Assembly (NCBI RefSeq): GCF_000407185.1
Contig: NZ_KE136482.1
Span: 930,001 to 994,000 of the forward strand
Length of the DNA: 64,000 bases
Origin: Enterococcus malodoratus ATCC 43197
GTDB taxonomy: Bacteria; Bacillota; Bacilli; Lactobacillales; Enterococcaceae
Reading direction: 5' to 3'
The position numbers and the translations under genes were made by a program. Numbering within the stretch: position 1 is the stretch's first letter; the number at the start of each line of letters is the position of its first letter. Positions 1-64,000 of this stretch are shown here, one piece after another. A model generated the notes under the pieces. That model had not been told where the DNA came from. It did not search any database and saw only the letters and a list, made by a program, of their open reading frames with translations.

Positions 1-567
1 GATGATAACTTTTGATAATCGTTCAACTAAGGTAATTACAGCACTTTTATGTTTCAGACCTACGATAGTGTCACCTTCAAGGTGACCAAACTCATTTGAG
101 AATTGGCTATAATCTTTTTCACGTTCATGAATAGAGCGGCGGAAAGCTTGTTTTCCACGCCTTTCTTGATGTCCATTCGGTTTACGCTTGCCTTTCATCG
201 GTAAGTCAGAAGGATTAAATAGCCCCTTTTTGAACATACGATAAATGGTACGAGCAGAACAACGAATAGGAAACGCTGCACGACCAACAATCACATCGGG
301 TGTCCATCCTTGAACAACCTTTCTTTGAATATATTCTGATTGTTCCTCGGGTAAAACAAGCGGGCGTCTACCACAGTTTGATTTGTTTTTCTTATACTGT
401 TGATAGTATTCTAAGGCTGATTTTCCTTGCTTGAAGAATAGGTATACTTTATGGATCGTTTGTCTTGAACGATTCAAGCAATGCGCAGTTTTCGCAACAG
501 ATTGATTTATTTTGAAATAAGACTCTATCATTACAAGTTCATCCGTTGTAAGATGGGTATAGGTCAT
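1..567 (-). CDS. IS30-family transposase (N-terminal part; 3' end outside window)
   Basis: The frame opens with ATG at 567 (MTYTHLTTDELVMIESY) and stays open to base 1, giving 189 residues. The N-terminal segment has the helix-turn-helix pattern of IS30 transposases (residues about 8-50, with NQSVAKTAHCLNRSRQTIHK). A second conserved stretch around residue 110-130 includes CSARTIYRMFKKGLF. The start of the DDE catalytic domain follows, with the typical HLEGDTIVG segment near residue 168, which contains the first catalytic Asp. The rest of the catalytic core would lie left of the window. A purine-rich stretch (AAGGAGTGAG) precedes the ATG. No stop or frameshift is visible, so the copy may be intact. 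It sits downstream of the Ess genes and seems to have interrupted the next gene of that locus. Confidence 0.85.
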   Translation of the reverse strand, partial: MTYTHLTTDELVMIESYFKINQSVAKTAHCLNRSRQTIHKVYLFFKQGKSALEYYQQYKKNKSNCGRRPLVLPEEQSEYIQRKVVQGWTPDVIVGRAAFPIRCSARTIYRMFKKGLFNPSDLPMKGKRKPNGHQERRGKQAFRRSIHEREKDYSQFSNEFGHLEGDTIVGLKHKSAVITLVERLSKVII

Positions 568-660
568 TTGTACTCACTCCTTATAATTCTTTGGTCAGAA
601 CTATTTTGAGTGTAGCACAAATGGCTTTTTTAGTTGTCTAGCTTAATTTTACAATCGGCG
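1..660 (-). mobile_element. IS30-family insertion sequence, partial (continues off left edge)
   Basis: The element is identified by the transposase ORF it carries. The IS boundary is not exact. The AT-rich stretch after the transposase start, up to about 640-660 (ending near TTTTACAATCGGCG), looks like the terminal region, and the broken reading frame at 661-727 begins immediately beyond it. The other end lies outside the window, so inverted repeats and target duplication cannot be compared here. Confidence 0.75.
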
Positions 661-727
661 TAAAAAAAAGATCGGTAACAATCTCTTCCTCATTTGAATC
701 AAAAATACTTGTCAAATCTTTACCCAT
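661..727 (-). pseudogene. 5' fragment of a gene interrupted by the IS30 element
   Basis: A ribosome binding site (AAGGAGAATAATT) is followed by ATG at 727 and about 22 codons (MGKDLTSIFDSNEEEIVTDL...). The frame then enters IS sequence and stops within a few codons. The good translation start and acidic N-terminus suggest a real gene whose body was displaced by the IS. Its family cannot be told from 22 residues. Its place, last in the leftward Ess cluster, is where type VII substrates, immunity proteins or accessory proteins usually sit. Confidence 0.45.
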
Positions 728-781
728 AATTATTCTCCTTATGTTGGTGTCAAATCACCTATTTTCAACTTATTAATACTT

Positions 782-807
782 GTGAATGAGTCCAGAGGGC
801 TCATTCA
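782..807. terminator. Strong hairpin after the lipoprotein gene
   Basis: GTGAATGAG and CTCATTCAC form a stable stem with a short loop just after the stop of the lipoprotein gene. Neither side carries a long T run, so it may be a weak terminator or an mRNA-stabilising hairpin. It separates the lipoprotein from the truncated gene at 661-727. Confidence 0.45.
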
Positions 808-829
808 CACCAAATACCAACTTCATATT

Positions 830-1960
830 TTATTCGTACAACCCGCCTCTAAACGTTTGTGTCAAGCTTTCAAAGTCATAATTTCCACTTGCTTTTTCTG
901 ACAGTACTTGCCATTTCCCATCTTTTTTCTCCATATTGATTCTGTAGCCTTCCCCGTTCATATCTTTTTCGGTATTGATTGGAGAAGTGGAGATTTTGCT
1001 TGGTAATTCTTGTAAAAGATATTTTTCCATATCTCTTTCGGCCGCATCGTCGTATTCTTCATACTTGCCTGCATTATCATTTACAAATTGTTCTCCGATT
1101 GATTCAGAATCGACGTTATCAAACAAAACGACTTCTGGTCTGACGTATACCGAAGCGTAATCCGGGTAAAATTCGTTGAAGGTATATGTTACCTTTCCTT
1201 TATTCCTATTCGTGTTTTGTAATTCAGTAATTACTTTGTCTAATTCTGGTGTTGAAGGTTGATAGTACTCAAACTCACCTTTTAGACAGTTGATACTTGC
1301 CTCTTTAAATGCTTGTTTTTCTTGCGCTAAATCATTCGCAAGAACTAATTTTTCGTCTTTTTGATCTTCAGACCCAAAGAAAACTGATTGAACATAATAA
1401 TTCGCTAAACTCTCGACTTCCTTTGTCCCATCTGTATATTTATCTTGGTCAATCTTCAATTCCACGCCCGCTTCTTTGCTTTCATCTTCGGCATCATCAA
1501 GGTCAAAAATCGTTGGTTTATAATGCAGCTCGTATTTTTTATCCTTGCTTACTTTAAACACGATTGGCTCAGTTAGACTTTTGTCTTCAGATAGTGATTC
1601 ATAACTCATTGTTTTGAAACGATCCTCTGATCCATAGACATCTTCATTAGAAGTCTTTTTACCGTCTTCATCGTATAAGGCAAAATCATCGGGAGAAATT
1701 TCCAGCTTTTTATCAGATTTATTGGTCACTTTGACATTTAGGCTCAAGTATTTCACATCGCCATCTGCTTTTTTATCTAATGGAACGATATAATTTCCGT
1801 CTTCAACACTGAGTTCAACTAATGAAGATTTTGCGGACTCTGCTTTCTTTTCGGTGTTCTCTTTTTTTGCTGACGCTGTTTTTTCTTTCGTCGAACAAGC
1901 ACTGACTGACAATAATAGGCTACAAACTAACAACACTTTCATTAACTTTTTCATTTTCAT
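830..1960 (-). CDS. Lipoprotein of the type VII locus, DUF4352/DUF5105-like
   Basis: This is a 376-residue predicted lipoprotein. The signal peptide (MKMKKLMKVLLVCSLLLSVS) ends in a lipobox, LSVSAC, so Cys near residue 22 should be acylated and the protein tethered to the outer membrane face. A Lys/Ser/Glu-rich linker follows. Next comes an Ig-like domain of DUF4352 type (about residues 50-150, with KYLSLNVKVTNKSDKKLEIS). The C-terminal half resembles DUF5105-type lipoproteins. I chose ATG 1960 because AGGA lies at the right distance before it; the ATG at 1966 overlaps that site. The gene begins only about 20 bp after the essC stop and is probably cotranscribed with it. No molecular function is known. 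The position suggests an accessory role at the envelope next to the secretion machine. Confidence 0.75.
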   Translation of the reverse strand: MKMKKLMKVLLVCSLLLSVSACSTKEKTASAKKENTEKKAESAKSSLVELSVEDGNYIVPLDKKADGDVKYLSLNVKVTNKSDKKLEISPDDFALYDEDGKKTSNEDVYGSEDRFKTMSYESLSEDKSLTEPIVFKVSKDKKYELHYKPTIFDLDDAEDESKEAGVELKIDQDKYTDGTKEVESLANYYVQSVFFGSEDQKDEKLVLANDLAQEKQAFKEASINCLKGEFEYYQPSTPELDKVITELQNTNRNKGKVTYTFNEFYPDYASVYVRPEVVLFDNVDSESIGEQFVNDNAGKYEEYDDAAERDMEKYLLQELPSKISTSPINTEKDMNGEGYRINMEKKDGKWQVLSEKASGNYDFESLTQTFRGGLYE

Positions 1961-1981
1961 AAACATCCTTTTTTCTATTTT

Positions 1982-4900
1982 TTATTCACTAACCAACTTC
2001 ACCCGACAAGCATTTCTGCCCACAAAGAAGTGACTTTCATCCAACTCAACGGTTGGTTCGTTATAACTGCTTTTCACATTGACGAAGCTTTGATCGATCA
2101 AGCGAGTTCCTGTCATTCCAGCTGGAATATTTGCTCGTAACGCCTTATTGACATCGTCGAAACTGTTCTCAATTTGTTTTTGATTGCCTTGCAGGATGAA
2201 GTACATGCCCACTTTTGGTCCTTTTTTCAAATAGCGATTGAAGTTTTCACTAGTGATAAAGGATTTTTCACCAAAGACTTGAACATCTGGGATGTAAACA
2301 AACATCGGTTCATGAATCCCGCTGATCTCACGTTCATTGATTTCACTGATCAAATCATTGGTAAAGGTGCTGTACTCGCCTTCAGAAATCAACAGGTCAG
2401 AACTTCCTGAATAGGACTCAAAACGATCACCGCTATTAAAAATGACCCGTTGAACTTGCCCTGCTAAACGCTTGAAGTTCTCCATAATTACTCGTTCGAT
2501 GGCTTCGGTTTGCTGCGGCGTATCATCACCGATTACAAAATAGCCATGTTCTTGCGGATTGAACCCAACGGCGATTGTGGTTTCTTTATCAAGCGCGATT
2601 GGCAATTGTCCTTGTGTCAATAATTGCTGCGTCGTTTGATTGGTAAAAAATTCTTCCAGACTGATCACATTCGACAGCATCGGAATCTTCGTTGGACGTT
2701 CTCCTTGCCAAGCTTGATCCAATGAAGCTATTTCTGCTTCTAACTGATTCAAGCGATCAATGTCGTTTTCACCAACAGTTGGTAAATAGATCTGAATCTC
2801 TTGCGGCATGTCCAATTTGATTTGAGCCCGACCAATAATTTCTTGCGGAATCAATGCATCGCGACCGACAACATCTCGAATCGCCCCTTCTTCAACTAAG
2901 AACAACCCGATATGGGAAGGAATATTACTCGCCATACTCATTCGGAAACTGTTGGTTCGTAAAACGGCCATTACAGCATAAAGACCTAGACTAGCGCCTT
3001 CACGTAAAAGTTGATTCAAGACGGATTCAATCTGTTCTTCCAACGGACTTTCTTTAATCGCATCGAAACCGTCGACGACTGTGATGATTACTGGTAAAGA
3101 AACGCCCGCTTTCTTCTCGTATTGTGAAAGACTCGCAACACCATAATCAGTGAACGCTTCTTTTCTCTGTTGAATCTCTACCCGAATCCGCTTCAAGAAT
3201 TTCAACAATTTTTCTTCTTCCTCTAAACGGACATGATCAACAACATGCGGTAAATCTTTCAAAGGCAACAACCCATTGGTGCCAAAATCAAAAAGATTGA
3301 ATTGAACCTGTTCAGGATTATTTTGGCGTGCAAAATTCATTAATAAGGTTTGCAATAAAGTAGACTTCCCAAAGCCTGGCGATCCATAGATAGCGGTGTG
3401 GCTCAAAGCTTCTAAGTCAAAATCAAAATTGACTTGCTCCTGACGAGTAGGGATATCCATCAATCCTAGCGGAACTGCTAAGCGACGTTCATTTTTCCAT
3501 TCAGCGAGATCGATAACTGGCGTATCAATGATTTCTTCCAATGGCGGCAGCCACGGTTTATCTGGTAATACCGCGCTTGATTCATCTGCATATTCGGCGA
3601 TCGCTTCAACTACTGCATCCAATTGTGTCTGTTCCTCTTCTGTTTTGACGACTGCAACTTCGTCTTCTGAAAGATCCAGCGTTAGCAATTCGTACTGGCC
3701 AAGATTATTGATCCACCAAATACGCTCATCGACCTTTTCCTCATGATTTGCGTCAGGATCATAGGTGGCACCACTCCAAGCAGACTGGAACAACTCATAG
3801 ATTTCATTATTTCCGACCTGCAGATAGGCCCGACCAGGTTGTGTGATACTCGCTGCATCAGGTGTTTTGATAATCTCATTTGAATCAGCCGGATCGGCCA
3901 CCTTTAATGCTAATTTGAAACGTGAGTTAGACCAGATTTGATCGTCCACGACTCCGCTTGGTTTTTGCGTTGCTAAAATTAGATGAACTCCTAATGACCG
4001 ACCGATTCGAGCAGTGGAAACCAACTCCGCCATGAAATCCGGCTCATTTGCCTTTAACTCAGCAAACTCATCGCTGATCAGGAATAAATGCGGCAAAGGA
4101 TCGCTTGGATATTTCCTCTTTTCAACGGGATCAGTGATTTCTTTTCCTTGCTTATAAAGCTTGGTATAGCCGTTGATGTGATTCACACCGAATTCTCCAA
4201 ACTTCCGTTGGCGCTTTTGTAATTCCGCTCGAATACTTTGCAGAGCACGGGCAGAACTGGCACCGTCCAAGTTCGTGATCGAACCTAATAAATGAGGAAG
4301 CTTCGCAAATAGATTAGCCATTCCCCCACCCTTAAAGTCGATCGGTAAGAATCCAACATCTTCAGGTGCGAAGTTGACCGCTAGAGATAAGATATAGCTT
4401 TGAACGATCTCTGATTTCCCTGAACCAGTCGTTCCCGCAACCAAACCATGCGGTCCGTGAGCCCGCTCATGCAAATTCAGCGAGACTAGATCATCTTTCC
4501 CGCGTAAACCTAATGGTACCGCCAGAGATTTTGAAGTATTCGCTTTTTGCCAACGTTGTGCTATTTGTAATTCTTCCGTCTTTTTCACTTCATACATTCC
4601 CAGAAAATCAATCGCTTCAGGAATCGCATTTTTCTCGACTTCAACATGATTCAAATTCGCTAATCGTTGAATTGATTCAGCTACAGTAAATGTTTTCGGT
4701 AAATGGACGGGACGGAAAAATTGGTTCACGTACACATGATTTTCATTGACCAAAGTCGCCGCTTCGCTACTTTGATATTCGATCATTGTAGTGGTGGTTT
4801 CCGGCAGCATATTCGCGCTTTCTTTTCCCCAAATGACCGTAACTCCATATTGGCTCATATCTTCGGCCAAATATTCATTTAAGCCATGACCGGATAACCA

Positions 4901-6436
4901 GCTTTCATCTAAAATCGTTAGTACATAATGCGGAGAAAACTGAATTTTTTCATTCTTTTCGGACTCTTTTAACTGTTGACGACGCTTAGTAATCAACTGA
5001 TAAAAGGAATTCAGTCCCATATCGCGGCTTTGTGCATTATGAATCATTCCGCGCAGATTCAACTGCTGCAATTGAAAATGCGGCAGCCAGCGCCAATCAT
5101 GCCATTTTTTCGTGTAATCTTCTTCTGACAATAAAGCGATAAATTGAACATCTCGATAAGAGTGAAAGACAGAAATCTGAAACAGAATACTTTGAACCGC
5201 TGTACGCAGATTTTCTGGCGTGCCCGCTAATCCAATGGTTTGGTTCAATAAAGTCGTCGTGATTGGCGCCTCTTTTAACATTTGATGCGGGCGCACAACT
5301 TTGTCCTCCGCAAACTCTGCTAACGGGTCAGCTTCATTTTCACTTTTTCGAAACTCCACCTTAAAGCTGGCTGGAATTTCACCAGTCCCTAAACGAAACT
5401 GTAAAAAATCAGCGTTTACCGCGGTTCGTTCATAAATACGCGGATGGTATTCTTTTGTCATCTGCGCCAAGGTCTCCATCGCGGGATTGTGATACTCCAA
5501 TGCTTTGCGCTGTTCAGCGGATAACTGCTCTAATTCTTTTTTCTGTTGGATCATGTAGCGCTGATAAGTCTCGCTTCGCAGTTCATTCTTTCGCTTGGTT
5601 TCTTTTTTGTTGGTAAAATAGCTGGACACAGAAAAACCAGCCGTTAACAAACTCGCTCCCCCCATGCTCAGCATCATGATGGGATTTCCTCCGCTTAAAA
5701 CACTGGATGCCCCACTTAAAACAACCATTCCTAACGGCGGAACGATCGAACGTAAAATCTCACTCTTTCCCTCGGCCGTTTTTGCGCTAGGCGGCGTGAC
5801 TGTCTGCTCTTTTTTGGGCGGTCTTAAGTGAATCCGCGGACTGCGGCGAAAATCCGGAAACGTAAGCGGGAATTCATTTTTCAAGACTTCCGGCATAATC
5901 TTGCGAAAATCTAATCGTACATTTTCTTTTAAACAAGTAATCTTGAATTGTTTTTCTCTTCGCTCGATGATTACGTCACGGATAATAACTTGATCACCAA
6001 CACAAAAATCCGTTGCTAATCGGCTAACCTGCTTCCTATTCCAATAAACTTTTTCGCCGTTGGCTTCTACAGATAAAAAATAGCTTTGCGGATCTTCTAT
6101 AGAAAGAATTCCATAGGCTTCGCTTGCCAAACAGATCTCTGAACCAGAGGCTTTGGAAATAGTCCATTGTTCTTTCGGTAGTGTGGTGGTAAAAACAGCT
6201 ACATCACGATGCGGAAGAATCAGTAATTCTTTTTTTGATTCTAAGGAGTTGTCACAGAACACTTCCCCATTTACACAGCTGATAACAAACTCATGGAAAA
6301 GAACGGTCTGGCCTTCGGTTAACTCGACATGATCAAAAACTGTATCAAAAAGAAAAACATCATAAAGAATTGCATCTTTCTCGATAATTTGATCATCGAT
6401 TGAAGGACAAGGTTGATTAGTCTGCTTGTTCATCAT
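1982..6436 (-). CDS. essC: Type VIIb secretion ATPase EssC
   Basis: This is the motor and central membrane component of the Ess/type VIIb system, 1484 residues, the usual length for Firmicutes EssC. The N-terminal 200 residues are FHA-like. Two membrane segments follow at about 230-275 (VPPLGMVVLSGASSVLSGG and the next hydrophobic stretch). There are then three FtsK/SpoIIIE-type ATPase domains. The first has Walker A GTTGSGKS near residue 670 and the Walker B-like HLFLISDEFAEL. The second has GSPGFGKST near residue 1020. The third is degenerate (VIGDDTPQQTEA), as is normal in the family. The first ATG (6436) has AGGAGG 8 nt upstream. It overlaps essB by 20 bp, showing translational coupling. 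The C-terminal part varies between EssC subtypes and pairs with specific substrates, so its type could help identify effectors lost to the IS30 insertion. Confidence 0.97.
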   Translation of the reverse strand: MMNKQTNQPCPSIDDQIIEKDAILYDVFLFDTVFDHVELTEGQTVLFHEFVISCVNGEVFCDNSLESKKELLILPHRDVAVFTTTLPKEQWTISKASGSEICLASEAYGILSIEDPQSYFLSVEANGEKVYWNRKQVSRLATDFCVGDQVIIRDVIIERREKQFKITCLKENVRLDFRKIMPEVLKNEFPLTFPDFRRSPRIHLRPPKKEQTVTPPSAKTAEGKSEILRSIVPPLGMVVLSGASSVLSGGNPIMMLSMGGASLLTAGFSVSSYFTNKKETKRKNELRSETYQRYMIQQKKELEQLSAEQRKALEYHNPAMETLAQMTKEYHPRIYERTAVNADFLQFRLGTGEIPASFKVEFRKSENEADPLAEFAEDKVVRPHQMLKEAPITTTLLNQTIGLAGTPENLRTAVQSILFQISVFHSYRDVQFIALLSEEDYTKKWHDWRWLPHFQLQQLNLRGMIHNAQSRDMGLNSFYQLITKRRQQLKESEKNEKIQFSPHYVLTILDESWLSGHGLNEYLAEDMSQYGVTVIWGKESANMLPETTTTMIEYQSSEAATLVNENHVYVNQFFRPVHLPKTFTVAESIQRLANLNHVEVEKNAIPEAIDFLGMYEVKKTEELQIAQRWQKANTSKSLAVPLGLRGKDDLVSLNLHERAHGPHGLVAGTTGSGKSEIVQSYILSLAVNFAPEDVGFLPIDFKGGGMANLFAKLPHLLGSITNLDGASSARALQSIRAELQKRQRKFGEFGVNHINGYTKLYKQGKEITDPVEKRKYPSDPLPHLFLISDEFAELKANEPDFMAELVSTARIGRSLGVHLILATQKPSGVVDDQIWSNSRFKLALKVADPADSNEIIKTPDAASITQPGRAYLQVGNNEIYELFQSAWSGATYDPDANHEEKVDERIWWINNLGQYELLTLDLSEDEVAVVKTEEEQTQLDAVVEAIAEYADESSAVLPDKPWLPPLEEIIDTPVIDLAEWKNERRLAVPLGLMDIPTRQEQVNFDFDLEALSHTAIYGSPGFGKSTLLQTLLMNFARQNNPEQVQFNLFDFGTNGLLPLKDLPHVVDHVRLEEEEKLLKFLKRIRVEIQQRKEAFTDYGVASLSQYEKKAGVSLPVIITVVDGFDAIKESPLEEQIESVLNQLLREGASLGLYAVMAVLRTNSFRMSMASNIPSHIGLFLVEEGAIRDVVGRDALIPQEIIGRAQIKLDMPQEIQIYLPTVGENDIDRLNQLEAEIASLDQAWQGERPTKIPMLSNVISLEEFFTNQTTQQLLTQGQLPIALDKETTIAVGFNPQEHGYFVIGDDTPQQTEAIERVIMENFKRLAGQVQRVIFNSGDRFESYSGSSDLLISEGEYSTFTNDLISEINEREISGIHEPMFVYIPDVQVFGEKSFITSENFNRYLKKGPKVGMYFILQGNQKQIENSFDDVNKALRANIPAGMTGTRLIDQSFVNVKSSYNEPTVELDESHFFVGRNACRVKLVSE

Positions 6437-7589
6437 TGGCTTGTCCTCCTAGCAGCTTCACATAATTATTGATCTGTTCTTCGTACTCTTTCAGCAGCTC
6501 TTGTTTCTTTTCGCCGTCCATTCGGGTATTGACTTTTGTCGCATCATACAATTTGGTGTAAGCATGCAAAACATATTGATTATCGCCGATATTTTTGGCT
6601 AAACTCAACGCCTTATCAAAATCTCCGCGCCCTAAATAAATCCAGAAGAGCAAGGTATTTTCACTAGATTTCTGAGAGAGCGTATTGAGAACGGCTTCCT
6701 TTTGCTCATTCGTTAAGCTATCCAATTGGATATAACTCGACGCTAAGATGTACTGTGCTGAGGTAGGCAGTTCCTCCGCATTATCTTTTTTTAGCTCGGC
6801 TGTTGCACCAGAATAATCATTAAAGATAAATTTCGACTCTGCTTCAATCACACGTTCTTGCAATGGGACTACCCGACCTGCGTAAACAGATAAACCAATT
6901 CCTAAACCAATAGCGGTTACCAGCAGAATCAAACTCCCCCACTTGAAAATGCGATAATGCTGTTTCTTAACTAATTTCTTTTCTCGTCGATTTCTCTCCC
7001 GCAAGAAAGTACTCGCTTCTGAAAGATGACGATCAATTTCTTCTGGTGATGTAGCCAGATAAATTTTCTCCACCAAAGCATTCTTGACAGCCCCAAGACC
7101 ATCCACTAATCCAGCAAAATCTAATTGCGGCTGCAGAATAAAGCAAATCAGCGCTTTGTATTGTTTAAAGAACTGTTCGTCAGTCGGTTGAAATGGTGTG
7201 ACGATTTCTGCCAGACCTCGATGTCCTAAGCGAATCGTATGACCGACAACCAATAGATTTTGCGGATGAATAAATGGATTAATTAATTGCTTCTGCAACT
7301 CTAAAAGGAAATGCATCTTCTGAGCCAACTCCAACCGTTCCAATTCATTTGAGCGTGCCGCAAATTTTTCGACTGTTTCACCAAACTTCGGGATTGTATA
7401 ATCAATAATCATTTCTTCTTCATTATGTTGACGAATACTACCTTCTAGACACTCAGTAGTCTGTGTAAGAATTTTTTGATACTGCTCAATCATTGCCCAC
7501 TTAAATTGATTGGCAGTCAGTTGTGTGGTCAGCGTTTCTTGTTGCCAAGTCTGATTGATTGTTATAACGCCATCATTTAGTTCCGTCAT
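6417..7589 (-). CDS. essB: Type VII secretion protein EssB
   Basis: This is a bitopic membrane component of the Ess system, 390 residues. Residues 1 to about 210 form the cytoplasmic pseudokinase-like domain, with no usable kinase motifs. One transmembrane helix follows a basic stretch (RREKKLVKKQHYRIFKWG, then LILLVTAIGLGIGLSVYAG, about 217-240). The remaining 150 residues form the extracellular alpha-helical domain seen in YukC/EssB. Known family members bind EssC and help assemble the translocon. The ATG at 7589 has GGAGAAAG before it. The start overlaps the end of esaB by 17 bp and the end overlaps essC by 20 bp, so the three genes should be translated together. Confidence 0.95.
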   Translation of the reverse strand: MTELNDGVITINQTWQQETLTTQLTANQFKWAMIEQYQKILTQTTECLEGSIRQHNEEEMIIDYTIPKFGETVEKFAARSNELERLELAQKMHFLLELQKQLINPFIHPQNLLVVGHTIRLGHRGLAEIVTPFQPTDEQFFKQYKALICFILQPQLDFAGLVDGLGAVKNALVEKIYLATSPEEIDRHLSEASTFLRERNRREKKLVKKQHYRIFKWGSLILLVTAIGLGIGLSVYAGRVVPLQERVIEAESKFIFNDYSGATAELKKDNAEELPTSAQYILASSYIQLDSLTNEQKEAVLNTLSQKSSENTLLFWIYLGRGDFDKALSLAKNIGDNQYVLHAYTKLYDATKVNTRMDGEKKQELLKEYEEQINNYVKLLGGQANDEQAD

Positions 7590-7845
7590 TTTCTTTCTCC
7601 GTTCTTACATATAATTGATCACCATCACTAATTGGATAATTAGTTAGCGGTAATTGCTGGTTGATTTTGATTGGCTTATTGATTAACTCCAAAGAAAATT
7701 TTTCTGGTAATGAGAAATTCATGATCGACAAAGCTTCTTGCAGCAATGGCACCAAACGCTCAAGTGTTACACGATTGGGAATCCGCAGGTCAATCACGTT
7801 TTCTTCATAATGCAAACCAATATTGATTGCTGTCTGTTTTTCCAA
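7573..7845 (-). CDS. esaB: Type VII secretion EsaB (YukD, ubiquitin-like), TTG start
   Basis: This is a small cytoplasmic protein with the beta-grasp fold of YukD/EsaB. The conserved pieces INIGLHYEENVIDLRIP, the helix LERLVPLLQEAL and the C-terminal YPISDGDQLYVRTE are visible. I choose the TTG at 7845 as start, giving 90 residues. AGGGGGA stands 6 nt in front of it, the resulting length matches the family (about 80), and the frame then begins just after the essA stop instead of overlapping it. An upstream ATG at 7896 lacks a site and would add 17 atypical residues. The family is required for, or regulates, type VII secretion; the exact role is unsettled. Confidence 0.9.
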   Translation of the reverse strand: MEKQTAINIGLHYEENVIDLRIPNRVTLERLVPLLQEALSIMNFSLPEKFSLELINKPIKINQQLPLTNYPISDGDQLYVRTEKENDGTK

Positions 7846-7855
7846 AATTATCCCC

Positions 7856-8338
7856 CTAACTTTTCCGAACAAAAATTGTTGAAAATCTTCGTCCAAGTAA
7901 TATCCCTAGAATTAACATCCCAACAATTAGGATACCTGCCATAAAGTAGATTAGAACTTGAGGTATCGAATGATTAGTCTTGTTCGTGGGATTTGAATGC
8001 ACCACATTATCTTGGTAATCCTGTAAAAATAAGATCTTTTCATAAGCTTTCTTATCTCTACCAGTTTCCGGTAATTGCCGTGTGACAAATACTTTTTCTT
8101 TGGCCTGTTGAGCGATCTGTTCGCGTTCAGCTAATTTTTGCTGATTGGTATCGGTTTTTCCCTTTAAAAACAAATCAGGGGCAATCAAATACTCGATCGA
8201 ATCTTCTTTTTCTTGGTGTTTTTCATAGATGACTTGATTATTGATGGTCAGCTTGCCATTATCTGCATAAACTCTGCCGCCAAAAAATCCGACCGCGAAT
8301 AAACCAAAAAAAGCAATCAGGACCCTGCGCTTATTCAT
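7856..8338 (-). CDS. essA: Type VII secretion protein EssA
   Basis: This is a 160-residue membrane protein. The N-terminal hydrophobic segment (RRVLIAFFGLFAVGFFGGRVYA) could be a signal or anchor. A polar middle region follows. A second hydrophobic helix near the C-terminus (IPQVLIYFMAGILIVGMLILGILLG, about 127-150) precedes a basic tail. This layout, size and position match EssA, an integral component needed for EsxA export in staphylococci. Start choice is ATG 8338, which has AGGTGA 6 nt upstream and overlaps the esaA stop by 8 bp. Primary sequence conservation in EssA is low, so the assignment leans on gene order. Confidence 0.85.
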   Translation of the reverse strand: MNKRRVLIAFFGLFAVGFFGGRVYADNGKLTINNQVIYEKHQEKEDSIEYLIAPDLFLKGKTDTNQQKLAEREQIAQQAKEKVFVTRQLPETGRDKKAYEKILFLQDYQDNVVHSNPTNKTNHSIPQVLIYFMAGILIVGMLILGILLGRRFSTIFVRKS

Positions 8339-11300
8339 GATCAATCACCTGTCCTAATGGCTCGCCTAGCGTATCTTTTGAGACACTTACGAAGAAGTTC
8401 AATCCCAAACTGACCAATGTCAATACAATTAGGAAGAGATACGTTCCCCATCCAATCGACAATCCATTAAGCAGCGCGGTATAGCCATTTTCGATATTTT
8501 GCATCGGCGATATCCTGAAGATAAAATGAATCACACTCCCCGGAGTGGTCGTCATCCCTAATAATGGTGTCATCATAAGATAGAAGCCGAATAGTAACCC
8601 GACGATGAATAAGCCAACCCGTCCAAATTGTCGTGCCAATGCCGTAGTAAGCAATAAACTGATCAAGAATACCAAGAAAGTGTAACTGAACCAGCCTAAG
8701 GTTGAGTTCACTGTTACGATCCACGCTGTGATCCCACTCACAAAAATGGCAATAATCATACTGATGATTAACGTTCGCAAAGCGTTTGGTGTATTTTTCC
8801 AAAGTCGGCTTTGCGTAACAAAGAAATCATGGTCGCGCAATTTGCGTTCGAATAGGCTAGAAGAAAGTCCATAGCCAACAAAGAGAGCCACGATCGTACC
8901 GATAAATGTTAAGTAATAAGGAACCGCCGAAATCGTTCGGTTTTCACCAAATTCACCGATCGTATTCATAGGACTCGCCAAGAAATTAAAGACTTTTTGA
9001 TTATCCGCTCCCCCTTGACGTGTGTTGGTGAGCACTTTATCAAAATTTTTACTGTAGATGTCGTTAGTGCTATCCTTTTTGTTCGCGTCTGCTACTACCT
9101 TGTCCAAATTATTTAAAACCTTATCCGCATTTCCTTGAACATCCTTCGTAGTTTTCGTAATATCTTCAATTTTCGATCCAACATCTTCCACTTCAGCAGC
9201 CGATTTATTGGTCGACTCCGCAGAATTTTTCGCTGTTTCTACTAGCGCCTTCATCGTATCTGAAACTGAGGCAGTCGCGTCTGCAATTGGTTTCGTATCG
9301 CCAGATTCTGGATGCGGATTCTCCTCGTTGATAATCGATTCTGTTTGGATTTTTTCCGCTTCTTTCCAACTGCCATATGTTGCTGCAATCTGTTCATTTG
9401 CGGAATTAAACCATTGATTGAGTTTATTCGCTTCATTGTTCAGCATTTCTGGCAGCATCATGAAGTGCAGCGTACTATACAATGTATTCGTTTCATTTTC
9501 TGCATTTTTTTCTGTTCCAATAGTTTGTCGCAATTCCTTAATTTGTTGGTCCACCTGCTTATAAAGTTTGTCGCCCCCTGCTCTATACTCCTTAACCAAT
9601 GAATCCTGAATCAACTTCTTCTTCGCTTCATCAGTAATATTGTCGTACGAATTATAGATTGATTCGCTGGTGGCAAGCTCTTCTAGTGGTCTACCGATAT
9701 TCGCTGGATCTTGAATCAGCGCTAAAAATCCGGGCAGGTCACCTTGTTGATTTGGATCAGCGAAAAGCGTCATGATCTGCTGTGCACTTCCTCCAAGTGT
9801 TTCAAACTGAGCAAAGATTGACGGCAAGTCTTCAACCAGCGGTTGGTTCTTATCTGCAAAGCTGGCATAATATCCTTTGTTTTGTTCTGCACCGTTCACT
9901 CGCCAAGAATATTCAAGCTCCACAAAAGCCTCTTTTAATTCGGTATCTGACAGGGTCCATTGAATAGTCGGACTAATGTTTACACCGATCTGTTTCGGCA
10001 AATCACTGATTGGTGTCGTTCCGCCTGGTTTCGAAGCCACACTAATGGATAAGCTGTTTGGCGGTCCCGCCGTTACGGTTGTTTCATAGTCGTATTGGCT
10101 TAGTTCGTTATCCAAAATACTTTTAACCGTCGCAGCTAAAGCTCCTAAATCCTTGATTTCTACGTTAGAAACTGAAACTAAATCAAGCGATTTTATTGTT
10201 CTAGGATTGATCGCAACTATACAGGCTTGTTCTACTTCAACTGGATTTGCATGTGGCACTTCACCCGCAGTAGTTAAATACTTGAAGTTAGTCCCTGTAC
10301 TAAACGATACTCCGTAATCTTCAGCGTATTCTTCAATCACACTTAATTCTTGTTTATAACGGTTTGCTTCTGAATCACTCAATTTTCCATTGCTGACTAA
10401 TAAATCAAGCCATGTTCGTAGTTCATTATTATTGATGGTATTAATTTTTCCATTCAATACTTGTAAATATTGGTCTTTCAAGTTGGATGAATTTTGACTT
10501 GAAGTTAGATCTGTTAGGTTTAAGATCGCTTGCTTCGTGTCTTCCAGCGTTGAATCATCCGGTGTTTTGTTTCCATCAGCATAGTAAGTCTCTGCGATTT
10601 TTGTTCGTAATTCTTTCAGAGATTCCACTTGCTGTTTCAATTGATCGATTTCATTTTTTATTTCATCCATGCGCGCGGTTTGATTTTCTTGGAAGTACGC
10701 TGCTTGTCCGTAAAAATCTGCCAGTACGCCTGTATTTTTTTTCGTTGTTGAATCGCTTTGGTAAAAATTATTCATCTGCTGGATTAACGAGTGATTCAAT
10801 CCATCAAATTGTGCTTGATAATTGGTCAAATCATTGTCCCATTGCGCGGCTAATTGTTTCTTCTGGAGCTCCACCTGATCATTGAATTGTTGGATAGATT
10901 CTTCGATTTTTTTATTCACATCTTCTGTAAATTGATCAACCGTTTCTTTATTCTTCTCCAAAGATTCACTGGAACTGTTCAATCCTTCATTATTCGTATC
11001 CAGCAATTGCTGAAATGAATCTACAAAACTCTTTTGTTCAGCGATAAATCGTTTGTTGTCCGCATCCAAAATACTCGATACATCTAATACTGAAGAAAAA
11101 TTACCTGGTAACTCCTTGAACGGGCTCTGGATATTATTTGCTAACGATGTGTGGGTCTCTTTATCTCCTCGAACGATCGTGTTTACATTCCGTTGTGCTT
11201 CTGAAATATTCCCTACGATGCTAGAGAAATACATCTGCACGATTCGTTGATTAAATTCCTTTAAAATACTATCTACTTTTATTTGAACCGCCTGGTTAGT

Positions 11301-11711
11301 GAGTTCATTTTGACCTTCACTCACTTGGTAATCCACCACTGCCTGATCCGGTGCAATACTCTGCAAATCTAGCAGGCGTTCCGAGAAATTCTGCGGAATA
11401 TAAATGACCGCATCAAACTGTCCGTCAATAATTCCAGCCTCTGCGACACTCCTTGTGGTGGTCTGCCAATTGTGGTCCAAATCATTATTAATTAAAGTGA
11501 CAAAGTCTCTGCCCAATATGTATTGTCGATTCTCGAACTTCGCCCCTTTATCCTCATTTACTAATGCATAAGTTACCTGCGAAGTTTGATCCTCTGCGGC
11601 TTTTCTGAGGTTGTCATCTTTTAGCGCGAAAAAAAGCAGCACCGTAACCAGCAAAATGCCGCCTGCCGTTAATCCTAGCAATGAAAACTTACTTTGTTTT
11701 TTCTTTTGCAT
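8331..11711 (-). CDS. esaA: Type VII secretion protein EsaA
   Basis: This large polytopic membrane protein has 1126 residues. One N-terminal TM helix (FSLLGLTAGGILLVTVLLFFAL, about 9-30) is followed by a very long extracellular domain. That domain contains the YhgE/Pip-like region (about 45-200) and extended coiled coils (about 230-400 and 740-900). Five or more C-terminal TM helices follow (about 930-1115). The topology is that of EsaA/YueB, the surface-exposed scaffold of the type VIIb machine, which in Bacillus is also the SPP1 phage receptor. ATG 11711 is preceded by GGGGAG. An intrinsic terminator stands just upstream, so much of the esxA transcription should stop before this gene. Confidence 0.95.
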   Translation of the reverse strand: MQKKKQSKFSLLGLTAGGILLVTVLLFFALKDDNLRKAAEDQTSQVTYALVNEDKGAKFENRQYILGRDFVTLINNDLDHNWQTTTRSVAEAGIIDGQFDAVIYIPQNFSERLLDLQSIAPDQAVVDYQVSEGQNELTNQAVQIKVDSILKEFNQRIVQMYFSSIVGNISEAQRNVNTIVRGDKETHTSLANNIQSPFKELPGNFSSVLDVSSILDADNKRFIAEQKSFVDSFQQLLDTNNEGLNSSSESLEKNKETVDQFTEDVNKKIEESIQQFNDQVELQKKQLAAQWDNDLTNYQAQFDGLNHSLIQQMNNFYQSDSTTKKNTGVLADFYGQAAYFQENQTARMDEIKNEIDQLKQQVESLKELRTKIAETYYADGNKTPDDSTLEDTKQAILNLTDLTSSQNSSNLKDQYLQVLNGKINTINNNELRTWLDLLVSNGKLSDSEANRYKQELSVIEEYAEDYGVSFSTGTNFKYLTTAGEVPHANPVEVEQACIVAINPRTIKSLDLVSVSNVEIKDLGALAATVKSILDNELSQYDYETTVTAGPPNSLSISVASKPGGTTPISDLPKQIGVNISPTIQWTLSDTELKEAFVELEYSWRVNGAEQNKGYYASFADKNQPLVEDLPSIFAQFETLGGSAQQIMTLFADPNQQGDLPGFLALIQDPANIGRPLEELATSESIYNSYDNITDEAKKKLIQDSLVKEYRAGGDKLYKQVDQQIKELRQTIGTEKNAENETNTLYSTLHFMMLPEMLNNEANKLNQWFNSANEQIAATYGSWKEAEKIQTESIINEENPHPESGDTKPIADATASVSDTMKALVETAKNSAESTNKSAAEVEDVGSKIEDITKTTKDVQGNADKVLNNLDKVVADANKKDSTNDIYSKNFDKVLTNTRQGGADNQKVFNFLASPMNTIGEFGENRTISAVPYYLTFIGTIVALFVGYGLSSSLFERKLRDHDFFVTQSRLWKNTPNALRTLIISMIIAIFVSGITAWIVTVNSTLGWFSYTFLVFLISLLLTTALARQFGRVGLFIVGLLFGFYLMMTPLLGMTTTPGSVIHFIFRISPMQNIENGYTALLNGLSIGWGTYLFLIVLTLVSLGLNFFVSVSKDTLGEPLGQVIDHE

Positions 11712-11723
11712 ATTCTTCTCCCC

Positions 11724-11755
11724 AAAAAACGTCAGCACACAGATTGTGCTGACGT
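11724..11755 (-). terminator. Terminator between esxA and esaA
   Basis: On the minus strand ACGTCAGCACA pairs perfectly with TGTGCTGACGT (11-bp stem, 5-nt loop), followed by TTTTTT. It lies after the esxA stop and before the esaA ribosome binding site. It is likely a partial terminator giving more esxA message than machine message, which fits EsxA being a secreted substrate needed in excess. Confidence 0.85.
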
Positions 11756-11768
11756 CCTTCGCTATTGT

Positions 11769-12065
11769 TTAGTTTAACCCGAATGAACCAGCATCTTGAC
11801 GGTCACGTTCAGCAACAGTGTCCGCATATTTGTTCAACTGCCCATGGATACTTTCTAGCAGCTCTTCCATTTGTTTCACGTTGCCTTCTAATTGGTTGTA
11901 TTGCTCCAAGTATGCGCGAAACGCTTCTCCCTGCCATTGTTGAGAGATTGTTTGGTTCATAGAATTGACCTTGCGAATCGCATCTTCGATTTGTGCCGAT
12001 GCCTGTTGATAAACCTTCGCCTGTGATTTCAGCTGTTCGGGTGTGACTGTAATTGCTCCTGCCAT
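11769..12065 (-). CDS. esxA: WXG100 secreted protein EsxA
   Basis: This 98-residue protein has a helix-turn-helix hairpin fold with the signature WQG at about residue 43-45 (QQWQGEAF), flanked by two amphipathic helices of about 35 residues. The length, the start MAGAITVTPEQLKSQAK and the absence of a signal peptide are typical of WXG100 proteins exported by EssC as dimers. A strong ribosome binding site (AGGAGGAATTAATAAA) precedes ATG 12065. It is the first gene of the leftward cluster. Its upstream region carries the TTTTCCGTAT box shared with the short peptide ORF at 13389, which suggests shared control by the adjacent Rgg regulator. Confidence 0.96.
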   Translation of the reverse strand: MAGAITVTPEQLKSQAKVYQQASAQIEDAIRKVNSMNQTISQQWQGEAFRAYLEQYNQLEGNVKQMEELLESIHGQLNKYADTVAERDRQDAGSFGLN

Positions 12066-12149
12066 TTTATTAATTCCTCCTAAATATAAGTTGTCTATAA
12101 GATACCCTATTTTAGTTGTCGTGGATCAAAGTTCGTCAGATACGGAAAA
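12066..12149 (-). promoter_or_regulatory. esxA promoter region with TTTTCCGTAT box
   Basis: Read on the minus strand, TTTTCCGTAT occupies 12149-12140, ending 75 bp before the esxA ATG. A plausible -10 (TATCTT or TATAGA) lies about 36-45 nt further on. No good -35 is visible at the right spacing (only TTGATC, spacer 19), as expected for an activator-dependent promoter. The same ten bases occur 76 bp before the ATG of the peptide ORF at 13389. The stretches before the ribosome binding site are also alike (AACTTATA..., AGGAGGAAT). The motif is seen; its role is inferred. Confidence 0.5.
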
Positions 12150-12340
12150 AAATTGCGGATACGATGAATAAATCTCTTAAAAGTCTCGTTAATAGAACAA
12201 AATTAATGAAATTTTCCACAAATTTTATTTTTAACATTTGATTGCCGATCCGTTTTCAACACTTTTTAAATTGATATTTATGATTTTTCTCTTCTTTGTC
12301 TTCTAAACTTCTAGGCAAAATCGACTATCTTTTCTTCCAC

Positions 12341-12374
12341 AAAAAAAACGATACTCTCTTTTAAGAAAGTATCG
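12341..12374 (-). terminator. Intrinsic terminator of the rgg gene
   Basis: On the minus strand CGATACTTTC pairs with GAGAGTATCG around a short loop and is followed by eight T. The stem overlaps the last codons of rgg. It insulates rgg from the esxA promoter, so esxA should have its own promoter. Confidence 0.88.
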
Positions 12375-13254
12375 CTGTTGTTATTCCTGTTAATTCAAAA
12401 TCAACTTCAAATAGCTGTTCTATATATTTCAATAAATCGTAATTCATACTTTGATACTGCTTAGATGATAAATACTCACAAACTTTCAATGACTGATGAA
12501 CTTTTTCCTTACCCTGTTCATTGCCTCTGAGTACCTCCCAAATACCTTGAAGCAGCAGCCGCAGGTTCATCTCAAAATACATGTCTTCTTCCAAATGAAA
12601 TTCATCCAGTCTCTCAAGGTACTTCCAAGCATAACTTCGCTGATCATTTTGAATAAAATAGACAATCGCGTTTGCAAGCATCCGAAAACTCTCACTTCGA
12701 CCCTTTAGACTATCCTTGTAGATAGATAGGCTCATCATGGCTCTTTCAAGAATCAATTCTACAAACTCAGGCGTAAAGACAAACATACAATTATTAAAAA
12801 GAATCAGCTCATAGTGTGTCCACGTATGTGTATTGATCAGATATTGATAAACATTTGACTCTTCTACATCTATCGCGTCTCCTCTTAAACGTGCAGTTAA
12901 CAAATCACACAAGTTCATCAGATTTTCTTCCCGTTTTGACGGATTACTTTGCTTTACCCTGCAGAATTCTGCGATCCGCTGCAACTCCTCTGTATCTTTA
13001 CTGAGAAAGGCGGTCTGTATCTCTTTCATCATATGACTCACTGCATTCACATTATCCGGATAATTAAAAATTTTCAGTTCGTCATAATCAAGATTGATAC
13101 GATCCAAAAAATAAGTCAACTTGCTAACTGTAGTATCGGCCTCATTTTTTACGAATCGATCATAAACAGATCGGCTTACCTCCTCCCCGCAAATCTCAGA
13201 AATAGTAATCCCCTTTTGCTTTCTCACTCGTTCAACAATTTCCCAAACTTCCAT
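12361..13254 (-). CDS. rgg: Rgg/RopB-family peptide-responsive regulator
   Basis: This is a 297-residue cytoplasmic transcription factor. Residues 1-65 form a Cro/C1-type helix-turn-helix of the Rgg type (VERVRKQKGITISEICGEEVSRSVYDRFVKNEADTTVSKL). The remaining 230 residues are the all-helical TPR-like peptide-binding domain, including the family-typical WTHYELILFNNCMFVF near residue 145. Length and layout match Rgg/RopB/MutR/ComR. AAGGAAG precedes ATG 13254. Such regulators are activated or repressed by short peptides imported through Opp, and the cognate peptide gene is normally adjacent. Here a 9-codon ORF with a perfect ribosome binding site lies divergently 135 bp away. The nearest downstream target is the type VII locus starting with esxA. 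The regulation itself is inference. Confidence 0.9.
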   Translation of the reverse strand: MEVWEIVERVRKQKGITISEICGEEVSRSVYDRFVKNEADTTVSKLTYFLDRINLDYDELKIFNYPDNVNAVSHMMKEIQTAFLSKDTEELQRIAEFCRVKQSNPSKREENLMNLCDLLTARLRGDAIDVEESNVYQYLINTHTWTHYELILFNNCMFVFTPEFVELILERAMMSLSIYKDSLKGRSESFRMLANAIVYFIQNDQRSYAWKYLERLDEFHLEEDMYFEMNLRLLLQGIWEVLRGNEQGKEKVHQSLKVCEYLSSKQYQSMNYDLLKYIEQLFEVDFELTGITTAILS

Positions 13255-13282
13255 GTTTACTTCCTTTTCTTTTTGAATAAGT

Positions 13283-13350
13283 TTTTCCCGTAAACGACTA
13301 AAATTTTCCGTATAAGCTGAATAATGAAAAATACCTGCCTTTTAGTATTA
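13283..13350. promoter_or_regulatory. rgg/peptide intergenic regulatory region with CCGTA repeats
   Basis: Two similar elements, TTTTCCCGTA (13283-13292) and TTTTCCGTAT (13304-13313), repeat with CCGTA 20 bp apart, about two helical turns. A -10-like TATTAT lies near 13346-13351 without a good -35. TTTTCCGTAT recurs upstream of esxA at nearly the same distance from the start codon. It is a candidate operator for the Rgg protein encoded alongside. Confidence 0.45.
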
Positions 13351-13388
13351 TCATCTAAGTAAATAACTTATAAAAGGAGGAATCGATC

Positions 13389-13418
13389 ATGTGGTGGTTG
13401 ATATTAATCGATTTTTAG
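13389..13418 (+). CDS. Putative leaderless SIP-like pheromone peptide (MWWLILIDF)
   Basis: This is a nine-codon ORF, ATG to TAG, encoding MWWLILIDF. An ideal ribosome binding site (AAAGGAGG) lies 8 nt upstream. It is divergent from the rgg gene, the arrangement of ropB and its signal peptide SIP (MWLLLLFL) in Streptococcus pyogenes. SIP is secreted and re-imported without leader or processing. Shared features are the Met-Trp start, a length of 8-9 residues, near-complete hydrophobicity and a terminal aromatic/aliphatic residue; this one has an added Asp near the C-terminus. The alternative reading of the same ribosome binding site is a GTG at 13391 giving 29 residues, with a poorer start codon and longer spacing. 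Expression and activity are inferred, not shown. Confidence 0.6.
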   Translation: MWWLILIDF

Positions 13419-13500
13419 TAAATTTCCACTATTCCATTATAAAATATATGTTTTTTTCTTATAAACTGATAATAACATAAAAAAATTATCTAGAGGTATT

Positions 13501-13526
13501 CTTAATTAGAGTTTCCTCTAATTAAG
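13501..13526. other. Perfect 11-bp hairpin downstream of the peptide ORF
   Basis: CTTAATTAGAG, a 4-nt loop, then CTCTAATTAAG form a perfect stem 80 bp after the peptide ORF stop. No T tract follows on either strand, so it is not a classical terminator. It may end or stabilise a short transcript that carries the peptide ORF. Confidence 0.5.
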
Positions 13527-13616
13527 AAATTGCGAAAAAAAATAAACGTTTCTTCCTACTAACGAATACACCTGAAACAATAAAGTCGCAGGTGTTAGTT
13601 GCCCAGTATAAAAAAA

Positions 13617-14072
13617 TCACTTTGTTCTGTTCAACTTCAGCTTTTTTATTTCCTTGCCATTATTAAAAATTTGCAGCTCTAATTGGCTTTTTTTCAGTCT
13701 CGTTGCATGATATTCTGTCTTGCTTCCACTTTTGGTTAGCACTATCTTTCTTTTAGAAGAGTTCACACCAATTTGTGCATTTTTCATCATGTTATGTCCA
13801 TTACGATTGATGTCCCAGTATTCAAATTTTCTTTTTTTGGTTTTAATCGTAAATTTTTCAGATTGATTGGACCATGTTCCTTCTAACCACGCCGCGTTAT
13901 TCTCAGTGTGAGTATTGATAAAAAATAATAAAAAAACTGAACATAGAATTATTAGCCCCATAAATAGGCGCCTTTGTGTTTTCGATAATTTTTTTAACCG
14001 ATAAAAAAATTGGTATAATCCCGTGTCCAGTCGTTGTAAATAATGGCTGAGCGTGCCTTTGTCTTTTTCCAA
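13617..14072 (-). CDS. Membrane-anchored protein of unknown function (TTG start)
   Basis: This is a 151-residue protein of no family I recognise. Residues 1-34 are cytoplasmic and basic, one TM helix follows (LFMGLIILCSVFLLFFINTH, about 36-55), and the outside domain of about 95 residues is Lys-rich. That domain begins WLEGTWSNQSEKFTI and is probably a small beta structure of the kind seen in lipocalin-like or DUF4828-type enterococcal proteins (guess). The start is TTG at 14072, supported by AAGGAGGG 5 nt upstream. It lies between the Rgg/peptide pair and the NlpC/P60 gene with its own spacing on both sides, so cotranscription is unclear. It could be an immunity or envelope-stress protein, but nothing in the sequence proves this. 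Confidence 0.7.
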   Translation of the reverse strand: MEKDKGTLSHYLQRLDTGLYQFFYRLKKLSKTQRRLFMGLIILCSVFLLFFINTHTENNAAWLEGTWSNQSEKFTIKTKKRKFEYWDINRNGHNMMKNAQIGVNSSKRKIVLTKSGSKTEYHATRLKKSQLELQIFNNGKEIKKLKLNRTK

Positions 14073-14156
14073 ACAATCCCTCCTTTTTCACTTGATATGA
14101 ATAAGTGATAGAAAGAGCCGTTTGAAGAATCTGACTAAAAAACTAAAGAGCTCTTT

Positions 14157-15338
14157 TTACTTATTTAGAATTCTTGCAGCATACCAGGCGATGCCTTCCG
14201 ATTTCCATCCGACTTTAACCAAATTGTCTCGTTCTGAAGCCAAAGGAGTATAATGATGGCTGTCTTCTCTTGGTGCAGCACTCGGGTTGTATAGACGATA
14301 AACCGGAACACTTCCTCCTGAAAACCATGAAACGCCTTCGTACTTCCAGCCAGCCTTAACTAACTCGTTTTTTTCATATACGTGGGGCGTGTAATGATGT
14401 CTGCCATTGTTTGGATTGTACATTCGATAAACCGAAGACCCAGTAGATGGAGCTATCCAGCCAACACCTTCATAGTTCCAACCGACATTAATTAGATTGA
14501 TCGCCTCACTTGTCAATTGTGCGTAGTGATGCTGTCCGTCATTTTTATTGTACATTCTAAAAATGAAGCGTTCGTTCGACGCTTGACCGTCTGTTGAAGG
14601 ATAAACGTTGGGGTCTGTTCCCGCTGATTTTAGAATTCTTCTAGCAAAATTTGGATAAAAATAGGTAATATCAACTGCCGTCACATTTTGTCCTGGTTGA
14701 GGAGCATGAATCATTTGATTATTTCCAATGTACATTCCAACATGGTAGGTAGCACCCCTGCTGCCGTAAAAAAGTAAATCCCCCGGTTGTAAATCCTTCA
14801 GATTAACTTCTGTCCCATATTTCTCTTGATTCGTGGTTCCCATTGGCAGATCAACATTTACAGCCTGCTTATAGACATACTTAACTAATCCTCCGCAGTC
14901 AAATGTGTCCGGTCCAAACGCTCCCCAAGCATACGGCTTCCCAATTTGAGCTCTTGCCATTGAAACAACCGAATTTTGTTCCCCAGTCGCACGACTCATT
15001 GGCGGTAAACTTGCGGCCTCAAGTGTCGGAATGCTCATGATTTGTTCGAATTGCTGCTCACTAAATCCAGCTTGTACAGCTTTAGCTTCTTCCGACTCAT
15101 ATAAAGCTGACGCTTCCTCATCCTGTTTGGTGATTTCATCAGATGTGTCGGTAGAACTAGTCGATTTGTTCTTCATTGTCCTCGAACTATTTTCGGAACT
15201 TGGAGCTGGACCGCTTGCCTCCGTATCTAATGTAGAATCATTAGCGGCGACAGCCATAATTCCTGTATTTGCAAAAGTGACTAAACCTAATAACGCTAAA
15301 GAAGTACTAAATAAACGCCGTCTTAGATGCTTTTTCAT
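14157..15338 (-). CDS. Secreted NlpC/P60 peptidoglycan endopeptidase with three C-terminal repeats
   Basis: This is a 393-residue secreted cell-wall hydrolase. It has a signal peptide (about 1-32, ending AVAA) and a Ser/Thr/Glu-rich linker. The NlpC/P60 domain (about 122-235) has the catalytic Cys in FDCGGLVKYVYKQA and the His in TYHVGMYIGNNQMIHAP. The usual DCSG is DCGG here, a tolerated change. The C-terminus carries three repeats of about 45 residues (each with YRxYNxxxGxHHYTP and AGWKYEGVxWF patterns), which resemble the DUF5648 repeat common on Gram-positive surface proteins and probably bind wall glycans. It likely cleaves stem peptides. AACAGGAG precedes ATG 15338. The gene is divergent from the agr-like operon, whose regulators in other genera control secreted hydrolases. 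Regulation by that system is plausible but not shown. Confidence 0.88.
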   Translation of the reverse strand: MKKHLRRRLFSTSLALLGLVTFANTGIMAVAANDSTLDTEASGPAPSSENSSRTMKNKSTSSTDTSDEITKQDEEASALYESEEAKAVQAGFSEQQFEQIMSIPTLEAASLPPMSRATGEQNSVVSMARAQIGKPYAWGAFGPDTFDCGGLVKYVYKQAVNVDLPMGTTNQEKYGTEVNLKDLQPGDLLFYGSRGATYHVGMYIGNNQMIHAPQPGQNVTAVDITYFYPNFARRILKSAGTDPNVYPSTDGQASNERFIFRMYNKNDGQHHYAQLTSEAINLINVGWNYEGVGWIAPSTGSSVYRMYNPNNGRHHYTPHVYEKNELVKAGWKYEGVSWFSGGSVPVYRLYNPSAAPREDSHHYTPLASERDNLVKVGWKSEGIAWYAARILNK

Positions 15339-15639
15339 AAAATAACTCCTGTTTTTGTAATATTTTTAATTTACAGAACAACAATATGCGAAAAAAGCTT
15401 TTATTTGCACATAATAAAATTCGGATTTCCCCGCCGATTCACGTTCTATAAAATAACTATTTTCCAAAAACAATTGTACATTAAATACGTTAGGATTTCA
15501 TCCCCTCACTTTACTCATTTTTTAACCCCGAAACTCAACTTTTTCTATAGCTAACTATAATTGGAAATCCTTTTGAAAAAAATGAAAATATCCTCAATGG
15601 TCACTTTTTCACCTTGAATGCATTCAAGTTTATTTGATA

Positions 15640-15690
15640 ACCATTAACGACTGATTTTAGACCGTTCACGACAAAACACTTATAAAATTG
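15640..15690 (+). promoter_or_regulatory. Promoter of the agr-like operon with paired LytTR boxes
   Basis: ACCATTAACGAC (15640-15651) and ACCGTTCACGAC (15661-15672) are near-identical 12-mers starting exactly 21 bp apart. LytTR regulators such as AgrA bind two 9-bp direct repeats spaced by 12-13 bp with an ACNGTT core, and this fits closely. A -10-like TATAAA follows at about 15681-15687. The ORF begins at 15731 after a GGAGG site. The site implies positive autoregulation of the quorum operon by one or both LytTR proteins it encodes. Confidence 0.7.
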
Positions 15691-15730
15691 AAAAAACCTC
15701 GTACAATTGTAGGTAAGGAGGTTTCGTTGT

Positions 15731-16090
15731 ATGAGAACATCGATTTTTTTAGAATCAAAAAAAGGCACCGTCATCATCCAAGCAGCAGAATTACTTTATA
15801 TCACAGTGGATACTACTAAAGATCATTCTTTATGCTTTGTAACAAAACAAGAAAAGCACTATTGTACCGGAGATTTAAATGACTTCGATGATACAAATAG
15901 AAATTGGCTGTTTCGTTGTCATCGTTCCTTCATTGTAAACTTATTAACTATCAAAGAAATCAATAAATACGAACGTCGTGTCTATTTCTTAGATGATCAG
16001 TCTGAGAATAATTGTCCCTTTTCAAGAAGAAAATATGTCCCGTTAAAGGAGTCTTTAAAAGACTTTTTATTAACCGAACAGCAAGCCTAA
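15731..16090 (+). CDS. Stand-alone LytTR DNA-binding protein
   Basis: This 119-residue protein is essentially one LytTR domain (about residues 1-105), with no receiver domain. The recognisable core is NWLFRCHRSFIVNLLTIKEI, matching the FFKIHRSFVVNLENIAEI stretch of the full-length regulator at 18245, and RRKYVPLKESL near the end. It is the first gene of the agr-like operon, with AGGAGG before ATG 15731. Without a receiver it cannot be switched by phosphorylation by the usual route. It could compete with, assist or bypass the AgrA-like regulator at the paired 21-bp boxes upstream. Single-domain LytTR proteins exist in Firmicutes, some controlled by a membrane inhibitor (LytTR regulatory systems); no such inhibitor gene is adjacent here. 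Confidence 0.85.
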   Translation: MRTSIFLESKKGTVIIQAAELLYITVDTTKDHSLCFVTKQEKHYCTGDLNDFDDTNRNWLFRCHRSFIVNLLTIKEINKYERRVYFLDDQSENNCPFSRRKYVPLKESLKDFLLTEQQA

Positions 16091-16185
16091 TAATCACTTG
16101 TCCCGAAAGTTTTTCATTGTAGTGTTGTTCTAAATGCATTACAATCGAACAAGAATGCGAAAGACATCACAAGGAGTATCAATAA

Positions 16186-16794
16186 ATGACACATAACTTT
16201 ACATTATTCCTATTGAACAAAGTCAGCGCGCAAAATTATATGTCTGAAAGTGAATACGAGAATGTTGTCTATTCTTTGGAGATTCTGCTGATAAACATTT
16301 TCAAAAGTATTCAAATCTACTCAGTCGCACTTATTTTAGGTGTCCTATTCGAAACGTTTATTATGAACTTGGCCTATGCCCTCCTAAGGATACACGCCGG
16401 AGGTTGGCACGCAAAATCCTCCATCAACTGTTCTCTTTTTGGTTTGGTCGTTTTTGTGGGGATACCACTCATTTTCCAAAAGTTTGAATTTGCTTTGAAC
16501 TTTTATTGGCTATTGCTTTTGTCAGGAATAATATTAGCCTTTGTTGCGCTTTATGCGCCGGCTGATACAGAAAAAAATCCTTTGGTTAGCGTGAGTGAAC
16601 GAAAAAGAAAGAAAATCCTTTCTCTTTTAAGTGTCCTAGTAATCAGCGCCTTCTCGCTATTTTTTGCGGGACCGCAAATAGCAACTTTGCTGGTGACCGG
16701 TTTGTTAATTGAAACACTTTTGATCCACCCATTATTTTATAAATTAATAAAAAGGAGATATAAAAACTATGAAAACTATCAAAATCAACCGTAA
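16186..16794 (+). CDS. agrB: AgrB/FsrB-like peptide-processing membrane protease
   Basis: This 202-residue polytopic protein belongs to the accessory gene regulator B family. The catalytic pair is visible in LRIHAGGWHAKSSINC: His near residue 75 and Cys near residue 82, as in staphylococcal AgrB (His77/Cys84). About five TM segments follow. AgrB enzymes cut the C-terminal tail of AgrD and close the thiolactone or lactone ring. Its 3' end overlaps the start of the AgrD-like ORF by 26 bp, consistent with coupled synthesis of protease and substrate. AAGGAG lies before ATG 16186. It could also be called FsrB-like, but the separate precursor ORF and Cys-based ring favour the agr naming. Confidence 0.93.
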   Translation: MTHNFTLFLLNKVSAQNYMSESEYENVVYSLEILLINIFKSIQIYSVALILGVLFETFIMNLAYALLRIHAGGWHAKSSINCSLFGLVVFVGIPLIFQKFEFALNFYWLLLLSGIILAFVALYAPADTEKNPLVSVSERKRKKILSLLSVLVISAFSLFFAGPQIATLLVTGLLIETLLIHPLFYKLIKRRYKNYENYQNQP

Positions 16795-16921
16795 TTTTTT
16801 GCTTAGAAACATTTCAAAAATCCTTGTCGCAACCTCAGTGGTATTGTTAAGCCGTCCTTGTCTTCTTTGGGGTTATGAACCTGAGAATCCAAAACTAAAA
16901 AAATTGAATATTAAAGAATAG
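16769..16921 (+). CDS. agrD: AgrD-like autoinducing peptide precursor (predicted ring CLLWG)
   Basis: This 50-residue ORF starts with AAGGAG 8 nt before ATG 16769. It has the three AgrD parts. First is an amphipathic/hydrophobic leader (KTIKINRNFLLRNISKILVA...). Second is a short signal region with a single Cys (SRPCLLWG, Cys31). Third is a charged tail with conserved Pro and Glu (YEPENPKLKKLNIKE). Aligned by eye with Listeria AgrD, whose ring CFMFV is followed by YEPKSP, the mature signal here should be a five-residue thiolactone CLLWG, perhaps with one or two N-terminal residues (RP). The ring chemistry is thiolactone (Cys), unlike the Ser lactone GBAP of E. faecalis. The stop lies 1 nt before the kinase ATG. 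Confidence 0.88.
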   Translation: MKTIKINRNFLLRNISKILVATSVVLLSRPCLLWGYEPENPKLKKLNIKE

Positions 16922-16922
16922 A

Positions 16923-18248
16923 ATGGAAATCTTTGCTTTATTTCTATTAACTTCTATAGAAAATTTCTCACAACTATTTATCTATTCTAAGTTAATTAAT
17001 AAAAGAATTCCTATACGAACAGCAATCTCTCTTCCATTAATTTTGATTGCTGTTTATCTTTCCTTTAATTATCTAATTTTTGTGGTAATTATTTTTTACT
17101 TCTTAGTGATCGGAAAAAGGCTTAATAAGGATTGTAACAATAATCTGTTATGGTTTTACAGTATCTATACAGTATTCTCGTATACTGTATTTGCTTATTT
17201 CATGAATTCAACAATTCTTTTCTTGATTGGAGAAAATACATTCGATCAATATATGTATCTGATTAATATGACGATGTCTCCTCTTTTTTCAATTATATGT
17301 AACATACTCTTGTTGCGATTAATCAGACCTAGTATTGATTTTTTAAAGAAGCATCAGGATAATTTAAATCAAATTTTTCTATTATTCATAAACGTTTTAT
17401 TGACCCTTTGCTATATCATACAGTTCGGCAATTATTGGATAGAGCAATATTGGTTGACAGATGGAAATCCTATTCGGAAATATCTAATCGTAATATTCAT
17501 ATTAGTAATCGTTCTACTGATTGTCTATTTGAACATTAAAACACGACAACTTGATAAACAACGTATTCAAGAGCTAAAGGACAACCAGTTGGCCGATCTC
17601 ACCTCATACGTTCAGCAAATCGAAACGATGTATGGAGAGCTTCGAAGTTTTCGGCATGACTATCATAATGTTTTAATCAGCTTGAATGAAAGTATTAAGA
17701 GCAAGGATCTTGCCGTCATTGAAAACACCTATAATCAGGTGCTAAATAGCGAGGGGCTTACATTGGATGATGAGCACTATTCATTAGCACGATTAGACGG
17801 CCTGAAGACATTGCCGATCAAAGGAGTTTTTTCGGCCCACATTATCCAAGCGTGGCAGAAAAATATTCCGGTACACATAGAAATCGATGACACCATTCAG
17901 GATGAGCCTATTGAGATTTTGGACTATGTCCGCATTACTTCCATTCTTTTGGACAATGCGATTGAAGCGGCCGAAAAATCTGAAAATCCTTTTTTAAACA
18001 TCGTTTTTTTGAAGAATCAAGCGGACAAAGAACTTCAGCTGATTATTGAAAATTCTTGTCCAAATGAACCAATCGATATTGCTAAAGTTTTTAAAAAGGA
18101 CTATTCAACAAAGGGAGAAAATCGTGGGCTTGGATTAGCCACGGTTCAATCTATTTTACAGAACTACACAAATCTGTCCTTGCAAACGGAATATCAACTG
18201 GGTGTGTTTCGACAAGTTCTGATGATTAAGGAGGAGATTTCGCGATGA
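16923..18248 (+). CDS. agrC: AgrC/FsrC-like sensor histidine kinase
   Basis: This 441-residue membrane kinase of the HPK10 type has six or seven TM helices in residues 1-205 forming the peptide sensor. A coiled coil with the phosphoacceptor follows (LRSFRHDYHNVLISL, His near residue 245; HDYxN is the HPK10 H-box). The GHKL ATPase domain is SPOB/HATPase_c_5-like: N-box SILLDNAIEAAE near residue 345 and G-box ENRGLGLATVQSIL near residue 400. It should bind the thiolactone made by the two preceding genes and phosphorylate the following regulator. The ATG directly follows the agrD stop and the 3' end overlaps agrA by 4 bp (ATGA-type coupling). Confidence 0.95.
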   Translation: MEIFALFLLTSIENFSQLFIYSKLINKRIPIRTAISLPLILIAVYLSFNYLIFVVIIFYFLVIGKRLNKDCNNNLLWFYSIYTVFSYTVFAYFMNSTILFLIGENTFDQYMYLINMTMSPLFSIICNILLLRLIRPSIDFLKKHQDNLNQIFLLFINVLLTLCYIIQFGNYWIEQYWLTDGNPIRKYLIVIFILVIVLLIVYLNIKTRQLDKQRIQELKDNQLADLTSYVQQIETMYGELRSFRHDYHNVLISLNESIKSKDLAVIENTYNQVLNSEGLTLDDEHYSLARLDGLKTLPIKGVFSAHIIQAWQKNIPVHIEIDDTIQDEPIEILDYVRITSILLDNAIEAAEKSENPFLNIVFLKNQADKELQLIIENSCPNEPIDIAKVFKKDYSTKGENRGLGLATVQSILQNYTNLSLQTEYQLGVFRQVLMIKEEISR

Positions 18249-19000
18249 ATATTTTCTTACTAGAAGATGACATTATCCATCAACAGCGTTTAGAATTAAT
18301 TATTCGAGAAATCTTAGTCGAAAATCGCTGGTCAGCAAATTCTATCGTTACTACCGCAAGACCCGATCACCTTTTGGAAAAAGTACAAGAAACCGTTGAT
18401 CAAAATATTTATTTTTTGGATATCGAACTTAACGGAGAAAAGAAAAAAGGCTTAGAAGTTGCTCACCAGATTCGACAGCTCGACCAACGTGGTGTCATCG
18501 CTTTTATTACCACCCATTCAGAATTCGCGCCGATTACTTATGCTTACAAAGTTTCGGCCTTTGATTTTATCGCTAAAGATAGTCCTGTTGATGAGATCAA
18601 GCAGCATGTAGTCGATTGTTTTGAAAATCTTTTGAGTACACAATTGAACGGAAAAAAAGAAGAATTATTCATCTTCAGCAATCAGCACACCAGCTTCCAA
18701 GTACCGTTCTCTGACATTCTCTATTTTGAGACAACAGAAATCTCCCATAAACTGCGGCTCATCTGCAAATCGCGCTTAGTCAACTTTTACGCGACTCTTG
18801 ATGAGGTCGAAAAAATGGATGCTCGTTTCTTTAAAATCCATCGCTCGTTTGTCGTCAACTTGGAAAACATCGCGGAAATCAATCGTTCTGAAGGATTGGT
18901 TTATTTTGACAAAGCACACTCCTGCATGATTTCTAGACGAAAAATCAGAACCGCACTTGAAAAAATGAATTCTATTAATCAGCATTTTCAAAAAAACTAA
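18245..19000 (+). CDS. agrA: AgrA/FsrA-like LytTR response regulator
   Basis: This 251-residue two-domain regulator has a receiver domain (1-130) with acidic pocket LLEDD near residue 5-9. The phosphoacceptor Asp is in QNIYFLDIEL near residue 59, and the conserved Lys is in FDFIAKDSP near residue 112. The LytTR DNA-binding domain (about 140-245) contains DARFFKIHRSFVVNLENI. It is the last gene of the operon, overlapping the kinase by 4 bp and followed directly by a strong terminator. The paired ACCRTTMAC boxes at 15640 are the obvious target. Other targets in the window could not be found by eye. Confidence 0.95.
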   Translation: MNIFLLEDDIIHQQRLELIIREILVENRWSANSIVTTARPDHLLEKVQETVDQNIYFLDIELNGEKKKGLEVAHQIRQLDQRGVIAFITTHSEFAPITYAYKVSAFDFIAKDSPVDEIKQHVVDCFENLLSTQLNGKKEELFIFSNQHTSFQVPFSDILYFETTEISHKLRLICKSRLVNFYATLDEVEKMDARFFKIHRSFVVNLENIAEINRSEGLVYFDKAHSCMISRRKIRTALEKMNSINQHFQKN

Positions 19001-19042
19001 AAAAGAAGAGTCTGAGGTTTTCCTCGGACTCTTCTTTTTTTT
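19001..19042. terminator. Bidirectional terminator between agrA and the LPMO gene
   Basis: AAGAAGAGTCTGAGG pairs with CCTCGGACTCTTCTT around a TTTT loop (one G-T mismatch pair), with A-rich and T-rich flanks on either side. It can terminate both the rightward agr operon and the leftward LPMO gene. Confidence 0.92.
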
Positions 19043-19619
19043 ACTTAATATTTACATCAATCACTTGATAAAAAGCATTCACGGTATCACTAATATTCCA
19101 AACCGCTAGAATAATATTGTAGCCTTTTCGATTATTCGGAAGCGAGATTGTCTGATTGACTACTTTTGATGGGACTGCCCCATGATCATCGATTTGTTTG
19201 ATTTGTTCGAAATCCCCAAATTTTAATGGCTTGTTTGGATTCCAGCCTGGTTTTGTGATGTAATAATCCCACGTGCTTGTTCTATGCGGCGCAGTAAGAT
19301 ACCAAGATACCTTTAAGTTCCCTGAAGAAACGACATTTTTATGCCAACGCGATGTTGATTGGGCATCCAACGGCTCAAACCCGCTAACGCCAGCACTGGC
19401 GATCTTCCCAGTTACAAAGGTATTCTTCTTTGCCTCAATACTTTGAGGCTCCCATTGTGCACGACCAACATTTTTATTCAGATTTCCAGCTGCAGCAGTC
19501 CCTAAATAAGCTCGACTCCCCGGCGAAGTAATGTATCCGTGAGCAAATCCCGGTACCGCAAAACCAAACAGCCCAAATGCGACAATACTAACGATCAGCC
19601 AACTACTCAATTTTTTCAT
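19041..19619 (-). CDS. Secreted AA10 lytic polysaccharide monooxygenase (chitin-active CBM33)
   Basis: This 192-residue secreted copper enzyme oxidatively cleaves crystalline chitin (or related polysaccharides). The signal peptide (1-26, ending VPGFA) leaves His27 as the mature N-terminus (HGYITSPGSRAYL), which the copper histidine brace requires. The second copper His lies in TAPHRTSTWDYYITK, and the axial Phe in NAFYQVIDV near the C-terminus. It is a single-domain enzyme without extra binding modules, like the E. faecalis homologue EfCBM33A. It is convergent with the agr operon and has its own promoter region to the right. No chitinase is in the window. In enterococci and Listeria such enzymes are also linked to host colonisation. 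Confidence 0.95.
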   Translation of the reverse strand: MKKLSSWLIVSIVAFGLFGFAVPGFAHGYITSPGSRAYLGTAAAGNLNKNVGRAQWEPQSIEAKKNTFVTGKIASAGVSGFEPLDAQSTSRWHKNVVSSGNLKVSWYLTAPHRTSTWDYYITKPGWNPNKPLKFGDFEQIKQIDDHGAVPSKVVNQTISLPNNRKGYNIILAVWNISDTVNAFYQVIDVNIK

Positions 19620-20040
19620 AAATAATCCTCCTACTTTTTCAATGAACGGATAAAAATGGTTATCGAGCTAGCTCAGTTATAAGTTTATCGTTGTCGCTTA
19701 AATGGAACAACGGAATATCGTCATATCTTAGCAGATTGTAACAGCTGCCTTTGAAATACGAGAAACACTAATATATAAAATGCGTTATTTTTAGACTGTT
19801 GTTATCTGAATTCCCAGATCAAGGAATGATCCAGTTTAAATCGAATCATTTGTTTTTTTATCCTAAATTCGCGGTTATAAATAAATTGTTGGGTAATGAG
19901 AACAACTACAAATGTTTTAATCCCATATCCATATTCGACGCTCGCTGTTCGGTCTTTCTGCTCATTTAGATTTTCCGTAAAAAATATGCTAGTATTATAG
20001 TCATCCTTTTCGGAAATTCATGAACACTAGGTGATTGTTA
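19620..20040. other. AT-rich intergenic region between LPMO and GNAT genes
   Basis: This holds the upstream regions of two divergent genes. There is a GGAGGAT site just before the LPMO start and a palindrome GAGCTAGCTC near 19665. A TTTTCCGTAA stretch lies near 19971, about 60 bp before the GNAT start, one base different from the box found before esxA and the peptide ORF. No ORF with a ribosome binding site was found. Confidence 0.5.
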
Positions 20041-20532
20041 GTGAGTATTACATTTAGACAACCCATCAAAGATGATTTAAATCGAATTATTGAAATTGAA
20101 AATACAGGTTTTTCACCGGATGAGGCAGCATCAAAAGAGGCCATGGATGAGCGAATCTCCGTCATTCCAGACAGCTTTATCTTAGCGCTCGACGATCATG
20201 ATCGCTTCATGGGTTATGTAGTTGGGCCGGTTATTCCTGAAAGATATTTATACGACGAACTTTTCGAAAAAACGGTCCCGAACCCTAAAAGCGGCGGTTA
20301 TCAAACCATTCTCAGCCTGGTTATCGATCCAGATTACCAAAAATTTGGGATCGCCAGTCACTTGTTGACTGAACTAGCAACCCGTTCTCGACAGGCCAAT
20401 CGAACAGGAATCACTTTGACCTGTTTAGAAAATCTTATTCCATTTTATGAAAAAAATGGGTATAAAGTAGAAGACATATCCGCTTCGCAACATGCTGGGG
20501 AAACTTGGTATAATATGGTTTTAGATCTGTAA
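20041..20532 (+). CDS. GNAT-family N-acetyltransferase
   Basis: This 163-residue single-domain acetyltransferase uses acetyl-CoA. Motif A is clear (LSLVIDPDYQKFGIASHLLTEL, with the QxxGxA pyrophosphate loop), followed by LTCLENLIPFYEKNGY, the typical motif B/C region. The pattern is nearest to the AANAT-like/RimI-like GNATs; the acceptor is unknown. The start is GTG 20041, because AGGTGA lies 6 nt upstream; an in-frame TTG at 20035 would sit on top of that site. It is monocistronic, with a weak T-rich hairpin after the stop (GCTGACTAAATGGTCAGC). Confidence 0.88.
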   Translation: MSITFRQPIKDDLNRIIEIENTGFSPDEAASKEAMDERISVIPDSFILALDDHDRFMGYVVGPVIPERYLYDELFEKTVPNPKSGGYQTILSLVIDPDYQKFGIASHLLTELATRSRQANRTGITLTCLENLIPFYEKNGYKVEDISASQHAGETWYNMVLDL

Positions 20533-20651
20533 AGCTGACTAAATGGTCAGCTTTTTCATTTTTTTTAACGAGATGACACCTTGTAACACCGAAAGATTCC
20601 ATTATCAAAAGACTGTCTGTGTATTTAAATTTTTATGAAAAATGAATATAC

Positions 20652-21767
20652 CTACTTAACTTTGTGAACTATTAGTTTATCAGCCAAATTCAATGCCTCA
20701 TCAATCACCTGATGCATGTCGTAATAACGATACCGTCCTAGACGACCTCCAAAAAGTACTTGAGAGTTCTCTTGAGATAGTTTTTCGTACTTATGATAAA
20801 TATGCTGATTTTCTTCGTTATTTATCGGATAAAATGGTTCTTCGCCTTTATACCATTTTTGGGGATATTCTTTCGTAATAATTGTGTTTTTTTGATCACC
20901 AAATTCAAAGTGTTTATGCTCAATGATTCGTGTATATGGAATTGTTTTATCAATATAATTAATTACTGCATTCCCTTGATAATTACTATGCGCAAAATGC
21001 TCATGTTCAAATGCTAGTGATCGATACTCCAATTCGCCAAAACAGTAATCATAAAATTCATCTATCATGCCAGTATAAATAACTTTTTCATACTTACTCA
21101 ACCATTCAGCTTTATTTGCCAAAAAGTCTGTCATAAGTTTTATTTCTATATTAGGATGATCCAACATCCTTTCAATAATTTGTGTATACCCACCAACAGG
21201 AATTCCTTGATACAAATCATCAAAATAATTATTGTCGAAGGTAAAACGAACCGGTAACCGTCGAATAATAAATGCTGGAAGTTTCTCACATGGTCTTCCC
21301 CATTGCTTCTCGGTATATTCTTTAATTAGGATTTCATAAATGTCCCTTCCAACTAGCGAGAGCGCTTGTTCTTCCAAATTACGCGGCTCTCTACTCCTAT
21401 AGCGTTTAGACTGTTCTGCAATTTTTTCTTTTGCCTTCCACGGGTCTTTTACTCCCCACAAAGTATAGAACGTATTCATATTGAATGGTAAATTATATAA
21501 TTCGCTTTTACTAAATGCCATGGGCGTATTTGTAAATCTATTGAAATCCGCAAATTGGTTTATGTAATCCCATACTTTTTTGTTTGATGTATGAAATATA
21601 TGGGCACCATATTTATGAACTTGAATATTACTAACTTCCTTTGTATAAATATTTCCTGCAATATGATCCCGTTTTTCGAGTACTGTTACTTTATCTCCAT
21701 TATTGGCCATCTGTTCTGCAAAAACCGAACCAAACAGGCCGCTTCCAACCACTAAGTAAGATGTCAT
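20652..21767 (-). CDS. glf: UDP-galactopyranose mutase
   Basis: This 371-residue flavoenzyme interconverts UDP-galactopyranose and UDP-galactofuranose, the donor for galactofuranose-containing wall polysaccharides. The FAD-binding GxGxxG-like segment is at the N-terminus (YLVVGSGLFGSVFAEQ) with the ribose-binding Glu in VTVLEKR. KYGAHIFHTSNKKVW is the family signature, and conserved arginines lie in FGGRLGRYRYYDMH near residue 345. It stands alone, with no glycosyltransferase or flippase genes beside it. The base composition looks more AT-rich than the metabolic genes further right, and with the serine-rich genes it may be part of an acquired surface-glycan/adhesin region (inference). Confidence 0.95.
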   Translation of the reverse strand: MTSYLVVGSGLFGSVFAEQMANNGDKVTVLEKRDHIAGNIYTKEVSNIQVHKYGAHIFHTSNKKVWDYINQFADFNRFTNTPMAFSKSELYNLPFNMNTFYTLWGVKDPWKAKEKIAEQSKRYRSREPRNLEEQALSLVGRDIYEILIKEYTEKQWGRPCEKLPAFIIRRLPVRFTFDNNYFDDLYQGIPVGGYTQIIERMLDHPNIEIKLMTDFLANKAEWLSKYEKVIYTGMIDEFYDYCFGELEYRSLAFEHEHFAHSNYQGNAVINYIDKTIPYTRIIEHKHFEFGDQKNTIITKEYPQKWYKGEEPFYPINNEENQHIYHKYEKLSQENSQVLFGGRLGRYRYYDMHQVIDEALNLADKLIVHKVK

Positions 21768-21969
21768 CTGAACTTTTCTCCTTATCTCATATCACAGCTA
21801 AAAATAGAATATATTTTCCTTATACTTCATGATATTTCATTCTTTTAGTTAAAAATATTTTTTCCCAATATTGAGACGTTCTAAATCTCATGAAATGAAC
21901 TATGAGATACTAATTTCAACACGTCAAAATCAGTTTTATTATTATTTTGAAGGGAGATTTATTGTAAAT

Positions 21970-22923
21970 ATGGGACGAAAAGAAATGCGAAAACAACTAG
22001 AAAAAGAACAAAGAAGAACCAAAAAGAATGGAAAAAATTGGATGTATGCAACCTTAACAGCGGTTGGTGGTGTTATTGGGGTAAATGCAACTTCTGCCAA
22101 CGTTCAAGCAGCCGAAGCCTCTCCTCAAGCCAATGCAGGAGTGGAAGTTGATACTGGAAAAGTACTGGCAAATAACAATACAGCCACTATTCCGGCCTCC
22201 TCTACAAGCAATTCAATGGCGGCACCTGCAAGTTCCTCCACTAGCAGCTCTACTACTGAGTCAACTAGTGCTTCACTTACAGAATCAGCTAGTACCTCAA
22301 CAACAAGTTCTGCAAGTGGTTCTACAACTGAGTCAGCTAGTACTTCAACGACTGAATCAACCAGTGGCTCTACAACGGAATCAGCTAGTACAAGCCTAAG
22401 CTCATCGACTTCGGTAAGCGAGAGTACAAGTTCGGTTAACTCGGAAATTTTAAGTGATTATTGGAGCGAGAGCTCTTCCGAGAGCAACTCAACTTCATTT
22501 AGTGAAAGCTCTTCTGAAAAAACATCTGCAGTGAATAGCGAAAGTTCTAGTGGCCGGAATTCGGAGATTCTGAGTGAGTATTGGAGCGAAAGTACTTCTA
22601 CCTCTACTTCCGACAGCACTAGTATGAGTACTTCAAATTCTACTAGTGAAAACAAATCTTCAACAGCTTCTAATTCATCAAAGAATAATACCAATGGAAA
22701 GAAAGCATCATCAACTGGGACAAATAAATCCTCCAGCAGCAGTCTTGGATCTAAACAAGCATCGAACTCTGCAAACGGGAAGTCCTCAGTAAATACAGGA
22801 AAAGAACTTCCTAAAACTGGTGAATCAAATCAATTAAGTGCTCAACTATCTCTTGTTGGTTTAGCTACTGTGTTCTCCGCAGGTGCCTTTCTTCATCATT
22901 TAGAAAAGAAAAAGAGTTTATAA
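21970..22923 (+). CDS. Short serine-rich repeat surface protein, LPKTG-anchored
   Basis: This is a 317-residue wall-anchored protein. The N-terminus has the KxYKxGKxW-type signal of serine-rich adhesins (RRTKKNGKNWMYATLTAVGG), usually exported by SecA2/SecY2. Cleavage is likely after NVQA. A Ser/Thr-rich low-complexity body (about 50-280) follows, in which VNSEILSDYWSESSSES and GRNSEILSEYWSEST are two copies of a distinct motif. The C-terminus has LPKTGESN, a hydrophobic helix and KKKSL. No folded binding domain is present, so it may be a spacer or a heavily glycosylated coat protein rather than an adhesin. ATG 21970 is preferred; AGGGAG lies 13 nt upstream, rather far. An in-frame extension upstream lacks any site. 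No secA2/secY2 or glycosyltransferase genes occur here. Confidence 0.85.
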   Translation: MGRKEMRKQLEKEQRRTKKNGKNWMYATLTAVGGVIGVNATSANVQAAEASPQANAGVEVDTGKVLANNNTATIPASSTSNSMAAPASSSTSSSTTESTSASLTESASTSTTSSASGSTTESASTSTTESTSGSTTESASTSLSSSTSVSESTSSVNSEILSDYWSESSSESNSTSFSESSSEKTSAVNSESSSGRNSEILSEYWSESTSTSTSDSTSMSTSNSTSENKSSTASNSSKNNTNGKKASSTGTNKSSSSSLGSKQASNSANGKSSVNTGKELPKTGESNQLSAQLSLVGLATVFSAGAFLHHLEKKKSL

Positions 22924-22937
22924 GCAAAGTTTTTAAA

Positions 22938-22979
22938 GAGGTATCTGTTATCTAAAAACGATAACAGATACCTCTTTTT
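22938..22979 (+). terminator. Terminator of the short serine-rich protein gene
   Basis: GAGGTATCTGTTATC and GATAACAGATACCTC form a perfect 15-bp stem followed by TTTTT. Confidence 0.92.
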
Positions 22980-23261
22980 ACTATTGTAAGCAAGATAGTT
23001 TACTTGATGGATTGCTCAAAATCCCAATTATTGCAATATATTTTTACCTTAAGTAATATTTTCATTTACTATCCGATTTATAAAATTTGTTACTAAAACT
23101 AGTCACTCATATACGGGGCTAAAAGATAACTTATACAATTCTGCTCGAGATCATTCTCTTCTAATAATCCTGCCATCTTTTTCAATAGTTCCTCCTACTT
23201 TTTCATTTCATGATCGAGACTTTGTAGCATGCTCAAATAAGCCAAGAATTTATTTTCAAAG
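22980..23261. other. AT-rich intergenic stretch, no gene seen
   Basis: About 280 bases lie between two convergent transcription units. No ORF with a credible start, repeat or regulatory motif was found. Confidence 0.5.
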
Positions 23262-23296
23262 AAAAAAATCCAAAGGAAATTTCCTTTGGATTTTTT
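23262..23296. terminator. Terminator downstream of the large serine-rich gene
   Basis: A perfect inverted repeat (AATCCAAAGGAAA / TTTCCTTTGGATT) is flanked by A and T runs, so it can act on both strands. Confidence 0.88.
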
Positions 23297-23369
23297 CTAG
23301 TATCAACCATTAATCAAGCAATAGAATTCAAATATTTTTATACTGCATTCTATTACCAATTTGTTTAAA

Positions 23370-26300
23370 TTAATCTTTTTCTGGATCGTTCTTCTTCATT
23401 AAGGCAAGTGCTGCAAGAACACCAGTTAACCCGATGAAGGATAATTGTAGACTTGACTCCAATGTCTCCCCTGTTTTCGGATATTCTTTCCCTGAAGAAC
23501 CGCCCTTACCTGAGCTAGCTACATTAGATGTGCCACCAGAAGTAGCCGTTCTCGAACCACCAGATTGTGCTTTTGAAGCCCCTCCTGAAGCAATACTTCG
23601 ACCACTCGTAGATGTGCTGTTAGAAGTTGGCACGTTAGTACTCATGGAAGTACTACTACTATAGCTTTGCGATTCACTTCTTTCGCTTGCGCTGATTGAA
23701 GAACTCAAACTCGTACTTTCACTGTTACTAATGCTTGTACTGTTTGAATTCAAATCACTGTTTGACGTACTTAGGCTTGTACTTTCACTTATACTTGCTG
23801 AAGTACTTCCACTGTGACTTGATGATAAGCTTGCACTTTCGCTATTACTTACACTTGCACTGTCCGATCTTGAATCACTGATCGATGTGCTTTCACTTGT
23901 ACTATCACTCGTACTTGCGGATGTGCTACCACTGTAGCTTTGTGATTCACTTCTTTCGCTTGCACTGATTGAAGAACTCAAACTCGTACTTTCACTGTTG
24001 CTAATGCTTGTACTGTCTGATCTCGAATCGCTGACTGATGTACTTAAGCTTGTGCTATCGCTATTACTAATACTTGTACTTGTTGAGTTTGAATCACTGT
24101 TTGACGTACTTAGACTTGTGCTTTCACTTATACTAGCTGAAGTACTGCCGCTGTAGCTTGCCGATAGACTTGAACTATCACTGTTGCTAATACTTGTGCT
24201 GTCTGATCTTGAATCACTAATCGATGTGCTTTCACTTGTACTGTCGCTCGCACTCGCAGATGTACTGCCACTGTAACTTGCTGACTCACTTCTTTCACTT
24301 GCACTAATTGAGGTACTAGTACTTGTGCTTTCACTTATGCTTGCTGAAGTACTGCCGCTATAGCTTGCTGATAGACTTGAACTATCGCTGTTACTAATAC
24401 TTGTGCTGTCTGATCTTGAATCACTGATCGACGTGCTATCACTTGTACTTTCACTTCCACTTACGGATGTGCTGCCGCTGTAGCTTGTTGACTCACTTGC
24501 AGATTCACTCACGCTTGTTGAGATAGATTCACTAATTGAGACACTGATCGATTCACTTATACTTGCGCTTTCACTATCACTCGTACTTGTGCTATCTGAT
24601 CTTGAATCACTAATTGACGTGCTATCACTTGTACTGTCGCTGCCACTTACGGATGTGCTGCCGCTGTAACTTGTTGACTCACTTGCAGATTCACTCGCAC
24701 TTGTTGAGATAGACTCGCTAATTGAGGCACTTATACTTGCACTTTCACTGTTACTAATGCTTGTACTGTCTGATCTTGAATCACTAATTGACGTGCTATC
24801 ACTTGTACTTTCACTTCCACTTACGGATGTGCTGCCGCTGTAGCTTATTGACTCACTTGCAGATTCACTCACGCTTGTTGAGATAGACTCGCTAATTGAG
24901 GCACTTATACTTGCACTCTCACTGTTACTAATGCTTGTGCTTGTTGAATTCGAATCACTTAGTGATGTGCTTACGCTTGTACTTTCACTATCACTCACAC
25001 TTGTGCTATCTGATCTTGAATCACTGATCGACGTACTTGCGCTCGTACTATCGCTATCACTTACGCTTGTACTATCTGATCTTGAATCACTGATTGACGT
25101 GCTATTACTTGTACTGTCGCTGTCACTTACGGATGTGCTGCCGCTGTAGCTTGTTGACTCACTTGCGGATTCACTCACGCTCGTTGAGATAGATTCACTA
25201 ATTGAGGCACTGATCGATTCACTTATACTTGCACTTTCACTGTTACTAATGCTTGTACTTGTTGAATTCGAATCACTTAGTGATGTGCTTACGCTTGTAC
25301 TTTCACTGTTACTTACACTTGTGCTATCTGATCTTGAATCACTAATTGACGTGCTATCACTTGTACTGTCGCTGCCACTTACGGATGTGCTACCGCTGTA
25401 ACTTGTTGACTCACTTGCGGATTCACTCACGCTTGTTGAGATAGACTCACTAATTGAGGCACTGATCGATTCACTTATACTTGCACTTTCACTGTTACTG
25501 ATGCTTGTGCTTGTTGAATTCGAATCACTGATCGACGTACTTGCGCTCGTACTATCGCTATCACTCACACTTGTACTATCGGATCTTGAATCACTGATTG
25601 ACGTGCTATTACTTGTACTATCGCTGTCACTTACGGATGTGCTGCCGCTGTAACTTGTTGACTCACTTGCAGATTCACTCGCACTTGTTGAGATAGACTC
25701 GCTAATTGATGCACTTATACTTGCACTCTCACTGTTACTAATGCTTGTGCTTGTTGAATTCGAATCACTTAGTGATGTGCTTACGCTTGTACTTTCACTA
25801 TCACTCACACTTGTGCTGTCTGATCTTGAATCACTGATTGACGTGCTATTACTTGTACTGTCGCTGTCACTTACGGATGTGCTGCCGCTGTAGCTTGTTG
25901 ACTCACTTGCGGATTCACTCACGCTCGTTGAGATAGATTCACTAATTGAGGTACTGATCGATTCACTTATACTTGCACTTTCACTGTTACTAATGCTCGT
26001 ACTTGTTGAATTCGAATCACTTAGTGATGTGCTTACGCTTGTACTTTCACTGTTACTTACACTTGTGCTATCTGATCTTGAATCACTAATTGACGTGCTA
26101 TCACTTGTACTGTCGCTGCCACTTACGGATGTGCTACCGCTGTAACTTGTTGACTCACTTGCGGATTCACTCACGCTTGTTGAGATAGACTCACTAATTG
26201 AGGCACTGATCGATTCACTTATACTTGCACTTTCACTGTTACTGATGCTTGTGCTTGTTGAATTCGAATCACTGATCGACGTACTTGCGCTCGTACTATC

Positions 26301-28378
26301 GCTATCACTCACACTTGTACTATCGGATCTCGAATCGCTGATCGACGTACTTGCGCTCGTACTATCGCTATCACTTACACTTGTACTATCGGATCTTGAA
26401 TCACTGATTGACGTGCTATTACTTGTACTGTCGCTGTCACTTACGGATGTGCTGCCGCTGTAGCTTGTTGACTCACTTGCGGATTCACTCACGCTCGTTG
26501 AGATAGATTCACTAATTGAGGCACTGATCGATTCACTTATACTTGCACTTTCACTGTTACTAATGCTCGTACTTGTTGAATTCGAATCACTTAGTGATGT
26601 GCTTAGACTTGTACTTTCACTGTCACTCACGCTTGTGCTATCGGATCTCGAATCGCTGATCGATGTGCTATCACTTGTACTTTCGCTACCACTTACAGAG
26701 GTGCTGCCGCTGTAACTTGTTGACTCACTTGCGGATTCACTCACGCTTGTTGAGATAGATTCACTAATTGAGGCACTGATCGATTCACTTATACTTGCGC
26801 TTTCACTGTTACTAATGCTTGTACTTGTTGAATTCGAATCACTGATTGATGTACTATCACTAGTGCTGTCGCTACCACTTACGGATGTGCTGCCGCTGTA
26901 ACTTGTTGACTCACTCGCGGATTCACTCACGCTTGTTGAGATAGACTCACTAATTGAGGCACTAATCGATTCACTTATACTTGCACTTTCACTGTTACTA
27001 ATGCTTGTGCTTGTTGAATTCGAATCACTTAGTGATGTGCTTAGACTTGTACTTTCACTGTCACTCACGCTTGTGCTATCGGATCTTGAATCACTGATCG
27101 ACGTGCTTTCACTTGTACTTTCACTACCACTTACAGAGGTGCTGCCGCTGTAACTTGTTGACTCACTCGCGGATTCACTCACGCTTGTTGAGATGGACTC
27201 ACTAATTGAGGCACTGATCGATTCACTTATACTTGCACTTTCACTGTTACTAATGCTTGTGCTTGTTGAATTCGAATCACTTAGTGATGTGCTCACGCTT
27301 GTACTTTCACTATCACTCACACTTGTACTATCGGATCTTGAATCACTAATTGATGTGCTATCACTTGTACTGTCGCTGCCACTTACAGATGTGCTGCCGC
27401 TGTAACTTGTTGACTCACTTGCGGATTCACTCACGCTTGTTGAGATAGACTCACTAATTGAGGCACTGATCGATTCACTTATACTTGTACTTTCACTGTC
27501 ACTCACGCTTGTGCTATCGGATCTTGAATCACTGATCGACGTGCTTTCACTTGTACTGTCACTACCACTTACGGATGTGCTGCCGCTGTAACTTGTTGAC
27601 TCACTTGCAGATTCACTCGCACTTGTTGAGATAGACTCGCTAATTGAGGCACTTATACTTGCACTCTCACTGTTACTAATGCTTGTGCTTGTTGAATTCG
27701 AATCACTTAGTGATGTACTTGCGCTCGTACTATCGCTATCACTCACGCTTGTACTATCGGATCTTGAATCACTGATCGACGTACTATTACTTGTACTGTC
27801 GCTGTCACTTACAGATGTGCTGCCGCTGTAACTTGTTGACTCACTTGCAGATTCACTCGCACTTGTTGAGATAGACTCGCTAATTGAGGCACTTATACTT
27901 GCACTCTCACTGTTACTAATGCTTGTGCTTGTTGAATTCGAATCACTTAGTGATGTACTTGCGCTCGTACTATCGCTATCACTCACACTTGTACTATCGG
28001 ATCTTGAATCACTGATTGATGTGCTGTCGCTAGCGCTCAATGAGGTTGAACTCGATTCACTGCTACTCTTACTTTCGCTCTCCGATATACTTTCACTTAC
28101 TGAAATAGATAACGATTCAGAGTTTGATAAGCTGTCTGAGGTGCTTCCACTATCCGATATACTCGTACTATCACTCAGTGAATCAGAAATCGAACTGCTG
28201 TCACTGCTACTATCACTTTCTGACAGTGATTCACTTACCGAAATAGATAGTGATTCAGAATCGGAAACACTATTTGACGTACTTTCACTTTCTGACAGGC
28301 TATCACTTTCACTGTCGCTCAATGAATCTGAAATTGATTCACTAGTACTCTTACTTTCACTGTCTGATATGCTTTCAC
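23370..28378 (-). pseudogene. Giant serine-rich repeat adhesin, 5' end deleted by IS21
   Basis: The open frame contains about 1,670 codons of almost pure Ser-X-Ser-X repeat. A Gly/Ser/Ala linker (about 70 residues) follows, then [12 protein letters not shown], a hydrophobic helix and a charged tail: a sortase anchor with YPKTG in place of LPKTG. The repeats are organised into higher-order blocks of roughly 80-110 residues, about 15 of which contain SYSGSTSVS. At 28378 the frame runs into the terminal repeat of the IS21 element. The only available start (ATG 28415) lies inside the IS and gives [12 protein letters not shown] before the Ser repeats. Signal peptide and ligand-binding domain are therefore missing, and export or function is unlikely. 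The repeat length will be unreliable in short-read assemblies. Confidence 0.88.
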
Positions 28379-28438
28379 TGTCAAGGGCCATAATAAAATG
28401 TTGGTTTTGGGCCATTGAAATTGTAGGTAGTTTTCTCT

Positions 28439-29230
28439 TTATCGTTTCGTTTCTTTTCCTTTCGTTTCACTATAACTTTTCATTCGATAGGAAGGTCCTG
28501 TAATTTGAATAATTTTAGAATGATGGACCAATCGGTCCAATAAAGCATTAGTCAATTTCTTATTACCAAAAATTTCGGACCATTGAGACAGAGGAATATT
28601 CGTTGTAATAATCGTTGATTTTCTTTCGTATCGCATATTAATTAGTTGAAACAGTAAGTTAGATCCTTCTTTTGAGAAGGGGAGATACCCGACTTCATCA
28701 ATAATTAATACAGAATAGCTCGCATATTTTTTGAGCATGGTATCACTTGTCCCACGTTTATGTGCCCGGATAAGTCGATTAACCAGTTCTGTACTAGTGA
28801 TAAATAAACAGCTCTGCCCTCTATCAATACACTCTAAACCAATTGAAACGGCTAAATGAGTTTTTCCAACACCGCTATTTCCAATGAATAAAAGGTTGTC
28901 ATACGTGTCTAAAAAGCGTAATGTCACTAAATCTTGAATTTCACTTTTTTTGATTTTGGGTTGAAAATCAAAGTTAAAATCATGAAGGCGTTTATGATAG
29001 GGAAACATTGCCCGTTTTAAAATTTTTCTTTGGGTCTCCTTTCTACGATAGCTAATTTCTTGATGTGTTAATTCAAATAAAGAATCAACTAGAGATTGTT
29101 CATTTTTAGCTACTTCATCTAAATGGGCAGGTAAAATTTCTTTGATACAGGTAAGATTTAAATCTGATAATTGATTTAATAACTGATGGTAATTTGACAT
29201 ATGAGCCTCCTTATAATTCATCGTAAGCAT
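28439..29230 (-). CDS. istB: IS21 helper ATPase IstB
   Basis: This 263-residue AAA+ ATPase related to DnaC loads and regulates the IstA transposase on target DNA. Walker A is [11 protein letters not shown] near residue 115-125 and Walker B is [12 protein letters not shown] near residue 175-187. The start overlaps the end of istA by 20 bp, as is typical for the family. It is full length with no disruption. Confidence 0.96.
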
Positions 29231-30437
29231 CTAAATTTTCTTCTACAAAGCGCTCCAACTCTTCGTCTTCTAAGTATTTGAAGACATCAGATCGAAGAAT
29301 CTCAAGAGAGTCATCACGTTGATAATTTAAGGTTTTTTTGCTTAATGGGTGCGAGCGAATACATTGATGGCCATACCAAATGAATAGACTGTCCTTACGG
29401 ACATCTAAAGTTACCTCTTTACCAATATATTTCACGGGAACAGAATACTTTGAGTTTTGATATTGGACCATGGATTCAATGGAAACTTTTCTAATTACGT
29501 GTTGGGTTCTAGAAACATATCTGACTAATTCTAAACGATTGAAAGGACGCAACACCGATTGTTCATCTATAAGAAGCTTAGAGGGATGATTATTCACTGC
29601 TTGAGAACGTTCATTATTTAAGTCATTCATAAACTCATAGACGATTCGTTTTAGCTCCTGCTCATTTTCAAACTCGTAGTTAAAGACCATTAAGCGGTTA
29701 ACAGTACGAGCTAAAGCTTCAACTTTGCCTTTGGTTTGTGGACGAAAAGGGCGACAAGCAATCGGATTGAATCCAGCATCTTTAGCAAATTGACGAAATT
29801 TTTCGTTAAAAACGGTTTGACCAAATTGGCTTTTACTTCTATCAACAACTGTTTTCATATTGTCAAACCAAATTTCTTGAGGAACACCATTCCCGCAGTA
29901 CTCAAACGCATTGACCAAACAATTGAAGACATTCGCTTGGGTTCGATCAAAGGTTACCTCTAAGTATTTCATGCGAGAATAGCCTAGAATATATAGAAAA
30001 AGATTGAAGTAAAAGACTTCACCATGTTTACTCACCATCTTAATATTTTCTTTCCAATCGACTTGAGCAGAAAGACCTGGCGTCGTTTCAATTCGAATGG
30101 TTGCCTTTTTTACACGCTTTTCTCGATAGTTCCGACAATATCGTTTGACGGTGGTATAGCCACCTTGATATCCTTTTTTCTTAATAAAATAATAAATTGA
30201 AGAAGCGGAACAGCTTAACTCCATTTTATCTTTAATAATTTCTTCAAAACCGCTTAATAAAAGAGGAGCAGAAGATTGTCTCTTTTTGATCTGTTCTACT
30301 TCCCCTTTAGTTCCAGCTTCATAGTAACGCTTGACTGTTCGGTAATCACAATTATATTGCTTGGCCATGGCTGCATAGTTAGGTTGAATATCGTTCATAA
30401 TGTGTCGTAAGACTCCTTCTAAGACATCTTTTCGCAT
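29211..30437 (-). CDS. istA: IS21 transposase IstA
   Basis: This 408-residue DDE transposase has an N-terminal helix-turn-helix (PNYAAMAKQYNCDYRTVKRYYEAG, about 16-40). A second HTH follows (about 70-100). The rve integrase core begins near residue 120 with the first Asp in AQVDWKENI, the second in EIWFDNMKTVV and the Glu in RPQTKGKVEALAR. It is full length. It shares an operon with istB. Confidence 0.96.
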   Translation of the reverse strand: MRKDVLEGVLRHIMNDIQPNYAAMAKQYNCDYRTVKRYYEAGTKGEVEQIKKRQSSAPLLLSGFEEIIKDKMELSCSASSIYYFIKKKGYQGGYTTVKRYCRNYREKRVKKATIRIETTPGLSAQVDWKENIKMVSKHGEVFYFNLFLYILGYSRMKYLEVTFDRTQANVFNCLVNAFEYCGNGVPQEIWFDNMKTVVDRSKSQFGQTVFNEKFRQFAKDAGFNPIACRPFRPQTKGKVEALARTVNRLMVFNYEFENEQELKRIVYEFMNDLNNERSQAVNNHPSKLLIDEQSVLRPFNRLELVRYVSRTQHVIRKVSIESMVQYQNSKYSVPVKYIGKEVTLDVRKDSLFIWYGHQCIRSHPLSKKTLNYQRDDSLEILRSDVFKYLEDEELERFVEENLDAYDEL

Positions 30438-30540
30438 GAGTCACTCTCCTTGAATGGTTTCATGAAAAAGAATATCAGATTTTAAATCTAACCTACATTT
30501 TCGATGGCCCTTTTCCTACATTTTATCGTGGCCCTTTACA

Positions 30541-31435
30541 TCAATTCTAAATGAGCATTGAATAAACGAGCATAGCGGGGATTATCGCTTAAGGCGGCCT
30601 CCCGATGTTCTCTGCTGAAAACGATCGAATCAGAGAAGGAAACCCATAAACAATCTCGCATAATCTCATCGGTTAAGCGCAGATTGAAAACCAAGCGGAT
30701 CATTCTGCTGAAATCGTTGATTCGTTCTTTTTCCGGCAGCAGCAAACCCTGCGTACGCAATTCTTCAGGTGCGTAATGATGACCATTTTTAATTCTCCAC
30801 AAACTGATAAAAACACTGTAGGTAAGGCGTTTATGGAAAATATGCTTTTTGGCTAGGTGATTGATTTTAGTAAATTCAATGATGAATTTTTCGATCGACT
30901 GGATTTGATCGTCGTTCATTTCCGGCAATGAATACTTTAGCGTATATTGCTTTTCAATAAAATAGCGATAGAAGAAATGGCGGATGACACTTTCTTTTCC
31001 TTCTAAGCGCAACGGGCGATACAGTAAAAGAATCCCCGCTTTATTTAAGGAGGGCTCGATCTTTTTTAAGTAACGTTGGATGTTTGAGGTGCTCAAAAAC
31101 AGCAGACTTGATAATTCGCTGATATTGTCGCAGCTCTCAAAGAGCAGTTGTTCCATAATCTGGAATTCAGGTGCGGTGGTCAATGCTTCAGAGTAGAGTT
31201 TTCCGATGCTTACATCATCTTTTAGCTTAACCCGATACAGCCCCTTAACCTTCTCGACAATAAAGTTGTCTTGGAGCTCATTAATCAGGCTGATATCATT
31301 TAATAAAATCGGCAACGAACATTCCAATTCGTTGAGAATTCTCTCACTTGGCAACCCCTCGCGACTATAATACATCAACTCAATTAATCTCAATCTGCGT
31401 TTATTACTTGTCCCTAATATTTCACGAAAATCCAC
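30541..31435 (-). pseudogene. Mga-like regulator truncated at its 3' end by IS21
   Basis: The surviving 298 residues contain two helix-turn-helix regions of the Mga type. The first is at 1-60, with KRRLRLIELMYYSREGLPSERILNELECSLPILLNDISLIN. The second is at about 95-160, with LSSLLFLSTSNIQRYLKKIEPSLNKAG. The beginning of a PRD-like helical domain follows. Mga proteins are about 490-530 residues, so the C-terminal 200 are missing. The frame ends with a Met codon and stop partly supplied by the IS end. Mga-family activators usually sit beside the surface-protein genes they control. Here the next gene on the same strand beyond the IS is the beheaded serine-rich adhesin, suggesting a former regulator-adhesin pair. 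DNA binding may survive; regulated activity probably does not. Confidence 0.8.
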
Positions 31436-31950
31436 TATATCTCCTCCAAATCAACTAAGAATAATCCTGCATCTAATAAATTCAATTTCTCAAAAAATAA
31501 GGTTCATTTAATTTGTGACATCTAAATTCGTTTATTTCTGCATAAATTCCTGCCACAACGCACGTTTTCATTGTCTATTTCAACGGGAAATGTTCACATT
31601 TTCACGGCGGAGCCGCCAATTGATTAACACCTCTACCCACGTGTGTTTATTCAATCAACTCTTATTTAATAACAGTTATTATATAAGAGATAAAACCATA
31701 ATTGTCATCCAACTATAATAGTATCACAAATAAAAAGGGGCGAATTCAATTTTCTTTTATTATTAAAGCTATTTAATCGACCATAAGAAAACGTTCGTTA
31801 TTCACAATTATTGGAACTAAAAAATACAACACGCTTCCTATTATTAAAATGGGAATCCTCCTTATTTTCCAACGTGATTTACAAATGAAACCATTTACAT
31901 CACTTCTGGCCGATAGTAGACTTAAAGTAATACGAATAGGATGTGATGGA
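31436..31950. other. Intergenic region between Mga-like and HAD genes
   Basis: About 500 bp of mostly AT-rich DNA contains the divergent promoters. A CCTCC complement just right of 31440 is the ribosome binding site of the Mga-like gene. A short GC-rich palindrome-like patch (GGCGGAGCCGCC) lies near 31605. No ORF with a good start was found. The in-frame extension of the HAD gene to 31849 lacks a ribosome binding site. Confidence 0.5.
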
Positions 31951-32784
31951 ATGGATATCAAAGCGATCGTACTGGATATCGATGGCACGTTATTAACTAC
32001 AGGAAAAGTAATTTCAGAAAAAACCAAACAGGCCTTGATCGCCGCTCAAGAAAAAGGAATCAAAGTGATTTTAGCTTCAGGCCGTCCAACGACGGGGATG
32101 TTGGAACTAGCGGAACAGTTAGAAATGACGAAATATGAAGGCTATCTCGTTTCTTACAACGGTTCACGAGTGACCGATTGCTTAACCAAGGAAGTCGTTT
32201 TCAATCAGGCAATGAGTGTTGAAACAGGTCAGGCAATCTTAGAGCACTTGAAGAAGTTCGACGTAATGCCGATGATTGACAAGGAAGACTATCTTTATGT
32301 AAATGACGTTTACAACAATACGCTGCATTTGCCAGACGGCGATTTCAATATTATTGAATATGAATCTCGCGGCGGAAACTTTAAACTTTGTGAGATCGAT
32401 GATTTGGCCGCCTTCGCGACCTTCCCGATCAATAAAATCTTGATCGCGGCACAACCGGATTATTTGCAGGAAAATGCTGACGCGATCCATGCGCCATTCG
32501 ACGAAACCGTCACTGCGGCCTTCTCGGCACCCTTTTATTTTGAATTCACGGATAAAGGAATCGATAAAGCAAAAGCTTTAAATACGGTTTTCCCTGATTT
32601 GGGGATTCATTCGTACAACATGATTGCCTTTGGCGATGGTCATAACGACCGTTCGATCATTGAATACGCAGGAATCGGTGTTGCAATGGGCAACGCCGTG
32701 GATGACTTGAAAGCCATCGCGGATGACGTGACACTGACTTGCGATGAAGATGGGATCGCTGCTGGGTTGGCGAAGTATTTATAG
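31951..32784 (+). CDS. Cof-type HAD-superfamily sugar phosphatase
   Basis: This 277-residue cytosolic hydrolase of HAD subfamily IIB has motif I VLDIDGTLL at residue 7-15 (nucleophile and acid Asp). Motif II is VILASGRPTTGM, the conserved Lys of motif III is in TDKGIDKAKAL, and motif IV is MIAFGDGHNDRSII. Members dephosphorylate small sugar phosphates or nucleotides with broad specificity. I start at ATG 31951 because AGGATG lies about 10 nt upstream and this gives the family length. The longer frame from 31849 is atypical. It is followed by a strong terminator and not in an operon. Confidence 0.93.
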   Translation: MDIKAIVLDIDGTLLTTGKVISEKTKQALIAAQEKGIKVILASGRPTTGMLELAEQLEMTKYEGYLVSYNGSRVTDCLTKEVVFNQAMSVETGQAILEHLKKFDVMPMIDKEDYLYVNDVYNNTLHLPDGDFNIIEYESRGGNFKLCEIDDLAAFATFPINKILIAAQPDYLQENADAIHAPFDETVTAAFSAPFYFEFTDKGIDKAKALNTVFPDLGIHSYNMIAFGDGHNDRSIIEYAGIGVAMGNAVDDLKAIADDVTLTCDEDGIAAGLAKYL

Positions 32785-32787
32785 ACA

Positions 32788-32834
32788 GAAAAAGCAATCA
32801 GCTAAGCCTCCTTGCTTAGCTGATTGCTTTTTAA
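32788..32834. terminator. Bidirectional terminator (HAD gene / GPH symporter)
   Basis: AAAAAGCAATCAGCTAAG pairs with CTTAGCTGATTGCTTTTT around an 8-nt loop. It lies between two convergent genes. Confidence 0.95.
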
Positions 32835-32848
32835 TGTTCACTAAATGA

Positions 32849-34213
32849 TTATGCGTTTCTTCTTTCTTCCAACTCCGCTTTTATTGTAGGATAGATTTTG
32901 TCCAAGTTGTAAAATAACATCGTGATAATTGAACAGAAAATCAAAATCATTGGAACGTAGAGATACATCGCTTGGATCGCAAACATTGCTTTGCCGGTTT
33001 GGACCGCTTCGCCCGGTTTGTACATTCCCCAAGCAAGGAGAGCTCCAGCTAATCCACCGGAAATTGCTTGTGCGACTTTCCCCAAAAAACCGTTAATCGC
33101 TGAAAGTGAACCCGAAACATTGACTCCTGTCTTCCATTCCCCGTAATCCACAGGATCGGCTTGCATCGAAAAGTAGATACTTTCCTTTATTCCATAACCG
33201 ATTGCTGAAATAAACGCACCGAACAATATTCCAGCTACAGCCTTAGCCGCAAACATAATAATAACCAATCCAATCAACTGAATACTGGAAGATAAAATAT
33301 ATAAGTTTCTTTTTCCTATTTTTTTGGCTAACATCGGAACGAAGAAGTTTGCGAACATTGGAACTACTGACATGATAGTCGCAACTGTGATCGAAAGTGT
33401 CTTATTGCCAACGACAACTGAAAAATAATAGACCAAGGCACTAGATTGGATGAAAAAGCTTGTCCACATGAAAAGAATGTTCACCGCGAAGATCAGCCAA
33501 GGTTTGTTTTGCTTTAAAGAGGTAAAAACGGTTTTCAGCGATACACTTTTTGAGCTGCGCATCGGTAATTCTCGCACACTGAAGAAGGTAAAGAAAAACA
33601 GAAGACATCCGATAATTCCAAAAATCCCCATCACGATTTTGAATCCGATTCGTTCATTTCCGTTTCCGAAAAAGGCGACTAAAGTTAAGGCCGTCGAACT
33701 GACAATGGTCGCTCCTAAAAAGGCAAAGAACTTGCGTGAAGTCGACAGCGCAGTTCTCTCTTCCGTGTCATTTGTCAGACTTGGCAAAATCGAAGCCATC
33801 GGAACATTTACTAAAGTATAAGCTAATGATAGACCAAAATATGTGACATACGCGTATACCAGCTTTCCTGAGGCCGAGAAATCAGGCACATTGAAACAAA
33901 GAAAAGCAAATAGTGCAAACGGTATCGCTCCGAAAAGAAAATAGGGTCGTGATTTTCCCCAGCGTGTATTGGTATGATCAATCAAATAGCCGACAAGTAA
34001 GTCTGTCATACCATCGACAAAACGTGTGACAACAAACATTAAACTAATCGAAGCTGCACTCAAATGCATGATATCCGTGTAAAAATACAAAAGATACAGT
34101 GAGATCATCTGCCAAATAAGATTGCAGGCTAAATCCGATACGCCATAGCCGATGCGCTGCTGCCACTTATTTGTCCGCTTGTTTTTTACCTGATTTGTTT
34201 GTGTCGTTTCCAT
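32849..34213 (-). CDS. GPH-family glycoside:cation symporter (MelB/YicJ-like)
   Basis: This is a 454-residue transporter with 12 TM helices. It has the MFS_2/GPH signatures near the N-terminus (RIGYGVSDLACNLIWQM and, after helix 2, FVDGMTDLLVGYLIDHTNTRWGKSRPYFLFGA). Relatives take up oligosaccharides or glucuronides and rhamnosides with Na+ or H+. ATG 34213 is preceded by AAAGGAG at good spacing; the frame upstream of it is not needed. It is the last gene of a leftward group after an MFS transporter and a GH78-like enzyme, so the substrate is probably a rhamnose-containing oligosaccharide (inference). A CcpA-type cre lies at 34247. Confidence 0.9.
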   Translation of the reverse strand: METTQTNQVKNKRTNKWQQRIGYGVSDLACNLIWQMISLYLLYFYTDIMHLSAASISLMFVVTRFVDGMTDLLVGYLIDHTNTRWGKSRPYFLFGAIPFALFAFLCFNVPDFSASGKLVYAYVTYFGLSLAYTLVNVPMASILPSLTNDTEERTALSTSRKFFAFLGATIVSSTALTLVAFFGNGNERIGFKIVMGIFGIIGCLLFFFTFFSVRELPMRSSKSVSLKTVFTSLKQNKPWLIFAVNILFMWTSFFIQSSALVYYFSVVVGNKTLSITVATIMSVVPMFANFFVPMLAKKIGKRNLYILSSSIQLIGLVIIMFAAKAVAGILFGAFISAIGYGIKESIYFSMQADPVDYGEWKTGVNVSGSLSAINGFLGKVAQAISGGLAGALLAWGMYKPGEAVQTGKAMFAIQAMYLYVPMILIFCSIITMLFYNLDKIYPTIKAELEERRNA

Positions 34214-34246
34214 AATAAAACTCCTTTTTATAACCTGTCCATTGAG

Positions 34247-34260
34247 TACAAACGCTTTCA
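34247..34260 (-). promoter_or_regulatory. Candidate cre (CcpA) site before the GPH symporter gene
   Basis: TTGAAAGCGTTTGTA on the minus strand fits the cre consensus well. It lies about 35 bp before the symporter start, suggesting catabolite repression and possibly a separate promoter for this gene. Confidence 0.65.
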
Positions 34261-34330
34261 ACACCTTCAGAAAATCTTGGATTGAGCATTGATGGATGCT
34301 CAATCCAGAATCTTCAAAACTAGTCGTTCT

Positions 34331-35920
34331 CTATTCTTTCGCTAGTAAATATTTGCCGATCAGATACGCTGGTGTACAGCTCCATGCATGGCAATAACTA
34401 TTTAGAATCGGACTGCCATAAGGTGAAAAATCTAACTCCTCCGGTTTAAATGCTTCCCAAAAAGTATCGGCACCTAACTCAATCATTTTTCCCCAATAAT
34501 CTTTCATCAGCTTGATTGCCTCTTCGGAGCAATCGGCGATGAACAGTGCTTCCACAACATGATGATACATATATGGAGTGGCGATTCCTTTTATTGGAAA
34601 ATGCTGCTTCACCGTTTCCTGCATGATTTTCTGATTCTTTTTCGTGTCAAAAACTTCCGCTAAAACCATCCATACTTGGCTGGCAACATTTACTTCATTA
34701 GTTTCTTCGACGATAAACTGTCTTTGCTTTTTATCAAATAAACTCTGTTTAGAAAATTCAATCATTTTGTCTAAAAGCTGTTGATAAACTGCTTTTTCTG
34801 GTTCATTGTAGGCTTCAGCCAATTTTAGATATCTTTTTAAGGTATAAATCATGATCGCTTGTCCAGCCGTTGATTTTTCAAAATCGTTGGCCCAATCGAC
34901 AAACACAGGCCATTCTTCCGTCAAAACTAATCGACCCTCGTTGTCTACCTGTTTAGTCGCTAAGTCTACAGCTCTTTTTGCGATTGGGTACAGATTTTCC
35001 AATGCATCATAATCATTGGTATGCTCAATATAATCGTATAAAGAAGTTACAAAGAAAAGACTATAGTCGAACAAGAACGTATCGTCTGGAGTCAACTCAG
35101 GTTCGGTAAACACATTTGCTGGAATTTTTCCTTCCGTTGTATGCATACCAGCAAAAAGATATAGACAGCGTTTAACTAGGAACAAATCGTTAAATGTATA
35201 GTAATTGGCTAAAGCCTGTAAACGCAGATCTCCCAGCCATAGCCGGCGATCGCGTTTTGGACCGTCTTCAAAAACAGTTTGCATACAATCTAAAAGAGTT
35301 TTTACGGATACATTGTAGATTGCCTTCAATTCATCGTCTTCAATAGTCACCTTTGGTAATTGATCCACGGAAACAGAACTTTTTGCAATAAACAGTGGAT
35401 TGCTGAAGCTAGCCTTCCATTTTGGTGAAGTATCAATCACCGTTAATTCAACGTAGCGACAACTATATCGTCTAGGCAATTGCAGCTTGGCAGGCAAAAC
35501 ATCGAGATGAATGTATTCCTCTTGAATCCAAGAACGTGATAGCCAGCCATCGTAGTCTGCTGAATCGGCGTACAATTCTGACGGTACTTCAGCAAATTTC
35601 AATCGTAAATATAAAGGGGCATCCATCGGCGAACCCACTGAAGCTATATCAATGCTGAATTGACCAACGTAGTGATCTCCTAAATCTAAAATCAATGATT
35701 CTCCTCGACCTAAAGAATAGTCGCTTAAAGACAGGCTATTCTTATCACTTTTAATCAGCTCAAAGTCATTTACCCGTTGTTTCTCAGAAATTCGTTCCAC
35801 GATCCCAATCGGATGAATTTCCGTTTCGATCAATCTTGGGATATTAGCCTCTGCTCTATCCAATAAGTTTTTATCGTAATCCCAAACCACATCATTATTA
35901 ATTTGAAAGGTAAAAGCCAT
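34331..35920 (-). CDS. Intracellular alpha-L-rhamnosidase-like glycosidase (GH78-like)
   Basis: This 529-residue protein has an N-terminal beta-sandwich-like part (about 1-190), then an (alpha/alpha)6 barrel with the GH78 fingerprint DGPKRDRRLWLGDLRLQA near residue 225-242, where the acidic residues lie. Later comes LTEEWPVFVDWANDF. There is no signal peptide, so it acts on imported substrate. It is shorter than classical GH78 enzymes (900-1000 aa), lacking the extra beta domains. ATG 35920 has GAGGAG 7 nt before it; two upstream in-frame ATGs overlap that site. It sits between two transporter genes and downstream of an AraC-type regulator. The rhamnoside assignment rests on this motif and context. 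Confidence 0.8.
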   Translation of the reverse strand: MAFTFQINNDVVWDYDKNLLDRAEANIPRLIETEIHPIGIVERISEKQRVNDFELIKSDKNSLSLSDYSLGRGESLILDLGDHYVGQFSIDIASVGSPMDAPLYLRLKFAEVPSELYADSADYDGWLSRSWIQEEYIHLDVLPAKLQLPRRYSCRYVELTVIDTSPKWKASFSNPLFIAKSSVSVDQLPKVTIEDDELKAIYNVSVKTLLDCMQTVFEDGPKRDRRLWLGDLRLQALANYYTFNDLFLVKRCLYLFAGMHTTEGKIPANVFTEPELTPDDTFLFDYSLFFVTSLYDYIEHTNDYDALENLYPIAKRAVDLATKQVDNEGRLVLTEEWPVFVDWANDFEKSTAGQAIMIYTLKRYLKLAEAYNEPEKAVYQQLLDKMIEFSKQSLFDKKQRQFIVEETNEVNVASQVWMVLAEVFDTKKNQKIMQETVKQHFPIKGIATPYMYHHVVEALFIADCSEEAIKLMKDYWGKMIELGADTFWEAFKPEELDFSPYGSPILNSYCHAWSCTPAYLIGKYLLAKE

Positions 35921-35947
35921 GCTCATTCTCCTCACTAACTGTTTTAG

Positions 35948-37264
35948 TTACACTTTGACATCTAGATCTTGACTCGCTTCGACTTCATGATTTTCAGATG
36001 TTCCATATTTCTTCTGTAATCTCATCATGATTATTCCAGCGACTGTCGCTAATAAAACAATACCCGCAAATCCGATCATTGATGATTGAATACGATCCGG
36101 CATCACTAGATACGGTGTGATGAAAGCAAAGAGTCCACAACACAGTCTTGAAAAACCATTGATGAATCCTTGTAGTGAGGCACGAGTTTCCGCTGGAAAG
36201 GATTCCTGTGTCCAGACTTTATAAATCGCCTCCCCTGCTAAAGGATTCCCGAAATTGTAGAAAGCGATTGTGATTGCTAAGGCGATAAATCCAGCTCCGC
36301 CTCCAATCAATGCCATGCCGACCATCGCCGCAAACTGAACAAATGCACCGATAAAAAAGGCTTTGTTTCGATATTTTCCACCAGAGATTGAAGCGAAAAA
36401 GATGGTTGTAGCGAGTGAAACAATATTTAACACGATCCCTAATCCCGTAGCCTGTGTCTGACTTGCTCCTGCGTTGGTCAATGCATATTGTCCCCATGTG
36501 TTTGCTAATAGATTCCAACAAACATAAAATGTAATGATTGCTAAAAAGAAGCCTAGATATTTGTTTTTATTTTGACCAAACAAAACGGTTTTAAATGAAA
36601 CCTCTTGTCCTGGTTGGCTGATCGTTTTATTCGCCGCTTGACGTGCATAGCCCTCTTCATGGAAGATCTTGAATTTGACCGAAAAAGTCCGCCACAGCCA
36701 AGTCACTATCGCAAAACCGAATAAGATAGCGAAAACGATTCTAGCGCCAAGAACACCTTCAATCCCAGAAAGCAGGAAGGAACAAATATAAGAAATGAAT
36801 ACTCCGATTTGCCAAAAAATCTGCGTTGATGAAACCAGCTTAGCAGAGGTCGTTTCGTCCGGTGCATCATGCGAAACAACCGTCAAACTAATTGGCAGGT
36901 CTGCCCCTGAGGAAGCTCCCATAATAATCACACCTGTTAACAACATCAAAAAACTATTCGAGAAAAGACAAATTGCTGCGCCGATCGCATAAAATAGATT
37001 CAACCAATTAAAGGAACGAATCAAACCAAAGCCTTTACTAATATTTCCGGCGAACATCGAACCGAAGGCAATCGCAAAGGTCAAACCACCCGAGAGTATT
37101 CCGACTTGCCCAGTCGTTAATTCCAACCCTTTTTGCCAAACTGGGATCGTCGCAGATAGTCCGACGATACACCCCGAACCTAACATTGATCCTATTCCAG
37201 CGGCTGTAGCTAGTGGGGAATACCTTTTCACTAACGAATTATTTGAATCACTTTTTTTACTCAC
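35948..37264 (-). CDS. MFS transporter, probable glycoside/sugar porter
   Basis: This is a membrane transporter of about 438 residues with 12 TM helices in two bundles of six. Between helices 6 and 7 is a cytoplasmic loop (FKIFHEEGYARQAANKTISQ). The MFS A-like motif GNISKGFGLIRSF follows helix 2. It is first in the leftward run with GH78-like and GPH genes, so it probably imports the same class of glycoside or exports a product. The GTG at 37264 has GGAG 9 nt upstream. The ATG at 37279 has no site and would add only five residues; the start is uncertain. A cre box lies about 55 bp before it. Confidence 0.85.
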   Translation of the reverse strand: MSKKSDSNNSLVKRYSPLATAAGIGSMLGSGCIVGLSATIPVWQKGLELTTGQVGILSGGLTFAIAFGSMFAGNISKGFGLIRSFNWLNLFYAIGAAICLFSNSFLMLLTGVIIMGASSGADLPISLTVVSHDAPDETTSAKLVSSTQIFWQIGVFISYICSFLLSGIEGVLGARIVFAILFGFAIVTWLWRTFSVKFKIFHEEGYARQAANKTISQPGQEVSFKTVLFGQNKNKYLGFFLAIITFYVCWNLLANTWGQYALTNAGASQTQATGLGIVLNIVSLATTIFFASISGGKYRNKAFFIGAFVQFAAMVGMALIGGGAGFIALAITIAFYNFGNPLAGEAIYKVWTQESFPAETRASLQGFINGFSRLCCGLFAFITPYLVMPDRIQSSMIGFAGIVLLATVAGIIMMRLQKKYGTSENHEVEASQDLDVKV

Positions 37265-37317
37265 ACTCACACACTCCATTTCATCATTCTAATCAGCTGA
37301 TCAACTTATGGACTTAT

Positions 37318-37332
37318 TGTAAGCGCATTACA
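37318..37332 (-). promoter_or_regulatory. Candidate cre (CcpA) site of the rhamnoside operon
   Basis: TGTAAGCGCATTACA is a nearly palindromic cre-like element upstream of the MFS gene. It is consistent with repression in the presence of preferred sugars. Confidence 0.65.
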
Positions 37333-37381
37333 GAATTTCAACTATGGCCGAAAGCCAGATGTTTTTTATCCAAACTACAGA

Positions 37382-37416
37382 AAAACGATCTTCCTTTTAA
37401 AAAAGGAAGATCGTTT
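37382..37416. terminator. Terminator of the AraC-family gene
   Basis: AAAACGATCTTCCTTTT pairs perfectly with AAAAGGAAGATCGTTTT. On the minus strand it lies just after the AraC gene stop and ends in a T run. Confidence 0.9.
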
Positions 37417-37426
37417 TCTTTTCAAC

Positions 37427-38398
37427 TTAAGTTAGTTTATTTCTTACTTGTTTCGGTGTCTTATCAGTGAATCTAGCAAAGAGCTTGTAGAGCGAGGGCA
37501 AGGAATTGAAGCCAACTTCATAGGCAATTTCTTCAATGCTTTTATCCGTTTCCTTCATCAATTCCAATGCCGTTTGATACTTGGCAGAATTGAGCAAATC
37601 CTGAAATGTCCGCCCCGTTTCTTTTTTTAATTTATTCCCAATATAATTGGAATTATAACCAAATTCTTTTGCCAAATCCTTCAAGCTAAGCTGTCGAAAA
37701 TGGATGTCGATATATTTTAGGATACAAATGATCTCTTCATCCTTTTTCTGATAATTGTCCAAGCTTTCTTCTTCGATCATTCGAGTCAATTCAATCAGTA
37801 AAAGGGAGAGTAAAAGATTGGCAGCTCGCATATAATACCGTCTCTTTTGAAGATATTCTGAAATAAGATTTTGAATTATTTTTTGGACCTCATCCTTTCC
37901 TCCACAATGAAAGTGAATAAACGCATCATGCTTCCCCGTTTTATTTGAAGCATTCATCAAAAACTCGTTGACCAATCCTGTTGATTTGACCATATTAATG
38001 ATGATATCTGTCGTAATTGATTCATCCTTCAACAAAATATTGACCAATAAATCGTCCTCACTCAACGGATCAATTCGCTGGACAATATCTTTATCTAATA
38101 GAATAATCTCACCCTCTTGCAGAACGACTTTTTTCTCATTGACATACTGAGTACAGCTGCCGGAAATCATATAATTAAATTCCACAAATTCGTGTGTATG
38201 ATTTGGCATTGCTGAGTAGCGATGATGCTTGTTGATAAAGATATTGCCTTCTTTGAAAAAGTTACTGCTGGGCATTTTGGGAATCGCTACGTCTTCAAAT
38301 GGCAAATTCTGATCGTTGACATTGTACCCTTTCGTACGTTGAATTTTTTCGATTTCATTTTCTTGCCGTAGTATTTCTTTTAATTCTTCATAATTCAT
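37427..38398 (-). CDS. AraC-family regulator of the rhamnoside genes
   Basis: This 323-residue activator has an N-terminal cupin sensor (about 55-150, with HRYSAMPNHTHEFVEFNYMISGSC and LQEGEIILLDKD). The C-terminal two-HTH AraC domain is at about 225-320 (FRQLSLKDLAKEFGYNSNYIGNKLKKETG and SIEEIAYEVGFNSLPSLYKLFARFTDKTPKQVR). ATG 38398 is set by GGAGG 7 nt upstream. It is transcribed in the same direction as the MFS-GH78-GPH genes but is separated from them by its own terminator. The sugar ligand is presumably a rhamnose-type compound. Confidence 0.9.
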   Translation of the reverse strand: MNYEELKEILRQENEIEKIQRTKGYNVNDQNLPFEDVAIPKMPSSNFFKEGNIFINKHHRYSAMPNHTHEFVEFNYMISGSCTQYVNEKKVVLQEGEIILLDKDIVQRIDPLSEDDLLVNILLKDESITTDIIINMVKSTGLVNEFLMNASNKTGKHDAFIHFHCGGKDEVQKIIQNLISEYLQKRRYYMRAANLLLSLLLIELTRMIEEESLDNYQKKDEEIICILKYIDIHFRQLSLKDLAKEFGYNSNYIGNKLKKETGRTFQDLLNSAKYQTALELMKETDKSIEEIAYEVGFNSLPSLYKLFARFTDKTPKQVRNKLT

Positions 38399-38530
38399 CT
38401 GTATTCCTCCAACCAAGCTGCAAAAAAAAACGTAGAGTAATGTACTGACTTTAAATTTCCTTCGTCTCTAGAATAGCATCGCTGAGATGGAAATAGAAAG
38501 ATTTTTCACTCATAGAGCTAATTGACTTAT

Positions 38531-38561
38531 AAAAAAAAGCAAGATCTCTACAAGACCTTGC
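38531..38561 (-). terminator. Terminator of the MarR-B3/B4 operon
   Basis: On the minus strand GCAAGGTCT pairs with AGATCTTGC (one G-U pair), followed by eight T, just after the B3/B4 gene stop. Confidence 0.88.
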
Positions 38562-38570
38562 CTTTAATCG

Positions 38571-39281
38571 TTAACTATTCACCTGTGATTCTTCAACGGT
38601 CACCACGAAATCGTTCCCCTCAACACCGAAGTATTCAGCAACTCGTTTCTTTAATTCTTGCATTGCTTGATTCGCTCTTTGAGCCTGCTCGGAATTGATC
38701 GATTCCATAAAAAAGATGACCTCTTGGGTTGTTTCGGTCAGCATCGTTCGCTGTGCTTCCCGCCAATTCAGACAGCGGCAAATCGCCCCTTCATTGTCGT
38801 AATAAATAATTTCTCCCGGTAAGGCTGGCGCGTCCGCTTCGGCTCCTAATGGTAAAAAGGATTCACCGCCAACGGCTTGACCTAAATGAATGTCCCCGGC
38901 AATTTTCTGTAAGTCTTCCCCGCCGCATGGAACTGCAAATTCTAACGAAATGCTGTTGTAGATATCGACCAGCGGATTGATCGGATGAAATTCACGATCC
39001 TGACTGACTCTTTTCAACAACGCCTCGATTGAAGATCGGACACCCTTTTTTATTTTGAACTGGCTAAAGGCTCCGCGCCATTCAGCAATCACTGGATTTT
39101 GGCTAAAGGTTTCTTCCAGCAAAAATCCTTTCGCCGCTTCCTTTCCCTTGGCTAGCAAATCAATCAAATAGGGATCATTTTCCTGCTTCTGTTGGTTGCT
39201 GATTCCTTTTACGATCAATACGTGGATTTGTGCTTCGGGGAATACTTCCCAAAATGTTGGATCTGCTATAAATTTTGTCAT
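38571..39281 (-). CDS. B3/B4 domain protein (tRNA-editing-like)
   Basis: This 236-residue cytosolic protein consists of the B3/B4 domain found in the beta subunit of phenylalanyl-tRNA synthetase. It contains WRGAFSQFKIKKGVRSSIEALLKR near residue 68-92 and the typical LVDIYNSISLEFAVPCGGEDL near residue 103. Stand-alone forms are widespread in Firmicutes. They may edit mischarged tRNA or bind free amino acids, but no function is established. It starts 4 bp after the MarR gene stop with AAGGAG in front, so the two form an operon and the MarR protein probably regulates it. Confidence 0.85.
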   Translation of the reverse strand: MTKFIADPTFWEVFPEAQIHVLIVKGISNQQKQENDPYLIDLLAKGKEAAKGFLLEETFSQNPVIAEWRGAFSQFKIKKGVRSSIEALLKRVSQDREFHPINPLVDIYNSISLEFAVPCGGEDLQKIAGDIHLGQAVGGESFLPLGAEADAPALPGEIIYYDNEGAICRCLNWREAQRTMLTETTQEVIFFMESINSEQAQRANQAMQELKKRVAEYFGVEGNDFVVTVEESQVNS

Positions 39282-39285
39282 TTGA

Positions 39286-39756
39286 TTACTCCTTTTTTCG
39301 CTCTAAATAGGGCCACTTATTGCCCTTTTTGACGGATAACCATTCCTCGTCAATATTAGCGACCACTATCTTCAAGGTTTCCGCAAAGGCCGTAATTTCC
39401 TGTTCAGATAAATTTTGCAAAGCGATTTGATTGGAATAATCGTTTTCTAATCTGATGATCGGTACGAGTTCTGCTCCTTCCGCGGTAACAAATAAGCGGC
39501 GGATTTTTTTATTTTCCGAATCATCTTTTTTTTCGATAAATCCCTTTTCCTCCAGCTTTTTTATTGCTCGCGCTGCGGTGGTCCGATCGACTTTAATCAT
39601 TTCTGCTAGTTTATCCGGAATGATCCCAGGATTTTCGGAAATACGGATCAGGTATAAATACTGTCCCTTTGACAGTTGAAAATCTTTAAATTCAATATTT
39701 GCGATGGAATCCAAGGCTCTGGCTATCTTTCCAATATCTCTAAGAACATCTGTCAT
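39286..39756 (-). CDS. MarR-family transcriptional regulator
   Basis: This 156-residue winged-helix repressor has the central DNA-binding region KLAEMIKVDRTTAARAIKKLEEKGFIEKKDDSENKKIRRLFVTAEG (about residues 55-100), flanked by the helices that form the dimer. TAGGAG precedes ATG 39756. It heads a two-gene operon with the B3/B4 protein. An effector cannot be named. Confidence 0.92.
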   Translation of the reverse strand: MTDVLRDIGKIARALDSIANIEFKDFQLSKGQYLYLIRISENPGIIPDKLAEMIKVDRTTAARAIKKLEEKGFIEKKDDSENKKIRRLFVTAEGAELVPIIRLENDYSNQIALQNLSEQEITAFAETLKIVVANIDEEWLSVKKGNKWPYLERKKE

Positions 39757-39819
39757 CTCGCGGCTCCTATCTGGTATAAAAGTATCATAAATGAAATATG
39801 TTGCAAATGCAACAAAAAA

Positions 39820-40488
39820 TCAACCGTTATTTCCGAGCTCAACCAACATTTGTAGCTTTTCTGAATCAATTAAGTAGCCGGCTTTGTTCTTTTTCAGATA
39901 GCCGTTTTCTCGGAGATATTTGAGCGTATGCATCAAATGACGGTAACTAGTTCCCAAATAGTCAGCAATCTGCGTATTGTTTTCACTATACTGGTCGTTT
40001 ACGGCAACTTCCAATAACAAAGCTGCTAACCGGTACTTCAACTCAAAGGTTTGCGCGTTTGAGAAATGTTCCATCCGCAATAATAATTTTTTCCCGATAT
40101 ATTGTGCAATCAATGTCGGAAATTCGAGCCCCGTCATCAGCGTCTGCTCCACCACTTTCAGCGGAATCGCTAAACAGCGAACTGAGCCAATCGCGATGAC
40201 ATCTTTAGGTGCAGCCTCCGCCTTAACCAGGGTCAGCTCCCCGATAAAATCACCAGCTTCAAGAAATTGCAGAATAAGATTTTTTCCATTAGGTTCTTGC
40301 TGCACGATCCGAGCTTTTCCCTTCAAAATTATCAATAAGTACTCCAACTTTGCCGTTTGACTAACCATTTTTTCGTTACGCTCAAAATCAATAAAAAAAC
40401 TTTGGCCTAAGCAACTCTCTGGTAAGAATGGGTATTGTACCTGATTCAGCAGATGTTTGTTTGCATCGCTGTATTTTTCTTTAATCAT
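39820..40488 (-). CDS. Crp/Fnr-family regulator (YeiL-like)
   Basis: This 222-residue regulator has an N-terminal cyclic-nucleotide-binding beta barrel (about 25-130, with LKGKARIVQQEPNGKNLILQFLEAGDFIGELTLV). The dimer helix follows and a C-terminal winged helix (about 165-215, NNTQIADYLGTSYRHLMHTLKYLRENGYLKKN). There is no cluster of cysteines for an iron-sulfur centre. AGGAG lies before ATG 40488. It is divergent from the YczE-like membrane protein gene, with 92 bp between starts; the YeiL-type regulator/transporter pairing suggests it controls that gene. Confidence 0.88.
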   Translation of the reverse strand: MIKEKYSDANKHLLNQVQYPFLPESCLGQSFFIDFERNEKMVSQTAKLEYLLIILKGKARIVQQEPNGKNLILQFLEAGDFIGELTLVKAEAAPKDVIAIGSVRCLAIPLKVVEQTLMTGLEFPTLIAQYIGKKLLLRMEHFSNAQTFELKYRLAALLLEVAVNDQYSENNTQIADYLGTSYRHLMHTLKYLRENGYLKKNKAGYLIDSEKLQMLVELGNNG

Positions 40489-40580
40489 TATTTTCTCCTC
40501 GGTAGGCTATATCTCCTAGTTGGTTATTTTCACTTGCGTCATACTCATCCTATCAATTAGTTATCGGAGGAACAATCAGG

Positions 40581-41180
40581 ATGAATCGAAAAAAAATAAT
40601 GCTCTCTTTTTTTTATTATCTACTCAGTGCTTTTGGAATCAGCTTAACGTTGAAGGCTGCCATCGGCGTCAGCAGTTTCAACTCATTAAATGCGACGTTG
40701 GCCGAACTTAGTCAGGTGAAGATCGGCACGATCACCGCCGGATCGAACCTTTTATTTATGATCGGCTGCTGGCTTTTGGATTCGCAGCGTAAGCTAAAAA
40801 ACTACCTGACGATGGGAATTGCTCTGCTCTTTTTTGGCTCAACGATCAATTTGTTTACTTATTTTATTTTTCCGCTTTTTACACTCCATTCTTATTTGAT
40901 GAAATGCCTGCTCTTTATTCTTGGGACAATCATCGCGGGAATCGGCACTGGAAAGGTTTTAAATTATCAGATCTTAAAATTTCCAATCGAAACGTTTTGT
41001 CTGCTTTTAGCTGAACGAAACGATCGACATTTCAAGTTTTACCGCTATGGTGTCGACTTTTTTTGTATCTTGACGGCTTTACTTTTGACCTTTTCTTTTG
41101 ACTTAACTTTGATGGTACGGGAAGGCACGCTGATCAGCTTTCTATTGCTGTCCCCTGTAATCGCCTGGTCTAAGGACTGA
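40581..41180 (+). CDS. YczE/YitT-like membrane protein
   Basis: This 199-residue integral membrane protein has five predicted TM helices. The start, FFYYLLSAFGISLTLKAAIGVSSFNSL, is typical of the YczE/YyaS/YitT group. Substrate and function are unknown; some relatives are thought to be transporters and one affects surfactin production in Bacillus. CGGAGG precedes ATG 40581. It ends in a terminator shared with the convergent antiporter gene. Regulation by the divergent Crp-like protein is likely from the layout. Confidence 0.85.
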   Translation: MNRKKIMLSFFYYLLSAFGISLTLKAAIGVSSFNSLNATLAELSQVKIGTITAGSNLLFMIGCWLLDSQRKLKNYLTMGIALLFFGSTINLFTYFIFPLFTLHSYLMKCLLFILGTIIAGIGTGKVLNYQILKFPIETFCLLLAERNDRHFKFYRYGVDFFCILTALLLTFSFDLTLMVREGTLISFLLLSPVIAWSKD

Positions 41181-41184
41181 ACTA

Positions 41185-41224
41185 AAAACCGCTTGTCACA
41201 GTATTACTTGTGACAAGCGGTTTT
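41185..41224. terminator. Bidirectional terminator (YczE-like / CPA2 antiporter)
   Basis: AAAACCGCTTGTCACA pairs perfectly with TGTGACAAGCGGTTTT around an 8-nt loop between two convergent genes. Confidence 0.95.
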
Positions 41225-41225
41225 A

Positions 41226-42374
41226 TTACGTATAAACTTTTTTGGTAAAGTATTTCAGCAAAAATGGTGAGGACAGGGTCGTAAATAGGATCACCAAAAT
41301 CATCGCCGAGTAATATTTTCCAACCACTAAATGTGCCTGAAACCCTAGTTGAACGATAATCAAAGCCATCTCTCCGCGGGAAACCATCCCTGAGCCTACC
41401 ATTAGACTGCTCTGTTTACCGAACCCAGAGAACCTGCTACCCATGAATCCGCCGACCAGTTTTGAGAAGATCGCGATTACCGTGAAAACGAGAATGAACA
41501 GCAATTGCTTCCCAAGATCATCGAAGGTCACTTCCAGACCAATGCTGATAAAGAAGACAGGGATGAATACAGCGTAGCCGATCGCCTCGATATTGTAGCG
41601 TACATCCTTCCAAACATTCGTCTGACCAATCGCGATTCCAGTAGAAAAGGCTCCGATCACCGAACTTAGCCCAATAAAATCAGCCAGGTAGGACATGCTC
41701 AAACACAGCGTCAGTGAGACAATAATGACTGAAGACTGGGCAAATATCTTTTTGCTCAAGCCCATCAAATAGGGTGCGCCCCAGCGAATCAGGAAGAAGA
41801 CCGCTACGAAGAATAAGACTTGCGCGATCAGCATGAATCCCAAAGACCGGTCACTGCCGCTTTTCACACCTAATAGCGGCATACATAGGCTGACGATCAG
41901 GACGACCAAAATGTCATCCACGACTGCCGCGCCGAGGATCGTCGAACCCTCCTTGGTGTTGACTACTTTCAGTTCTTTTAGGACCTCCACCGAGATACTG
42001 ACCGACGTTGCCGCTAGGATCAAACCAAAGAAAAAGGACTGATTCAGCGGAACATGAAAGAGATTGCCGCTTCCGGTTCCCAATAAGAGCGGAAAAAAAA
42101 TCCCCAGTAAAGCAACATACACACCCGGTCGAAAGTATTTTCGCAACAGCGGCAGATTGCTTTCAATGCCTGCCAGAAACATCAGTAAAATGACCCCGAT
42201 CTCAGAGAAATCCTTCACCAGAATATCCGGATGGACGATCCTCAGTCCGCCATTTCCCAGCAGGATTCCCACGAGCAGCTGCCCGATCACCGCTGGTATG
42301 CCCATTCTCCGTGAAAAATGACTTGCTACGGTAACACTCACTAAAATCAGACACAAAACACCAATAAATTCCAT
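41226..42374 (-). CDS. CPA2-family Na+(K+)/H+ antiporter (NapA/KefB-like)
   Basis: This 382-residue membrane protein has 12-13 TM helices. It starts like NapA/KefB proteins (FIGVLCLILVSVTVASHFSRRMGIPAVIGQLLVGILLGNGGL). The conserved helix with the acidic residues is ILGAAVVDDILVVLIVSL near residue 150, the paired Asp of electrogenic CPA2 exchangers. There is no C-terminal RCK (TrkA-N) domain, so it is of the NapA rather than the Kef type. NapA is the Na+/H+ antiporter of Enterococcus hirae, and a role in sodium or pH homeostasis is likely. A cre-like box lies about 50 bp before the start. Confidence 0.92.
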   Translation of the reverse strand: MEFIGVLCLILVSVTVASHFSRRMGIPAVIGQLLVGILLGNGGLRIVHPDILVKDFSEIGVILLMFLAGIESNLPLLRKYFRPGVYVALLGIFFPLLLGTGSGNLFHVPLNQSFFFGLILAATSVSISVEVLKELKVVNTKEGSTILGAAVVDDILVVLIVSLCMPLLGVKSGSDRSLGFMLIAQVLFFVAVFFLIRWGAPYLMGLSKKIFAQSSVIIVSLTLCLSMSYLADFIGLSSVIGAFSTGIAIGQTNVWKDVRYNIEAIGYAVFIPVFFISIGLEVTFDDLGKQLLFILVFTVIAIFSKLVGGFMGSRFSGFGKQSSLMVGSGMVSRGEMALIIVQLGFQAHLVVGKYYSAMILVILFTTLSSPFLLKYFTKKVYT

Positions 42375-42421
42375 CTCTTCGCCCCCACCATTACAAACTG
42401 AAAAGCTAGTATTAATGCAAT

Positions 42422-42436
42422 TGTATCCGTTTCCAA
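42422..42436 (-). promoter_or_regulatory. cre (CcpA) site upstream of the antiporter gene
   Basis: TTGGAAACGGATACA on the minus strand matches the cre consensus WTGNAANCGNWNNCW at every defined position. It lies 48 bp before the antiporter ATG, in or near its promoter. Confidence 0.7.
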
Positions 42437-42465
42437 AAAGGGAGTCTATCTGAAAAATGAGAATA

Positions 42466-42509
42466 GCAAAATAGTCGGAGTACCATTACTGATACTCCGA
42501 CTATTTTGC
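42466..42509. terminator. Hairpin terminator of the bgl operon
   Basis: GCAAAATAGTCGGAGTA pairs with TACTCCGACTATTTTGC around a 10-nt loop, starting a few bases after the bglA stop. Confidence 0.85.
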
Positions 42510-42513
42510 TTAA

Positions 42514-43950
<1,437 letters not shown>

Positions 43951-45798
43951 TTAGATAACGTATAAAACCGCGTCCTCATAATCTGCTGTTTTCATCTCAT
44001 CTTTTGGTACAACATCGATAAAGGTATCACTATTAGTGACTACGATTGGGATCACCGTATCATAACCAGCGGCTTTTACCCCAGCGAAATCAACGGTCAA
44101 TAATGGCTGCCCTGCTTTAACTGTGTCGCCAACTGCGACAAGACTGTCGAAATATTTGCCATTCAATTCCACTGTATCAATCCCCACATGGACCAAAAGC
44201 TCCATTCCAGCTTCACTAGTCAGCCCAATCGCGTGTTTCGTTGGGAAAAGTGCCGACACGGTGCCGTCAAATGGCGCGACGATCGTGTTTTCTTCAGGGA
44301 TGATCGCGATTCCCTGTCCCATCACCTTGCTAGAAAAAGCCGAATCATTCACTTTCTCCAATGGAATGACTTTTCCTTTTACAGGTGCCAACACTTTTTT
44401 CGGATCGCTGCTGCCGCTTTCGACAACCTCCAAAACAGCATCCGCTGTCGTAACCTCTTCTTCAATACCAAAGAACCACGTCAACGCAAAGGTGATCACG
44501 ATCGAAGCCGCAGCTACGATACACGCATTAATAAAGTTTCCATCGATACTGCCGTTAATAAATTGTGGCAGCGCGACAAGTGAAGGTACCGCAAAGGCAT
44601 AAGATTCCACCCCTGTGATCCCCATGAAGATCCCGCATAAACCACCAGAAATCATGGCCGCATACAATGGTTTTTTGTACTTCAATGTCACTCCGTATAA
44701 TGCCGGCTCAGTAACACCTGCTAACAGAGCAGAAATCCCTGCCCCAAAAGCGATTTGCTTTAAATTTTTATCTTTAGCTTTCATAGAAACTGCCAGCGCT
44801 GCCGCACCTTGTGCAATATTCGCCGCCAGCATTGCCGGCAAGATCAAGACATCTGGTGTCGCTGCCGAAGCAATCAAGAAAATCGGTGCAAATGCCCAAT
44901 GCATCCCTGTCATAACGATCAGCGGCATCAAAGCCGACATCAAACCAAGTGCCAACCAGCCAGCTTTCGCCTGAATCCAAATCACTGCTGCTGATAAGCC
45001 TTGACCCGCAAACGTGCCTAACGGACCAACAACAACCAGTGCGATGACACCTGACAACAATAGAACAGCTAAAGGCTGCAAGAGATTCTTCATAACTGCT
45101 GGGATGATCCGATTGAAAAACGCCTCAATGTATTTCATCAACCAAACCATGATCAAAATCGGAATAACCGATGACCCATAGCTGGCCAAAGTGATCGGCA
45201 AACCAAAGATACTGACTGGATCACCTGCTGCAACCATCGCTGCAAAGTTTGGATGCAGCATGATGCCGCCCACAGCGACCGCCAGCATCGGTGTTACGCC
45301 AAATTTTTGCGCGGCAGTAAAGGCCAGCATCACCGGCATAAAGTAAAATGGTGCATCTCCGAAAAACGACAGAACTGCATAGGTCGAAGAAGTCTCACTC
45401 AATACTCCGATCAAAGGCAGAATAATCAACAAAACTTTGACCATTCCGCCGCCAAGCAAGGCCGGAATCAACGGGGACATACAGCCTGATATCACGTCTA
45501 TTAAGATTTCAAAGACATTTTTCTTCTCAGTCGACGCAACCGGTTCAGCACTAAAATTCCCTAATTTGGTAAATGCCCGATAGTAATTCGCTACGTCATT
45601 TCCCAAAATAATATGATATTGCCCCGCCTTTTTCATCACGCCCATCACACCAGGGATTGCTTTGACTTCTTCATCATTCACCTGATTCTGATTTTTTAGC
45701 GTCAAACGTAAGCGCGTAATACAGTGAGTCGCCGTTTGAATATTTTCGCTGCCGCCAACGGCAGTGTAAATTTCTTTTGCAGTTTGTTGATACTTCAT
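43951..45798 (-). CDS. bglP: PTS beta-glucoside-specific EIIBCA
   Basis: This 615-residue phosphotransferase permease has the IIB domain first (about 1-90, phospho-Cys in ATHCITRLRL at residue 26). The IIC membrane domain has about ten TM helices (105-455). The C-terminal IIA domain (about 480-600) has the active His in LLVHVGIDTVELNGKYF and the preceding GTVSALFPTKHAIGL. The BCA order is that of BglP/BglF. It takes up aryl-beta-glucosides such as salicin or arbutin as 6-phosphates. In this class the protein also signals substrate state to the LicT antiterminator encoded upstream. Confidence 0.96.
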   Translation of the reverse strand: MKYQQTAKEIYTAVGGSENIQTATHCITRLRLTLKNQNQVNDEEVKAIPGVMGVMKKAGQYHIILGNDVANYYRAFTKLGNFSAEPVASTEKKNVFEILIDVISGCMSPLIPALLGGGMVKVLLIILPLIGVLSETSSTYAVLSFFGDAPFYFMPVMLAFTAAQKFGVTPMLAVAVGGIMLHPNFAAMVAAGDPVSIFGLPITLASYGSSVIPILIMVWLMKYIEAFFNRIIPAVMKNLLQPLAVLLLSGVIALVVVGPLGTFAGQGLSAAVIWIQAKAGWLALGLMSALMPLIVMTGMHWAFAPIFLIASAATPDVLILPAMLAANIAQGAAALAVSMKAKDKNLKQIAFGAGISALLAGVTEPALYGVTLKYKKPLYAAMISGGLCGIFMGITGVESYAFAVPSLVALPQFINGSIDGNFINACIVAAASIVITFALTWFFGIEEEVTTADAVLEVVESGSSDPKKVLAPVKGKVIPLEKVNDSAFSSKVMGQGIAIIPEENTIVAPFDGTVSALFPTKHAIGLTSEAGMELLVHVGIDTVELNGKYFDSLVAVGDTVKAGQPLLTVDFAGVKAAGYDTVIPIVVTNSDTFIDVVPKDEMKTADYEDAVLYVI

Positions 45799-46035
45799 TT
45801 TTTCTCCTCTTTTCTAAATGTAGTAACGGATCTGTTTACCTATCGCTGCGTGACAAACGCAGCTAGTTCATCTTGATTAATTCATTTTTCCAAGTTCGCG
45901 AAAAATGAGTTTGTTTTTCGTTGCGCGTACCATTCCACTAAGGTTATTGATCGATATTTTCATGCAAATCCATAATTTGTGAATTTACTAAATAAACTGC
46001 GAAGAGTGGAACTGGCAGCTATCTCTCAATTAAGG
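45799..46035. repeat. 139-bp direct repeat, copy 1 (45879-46017), in the bglP leader
   Basis: The segment 45879-46017 recurs at 46036-46174 with only a few changes (for example TTCGCG/TTCGTG and GTTTGTTTTT/GTTTGATTTT), an offset of 157 bp. Each copy holds a hairpin (TCATTTTTC...GAAAAATGA) and a wider inverted pair (ATTCCACT...AGTGGAAC). The rest of this stretch is the 5' leader and ribosome binding site of bglP. Every antiterminated transcript from licT into bglP must cross both copies. Confidence 0.85.
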
Positions 46036-46174
46036 AATTCATTTTTCCAAGTTCGTGAAAAATGAGTTTGATTTTCGTTGCGCGTACCATTCCACTAAGG
46101 TTATTGATCGATATTTTCATGCAAATCCATAATTTGTGAATTTACTAAATAAACTGCGAAGAGTGGAACTGGCA
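46036..46174. repeat. 139-bp direct repeat, copy 2
   Basis: This is the second copy of the unit described at 45879, directly downstream (in transcription order, just after) the RAT/terminator. Near-identity suggests a recent tandem duplication or gene conversion. No protein of meaningful length is encoded. Confidence 0.85.
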
Positions 46175-46239
46175 AAAAAAGACCTAAAGCTGCCTTGTTC
46201 GACAAGCTCTAGGTCATGCTCCGGTGGGATAACAATCCT
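46174..46239 (-). promoter_or_regulatory. LicT RAT and terminator between licT and bglP
   Basis: On the minus strand GGATTGTTATCCCACC...GGAGCATGACC, beginning at 46238, matches the ribonucleic antiterminator (RAT) pattern of the BglG/LicT family. It overlaps a terminator made by GACCTAGAGCT and AGCTTTAGGTC followed by seven T (46174-46215). Binding of LicT to the RAT would prevent the terminator and allow bglP-bglA transcription. Confidence 0.88.
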
Positions 46240-46241
46240 AG

Positions 46242-47075
46242 TTACAAATTTTTCGTGATACGACGAATATGTGCCGTTAAGTAAAGCAATTCGGTTGAGC
46301 TTAATTCATACTCAAAGTCCTTTTGCACATACTCTTTGATCTCCAATGCACTGGCGTATTCGCCTTCATATTTATGCTTCAATGTATTCAATAATTCCTC
46401 GTCTTCATCATCGTAATGATCCCCCGCCAGCAAACGCTGGGCAAAGAACTTCACGTGTGTGATGAAACGATAGTAATCCAGCGAATTTTCATCAAATTCC
46501 GTACGGTAATGGTTTTTAATGATTGTTTCAATTTTTTTAGTGATCTCAGCAATTTCATAAGCGAAATCCGATGATCGATCCATCTCGGCATTCACGAAAT
46601 GAATCGCAATAAACGCCGCTTCATCGATCTCAAAGGTCACGCCTAGATCATTTCGCACAATCTCAATTGCTTTCTCTCCAACCGCGTATTCATCTGGATA
46701 GAAGCGGGCGATATCCCAACGCAATGGATTCTTCAAAATAATATCTTCCTGATACCGCTCAATCGCTGAATGGATATGGTCGGTCAAATTGACGTAAATG
46801 ATTTCATTCAAATTCTTGCCCAGTTTGATTTTTCCAAAATTGATGATCTTCTCAGAGACCAAAATATACTCCATTGGTACATTGATCAACAGTTCTGTAA
46901 ATTTACTTTGCGTCTCTTTATCCTTCAGCAAAAAAGTCTTTTCGATCTGTTCCATGTCGACCGGCTGTCCCTTTTTCTTTCCAAAAGCAACGCCTTTACC
47001 CATCAACAACACATCGACACCCTTGCTGTTAGAAGAAATGACTGTATTATTATTTAACACTCGTTTTATGATCAT
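46242..47075 (-). CDS. licT: BglG/LicT-family transcriptional antiterminator
   Basis: This 277-residue protein has the RNA-binding CAT domain at 1-55 (MIIKRVLNNNTVISSNSKGVDVLLMGKGVAFGKKKG). PRD1 is at about 65-165 (HIHSAIERY with the regulatory His) and PRD2 at about 175-275 (AAFIAIHFVNAEM, YRFITHVKFFAQRLL). PRD phosphorylation by EIIB and HPr sets its activity. It binds RAT hairpins at two places in this operon, before its own gene and between licT and bglP, so it is autoregulated. Confidence 0.95.
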   Translation of the reverse strand: MIIKRVLNNNTVISSNSKGVDVLLMGKGVAFGKKKGQPVDMEQIEKTFLLKDKETQSKFTELLINVPMEYILVSEKIINFGKIKLGKNLNEIIYVNLTDHIHSAIERYQEDIILKNPLRWDIARFYPDEYAVGEKAIEIVRNDLGVTFEIDEAAFIAIHFVNAEMDRSSDFAYEIAEITKKIETIIKNHYRTEFDENSLDYYRFITHVKFFAQRLLAGDHYDDEDEELLNTLKHKYEGEYASALEIKEYVQKDFEYELSSTELLYLTAHIRRITKNL

Positions 47076-47097
47076 AAAATAATTCCCTCGCTAGCCA

Positions 47098-47170
47098 CAA
47101 AAAAAGCCCATTTACATACACTACGATTGTGCGGTAAATAGGTCCTGCTCACATAAAGTGATAACATCCA
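47098..47170 (-). promoter_or_regulatory. LicT RAT and terminator in the licT leader
   Basis: On the minus strand GGATGTTATCACTTTATGTG...GCAGGACC (about 47168-47138) matches the RAT pattern. It overlaps a terminator whose arms are CCTATTTAC and GTAAATGGG, followed by seven T (47099-47142). The layout mirrors the second switch at 46174. Confidence 0.85.
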
Positions 47171-47388
47171 ACAATTTTCATTTTTTATCCTCGCATGCTT
47201 ACCCGAAGTAATAACATCAAGAACTTATGGAAAGGTTATCATGCTCCTTGAGTTCTGTCAATATATTTTTTAATCCATTTCTCATAGAAAGCTGGTCCGC
47301 AATTTCAGCTGGCATCGTTTTAACTGCGATTTGCATCAGATTTCTCGTTACGCGGAGAAATCTGAAACGCCACTAATTTGAATAAAGC
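47171..47388. other. Promoter region of the licT-bglP-bglA operon
   Basis: About 220 bp without an ORF. It contains the expected start of the licT transcript and a hairpin CAGATTTCTC...GAGAAATCTG (about 47337-47364) of unknown role. No confident promoter could be assigned by eye. Confidence 0.5.
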
Positions 47389-47410
47389 AAAAAAGAGGGT
47401 TATGCCCTCT
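47389..47410 (-). terminator. Terminator of the 78-aa gene
   Basis: GAGGGC and ACCCTC form a short GC-rich stem followed by TTTTTT on the minus strand, overlapping the stop region. Confidence 0.8.
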
Positions 47411-47636
47411 TCGCCAGATTTTTTATTGAATATTGGACCTTCTTTTTAAATGCCGGCATCTGATACCCCTGCTCTTGTAATTCACTTTTCCTAATCATAT
47501 AGTGATACACGCCGCAAGAAATAATGACCACATGCTCGCCAAAGGATGTAATGACTCCAGTTTTAACACACTCATCAACTGTTGTAGCCGTAATCGTATC
47601 ACCAATGTTCAGTTTCTTTATCTCTGTATCGTTCAT
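47400..47636 (-). CDS. Small conserved-looking protein of unknown function (78 aa)
   Basis: This is a 78-residue soluble protein of no family I can name. Residues 10-60 look like a small beta barrel (LNIGDTITATTVDECVKTGVITSFGEHVVIISCGVYHYMIRKSEL), a KOW/DUF2187-type pattern in which short strands follow a Gly-Asp turn. The C-terminus is basic. It is monocistronic with its own terminator. The start ATG 47636 has GGAGA-like purines a little upstream. Coding potential is supported by terminator placement and by the folded-looking sequence, not by homology. Confidence 0.6.
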   Translation of the reverse strand: MNDTEIKKLNIGDTITATTVDECVKTGVITSFGEHVVIISCGVYHYMIRKSELQEQGYQMPAFKKKVQYSIKNLAKRA

Positions 47637-47686
47637 TCTATGCGCCTTCTCTGTATTTTTCCGTGAATCTGTCTAACTTCTACTTG

Positions 47687-47726
47687 AAAAAACAGAAATG
47701 AAGAGCTTATCGTCTCTCCATTCCTG
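47687..47726 (-). terminator. Terminator of the glutaminase operon
   Basis: On the minus strand CAGGAATGGAGAG pairs with CTCTTCATTTCTG (two wobble pairs) around an 8-nt loop, followed by TTTTTT. Confidence 0.85.
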
Positions 47727-47734
47727 CCCTTGGT

Positions 47735-48661
47735 CTATTCAAAAATATCGGCATCTAATTCTTGAATGACATCCGTCAATAACTGAATACCCGCCGCGCT
47801 ATTGCCGAAGGAATCCAATGCTGGACTGAAAACACCCATGCCGTAACGATTAGGAACAGCTGCCAGCAAACCGCCGCCGACTCCGCTTTTTGCGGGGACA
47901 CCTACATGTACTGAAAACTCGCCAGATTCATCATACAATCCTGCGATGGTCATGATCGATTTAACGATCGTGGCGCTTTTTTCTGAAACGATCCGTTGAC
48001 CATTCCAAGGAGCAATTCCTTTATTGGCTAAAACGGCCGCTAATTTTGCTATACCGACTGCCGTGACATTCACGGAGCATTGTTTGAAGTACGTATCCAA
48101 AATCGCTGGAACATCTCCTTCGATCATTTGATTTCCTTTCATGTAATAGGCCAATGATCGGTTGATATCACCTGTTCGTGATTCTGATTGGTAGATTTCT
48201 TCGTTTAGTGTGATTGCGGGATCATCACAAATTTCCTTCATAAATGCCAATATACGATCGAATTTTTCTTCCGCGTTCTTTCCGTTAATTAACGAAGTCG
48301 TCGCAATTGCCCCAGCATTCACAAAAGGATTCATCGGATGTTTGCGATGATTGATTTCCATATTCATGATGGAGTTGAAGGCAAAACCAGTTGGTTCTGT
48401 GTTAATTTTTTGAAAGACATGATCTATTCCGTTATCCTTGATCGCAAGTAATAAAACAGGAACCTTGGACATGCTTTCGACCGCAAAACGAACATTCGCG
48501 TCGCCTGCTTCAATCAAGTGATTTTCCTGCAAATCATATATCGCCATGCCCAATTGTTTCGGATCGACCTTCGCTAATGCAGGAATATAATCGGCCACGT
48601 GGCCTGTTTGATAATAATCAAAATTTTTACTGATTAATTGTGTTAATTCTGTTTTATTCAT
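47735..48661 (-). CDS. glsA: Glutaminase
   Basis: This 308-residue serine-dependent glutaminase of the beta-lactamase fold converts glutamine to glutamate and ammonia. The catalytic SxxK is in FAVESMSKVPVLL near residue 62. Other signature parts are HPMNPFVNAGAIATTSLI, SESRTGDINRSLAYYM and VGVPAKSGVGGGLLAAVP. It is the last gene after the APC antiporter and ammonium channel. In E. coli and lactobacilli, glutaminase plus glutamine/glutamate exchange neutralises acid by releasing ammonia. ATG 48661 is the expected family start; the ribosome binding site is weak, so translation may be coupled to the preceding gene, 22 bp away. Confidence 0.94.
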   Translation of the reverse strand: MNKTELTQLISKNFDYYQTGHVADYIPALAKVDPKQLGMAIYDLQENHLIEAGDANVRFAVESMSKVPVLLLAIKDNGIDHVFQKINTEPTGFAFNSIMNMEINHRKHPMNPFVNAGAIATTSLINGKNAEEKFDRILAFMKEICDDPAITLNEEIYQSESRTGDINRSLAYYMKGNQMIEGDVPAILDTYFKQCSVNVTAVGIAKLAAVLANKGIAPWNGQRIVSEKSATIVKSIMTIAGLYDESGEFSVHVGVPAKSGVGGGLLAAVPNRYGMGVFSPALDSFGNSAAGIQLLTDVIQELDADIFE

Positions 48662-48683
48662 TTGAAAAACCAACTTTCATCTT

Positions 48684-50111
48684 TTATTTTTCCCCATGCT
48701 GAAATTTGTGCCGACAAGCGTAAATCGCAAATGGGACAACTAAAACAACTAAATAGGACACGACTAGAATTGCTTCATAAACACCATGCTGCCCCGCTGC
48801 GATGCTTGCAGGCGGAACGAAAGAAATGCAAAAAGCAAAGAGTGATGTCAAAAGCCCTAAACAAGCGATGATTATTTTAACTATTTTTCCGCCTGGCACT
48901 TGATACGCTCTTTCAAGCTGCGTATCTGAAAAGACCAGCTTTAAATACCCCGCGAAAAACAAGAAATACAGCATCAAATAAATCACGACCGTCAAAGACA
49001 TCGCCGCAAGGAAGGATAAGTTGTTTCCGCCGCCGCTCAAAGTAAAGACCGTTGCCCAGATCGTAGCCACGATCCCATTAGCGATCATTAAGTGTGCAGG
49101 AACACCATGGGTATTTTCCTTAGCAAAGTATGCTGGAAGCAGCCCTTCCTCCGCTGCGATATGAAGTGCTTTTGATGGTGAAGTGACCCAAGATGAGATT
49201 TCTCCGATGACACCCAAACAAACTAATATCGCTAATACCTTTGCGATCCAAGCAATATGTGGATCGATATTTCGTAATAAGAATTCCAAGGATTGAATCA
49301 CACCTGTATTCAACGACAATCCATGTTGAGGAACCGTCGTTGCCACAGTCAATCCGCCGAACGTGTCTAAAATGATTGCCAAGATTACGAGCACAAACAT
49401 TGCCAACGGGTAATTTTTCTTCGGATTTTCCATTTCATTGGCATGACTAGCGGAGGTTTCTACCCCCATGTAGGCCAAAATAAATGACACAAACACGACC
49501 AATGTCGGCAATTTAGAAAAATCAGGAATCAACGTCTTCATGGATAAGGTCGTTTGCAAAGGAGCACCCGAAGCAACGTAGTGAATCCCTAGGCCGAATA
49601 AAACTAAGGCAGGGATCAAAATCCCAGCGACGAATCCAATCCGAGCAATCAAAGAGGTGTATTTTGTCCCTTTTAATTGCGACAATAAAATCGCCCAAAA
49701 AATGATCAGTAAAATAGCTAATTTTAAAAACTTATTATTTTGAATGGCACTGATTCCAGTTGCGTAAGACAACGCGCCAGTCAAAAAGTACAACATGGTC
49801 AAATAACCGACCGTGATCTCAAACCATTGGAAAAAGATCGCCGCAAAGCCGAAACGTTTGCCTAGCGTACGACTCACCCACGTGTAGACGCCGCCTTTTT
49901 CCCAGCCTTTCACTGTTGCCATTTCCGCCGCGCATAATGCTACCGGAATGAACCATAATAACCCGCCTAATAATAGAAAAAATACTAAACTAAAACCAGA
50001 TGTCGCAAATGTTGGATACTCGTATAATGAAACCACCATCGAGATCGTCATGGCTAAAAAGCCAAAGAACGTCAATTTCTTCGCAGGAATTTTCGTTTTG
50101 CTCTGTTGCAT
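48684..50111 (-). CDS. APC-family glutamate-type antiporter (GadC-like)
   Basis: This 475-residue transporter has 12 TM helices. Its start (KLTFFGFLAMTISMVVSLYEYPTFATSGF) and the ATVKGWEKGGVYTWVSRTLGKRFG segment place it in the glutamate:GABA antiporter group of the APC superfamily. Lying between ammonium channel and glutaminase genes, its most likely job is glutamine/glutamate exchange rather than GABA export; no glutamate decarboxylase is nearby. It is short at the C-terminus compared with E. coli GadC and lacks the obvious C-plug extension that closes GadC at neutral pH, so pH gating may differ (inference). Confidence 0.88.
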   Translation of the reverse strand: MQQSKTKIPAKKLTFFGFLAMTISMVVSLYEYPTFATSGFSLVFFLLLGGLLWFIPVALCAAEMATVKGWEKGGVYTWVSRTLGKRFGFAAIFFQWFEITVGYLTMLYFLTGALSYATGISAIQNNKFLKLAILLIIFWAILLSQLKGTKYTSLIARIGFVAGILIPALVLFGLGIHYVASGAPLQTTLSMKTLIPDFSKLPTLVVFVSFILAYMGVETSASHANEMENPKKNYPLAMFVLVILAIILDTFGGLTVATTVPQHGLSLNTGVIQSLEFLLRNIDPHIAWIAKVLAILVCLGVIGEISSWVTSPSKALHIAAEEGLLPAYFAKENTHGVPAHLMIANGIVATIWATVFTLSGGGNNLSFLAAMSLTVVIYLMLYFLFFAGYLKLVFSDTQLERAYQVPGGKIVKIIIACLGLLTSLFAFCISFVPPASIAAGQHGVYEAILVVSYLVVLVVPFAIYACRHKFQHGEK

Positions 50112-50130
50112 GAATCTTCCTCTTTTCTAT

Positions 50131-51339
50131 TTATTTTTTTGTGAAAAAGGTATAATCGAGGCCTTTTTCCTGTTCCTCTTTTGTCGTCGTTATTTGGGTA
50201 AAATGCATGATCCCTTTTAAAATCAAAGTGGTCAGTACATAAGCATAGATCGCTACGATTATCACGCCCAGAATTTGAACACCTAATAAAAACCAGCTCT
50301 TCGATTCTGTCAATAAATGGCTGTTGGCAGCAAAGATTCCAATCAGAATGGTCCCCGTAAAGCCGCCCATTCCATGGACGCCCCAGACATCCAGCGCATC
50401 GTCCCATTGCTTTTTCTTCCGATAGTCAACCGCCGCATGGCAAACAATCCCTGCGATGATTCCAATCACTATCGCGAACTTAGGCTCAACATAGCCCGCG
50501 CAAGGTGTAATCGTCGCCAATCCGGCAACTGAACCGGTCAGCACATCTACAAAATCAAAGCCCTTGCCCTTAACTTTGGCAACGATCAACCAAGTGATCA
50601 TCGCAAACGCAAGTGCCGTGAAGGTCGAACCAAATGCATTGACTGCTTGATAATCCGCCCGCAGCGCACCGCCAGAATTAAACCCGAACCAGCCGAACCA
50701 CAGCAGACCTGTTCCGATAGCCGCCGCCATTAAATTGCTATGCTTCTCTCTTTCAGCTAACGGAATCGTCCTTTGTCCAAGAGTCAGAATGCAGGCCAAC
50801 GAACCAAAGCCCGCCGTTGTATGAATTACTGCGCCGCCCGCAAAATCTCTGAATCCCAGCTGCTCCAAGAAACCGCCGCCCCAGATCCAATGACAAACGG
50901 GGAAGTAGATCAGTAGATTCCACAGAATCACAAGCAGCACGTAGCCCTTTAAGTTTAATCTGCCCGCAAAAGCCCCAGTCATCAAAGGAACCGTAATCAC
51001 CACAAACATCAATTGATATAAAAAGAACATTAAAAATGGGATCGTCGCTCCATGAAACAGATTGGGAAAACTTGTCACATGTCTCATTAAAAAGAAATCG
51101 GCCGGATTGCCAATGATGCCTCCAATGTCATGCCCGAAGGCTAAACCAAAACCGCCGAATATCCACATGATCGTTGTGATCCCAACAGACAAGAAAGATT
51201 GCCCCATGATGGTCAAAATATTGTTTTTCCGAGCAAGCCCGCCATAAAAGAAGGCCAATCCCGGAGTCATTAAACAAACCATTGCCGTGCATAAGATCAT
51301 AAATGCCGTATCACCTGTATCAATAGGTAAATGGGTCAT
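50131..51339 (-). CDS. amtB: Ammonium channel AmtB
   Basis: This 402-residue Amt/Rh channel has eleven TM helices. Family marks are MTPGLAFFYGGLARKNN near the N-terminus, FAGGAVIHTTAGFGSLACILTLG with the first pore His, and VWGVHGMGGFTGTILIGIFA with the second (His in the twin-His pore). AGGTGATAAG precedes ATG 51339. There is no adjacent glnK, the usual partner, which suggests that this copy is not under PII control. It is first in a run with the GadC-like antiporter and glutaminase, so it may release ammonia formed by glutaminase, or recapture it. Confidence 0.95.
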   Translation of the reverse strand: MTHLPIDTGDTAFMILCTAMVCLMTPGLAFFYGGLARKNNILTIMGQSFLSVGITTIMWIFGGFGLAFGHDIGGIIGNPADFFLMRHVTSFPNLFHGATIPFLMFFLYQLMFVVITVPLMTGAFAGRLNLKGYVLLVILWNLLIYFPVCHWIWGGGFLEQLGFRDFAGGAVIHTTAGFGSLACILTLGQRTIPLAEREKHSNLMAAAIGTGLLWFGWFGFNSGGALRADYQAVNAFGSTFTALAFAMITWLIVAKVKGKGFDFVDVLTGSVAGLATITPCAGYVEPKFAIVIGIIAGIVCHAAVDYRKKKQWDDALDVWGVHGMGGFTGTILIGIFAANSHLLTESKSWFLLGVQILGVIIVAIYAYVLTTLILKGIMHFTQITTTKEEQEKGLDYTFFTKK

Positions 51340-51497
51340 TTCTTATCACCTCTTTTCTACATAAACGAGTATAGAAAAAAGTTCTGTTGAATATTTGTTG
51401 ATTTTTTTATTTTTCGGCGCCAAAAAAATAAATAATAGAGAAGTTATTTATTTTGATTTACTCATTCCCTATCATCCGATGGTTTTATGATTAAATC
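51340..51497. other. Promoter region upstream of amtB
   Basis: AT-rich, with no ORF. It contains the amtB ribosome binding site and a dense AT tract around 51400-51450. No clear operator was seen. Confidence 0.4.
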
Positions 51498-51527
51498 AAA
51501 AAAAGACCGACAGTTTCCTGTCAGTCT
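51498..51527 (-). terminator. Terminator of the GH1-EIIBC-GH65-pgmB operon
   Basis: GACTGACAG pairs with CTGTCGGTC (one G-U pair) around a 4-nt loop, followed by seven T on the minus strand, just after the pgmB stop. Confidence 0.92.
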
Positions 51528-51535
51528 CCATTCAT

Positions 51536-52183
51536 TTATAAACAAATCAATTCTTCAACTGTCACTTCAGATAAATCTCGGATCACTCGATCGGCACCGA
51601 TTAATTGTTCCGAGGTCCCTAGGCCGATCGCATACATTCCGCAGCCTTTGATGCCATCGATGCCGGCTTGTGCATCTTCAAAGCCGATCGCTTCATTCGG
51701 CTTAAGCTTCATTAATTGGGCGGCTTTGATGAAAATTTCCGGATCTGGTTTGCCTTTAGTCAAGTCTGCTGGATCGACAATTCCTGCGAAATACTCTCGA
51801 ATGCCTAATTTATCAAGGATAAAAGGCGCGCTCTTTGACGCTGAGGCCACGGTGCAAGGAATATTGTATTGCTGGGCACTTGCCAAAAACTCTCTGACTC
51901 CCGGCAACGCGTCTTCAGGTGATAGCTCGTCTAATAATTCAACATACTGCTGATTCTTCTTTTCCGCCATCGCAGCCGTTTCCTGTTTTGAAAAAAACGC
52001 CGCTTTGTTCCCGTATTCCAAGATCCGCTCCAATGATTCTTGGCGGCTGATGCCCTTCAACTGTTCATTGAACGCTTCATCAATCTGAATACCGATCTCA
52101 TCAGCTAACCTTTTCCAAGCAATATAATGATACTTCGCGGTATCGGCAAGGACGCCATCTAAGTCAAAAACAAATCCCTTCAT
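51536..52183 (-). CDS. pgmB: Beta-phosphoglucomutase
   Basis: This 215-residue HAD enzyme converts beta-glucose 1-phosphate to glucose 6-phosphate. The nucleophile and acid Asp lie in VFDLDGVLADTAKYHYIAWKRLA at residue 8-10. The cap contains KGISRQESL. Ser/Lys/Asp motifs follow (TVASASKSAP, KGKPDPEIF, GFEDAQAGIDG). It begins 2 bp after the GH65 phosphorylase stop, the usual partner, because GH65 enzymes release beta-glucose 1-phosphate. Together they channel both halves of a disaccharide into glycolysis. Confidence 0.96.
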   Translation of the reverse strand: MKGFVFDLDGVLADTAKYHYIAWKRLADEIGIQIDEAFNEQLKGISRQESLERILEYGNKAAFFSKQETAAMAEKKNQQYVELLDELSPEDALPGVREFLASAQQYNIPCTVASASKSAPFILDKLGIREYFAGIVDPADLTKGKPDPEIFIKAAQLMKLKPNEAIGFEDAQAGIDGIKGCGMYAIGLGTSEQLIGADRVIRDLSEVTVEELICL

Positions 52184-52185
52184 AA

Positions 52186-54321
52186 CTAGTTCTCTTCCCC
52201 TTGCTTTTCGATTCGATACTCTTTGTGGCTAGCATAAATACGATATTTTTGGTTTTTGAAATAGGTATAAAACTCAATTTCTTCGATCTCTTTCGGCAGA
52301 TGTGGATCAATCGTCAATTGATTATCGACCACTTGAAGATTGCAGAAACCATAAACGATCGTCATAAAGGTTCCGCCCATCGATGCCGTATGAATGCCGT
52401 CTTTGGTATTTTTATGGCTATTGTCCAAGTCAGTTCGCGCGTTTTTAGTAAAGTATTCGTAGCCTTTTTCGACCTGCCCTAAACGACTATAGACCGTTGA
52501 AAAGGTCGAGTAGGATAGCGAAGAATCATGCGTCGTCACCTCATCATAATAATTGATACTTTTTTCGATCGTAGCTTTCGCGAAAGAATCGGGAAACAGC
52601 ATTAACGCCAAAACGGCATCCGCCTGTTTAGAAATTTGATAACGATAAATCGTCAACGGATGGTAATTCAATAATAACGGATACTTGGTTTCTTCCTTCG
52701 AATACGGCCACGGTCCCTTATTCAAGAAATCGCGGTCTTGCGCAATGATTCCCCGTTCTTGGTCAAATGGAAGTGCCATCGCGGACGCAAACTTGGCCAA
52801 ATCCTGCAGCTCTTCCTCTTGCAGCTGAAGTTTTTCCGTTAAGGCGGTCCACGTTTCTGAACGAGTGCTTTTGAGCTCTTGTGCTAAGCGATTGATCCAT
52901 TCAAATTGATAAGCCACTAGTTGATTGGTGTAGTAGTTGTCAGTCACGAGAACGGTATACTCATCCGGTCCAGTGATTTTGTCGATATGGAAGATCCCAT
53001 TTTTCATGTAGCCGATCTCACTGAATACGCGCGCGGTCTCTAACAATACCTCAAATCCGCATTCCGCTATAAAATCGAGATCACCCGTATAGCGATAATA
53101 TTGAATAAACGCATAAGCAATATCCGCATTGATGTGATGCTGCGCCGAACCGCCTTCAAAAAATGGCGAGGACTCTGTCCCAGAAATCGTGCGCCACGGA
53201 TAAAGTGCGCCGGTTTGATAGCCGAAAAGCTGGCGGTTTTCCCGCGCCTTGCCCAAAATACTGTAGCGATACATCAACAGCTGCTTCGCCAAATTCGGAT
53301 TCAAATGCAAGAAAACGGGGAAAACGTACATCTCGGCATCCCAAAAATAGTGCCCCTCATATCCGCTGCCACTCAATCCCTTAGCGGCGATACTGGTCGT
53401 CCCGTTGGTTCCAAGCGATTGCAGCAACGCAAACGTACTATAATTGACACTTTCTTCCAGCATTTCCGTGCTTTTGATTTTCACTTGGGCACTTTGCCAA
53501 AATTCAGTTAAATAATCAGTTTGCTGCTGAACCAATTCCGCAAAACTACTTTCGATCCCAGCATGTCCTTGTTGCTGAAACGCGTAGCTTAAGTTTTTCT
53601 GATAGCTCGTTCCTTCTAATTTGGTGTGGATCACGATTCGTTCTTCTTCAATCGTTTGGCTCACTGTTTGGTTGTCGATCGACCAAGCCAACTCCGCTTC
53701 CAAATGTGAAGCCTTTGTACCAAATCTGCAGCGTTGATTCGCCAGATCAATCGCCTGAATCGTAATCTTTTGCAGATCGTGACTCATTCGCGGATCATTT
53801 TTATCGATCGTACGTACCGGATAAAAATTCAGGTGAGTCGTTAACTCAATCGTTTCGTCATGATTCAAGCGTTCGAAATCAATTTTCATAGAAAAAAGAT
53901 TTTTGGAGTGGAATGAGGCCAAGCGTGAAATCGTAATTTTTGTTTGGCATCCCTGCGGAGAAGTCCAGACTAAACGACGCACCGTAATCCCTTTTTCCAT
54001 ATCCAAATAGCGCTCACTGTCGCTGATTTCTCCCGCGGTGATCGAAAACTGTTCACCGCCAATCGTGATCAAGGTGGTTTGCCCATCGATCACGCTGATC
54101 ATCGTCTCGCCTGTTGGAGTGAAGCCATACATTTTTTCAGGGTAGTGAATGTCTTTAGTTTCGTAAAAACCATTGATGTAGGTTTCTCGATTAGTAGAAA
54201 AATGATCGTAATAGGCTTCTTCTAAATTTCCCCGCAACCCGATAAAGCCATTTCCGTTAAAGAACAGGCTCTCGGCTTTTTCCAGTGTTTCGGTTTCGTA
54301 ATCATTTAAATGGATTTTCAT
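52186..54321 (-). CDS. GH65 disaccharide(-phosphate) phosphorylase (MapP/TrePP-like)
   Basis: This 711-residue cytosolic phosphorylase has an N-terminal beta-sandwich (1-250), an (alpha/alpha)6 catalytic barrel and a C-terminal beta domain. GLSGSGYEGHYFWDAEMYVFP near residue 310 forms the substrate pocket. The catalytic Glu lies in FHIDKITGPDEYTVLV near residue 450. HTASMGGTFMTIVYGF near residue 648 resembles the phosphate-binding loop. Lying between a PTS EIIBC and pgmB, it most probably phosphorolyses a 6-phosphorylated disaccharide to glucose 6-phosphate and beta-glucose 1-phosphate, as MapP (maltose 6'-phosphate) in E. faecalis and TrePP (trehalose 6-phosphate) in Lactococcus do. Which disaccharide is not decided by sequence. 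A terminator-like hairpin precedes the gene. Confidence 0.9.
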   Translation of the reverse strand: MKIHLNDYETETLEKAESLFFNGNGFIGLRGNLEEAYYDHFSTNRETYINGFYETKDIHYPEKMYGFTPTGETMISVIDGQTTLITIGGEQFSITAGEISDSERYLDMEKGITVRRLVWTSPQGCQTKITISRLASFHSKNLFSMKIDFERLNHDETIELTTHLNFYPVRTIDKNDPRMSHDLQKITIQAIDLANQRCRFGTKASHLEAELAWSIDNQTVSQTIEEERIVIHTKLEGTSYQKNLSYAFQQQGHAGIESSFAELVQQQTDYLTEFWQSAQVKIKSTEMLEESVNYSTFALLQSLGTNGTTSIAAKGLSGSGYEGHYFWDAEMYVFPVFLHLNPNLAKQLLMYRYSILGKARENRQLFGYQTGALYPWRTISGTESSPFFEGGSAQHHINADIAYAFIQYYRYTGDLDFIAECGFEVLLETARVFSEIGYMKNGIFHIDKITGPDEYTVLVTDNYYTNQLVAYQFEWINRLAQELKSTRSETWTALTEKLQLQEEELQDLAKFASAMALPFDQERGIIAQDRDFLNKGPWPYSKEETKYPLLLNYHPLTIYRYQISKQADAVLALMLFPDSFAKATIEKSINYYDEVTTHDSSLSYSTFSTVYSRLGQVEKGYEYFTKNARTDLDNSHKNTKDGIHTASMGGTFMTIVYGFCNLQVVDNQLTIDPHLPKEIEEIEFYTYFKNQKYRIYASHKEYRIEKQGEEN

Positions 54322-54334
54322 CAGATACTCCTTT

Positions 54335-54373
54335 AAAAAAGTAGAATAGAAGACTCCGCTTCTATCCTACTTT
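54335..54373 (-). terminator. Internal terminator between EIIBC and GH65 genes
   Basis: On the minus strand GTAGGATAGAAG pairs with CTTCTATTCTAC (one wobble) around 6 nt, followed by six T. It stands inside the operon, so it probably lowers expression of GH65 and pgmB relative to the upstream genes, or acts as a processing site. Confidence 0.8.
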
Positions 54374-54380
54374 GATTTTT

Positions 54381-55823
54381 TTATGAATGAACAGCTAAAC
54401 CTTCAGCCGCTTTTTCAGCGGGTGCTGCGACTTCGTTTTTTTCATCCTTTTGCAGAACAAGTGTCAATACAAAGGATAGAACGACAGACATTAGCATCAT
54501 GATCAATCCAGCGATCACGTTGCTGGTGCCCTTGTCTCCTGAAAAACCTAAGATCGCCATCAAACTGTTTTGCGGCACATATAACGTAACGTGCATCAAG
54601 CCGGCAAAGCAGCCAGATATTCCGGCACTAATACAAGCCGCGACTAATGGTTTTTTGTATTTCATCGTAATCCCGTATAAAGCAGGTTCGGTGATTCCCA
54701 TGATTGCGGAGATTCCCGCTGCGGCCGCGATAGATTTCACGTTTTTCTCTTTCGATTTAAACGCTACCGCTAACGTCGCACCGCCTTGTGCTAAATTCGC
54801 ACAGATTTGGGCAACTAAAATCAGTGATTCTGTCCCAGTTGCCGCAAAGGATGCAACAAAAATCGGTGTCAAGGCATGATGCATCCCAGTCATTACGATA
54901 AATGGCATCGCTGCGGCTAGTAAAGCCACCATAATAAAGCCTAATTGTCCTTGCATCAGGTTGATTACCCAAGCCAAGCCTTGACCGGCGTAATTTCCTA
55001 AAGGACCAATCACGATTAATGCTAATGGCGCTGTGATCAATAAAGTCAACGTAGGATTCAAAAGGATTTTTAAGGATTGCGGCGTGATTCTATCAACGCC
55101 CCGCTCAATATATGACATCACCCAAATCGTTAACAAAGCCGGGATAACGGAGGCTGCATAGATCACGCCCTGAATCGGCATTCCTAGAAAAGAGATCGGG
55201 TCTCCTGAAGCGACCCATTGACTGAAATTCGGGTGCAGAAAAACTCCAACGACAATAATAGCGATCGATGTGTTGACTTTAAATTTGTTCGCCGCAAAAA
55301 CAGCTAACAAGATCGGCATAAAGTAAAATGCGCCATCGCCGATAAAATCCAATACGCGATAAGTACTTGAGTCGGTCGACATCCAATTGAATGTAGTCGA
55401 CAGCGATAAAATCACCTTGATCATCCCAGCAGCGGTCAAGGCTGGAATCATTGGCGTCATACAGCCAGTGATCGTATCCACGACTTTATTGAAAATGCTG
55501 GTTTCCTTCGCTGGTCTGTTTGGTGTTGCGCTGGTTCCATCAGAAGACAATTTTTTTACTTCTGCATCCCCATTGGTTACGCCTTGATGAATAACTTCTT
55601 CAAAGACCTCCCCAACATGGCTGCCAATAATTACCTGCAGCTGCGTCGGTGTCGGATTCACCCCTACTACCCCATCGATTTCTTTCAACTGATCCAGCTT
55701 TGCCGCTGCTGGATCTTTCAAATCAAACCTTAAACGAGTCGCACAATGGACGGCTGAATTTACGTTGTCCATTCCCCCAAGACCTTGAATAATTTCTTTC
55801 GATAATTGCTGATACTTTCTCAT
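54381..55823 (-). CDS. PTS EIIBC, glucose/beta-glucoside superfamily (no IIA domain)
   Basis: This 480-residue permease has IIB at residues 1-85 (phospho-Cys in AVHCATRLRFDL near residue 27), then a linker and a IIC domain with about ten TM helices (115-460). Unlike bglP there is no C-terminal IIA domain, so phosphate must come from a IIA in trans, for example that of BglP or a Crr-like protein. Such EIIBC proteins occur for trehalose, sucrose and maltose. It lies between a GH1 6-phospho-beta-glucosidase and a GH65 phosphorylase; the transported sugar is uncertain. The gene is 20 bp after the GH1 gene. Confidence 0.93.
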   Translation of the reverse strand: MRKYQQLSKEIIQGLGGMDNVNSAVHCATRLRFDLKDPAAAKLDQLKEIDGVVGVNPTPTQLQVIIGSHVGEVFEEVIHQGVTNGDAEVKKLSSDGTSATPNRPAKETSIFNKVVDTITGCMTPMIPALTAAGMIKVILSLSTTFNWMSTDSSTYRVLDFIGDGAFYFMPILLAVFAANKFKVNTSIAIIVVGVFLHPNFSQWVASGDPISFLGMPIQGVIYAASVIPALLTIWVMSYIERGVDRITPQSLKILLNPTLTLLITAPLALIVIGPLGNYAGQGLAWVINLMQGQLGFIMVALLAAAMPFIVMTGMHHALTPIFVASFAATGTESLILVAQICANLAQGGATLAVAFKSKEKNVKSIAAAAGISAIMGITEPALYGITMKYKKPLVAACISAGISGCFAGLMHVTLYVPQNSLMAILGFSGDKGTSNVIAGLIMMLMSVVLSFVLTLVLQKDEKNEVAAPAEKAAEGLAVHS

Positions 55824-55842
55824 TGTTTGATACTCCTTTCAT

Positions 55843-57276
55843 CTATTCAAATACGACGGCACCATTTGACGAAATAACCTTTTGATAAAATGCAAAACTA
55901 TCCTTTTTATATCGCTGATGCGATCCATTGTTTTCATCGTCTTGATCCACGTAGATCACACCGTAGCGCTTACTTATTTTTCCTTCGCTGACACTCGGCA
56001 AATCGATAATGCCCCACATGAGATACCCCATTAAATCAATCCCGTCCTCTTCCACAGCCAGCAGCATGTTTTTAACATGTCCGTGAAGATAATGGATGCG
56101 ATAATCGTCATGCACCTGTCCTTCAGTGAATACATCCTGCGTTCCGATCCCATTTTCTACAATGAATAATGGTTTGTGGTAGCGATCCTGCAATTGATTC
56201 AACGTGATTCTTAAACCTAACGGATCATCCTGCCACACGCTCTTGCCTTTTGGCAAATAAGGATTTCGCAGAGTCGTATAGCCATTCGTAGCTACACGAT
56301 CGATCCCATTTTCTTCAGCCGCGGTACAGGCACTAGAATAATAACTAAAGGAAACAAAGTCGACTGTATTATCTTTTAAAATCGCTCGATCTTCCGGCTG
56401 AATCACTAATTTCAATCCTTTTTCGGCTGCAAAGTGAGCAAAGAATTTCGGATAGTCGCCGAACACTTGAACATCGGAAAAGAGCAAGTTTTCCTTTTCC
56501 TGCTGCAATGCCGCAAAGACATCTTTCGGATCACAGGTATAAGCATACGTTTTCCCCGCTGCCAGCATCGCACCAAATTGATTTTCTGGATCGATTTGCT
56601 TTCCAGCCTTGATAGCTAAGGCATTCGCTACTAATTGATGATGACCTGCTTGATATTGGATCGATAAATTATCTTTCCCTTCTTCAAACAAAATGCCGCC
56701 GCCAATAAAAGGAATGTGCAAGACCATGTTCATCTCATTAAAGGGAATCCAATACTTGATCCGCCCTTTAAAACGTCGCATCACGGTTTCCGCATAATGA
56801 CCGAATAGATCAACAACCCTGCGATTTTCCCACCCGTTGTACTTTTTCACCAGCTGGATCGGAATCTCAAAATGCGACAGCGTCACAATCGGTTCTATTT
56901 GATGCTTTTCTAACTCCGTTAAAAGTTTTTCATAAAATTGAATTCCTGCTTCATTCGGCTCTGCTTCTTCGCCAGTCGGAAATATCCGCGACCACGAGAT
57001 CGAAAAGCGAAAACTATTCACGCCTAATTCCTTTAATAAGGCAATATCCGCTTGATAATGATGATAAAAATCATTGCCGTTTCGGCCAGGATAAATTTCA
57101 TCCCCGGTTGATTCTAAAATAGAAGCGGCTTGATTCTTATATACTGCCTTCAGCCGGCGATCATCCAATGGTAAATAGTCAAAATTTGACGGCTGGCGCC
57201 CATCCGCGAGATAATTTCCTTCACACTGCGCGGCAGAGACCGCCCCGCCCCATAAAAACTGTCTTTCTTTAGTCAT
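55843..57276 (-). CDS. GH1 6-phospho-beta-glucosidase
   Basis: This 477-residue cytosolic GH1 enzyme has the N-terminal fingerprint RQFLWGGAVSAAQCEGNY. The acid/base Glu is in WIPFNEMNMVL near residue 180 and the nucleophile Glu in LFIVENGIGTQDV near residue 372. The phosphate-binding stretch GIIDLPSVSEGKISKRYG is present. About 45% of positions look shared with the bglA product at 42514, so this is a paralogue rather than a copy. It is the first gene of an operon that also encodes EIIBC, a GH65 phosphorylase and PgmB; two different ways to split a phosphorylated disaccharide in one operon is unusual. AGGGAG precedes ATG 57276 and a cre box lies at 57298. Confidence 0.94.
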   Translation of the reverse strand: MTKERQFLWGGAVSAAQCEGNYLADGRQPSNFDYLPLDDRRLKAVYKNQAASILESTGDEIYPGRNGNDFYHHYQADIALLKELGVNSFRFSISWSRIFPTGEEAEPNEAGIQFYEKLLTELEKHQIEPIVTLSHFEIPIQLVKKYNGWENRRVVDLFGHYAETVMRRFKGRIKYWIPFNEMNMVLHIPFIGGGILFEEGKDNLSIQYQAGHHQLVANALAIKAGKQIDPENQFGAMLAAGKTYAYTCDPKDVFAALQQEKENLLFSDVQVFGDYPKFFAHFAAEKGLKLVIQPEDRAILKDNTVDFVSFSYYSSACTAAEENGIDRVATNGYTTLRNPYLPKGKSVWQDDPLGLRITLNQLQDRYHKPLFIVENGIGTQDVFTEGQVHDDYRIHYLHGHVKNMLLAVEEDGIDLMGYLMWGIIDLPSVSEGKISKRYGVIYVDQDDENNGSHQRYKKDSFAFYQKVISSNGAVVFE

Positions 57277-57297
57277 CTATTTTTCTCCCTCTTAAAT

Positions 57298-57312
57298 CGT
57301 ATCCGTTTTCAT
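57298..57312 (-). promoter_or_regulatory. Candidate cre (CcpA) site of the GH1-EIIBC-GH65-pgmB operon
   Basis: ATGAAAACGGATACG on the minus strand matches the cre consensus except at its last base. It lies just upstream of the GH1 ribosome binding site. Confidence 0.65.
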
Positions 57313-57391
57313 TCGTGTTGATACTTTTATTATAGCGAGGAAATCTTTTTTTCATTCCCCCATTTTTGTTGTATTATTCTCAAATATTGTC

Positions 57392-57424
57392 GAAAGGCAA
57401 TTACCGAATCAGTAATTGCCTTTC
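57392..57424. terminator. Terminator of the AraC-family gene
   Basis: GAAAGGCAATTAC pairs perfectly with GTAATTGCCTTTC around 7 nt, directly after the AraC gene stop. Confidence 0.85.
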
Positions 57425-57430
57425 TCCTAC

Positions 57431-58285
57431 TTATTCTATTTTCATCGCATTGCGATATTCCAACGGTGCCATCGCCATGGAACTCTTAAATAGACGATAG
57501 AAGGTTTTATCACTTTCAAAACCGGTTTGCGTAATGATCTCTGATACTGGCAGATCGCTATTGATCAACAGCCATTTCGCCTTATCAATCCGATACTCAT
57601 TCAAAAAGGTTAGAAAGGTTTTCCCCGTGTTCTTCTTAAAAAATTTAGTAAAATAAAACGAACTATAGCCCGAAACCTCTGCAATATTCTGCAGCGTCAG
57701 TTCTTCCTGATAATGGGCCTCGACATAGCTGAAAATCACGTCCAGCTTTTCCAACACATCCTGAGTCGCCAGCTTTTTGATCTTTTTTGATTGCTTCGCC
57801 TGTTTTGGAACGTTGCGTAATAGTAAAGTAATCAGCTGAAAAAGCTCGGCTCTTAAGGCGAATTGGTAGCCTGTTTCCTGTTTTTCGGATTCCAAATTCA
57901 TGGCCTCAAGTAATCGCCGAACAGTGGCTTCGTCTTCACGTTCCCACTGAGGACTGATCGGCAGAACTTCCGCAAACAGCTTTTGCAAATCAAGATTCTC
58001 TTTATTCACCGCGGTAAAATAGGATAGATCAAATTGATAAACAAATCGTTCACTGCCTGGCGAGGCCAAGACATAATGAATCAATCCACCGCCGATAAAA
58101 GCGATCTCCCCTTCACTTAACTTATAGGGCACGTCATCGATTCCCAATGAGATCGTTCCCTTGGTCACGTAGATCAATTCGACTTCGCGATGCCAATGAG
58201 GCGTCGTCAAAATATCACCGTCATTCACCAAAATCCGAAAAGGAAAATCTTTATCTAATTCAGGCATTTCCAAATAAATCGCCAT
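57431..58285 (-). CDS. AraC-family regulator of the adjacent sugar operon
   Basis: This 284-residue regulator has an N-terminal cupin (about 15-110, with TPHWHREVELIYVTKGTISLGI and SEGEIAFIGGGLIHYV). The C-terminal AraC DNA-binding domain is at about 185-280 (LTLQNIAEVSGYSSFYFTKFFKKNTGKTFLTFLNEYRI and PVSEIITQTGFESDKTFYRLFKSSMAMAPLEYR). ATG 58285 has AGAGGTGA at correct distance; the frame upstream covers that site. It lies immediately upstream of, and in the same direction as, the GH1-EIIBC-GH65-pgmB operon but ends in its own terminator, so it is the probable local activator. Confidence 0.9.
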   Translation of the reverse strand: MAIYLEMPELDKDFPFRILVNDGDILTTPHWHREVELIYVTKGTISLGIDDVPYKLSEGEIAFIGGGLIHYVLASPGSERFVYQFDLSYFTAVNKENLDLQKLFAEVLPISPQWEREDEATVRRLLEAMNLESEKQETGYQFALRAELFQLITLLLRNVPKQAKQSKKIKKLATQDVLEKLDVIFSYVEAHYQEELTLQNIAEVSGYSSFYFTKFFKKNTGKTFLTFLNEYRIDKAKWLLINSDLPVSEIITQTGFESDKTFYRLFKSSMAMAPLEYRNAMKIE

Positions 58286-58917
58286 CACGTTCACCTCTCG
58301 CTTCATTTTGACGGAAAACCGATCAAAAGTAAACGCTCCAATAGTTTAAGCCTGATAGGCAAATAAAAAAACACTCCTTCATACCAGTCGGCAGACCGTT
58401 TTAAAAGGAGGGAAAAATATTTTTTATTCCATTTGTAATCTCTCGCTGCTAAAAAAAACATCCAGTCGTTCAAATAAACTCCGAACGACCAGATGATAGA
58501 GAGCAGATTAATTATTTTTCGTCGCCCCAAACGGAGCGACAGCGAATTCATTCCTGCAAACAGGAACTCGATAGATACAGTCATGGCATAGTCTGCATCA
58601 CAAGACCAGTATACCACGCGGCTTTGACTGCAAATACCCGATCTTTTTAATGAATATAAACCATTTAAACATTTTGAATTACAAAGCCTTGATTCTGCTT
58701 TTTTGTGCTCTCCACCCTATTCCAAAAATCCTAGAGATGGCTTTAAGCAAGTGCATACAATAAAAAAACAGATGACTTTTAAAAATGGTGAGGGAAATTT
58801 CAAATGACCAACGACTTTTTCCCATAGTTGGTTTTATCGACCTGCGAACATATTGAAGCTTGCTGTACTGTTAAAGCTTTTTTGAGCAAGTTATTGATGA
58901 TAGATGCGATACTTCAG
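58286..58917. other. Long intergenic region, no convincing gene
   Basis: About 630 bp lie between two leftward regulator genes. An open frame at 58303-58617 (104 codons) lacks a ribosome binding site and has an improbable composition. I see no repeat, tRNA or riboswitch. The AraC gene promoter must lie here. It may hold decayed gene remnants. Confidence 0.5.
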
Positions 58918-59820
58918 TTAATCATCAGCCGCATAATTTGATAAAACTTCAGCTATTTCTTGCTTCATCCTGCACTTAAGACTATCGGGACTCAAAATCT
59001 TCATGTGTTTTCCATATGACAATAAGTGTCTAATCAGCCATTTTTGATCAGGCATTTGTGTCGATACGATGGCCGTTCCGTCCGGTTGAATGGCTATTTC
59101 ATCATGCTTAAATTCATCAAATACCCGGTATAAAATTTCTTTCGAAAAAGACAGCTTTAGAGATAACAGCTCCCCCTCCATTACGGGTTTAGATACTTTC
59201 GGAACCGTCATTGATGCAAACGTCTCATCGGTCATTCTGAGTGAACTCATCCGACTGATTTTGAAAAATCTAAATTCGTTTCTATTTAAGCAAAACGCCT
59301 GCAAATACCATGTTTGTGATTTAAACACTAATTTCACCGGGTTGCATACCCTTTTTTCGGATTGACTTTTGGAACTTATATAATCAAATTCAACTTGCTT
59401 CTTAGCTAAAATCCCTGATTTCAGCAGCTCGAATTGAAGATTGTCTCTTTCCTGATACCACGGCGAAAAATCAACTTCTAGCCAATTATCAAATGAGAGG
59501 TTGAATACTGACTGCAATTTTGAATAAGATTGTTCACTGATCTCTGGAGTTACACTTTCGATTCCTTTAAGAGCTAGTAATAGATGCTCTTGCTCCTTCT
59601 TTGAAAGCAATACTTTATCCAGTATAAAATTATCCAGTAAATAAATACCGCCATTTCTGCCTGGTTCTGTGCAAATGGGAATTCCGAGAGCGCTAAGCAC
59701 GTCTAGATCTCTATAAATCGTTCTAGTAGAAACTTCAAATAGATTGGATAATTCAGTAGAAGTAGTTTTCTTCGTGTTCAAAAGGTGATAAATAATTCCA
59801 AATAAACGTCCATTATTCAC
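58918..59820 (-). CDS. YafY/DeoR-type regulator with WYL domain
   Basis: This 300-residue regulator has an N-terminal HTH_11 winged helix (LFGIIYHLLNTKKTTSTELSNLFEVSTRTIYRDLDVLSALGIPICTEPGRNGGIYL, residues 4-60). The WYL domain is at about 140-220, with its namesake region as TWYLQAFCLNRNEFRFFKISRM. A WCX-like C-terminal domain follows. It is divergent from the GyrI-like gene, with a perfect palindrome between the starts. In Firmicutes this pair is common: the regulator controls a small effector-binding protein. The ligand is unknown. Confidence 0.92.
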   Translation of the reverse strand: MNNGRLFGIIYHLLNTKKTTSTELSNLFEVSTRTIYRDLDVLSALGIPICTEPGRNGGIYLLDNFILDKVLLSKKEQEHLLLALKGIESVTPEISEQSYSKLQSVFNLSFDNWLEVDFSPWYQERDNLQFELLKSGILAKKQVEFDYISSKSQSEKRVCNPVKLVFKSQTWYLQAFCLNRNEFRFFKISRMSSLRMTDETFASMTVPKVSKPVMEGELLSLKLSFSKEILYRVFDEFKHDEIAIQPDGTAIVSTQMPDQKWLIRHLLSYGKHMKILSPDSLKCRMKQEIAEVLSNYAADD

Positions 59821-59848
59821 TATTTTGCTCCTTACAAACTTTTTTTAT

Positions 59849-59875
59849 AAACTATGACACAGGATGTCATAGTTT
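59849..59875. promoter_or_regulatory. Palindromic operator AAACTATGACA-N5-TGTCATAGTTT
   Basis: A perfect 11-bp inverted repeat with a 5-bp spacer lies in the 95-bp gap between the WYL regulator and GyrI-like genes. It covers the region where both promoters should lie (a -10-like TAGTATTAT follows at about 59879). It is the obvious binding site of the regulator, giving autoregulation and control of the divergent gene. Confidence 0.85.
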
Positions 59876-59915
59876 GCATAGTATTATTGAAACATACTAG
59901 TTAGGAGGTTTTGAA

Positions 59916-60317
59916 ATGAAGTTTTCAATTTCTAATACAATTAGAACAAATAATTTTACTGATCCTGATATTCAAACAAAATTAATGAACCTATGGAAAG
60001 AAAATGCGGCGTTTATTCAGCAGGCTAATGAAAAAAAGCAAACAGTCGCAGCGATATACCATGATTACGAGAGTGATTACAAAGGGGATTATTCTGTTTC
60101 GATAGCAAAAGAAAGCGACTCTGATGATGCGTTCGATACGTCTAAGTATCAATGGAAAGAATATAGCGTTGATCGTTCGGATAGTCTGGGCGTCTTAAAT
60201 GCTTGGAAGCAAGTATGGGCTGATGAGGATGCTCAAGTCATCGATCGCGTATATGATTTTGACTTTGAGCGATATAATCCTTCTGGAGAAATCGCTATTT
60301 TGATAGCCGTCCAATAA
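59916..60317 (+). CDS. GyrI-like effector-binding domain protein
   Basis: This 133-residue cytosolic protein resembles the stand-alone GyrI-like/AraC effector-binding domain (SHS2 fold) proteins linked to WYL regulators: YESDYKGDYSVSIAKES, then YSVDRSDSLGVLNAWKQVW and the C-terminal FERYNPSGEIAILIAVQ, where a Glu sits in the ligand pocket. Relatives bind, and some hydrolyse, small hydrophobic or cationic compounds. TAGGAGG is 8 nt before ATG 59916. Control by the divergent regulator through the palindrome at 59849 is likely. Confidence 0.88.
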   Translation: MKFSISNTIRTNNFTDPDIQTKLMNLWKENAAFIQQANEKKQTVAAIYHDYESDYKGDYSVSIAKESDSDDAFDTSKYQWKEYSVDRSDSLGVLNAWKQVWADEDAQVIDRVYDFDFERYNPSGEIAILIAVQ

Positions 60318-60644
60318 TCGGCTAATGAACACCAGAGTCATGATCCGCAAAAATAGACACAACAAAGAAGACAGTCGGCCCTACTCCGGTCGTTGTCTTT
60401 TTTTGTGATGCTAATTTTTAGGCCTTGATCACTTCATTTTTAACAAAAATCTTGCCTAAATCCGAAGTCTAAAGGTCATTCACTCATTGCTGCGATCGTA
60501 AAAGCATCCGCGGTCAAGCCCTTCTTGAAAAAATGAACATAGTTAAATAAAGGTACCGATTTTCTCAGTCCCAAATTTTTCCAAGCGCTCAATCTGACCT
60601 TTCAACCTTTATTCAATAATCGAAACTCCTTTTAAAACTAGCCT
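60318..60644. other. Intergenic region with terminator-like hairpin
   Basis: An imperfect hairpin (AGACAGTCGG...CCGGTCGTTGTCT) followed by seven T at about 60367-60404 probably ends the GyrI-like gene transcript. No ORF with a credible start was seen in the rest. Confidence 0.5.
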
Positions 60645-61718
60645 TTATTTCCGCCTCTGCTTGTAATCCTCCAAAAGTTTTCTTTCTCTTTTACTTGGTC
60701 TTTTTTTAATGTTTTGTCCCTTGCTTTTTTCAGGTGGTATTGCCTCGCTAGCACTGGCTGCAGCCCCTACTGCTACTAAGTCTGCTGGCTTATTTTGCAC
60801 TGATTCAACAGGAGTATCGGACTTTTTCTCTGGAACAATCCTAGAAGCTAGGCTGGTTTCACGACCAGCAGACCAGTCATTGCTCATAAATTCTTCGCTC
60901 GGTTTGAGAATTTCTTCTCCCAATTCAGCCTCTTCTGCCGCGGCTTCTTTAACAATCTCTTTGATAATTACAATCAGCTCTCTTTTACTCAGCACAGACA
61001 GGTCGAAGCCTTCTAGGAAAGTGTCCTGATCCACTGAAGAATCTGTGGTAGCTGTTAATTCTGACGCGGTATTTTGGGCAGACTCCTCCTGTGATTGTTT
61101 TTTTAGTTGGCGCGAACTGGAAATAAGCGATGATCCTGAACAGTCATAATTAACGAATTTAGCAAATTGGCGCACGTTGTTCTTATGGAAAATCGTTAAA
61201 GTTGTCAAGATTTCTAGAATCCGTTTCGTTTCCTCGATCGTGTTGCTTGGGTCGGCATCCCTTAATCGCCACGTATGTCTTTTCCCATTGGTATCCTCAA
61301 AAATCGACACAAGCGAATGGCTTTCGTACTTCTCTTTGACTACCAAGTTGCCCCTATTTCTCAAATGGCTTTCAAATAAACGAGCCTTTTTCGTCGCTTT
61401 CAGATATTTCTTTTCACTAGTAAATAGGCGCTTGGTGACTACGTTCCATTCTGAAGCTTCAAAATAATTTTTATAGTATGGGCAAAAGCGCCTCATTGTT
61501 TCACTCGGCTCCGCGTAAAGGAAAATTTCACGAACCACGTCCTGAAATAAGAACCTGAAATCCCCAAGAACAAGTGCGTGACGAATCATAATCGCAACTC
61601 CGTATTCAATCACGGAATCAATATCGCGTGTTTCATTATAATAAGTGATCACTTTTTTCTCCAAATTTTCTCTTCGCATTGTGAATAATTGACGTCTTGT
61701 GAGTTGCTTGATTTCCAT
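60645..61718 (-). CDS. Protein of unknown function (357 aa)
   Basis: I do not recognise a family. Residues 1 to about 190 are helical and rich in Arg, Lys, aromatic and acidic residues (for example FRFLFQDVVREIFLYAEPSE and WRLRDADPSNTIEETKRILEILTTLT), and look like a globular cytosolic domain. Residues 195-345 are low-complexity and rich in Ser, Glu, Ala and Lys. A short helix SVLSKRELIVIIKEIVKEAAAEEAELGEE is embedded in that part, and the end is strongly basic (KKRPSKRERKLLEDYKQRRK). No signal peptide or TM helix is present. Two-part proteins with such a disordered basic tail often bind nucleic acids or partner proteins. The gene stands alone; a cre-like AAGCGCATGCAC lies about 15 bp before the start. 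Confidence 0.7.
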   Translation of the reverse strand: MEIKQLTRRQLFTMRRENLEKKVITYYNETRDIDSVIEYGVAIMIRHALVLGDFRFLFQDVVREIFLYAEPSETMRRFCPYYKNYFEASEWNVVTKRLFTSEKKYLKATKKARLFESHLRNRGNLVVKEKYESHSLVSIFEDTNGKRHTWRLRDADPSNTIEETKRILEILTTLTIFHKNNVRQFAKFVNYDCSGSSLISSSRQLKKQSQEESAQNTASELTATTDSSVDQDTFLEGFDLSVLSKRELIVIIKEIVKEAAAEEAELGEEILKPSEEFMSNDWSAGRETSLASRIVPEKKSDTPVESVQNKPADLVAVGAAASASEAIPPEKSKGQNIKKRPSKRERKLLEDYKQRRK

Positions 61719-62052
61719 ACTTTATCGCTTCCTTTCGTTTTGTGCATGCGCTTACTTAATTCTATGATAACCGATAAATAACTGTTTCCCGTACCCTAAA
61801 TTATTCAAAAAAATTAACGATTTGACTACTGTATGACTTCCTTCAAAGCTCCCATTAGTATAAACAGTCTGAAATAAATACAGTTTCAAATAACATACGC
61901 ATAAAATTGAATAAAACAACGCCAAACAACCTAAAATAGTTGTTAAGGAGATAAAAAGTTCAAAAAGAGTAACGAAATAATTATCCAATCATTTAACCTT
62001 TTTATCAATTTTTGGTTTGTACCTGACGATTTTTTTGAATAGTTGGTGATAC
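61719..62052. other. Intergenic region with a doubtful short ORF
   Basis: A 78-codon leftward frame (61752-61988, TTG start) encodes one hydrophobic segment but has only a weak AAGG before it and no recognisable family. I do not call it a gene. Nothing else was seen. Confidence 0.4.
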
Positions 62053-62093
62053 AAAAAAGCAGAAACTATCCTATTGATGATAGTTTCTGCTTT
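62053..62093 (-). terminator. Terminator of the potassium channel gene
   Basis: GCAGAAACTATC pairs perfectly with GATAGTTTCTGC around 8 nt, followed by TTTTTT on the minus strand. Confidence 0.92.
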
Positions 62094-62161
62094 ATGTATG
62101 CACAGTTACTTGTTCTATTGATTTGAATTTGCAAAATCGATAAACCTGTCAGAAGACCGTA

Positions 62162-62548
62162 TCACATACTTGAATCTTTCATTTTTTCGTCACTATGCTT
62201 TTTTCTTTGATGGTACTCGACTAACGCGCGGTTAAAATTGGCGATCAATGCCGTAATAATCCCAACACCTACCAGCACATACACGATTGAAAAAAGTTTG
62301 CCTAAAGCGGTATGGGGCGACAAGTCTCCATAACCGACAGTCGCCAAAGTCATGACTGAAAAATACAACGCGTCTAAATACGTCATCCCTTCAATATTAT
62401 GGTAGAAAACCGTCCCAATCATGAGGATGAACAGGACCGCCAGCATAATCGCCTTTTGCTCCTCTTGGCGAAAGAGAATTTTTAAAATATGCCATAAACT
62501 TCTAAATAATAGTGCGAATGCAACCATGAGAACCGCCTTTCTGATCAT
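62162..62548 (-). CDS. Two-TM potassium channel
   Basis: This 128-residue membrane protein of the Ion_trans_2 family has a hydrophobic start, then TM1 (IMLAVLFILMIGTVFYHNIEG). The pore helix with selectivity filter TLATVGYGDLSP is near residue 70-80, and TM2 (LFSIVYVLVGVGIITALIANF) precedes a charged tail. The TVGYGD filter is canonical for K+. There is no RCK or cyclic-nucleotide domain, so gating cannot be predicted. It is monocistronic. The short N-terminal extra helix before TM1 could make it a three-helix protein. Confidence 0.93.
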   Translation of the reverse strand: MIRKAVLMVAFALLFRSLWHILKILFRQEEQKAIMLAVLFILMIGTVFYHNIEGMTYLDALYFSVMTLATVGYGDLSPHTALGKLFSIVYVLVGVGIITALIANFNRALVEYHQRKKHSDEKMKDSSM

Positions 62549-62780
62549 GCTCGTGCGTTTTGGCTTTCTTATTTCCTATTTTGACCACTTCATTAATATT
62601 TTAGCAGATAATGCACATAACCTGAATATCTCAACCAACTATTAATGACCACATTCATTGACTTGCTTGAGTTATAAGCTACCCTTTACCACCATAAATA
62701 CTGAACCAACGCGATTTGAAATTAAAGTAAACTTTATTTTTTCTTTTTTAAAGTTTACCTTTTATCCGTTTTATGGCATC
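62549..62780. other. Intergenic region upstream of the potassium channel gene
   Basis: No ORF with a ribosome binding site was seen. A TAAAGTAAACTTTA-like palindrome (AAAGTAAACTTTATTTTTTC... AAAGTTTACCTTT) near 62725-62760 could be a weak hairpin or operator. Confidence 0.35.
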
Positions 62781-62810
62781 AAAAAAGCAGCAATCATTAC
62801 TGATCACTGC
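62781..62810 (-). terminator. Terminator of the surface protein gene
   Basis: GCAGTGATCA and TGATTGCTGC form the stem (one mismatch) around TTAC-type loop, followed by six T on the minus strand. Confidence 0.85.
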
Positions 62811-62823
62811 CTACTAACTATTT

Positions 62824-64000
62824 CTATCCATTGATTTTATTTTTGCGTTTCTTCAAATAAATCAAAACAATTCCAACAATACCCATGCCAGCAATGATTG
62901 GTAAAACAGTGGATTCTTCTCCCGCTCTCGGGTACGCTTTGACTTGTTTTGGATACGTTTTTGCGTATTTGGGATAGGTCTTCACTTGTTTTATCGCTTC
63001 AGGACTCGTAGGTGTTCCCGTTTCTTGAGTCGGTACCATCACTGCCTGCCATTTTGGATACAGGTTCAAGGATTGCATGATCGGTTGTTTGCTGTCAAAG
63101 GGTTCGGTCAGCTTTTCATCAAGGAACCAACCGGCGAATTTATAGCCTTCGCGTGTAGGATCTTTTAGCTCCGTTAATTGTTCGCCCTCGTTTATTCTGA
63201 CGATTTTTGTTGTCCCATCTGGATAATGGATCGTAATCGTGAGCTGCTGTTTAAGAATATCCACCGTAATATCCGTTGGTTGCACCATTTGGTAGTTCTC
63301 GGCTTCCTTTCCAGCGAGCTGGATAGTAGTCGTAACGGCTTTGTTTTGACCGATCGCCTTATCAGCTATAACTCCTTCTCCAAGTGCGTAGCTGACGTCA
63401 GCTTTATCGGCCTCAATCACACCTGTGAGTTTAGCGTTTGTATCGTCCAATTGTACAACTAATGAGTCGTTGACCGGACGATTAATCGCTTTGACACCAG
63501 TAATCGAAACTTTCTTTTGGTTGATAGTCCCTTGAACCGCACCGATTGTAAGCTTGTAATTTTTGGTTTTAAAGCTTGGTGCAGTTGAGTCCAGAACGGC
63601 TCCTTCGACCCTCACCGGCTTGTTTGTTCCAACTTTTTTATCCGTAAATGCCGCCTTAGCTTTATCGATAGCTAACGCTAACGGTTCTGAACTTAACTGC
63701 CGATCGAATGTCAGATTAGTCGGTTGCAGAAGCTCCGCATCTGTCTTTCCGTTGTACGTTTTATTTGCTGTCTGCAAGCCGTTGACCGTGATCGATCGCG
63801 GTGTGATCGTTCCTGCAGCTTCATGGGTGTACGAAGGAACGACCTGATAATTCTCACTATCAGCGCCCGATAAACGAGTCTCGGCCGCTAAAATTTCTTC
63901 TGTGTAGCTGCCTGTATCCTTGTCAGCAGATTTGTGATTAACTGTCACCTGATCGCCAGAAATCAAGTTGGCCGGTCTTCCGATAAAGGTTAACTCAGTA
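62824..64000 (-). CDS. Multi-domain wall-anchored surface protein, C-terminal part (runs off right edge)
   Basis: At least 392 residues are present; the frame is open to the right edge, so the N-terminus is missing. From the visible start come two or three MBG/YDG-type beta domains (about 80 residues each, with ITPRSITVNGLQTANKTYNGKTDAEL and NQKKVSITGVKAINRPVNDSLVVQ). A Listeria-Bacteroides (Flg_new/InlB B) repeat follows (TIHYPDGTTKIVRINEGEQL... GYKFAGWFLDEKLTEPFDS... LYPKWQ). The spacer KTYPKYAKTYPKQVKAYPR follows, then the anchor YPRAGEES, a hydrophobic helix and KKRKNKING. The sortase motif is atypical (YPRAG). MBG/YDG and B-repeat arrays are stalks of large adhesins, so the ligand-binding part is expected beyond the window. 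Confidence 0.85.
   Translation of the reverse strand, partial: TELTFIGRPANLISGDQVTVNHKSADKDTGSYTEEILAAETRLSGADSENYQVVPSYTHEAAGTITPRSITVNGLQTANKTYNGKTDAELLQPTNLTFDRQLSSEPLALAIDKAKAAFTDKKVGTNKPVRVEGAVLDSTAPSFKTKNYKLTIGAVQGTINQKKVSITGVKAINRPVNDSLVVQLDDTNAKLTGVIEADKADVSYALGEGVIADKAIGQNKAVTTTIQLAGKEAENYQMVQPTDITVDILKQQLTITIHYPDGTTKIVRINEGEQLTELKDPTREGYKFAGWFLDEKLTEPFDSKQPIMQSLNLYPKWQAVMVPTQETGTPTSPEAIKQVKTYPKYAKTYPKQVKAYPRAGEESTVLPIIAGMGIVGIVLIYLKKRKNKING

Follow-up and report, generated by a model that had tools for sequence, protein, structure and literature searches.

A probable leaderless peptide gene beside a RopB-type receptor in an Enterococcus, and a candidate operator in common with the type VII secretion operon

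The SHPs of the Rgg/SHP systems (Rgg2, Rgg3 and Rgg144) are cut from a longer precursor. Leaderless communication peptides (LCPs) form the class of signals paired with RopB, and a member of this class from Enterococcus malodoratus has been tested (Aggarwal et al., 2023; PMC10518010). According to the accessible part of that paper, putative LCPs are mostly of 8 to 10 residues, and LCPem of E. malodoratus, with 9 residues, is encoded divergently from ropBem. Downstream of the receptor gene lies a pair of type VII secretion system (T7SS) genes, and LCPem is followed by two hypothetical genes. The T7SS genes were specifically induced by synthetic LCPem and the hypothetical genes were not (data not shown in that paper). 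For the Streptococcus salivarius system, the same portion of the text indicates that RopBss bound the peptide promoter, not the target promoter.

The DNA analysed here is a stretch of 64 kb (the window). The original prediction described a 9-codon open reading frame (ORF) with a strong Shine-Dalgarno sequence and an 8-nt spacer, divergent from an Rgg/RopB-type gene, and this was borne out by direct reading of the letters and by shuffling (Table 1). The mini-ORF consists of an ATG codon (13389-13391), nine sense codons in all (MWWLILIDF) and a TAG codon (13416-13418), and has no leader. Its start codon is 134 nt from that of the divergent rgg gene. Eight of the nine residues belong to the set FILMVWY, the remaining residue being Asp, which, in the original prediction, might confer its own specificity or response to pH. 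A class of mini-ORFs was defined by an ATG start, 7-11 codons, at least 75% FILMVWY residues and a Shine-Dalgarno match of at least 6. MWWLILIDF is the only member in the window, for a mean of 0.07 per 64 kb expected by chance (60 dinucleotide shuffles of the window). When the intergenic stretch 13255-13616 was shuffled 2000 times, a member appeared in a fraction of 0.0005. The pattern AAAGGAGG-N5-9-ATGTGG occurs three times in the window's own genome, the other two occurrences being at the start of frames that stay open for 66 and 146 codons. The peptide might instead originate, as part of a longer precursor, from an overlapping frame that starts at GTG 13391, is open for 29 codons and uses the same Shine-Dalgarno sequence at 10 nt, versus 8 nt for the ATG. 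However, initiation at ATG 13389 yields a hydrophobic Met-Trp nonapeptide like SIP, and the published peptide has 9 residues (PMC10518010, accessible part). We therefore regard translation from the GTG codon as highly improbable and retain the nonapeptide.

Table 1. Coordinates of the features discussed; positions refer to the window except in the last line.
Feature	Position	Strand	Remarks
essC-like FtsK/SpoIIIE ATPase	1982..6436	-	PF01580
yukC/essB	6417..7589	-	PF10140
yukD-like	7573..7896	-	PF08817
essA-like	7856..8344	-	named from position only; no Pfam family
esaA	8331..11738	-	TIGR03929
esxA, WXG100 protein	11769..12065	-	PF06013, TIGR03930
Proposed operator, esxA promoter	12140..12163	-	CGTA at -98, TTTTCCGTAT at -84; binding predicted
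Terminator-like hairpin, rgg 3' end, before esxA	12347..12376	-	weak: the scanned region contained 1, versus 0.8 expected
RopB-like Rgg receptor, 297 aa	12361..13254	-	Rgg_C, TIGR01716; nearest solved structures by sequence: 9lth and RopB
Proposed operator, LCP promoter	13289..13313	+	CGTA at -100, TTTTCCGTAT at -85; binding predicted
Shine-Dalgarno sequence AAAGGAGG	13373..13380	+	spacer 13381-13388, 8 nt to ATG
Mini-ORF MWWLILIDF, very probably an LCP	13389..13418	+	read directly; layout as LCPem in the accessible part of PMC10518010
Hypothetical protein, 151 aa, facing the mini-ORF	13617..14072	-	no family match
NlpC/P60 protein, pointing towards the mini-ORF	14157..15338	-	PF00877, PF18885
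8-codon ORF MWWFIFFI after AGGAGG, genome G029	L046 13741-13767	-	possible second leaderless peptide; convergent layout

The closest matches of the receptor by sequence were 9lth and then RopB, both ranking above Rgg2; in a comparison of folds, RopB was mixed in among the SHP receptors. The structure 9lth, solved as NrpR, is probably that of RopBss. Among the residues of RopB that face SIP, N152, F155, R188, N192 and Q199 are identical in the receptor, V191 is replaced by A and I195 by V. In the capping helix of RopB, M267 is kept, F268 and Y271 are changed, and K278 is located outside the alignment. Three of the four residues of the RopB pH switch (H144-Y176-Y182-E185) are kept, Y182 being replaced by G.

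The rgg gene is followed, in the same direction, by a type VII secretion operon that the original prediction did not mention. The set characteristic of Firmicutes (WXG100 substrate, EsaA, YukD, YukC/EssB and EssC) is present in one cluster. On the other side of the locus, an agr-like cluster was observed at 15731-18248, comprising genes for a LytTR protein, AgrB, an AgrD-like peptide (16769-16921, 50 aa with a single Cys, named by position only) and an AgrC-type kinase, so that two peptide signalling systems, LCP and agr-like, lie within about 6 kb. Comparison of positions 12200-15400 with plasmids revealed matches to megaplasmids of E. raffinosus (five records) and E. gilvus (one record), with 74-76% identity over 33-38% of the query, and four further short matches elsewhere. 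The gene of the NlpC/P60 neighbour is carried by megaplasmids of about 0.9-1.2 Mb in both species, and LytTR, AgrB and GHKL genes are present on an E. raffinosus megaplasmid at the place matching the agr-like cluster. No rgg or T7SS gene is listed in the two matching megaplasmid regions viewed, for which the gene table is incomplete; the receptor itself matched 11 plasmid records at 21-27%. The window locus, on a contig of 1.19 Mb, may also belong to a megaplasmid.

We conclude that the mini-ORF very probably specifies the signal of a RopB-LCP quorum-sensing pair. The gene is most likely that of LCPem as published, or its counterpart in a strain very closely related; this assessment does not extend to the operator discussed below. 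MWWLILIDF would then have exactly the letters of LCPem. Alternatively, the window could come from a different Enterococcus of the avium group, and its peptide would then be a second LCP, not yet published and with a code of its own; the string MWWLILIDF is indeed absent from the full text of PMC papers under CC0, CC BY and CC BY-SA licences. Against this, the length, the gene order on both sides and the target all fit LCPem as described in the accessible part of PMC10518010, and the receptor is present in only 1 of 20 genomes of the genus. We consider a second member unlikely and keep the identification with LCPem. The proposal of a SIP-like leaderless pheromone outside streptococci is thus supported by the sequence and by the literature, and it had already been published (PMC10518010, accessible part). 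The peptide is almost certainly a signal that was characterised in Enterococcus, together with its RopB-type receptor, in 2023. The analysis recovered, from raw sequence, a member of a class of signals that is skipped by gene callers.

Both the mini-ORF and esxA are preceded by the 10-mer TTTTCCGTAT, oriented alike and located 85 and 84 nt from the respective start codons; the 10-mer occurs nowhere else on either strand of the window. A search of the 4.62-Mb genome for the 10-mer with AGGAGG 50-72 nt further on yielded these two sites and no others (none for the reversed pattern); this range was fitted to the known pair, since the initial range of 60-85 nt missed esxA. Among 400 trials with shuffled promoters, 3 gave a 10-mer at a matching distance (within 2 nt) and 47 gave one irrespective of distance. 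Two copies of CGTA, 20 nt apart, precede the mini-ORF (at -100 and -80), and two, 19 nt apart, precede esxA (at -98 and -79). The composite CGTA-N8-13-TTTTCCGTAT matched the genome at the two promoters and at a third site, inside and antisense to an open frame; the reversed control matched once. Several results count against an operator. Whole-promoter likeness between the two regions did not rise above shuffles (score of 11, reached in 61%). Matches to the sigma-70 consensus in 11700-13700 were not in excess (7 versus 6.9 expected), and no promoter is therefore claimed. Neither upstream stretch contains inverted repeats of at least 8 nt. The element therefore differs from the palindromic sites that the accessible part of PMC10518010 gives for RopB and RopBss. 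The restriction of the 10-mer plus AGGAGG to the two promoters suggests that the common element is a shared operator, with about an even chance that Rgg binds directly to both sites. Such an operator, here a candidate, would account for the induction of the secretion genes by the published E. malodoratus peptide. Neither the shared promoter element nor peptide-less orthologues were found in the accessible text of PMC10518010.

Across the family (105 genomes), the receptor was detected at E 1e-40 or better in seven, its own and six of one other genus (47-57% identity). A contig search with the locus returned only two E. mundtii records (52-53%), although the window's own genome may have been left out. 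The original prediction expected the mini-ORF to be conserved beside orthologous rgg genes. This was not observed, as no convincing mini-ORF was detected in the 1.5-kb flanks of rgg in any of the six orthologue loci. The SIP-like reading is kept despite these peptide-less orthologues because, for E. malodoratus, the published result of LCPem addition outweighs them. Short ORFs in the flanks with a weak start or Shine-Dalgarno sequence were set aside, such as MWIKHAFF in L063 (GTG start and GGTG, about 1.1 kb from rgg). Also set aside were MWQIIH in L031 and L032 (6 codons, AAAGGA), which lies some 4.8 kb past rgg and is contained in a different open frame, and MFLLLPIYL in L045, antisense within the essC-like frame.

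In all six orthologue loci, esxA is near the receptor gene, at a distance of about 3 kb with other genes between in G034. Since the six receptors have esxA nearby and no convincing mini-ORF in their 1.5-kb flanks, the linkage between receptor and secretion is wider than the peptide. None of the relatives' loci contains the 10-mer TTTTCCGTAT. The sequence CGTATACG precedes esxA in five of them, its first base being 99-108 nt upstream of the ATG, and is missing in G062. The promoters of G066, G067 and G070 are very similar, so that the independent cases number about three. CGTA pairs 20 nt apart were seen in the two promoters of the window (20 and 19 nt, as above) and in G034. In the E. mundtii-type loci the distance from one CGTA to the next is 29 nt, in G065 it is 71 nt, and G062 has no CGTA. 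In G034, the promoter stretch containing CGTATACG is present twice, before esxA and before the first gene after rgg (L045 13334-13460 and 15943-16180). The position of RopB H144 is occupied by R in four orthologues, by N in one and by H in one; judging from these residues, the pH-sensing histidine is lost in five of the six. Relatives with the receptor beside the same secretion system, and in which no peptide gene was seen in the flanks, provide a concrete set of candidate orphan receptors.

The pattern GGAGG-N5-10-ATGTGGTGG occurs in 7 of the 105 family genomes, once in each. Short hydrophobic ORFs account for two of the sites (MWWLILIDF and MWWFIFFI, the latter in G029); two further ORFs are short and charged, and the other three sites start longer frames. 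MWWFIFFI converges on the 3' end of another Rgg gene (L046 12856-13737; the proteins are about 25-27% identical), near a gene with lanthionine-synthetase domains (L046 9338-12370). The residues of the G029 Rgg at the positions of R188 and H144 are G and R, respectively, which counts against a RopB-like pocket. These data also bear on the possibility that MWWLILIDF is a chance ORF or an untranslated leader element and that Rgg responds to another ligand. The six orthologous receptors without a convincing mini-ORF in their flanks indicate that this type of receptor can exist without one. However, the intergenic chance rate is 0.0005, and both short hydrophobic ORFs among the seven sites are beside an rgg gene. 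A chance ORF or leader element is thus very unlikely, and assignment of the mini-ORF as an LCP is maintained.

What is seen here is the ORF, its ribosome-binding site, the gene layout, the kinship of the receptor, its pocket residues and an element common to two promoters. By analogy with SIP and LCPss, the unprocessed nonapeptide would leave the cell and re-enter neighbouring cells. There it would occupy the TPR pocket of the Rgg encoded next to it, and the complex would act upstream of the peptide gene, generating positive feedback, and upstream of esxA, turning on the type VII secretion operon, with about even odds of direct binding at both sites. We tentatively propose a wider reading, to which we give somewhat less than an even chance. 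A single type of Rgg operator, with CGTA as half-site in two copies separated by about two turns of the helix, would precede both the peptide gene and esxA, which would be fired together and directly. In E. mundtii-like relatives, the receptor, CGTATACG before esxA and the secretion genes would have stayed linked while the peptide gene and, mostly, the pH-sensing histidine are missing; these receptors would be orphans that have another ligand or listen to the peptides of other species. The peptide would thus be the evolvable part on a stable receptor-secretion module.

Among the known systems, Rgg/SHP differs in its longer precursor with a leader, a feature that the mini-ORF, with only 9 codons, lacks. 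SIP-RopB of Streptococcus pyogenes, as described in the accessible parts of PMC6565748 and PMC13361665, is alike in the Met-Trp start, the hydrophobic unprocessed peptide and the divergent layout, and H144, E185, R188 and N192 of RopB are kept in the window receptor. It differs in that the window peptide has 9 residues, versus 8, with Asp at position 8, that Y182 is replaced by G in the receptor, and that the target in the window, a secretion operon, lies on the same side as the receptor. LCPss-RopBss of S. salivarius (PMC10518010, accessible part) probably provides the closest solved receptor, 9lth, by both sequence and fold. Unlike RopBss, the window receptor may bind both promoters, as suggested by their common element. 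For LCPem-RopBem, as described in the accessible part of PMC10518010, no difference was found in a comparison by layout and length that took 'convergently' in that paper to mean co-directional. Both systems combine a 9-residue leaderless peptide, a divergent RopB-type receptor, T7SS genes beyond the receptor and two hypothetical genes on the opposite side.
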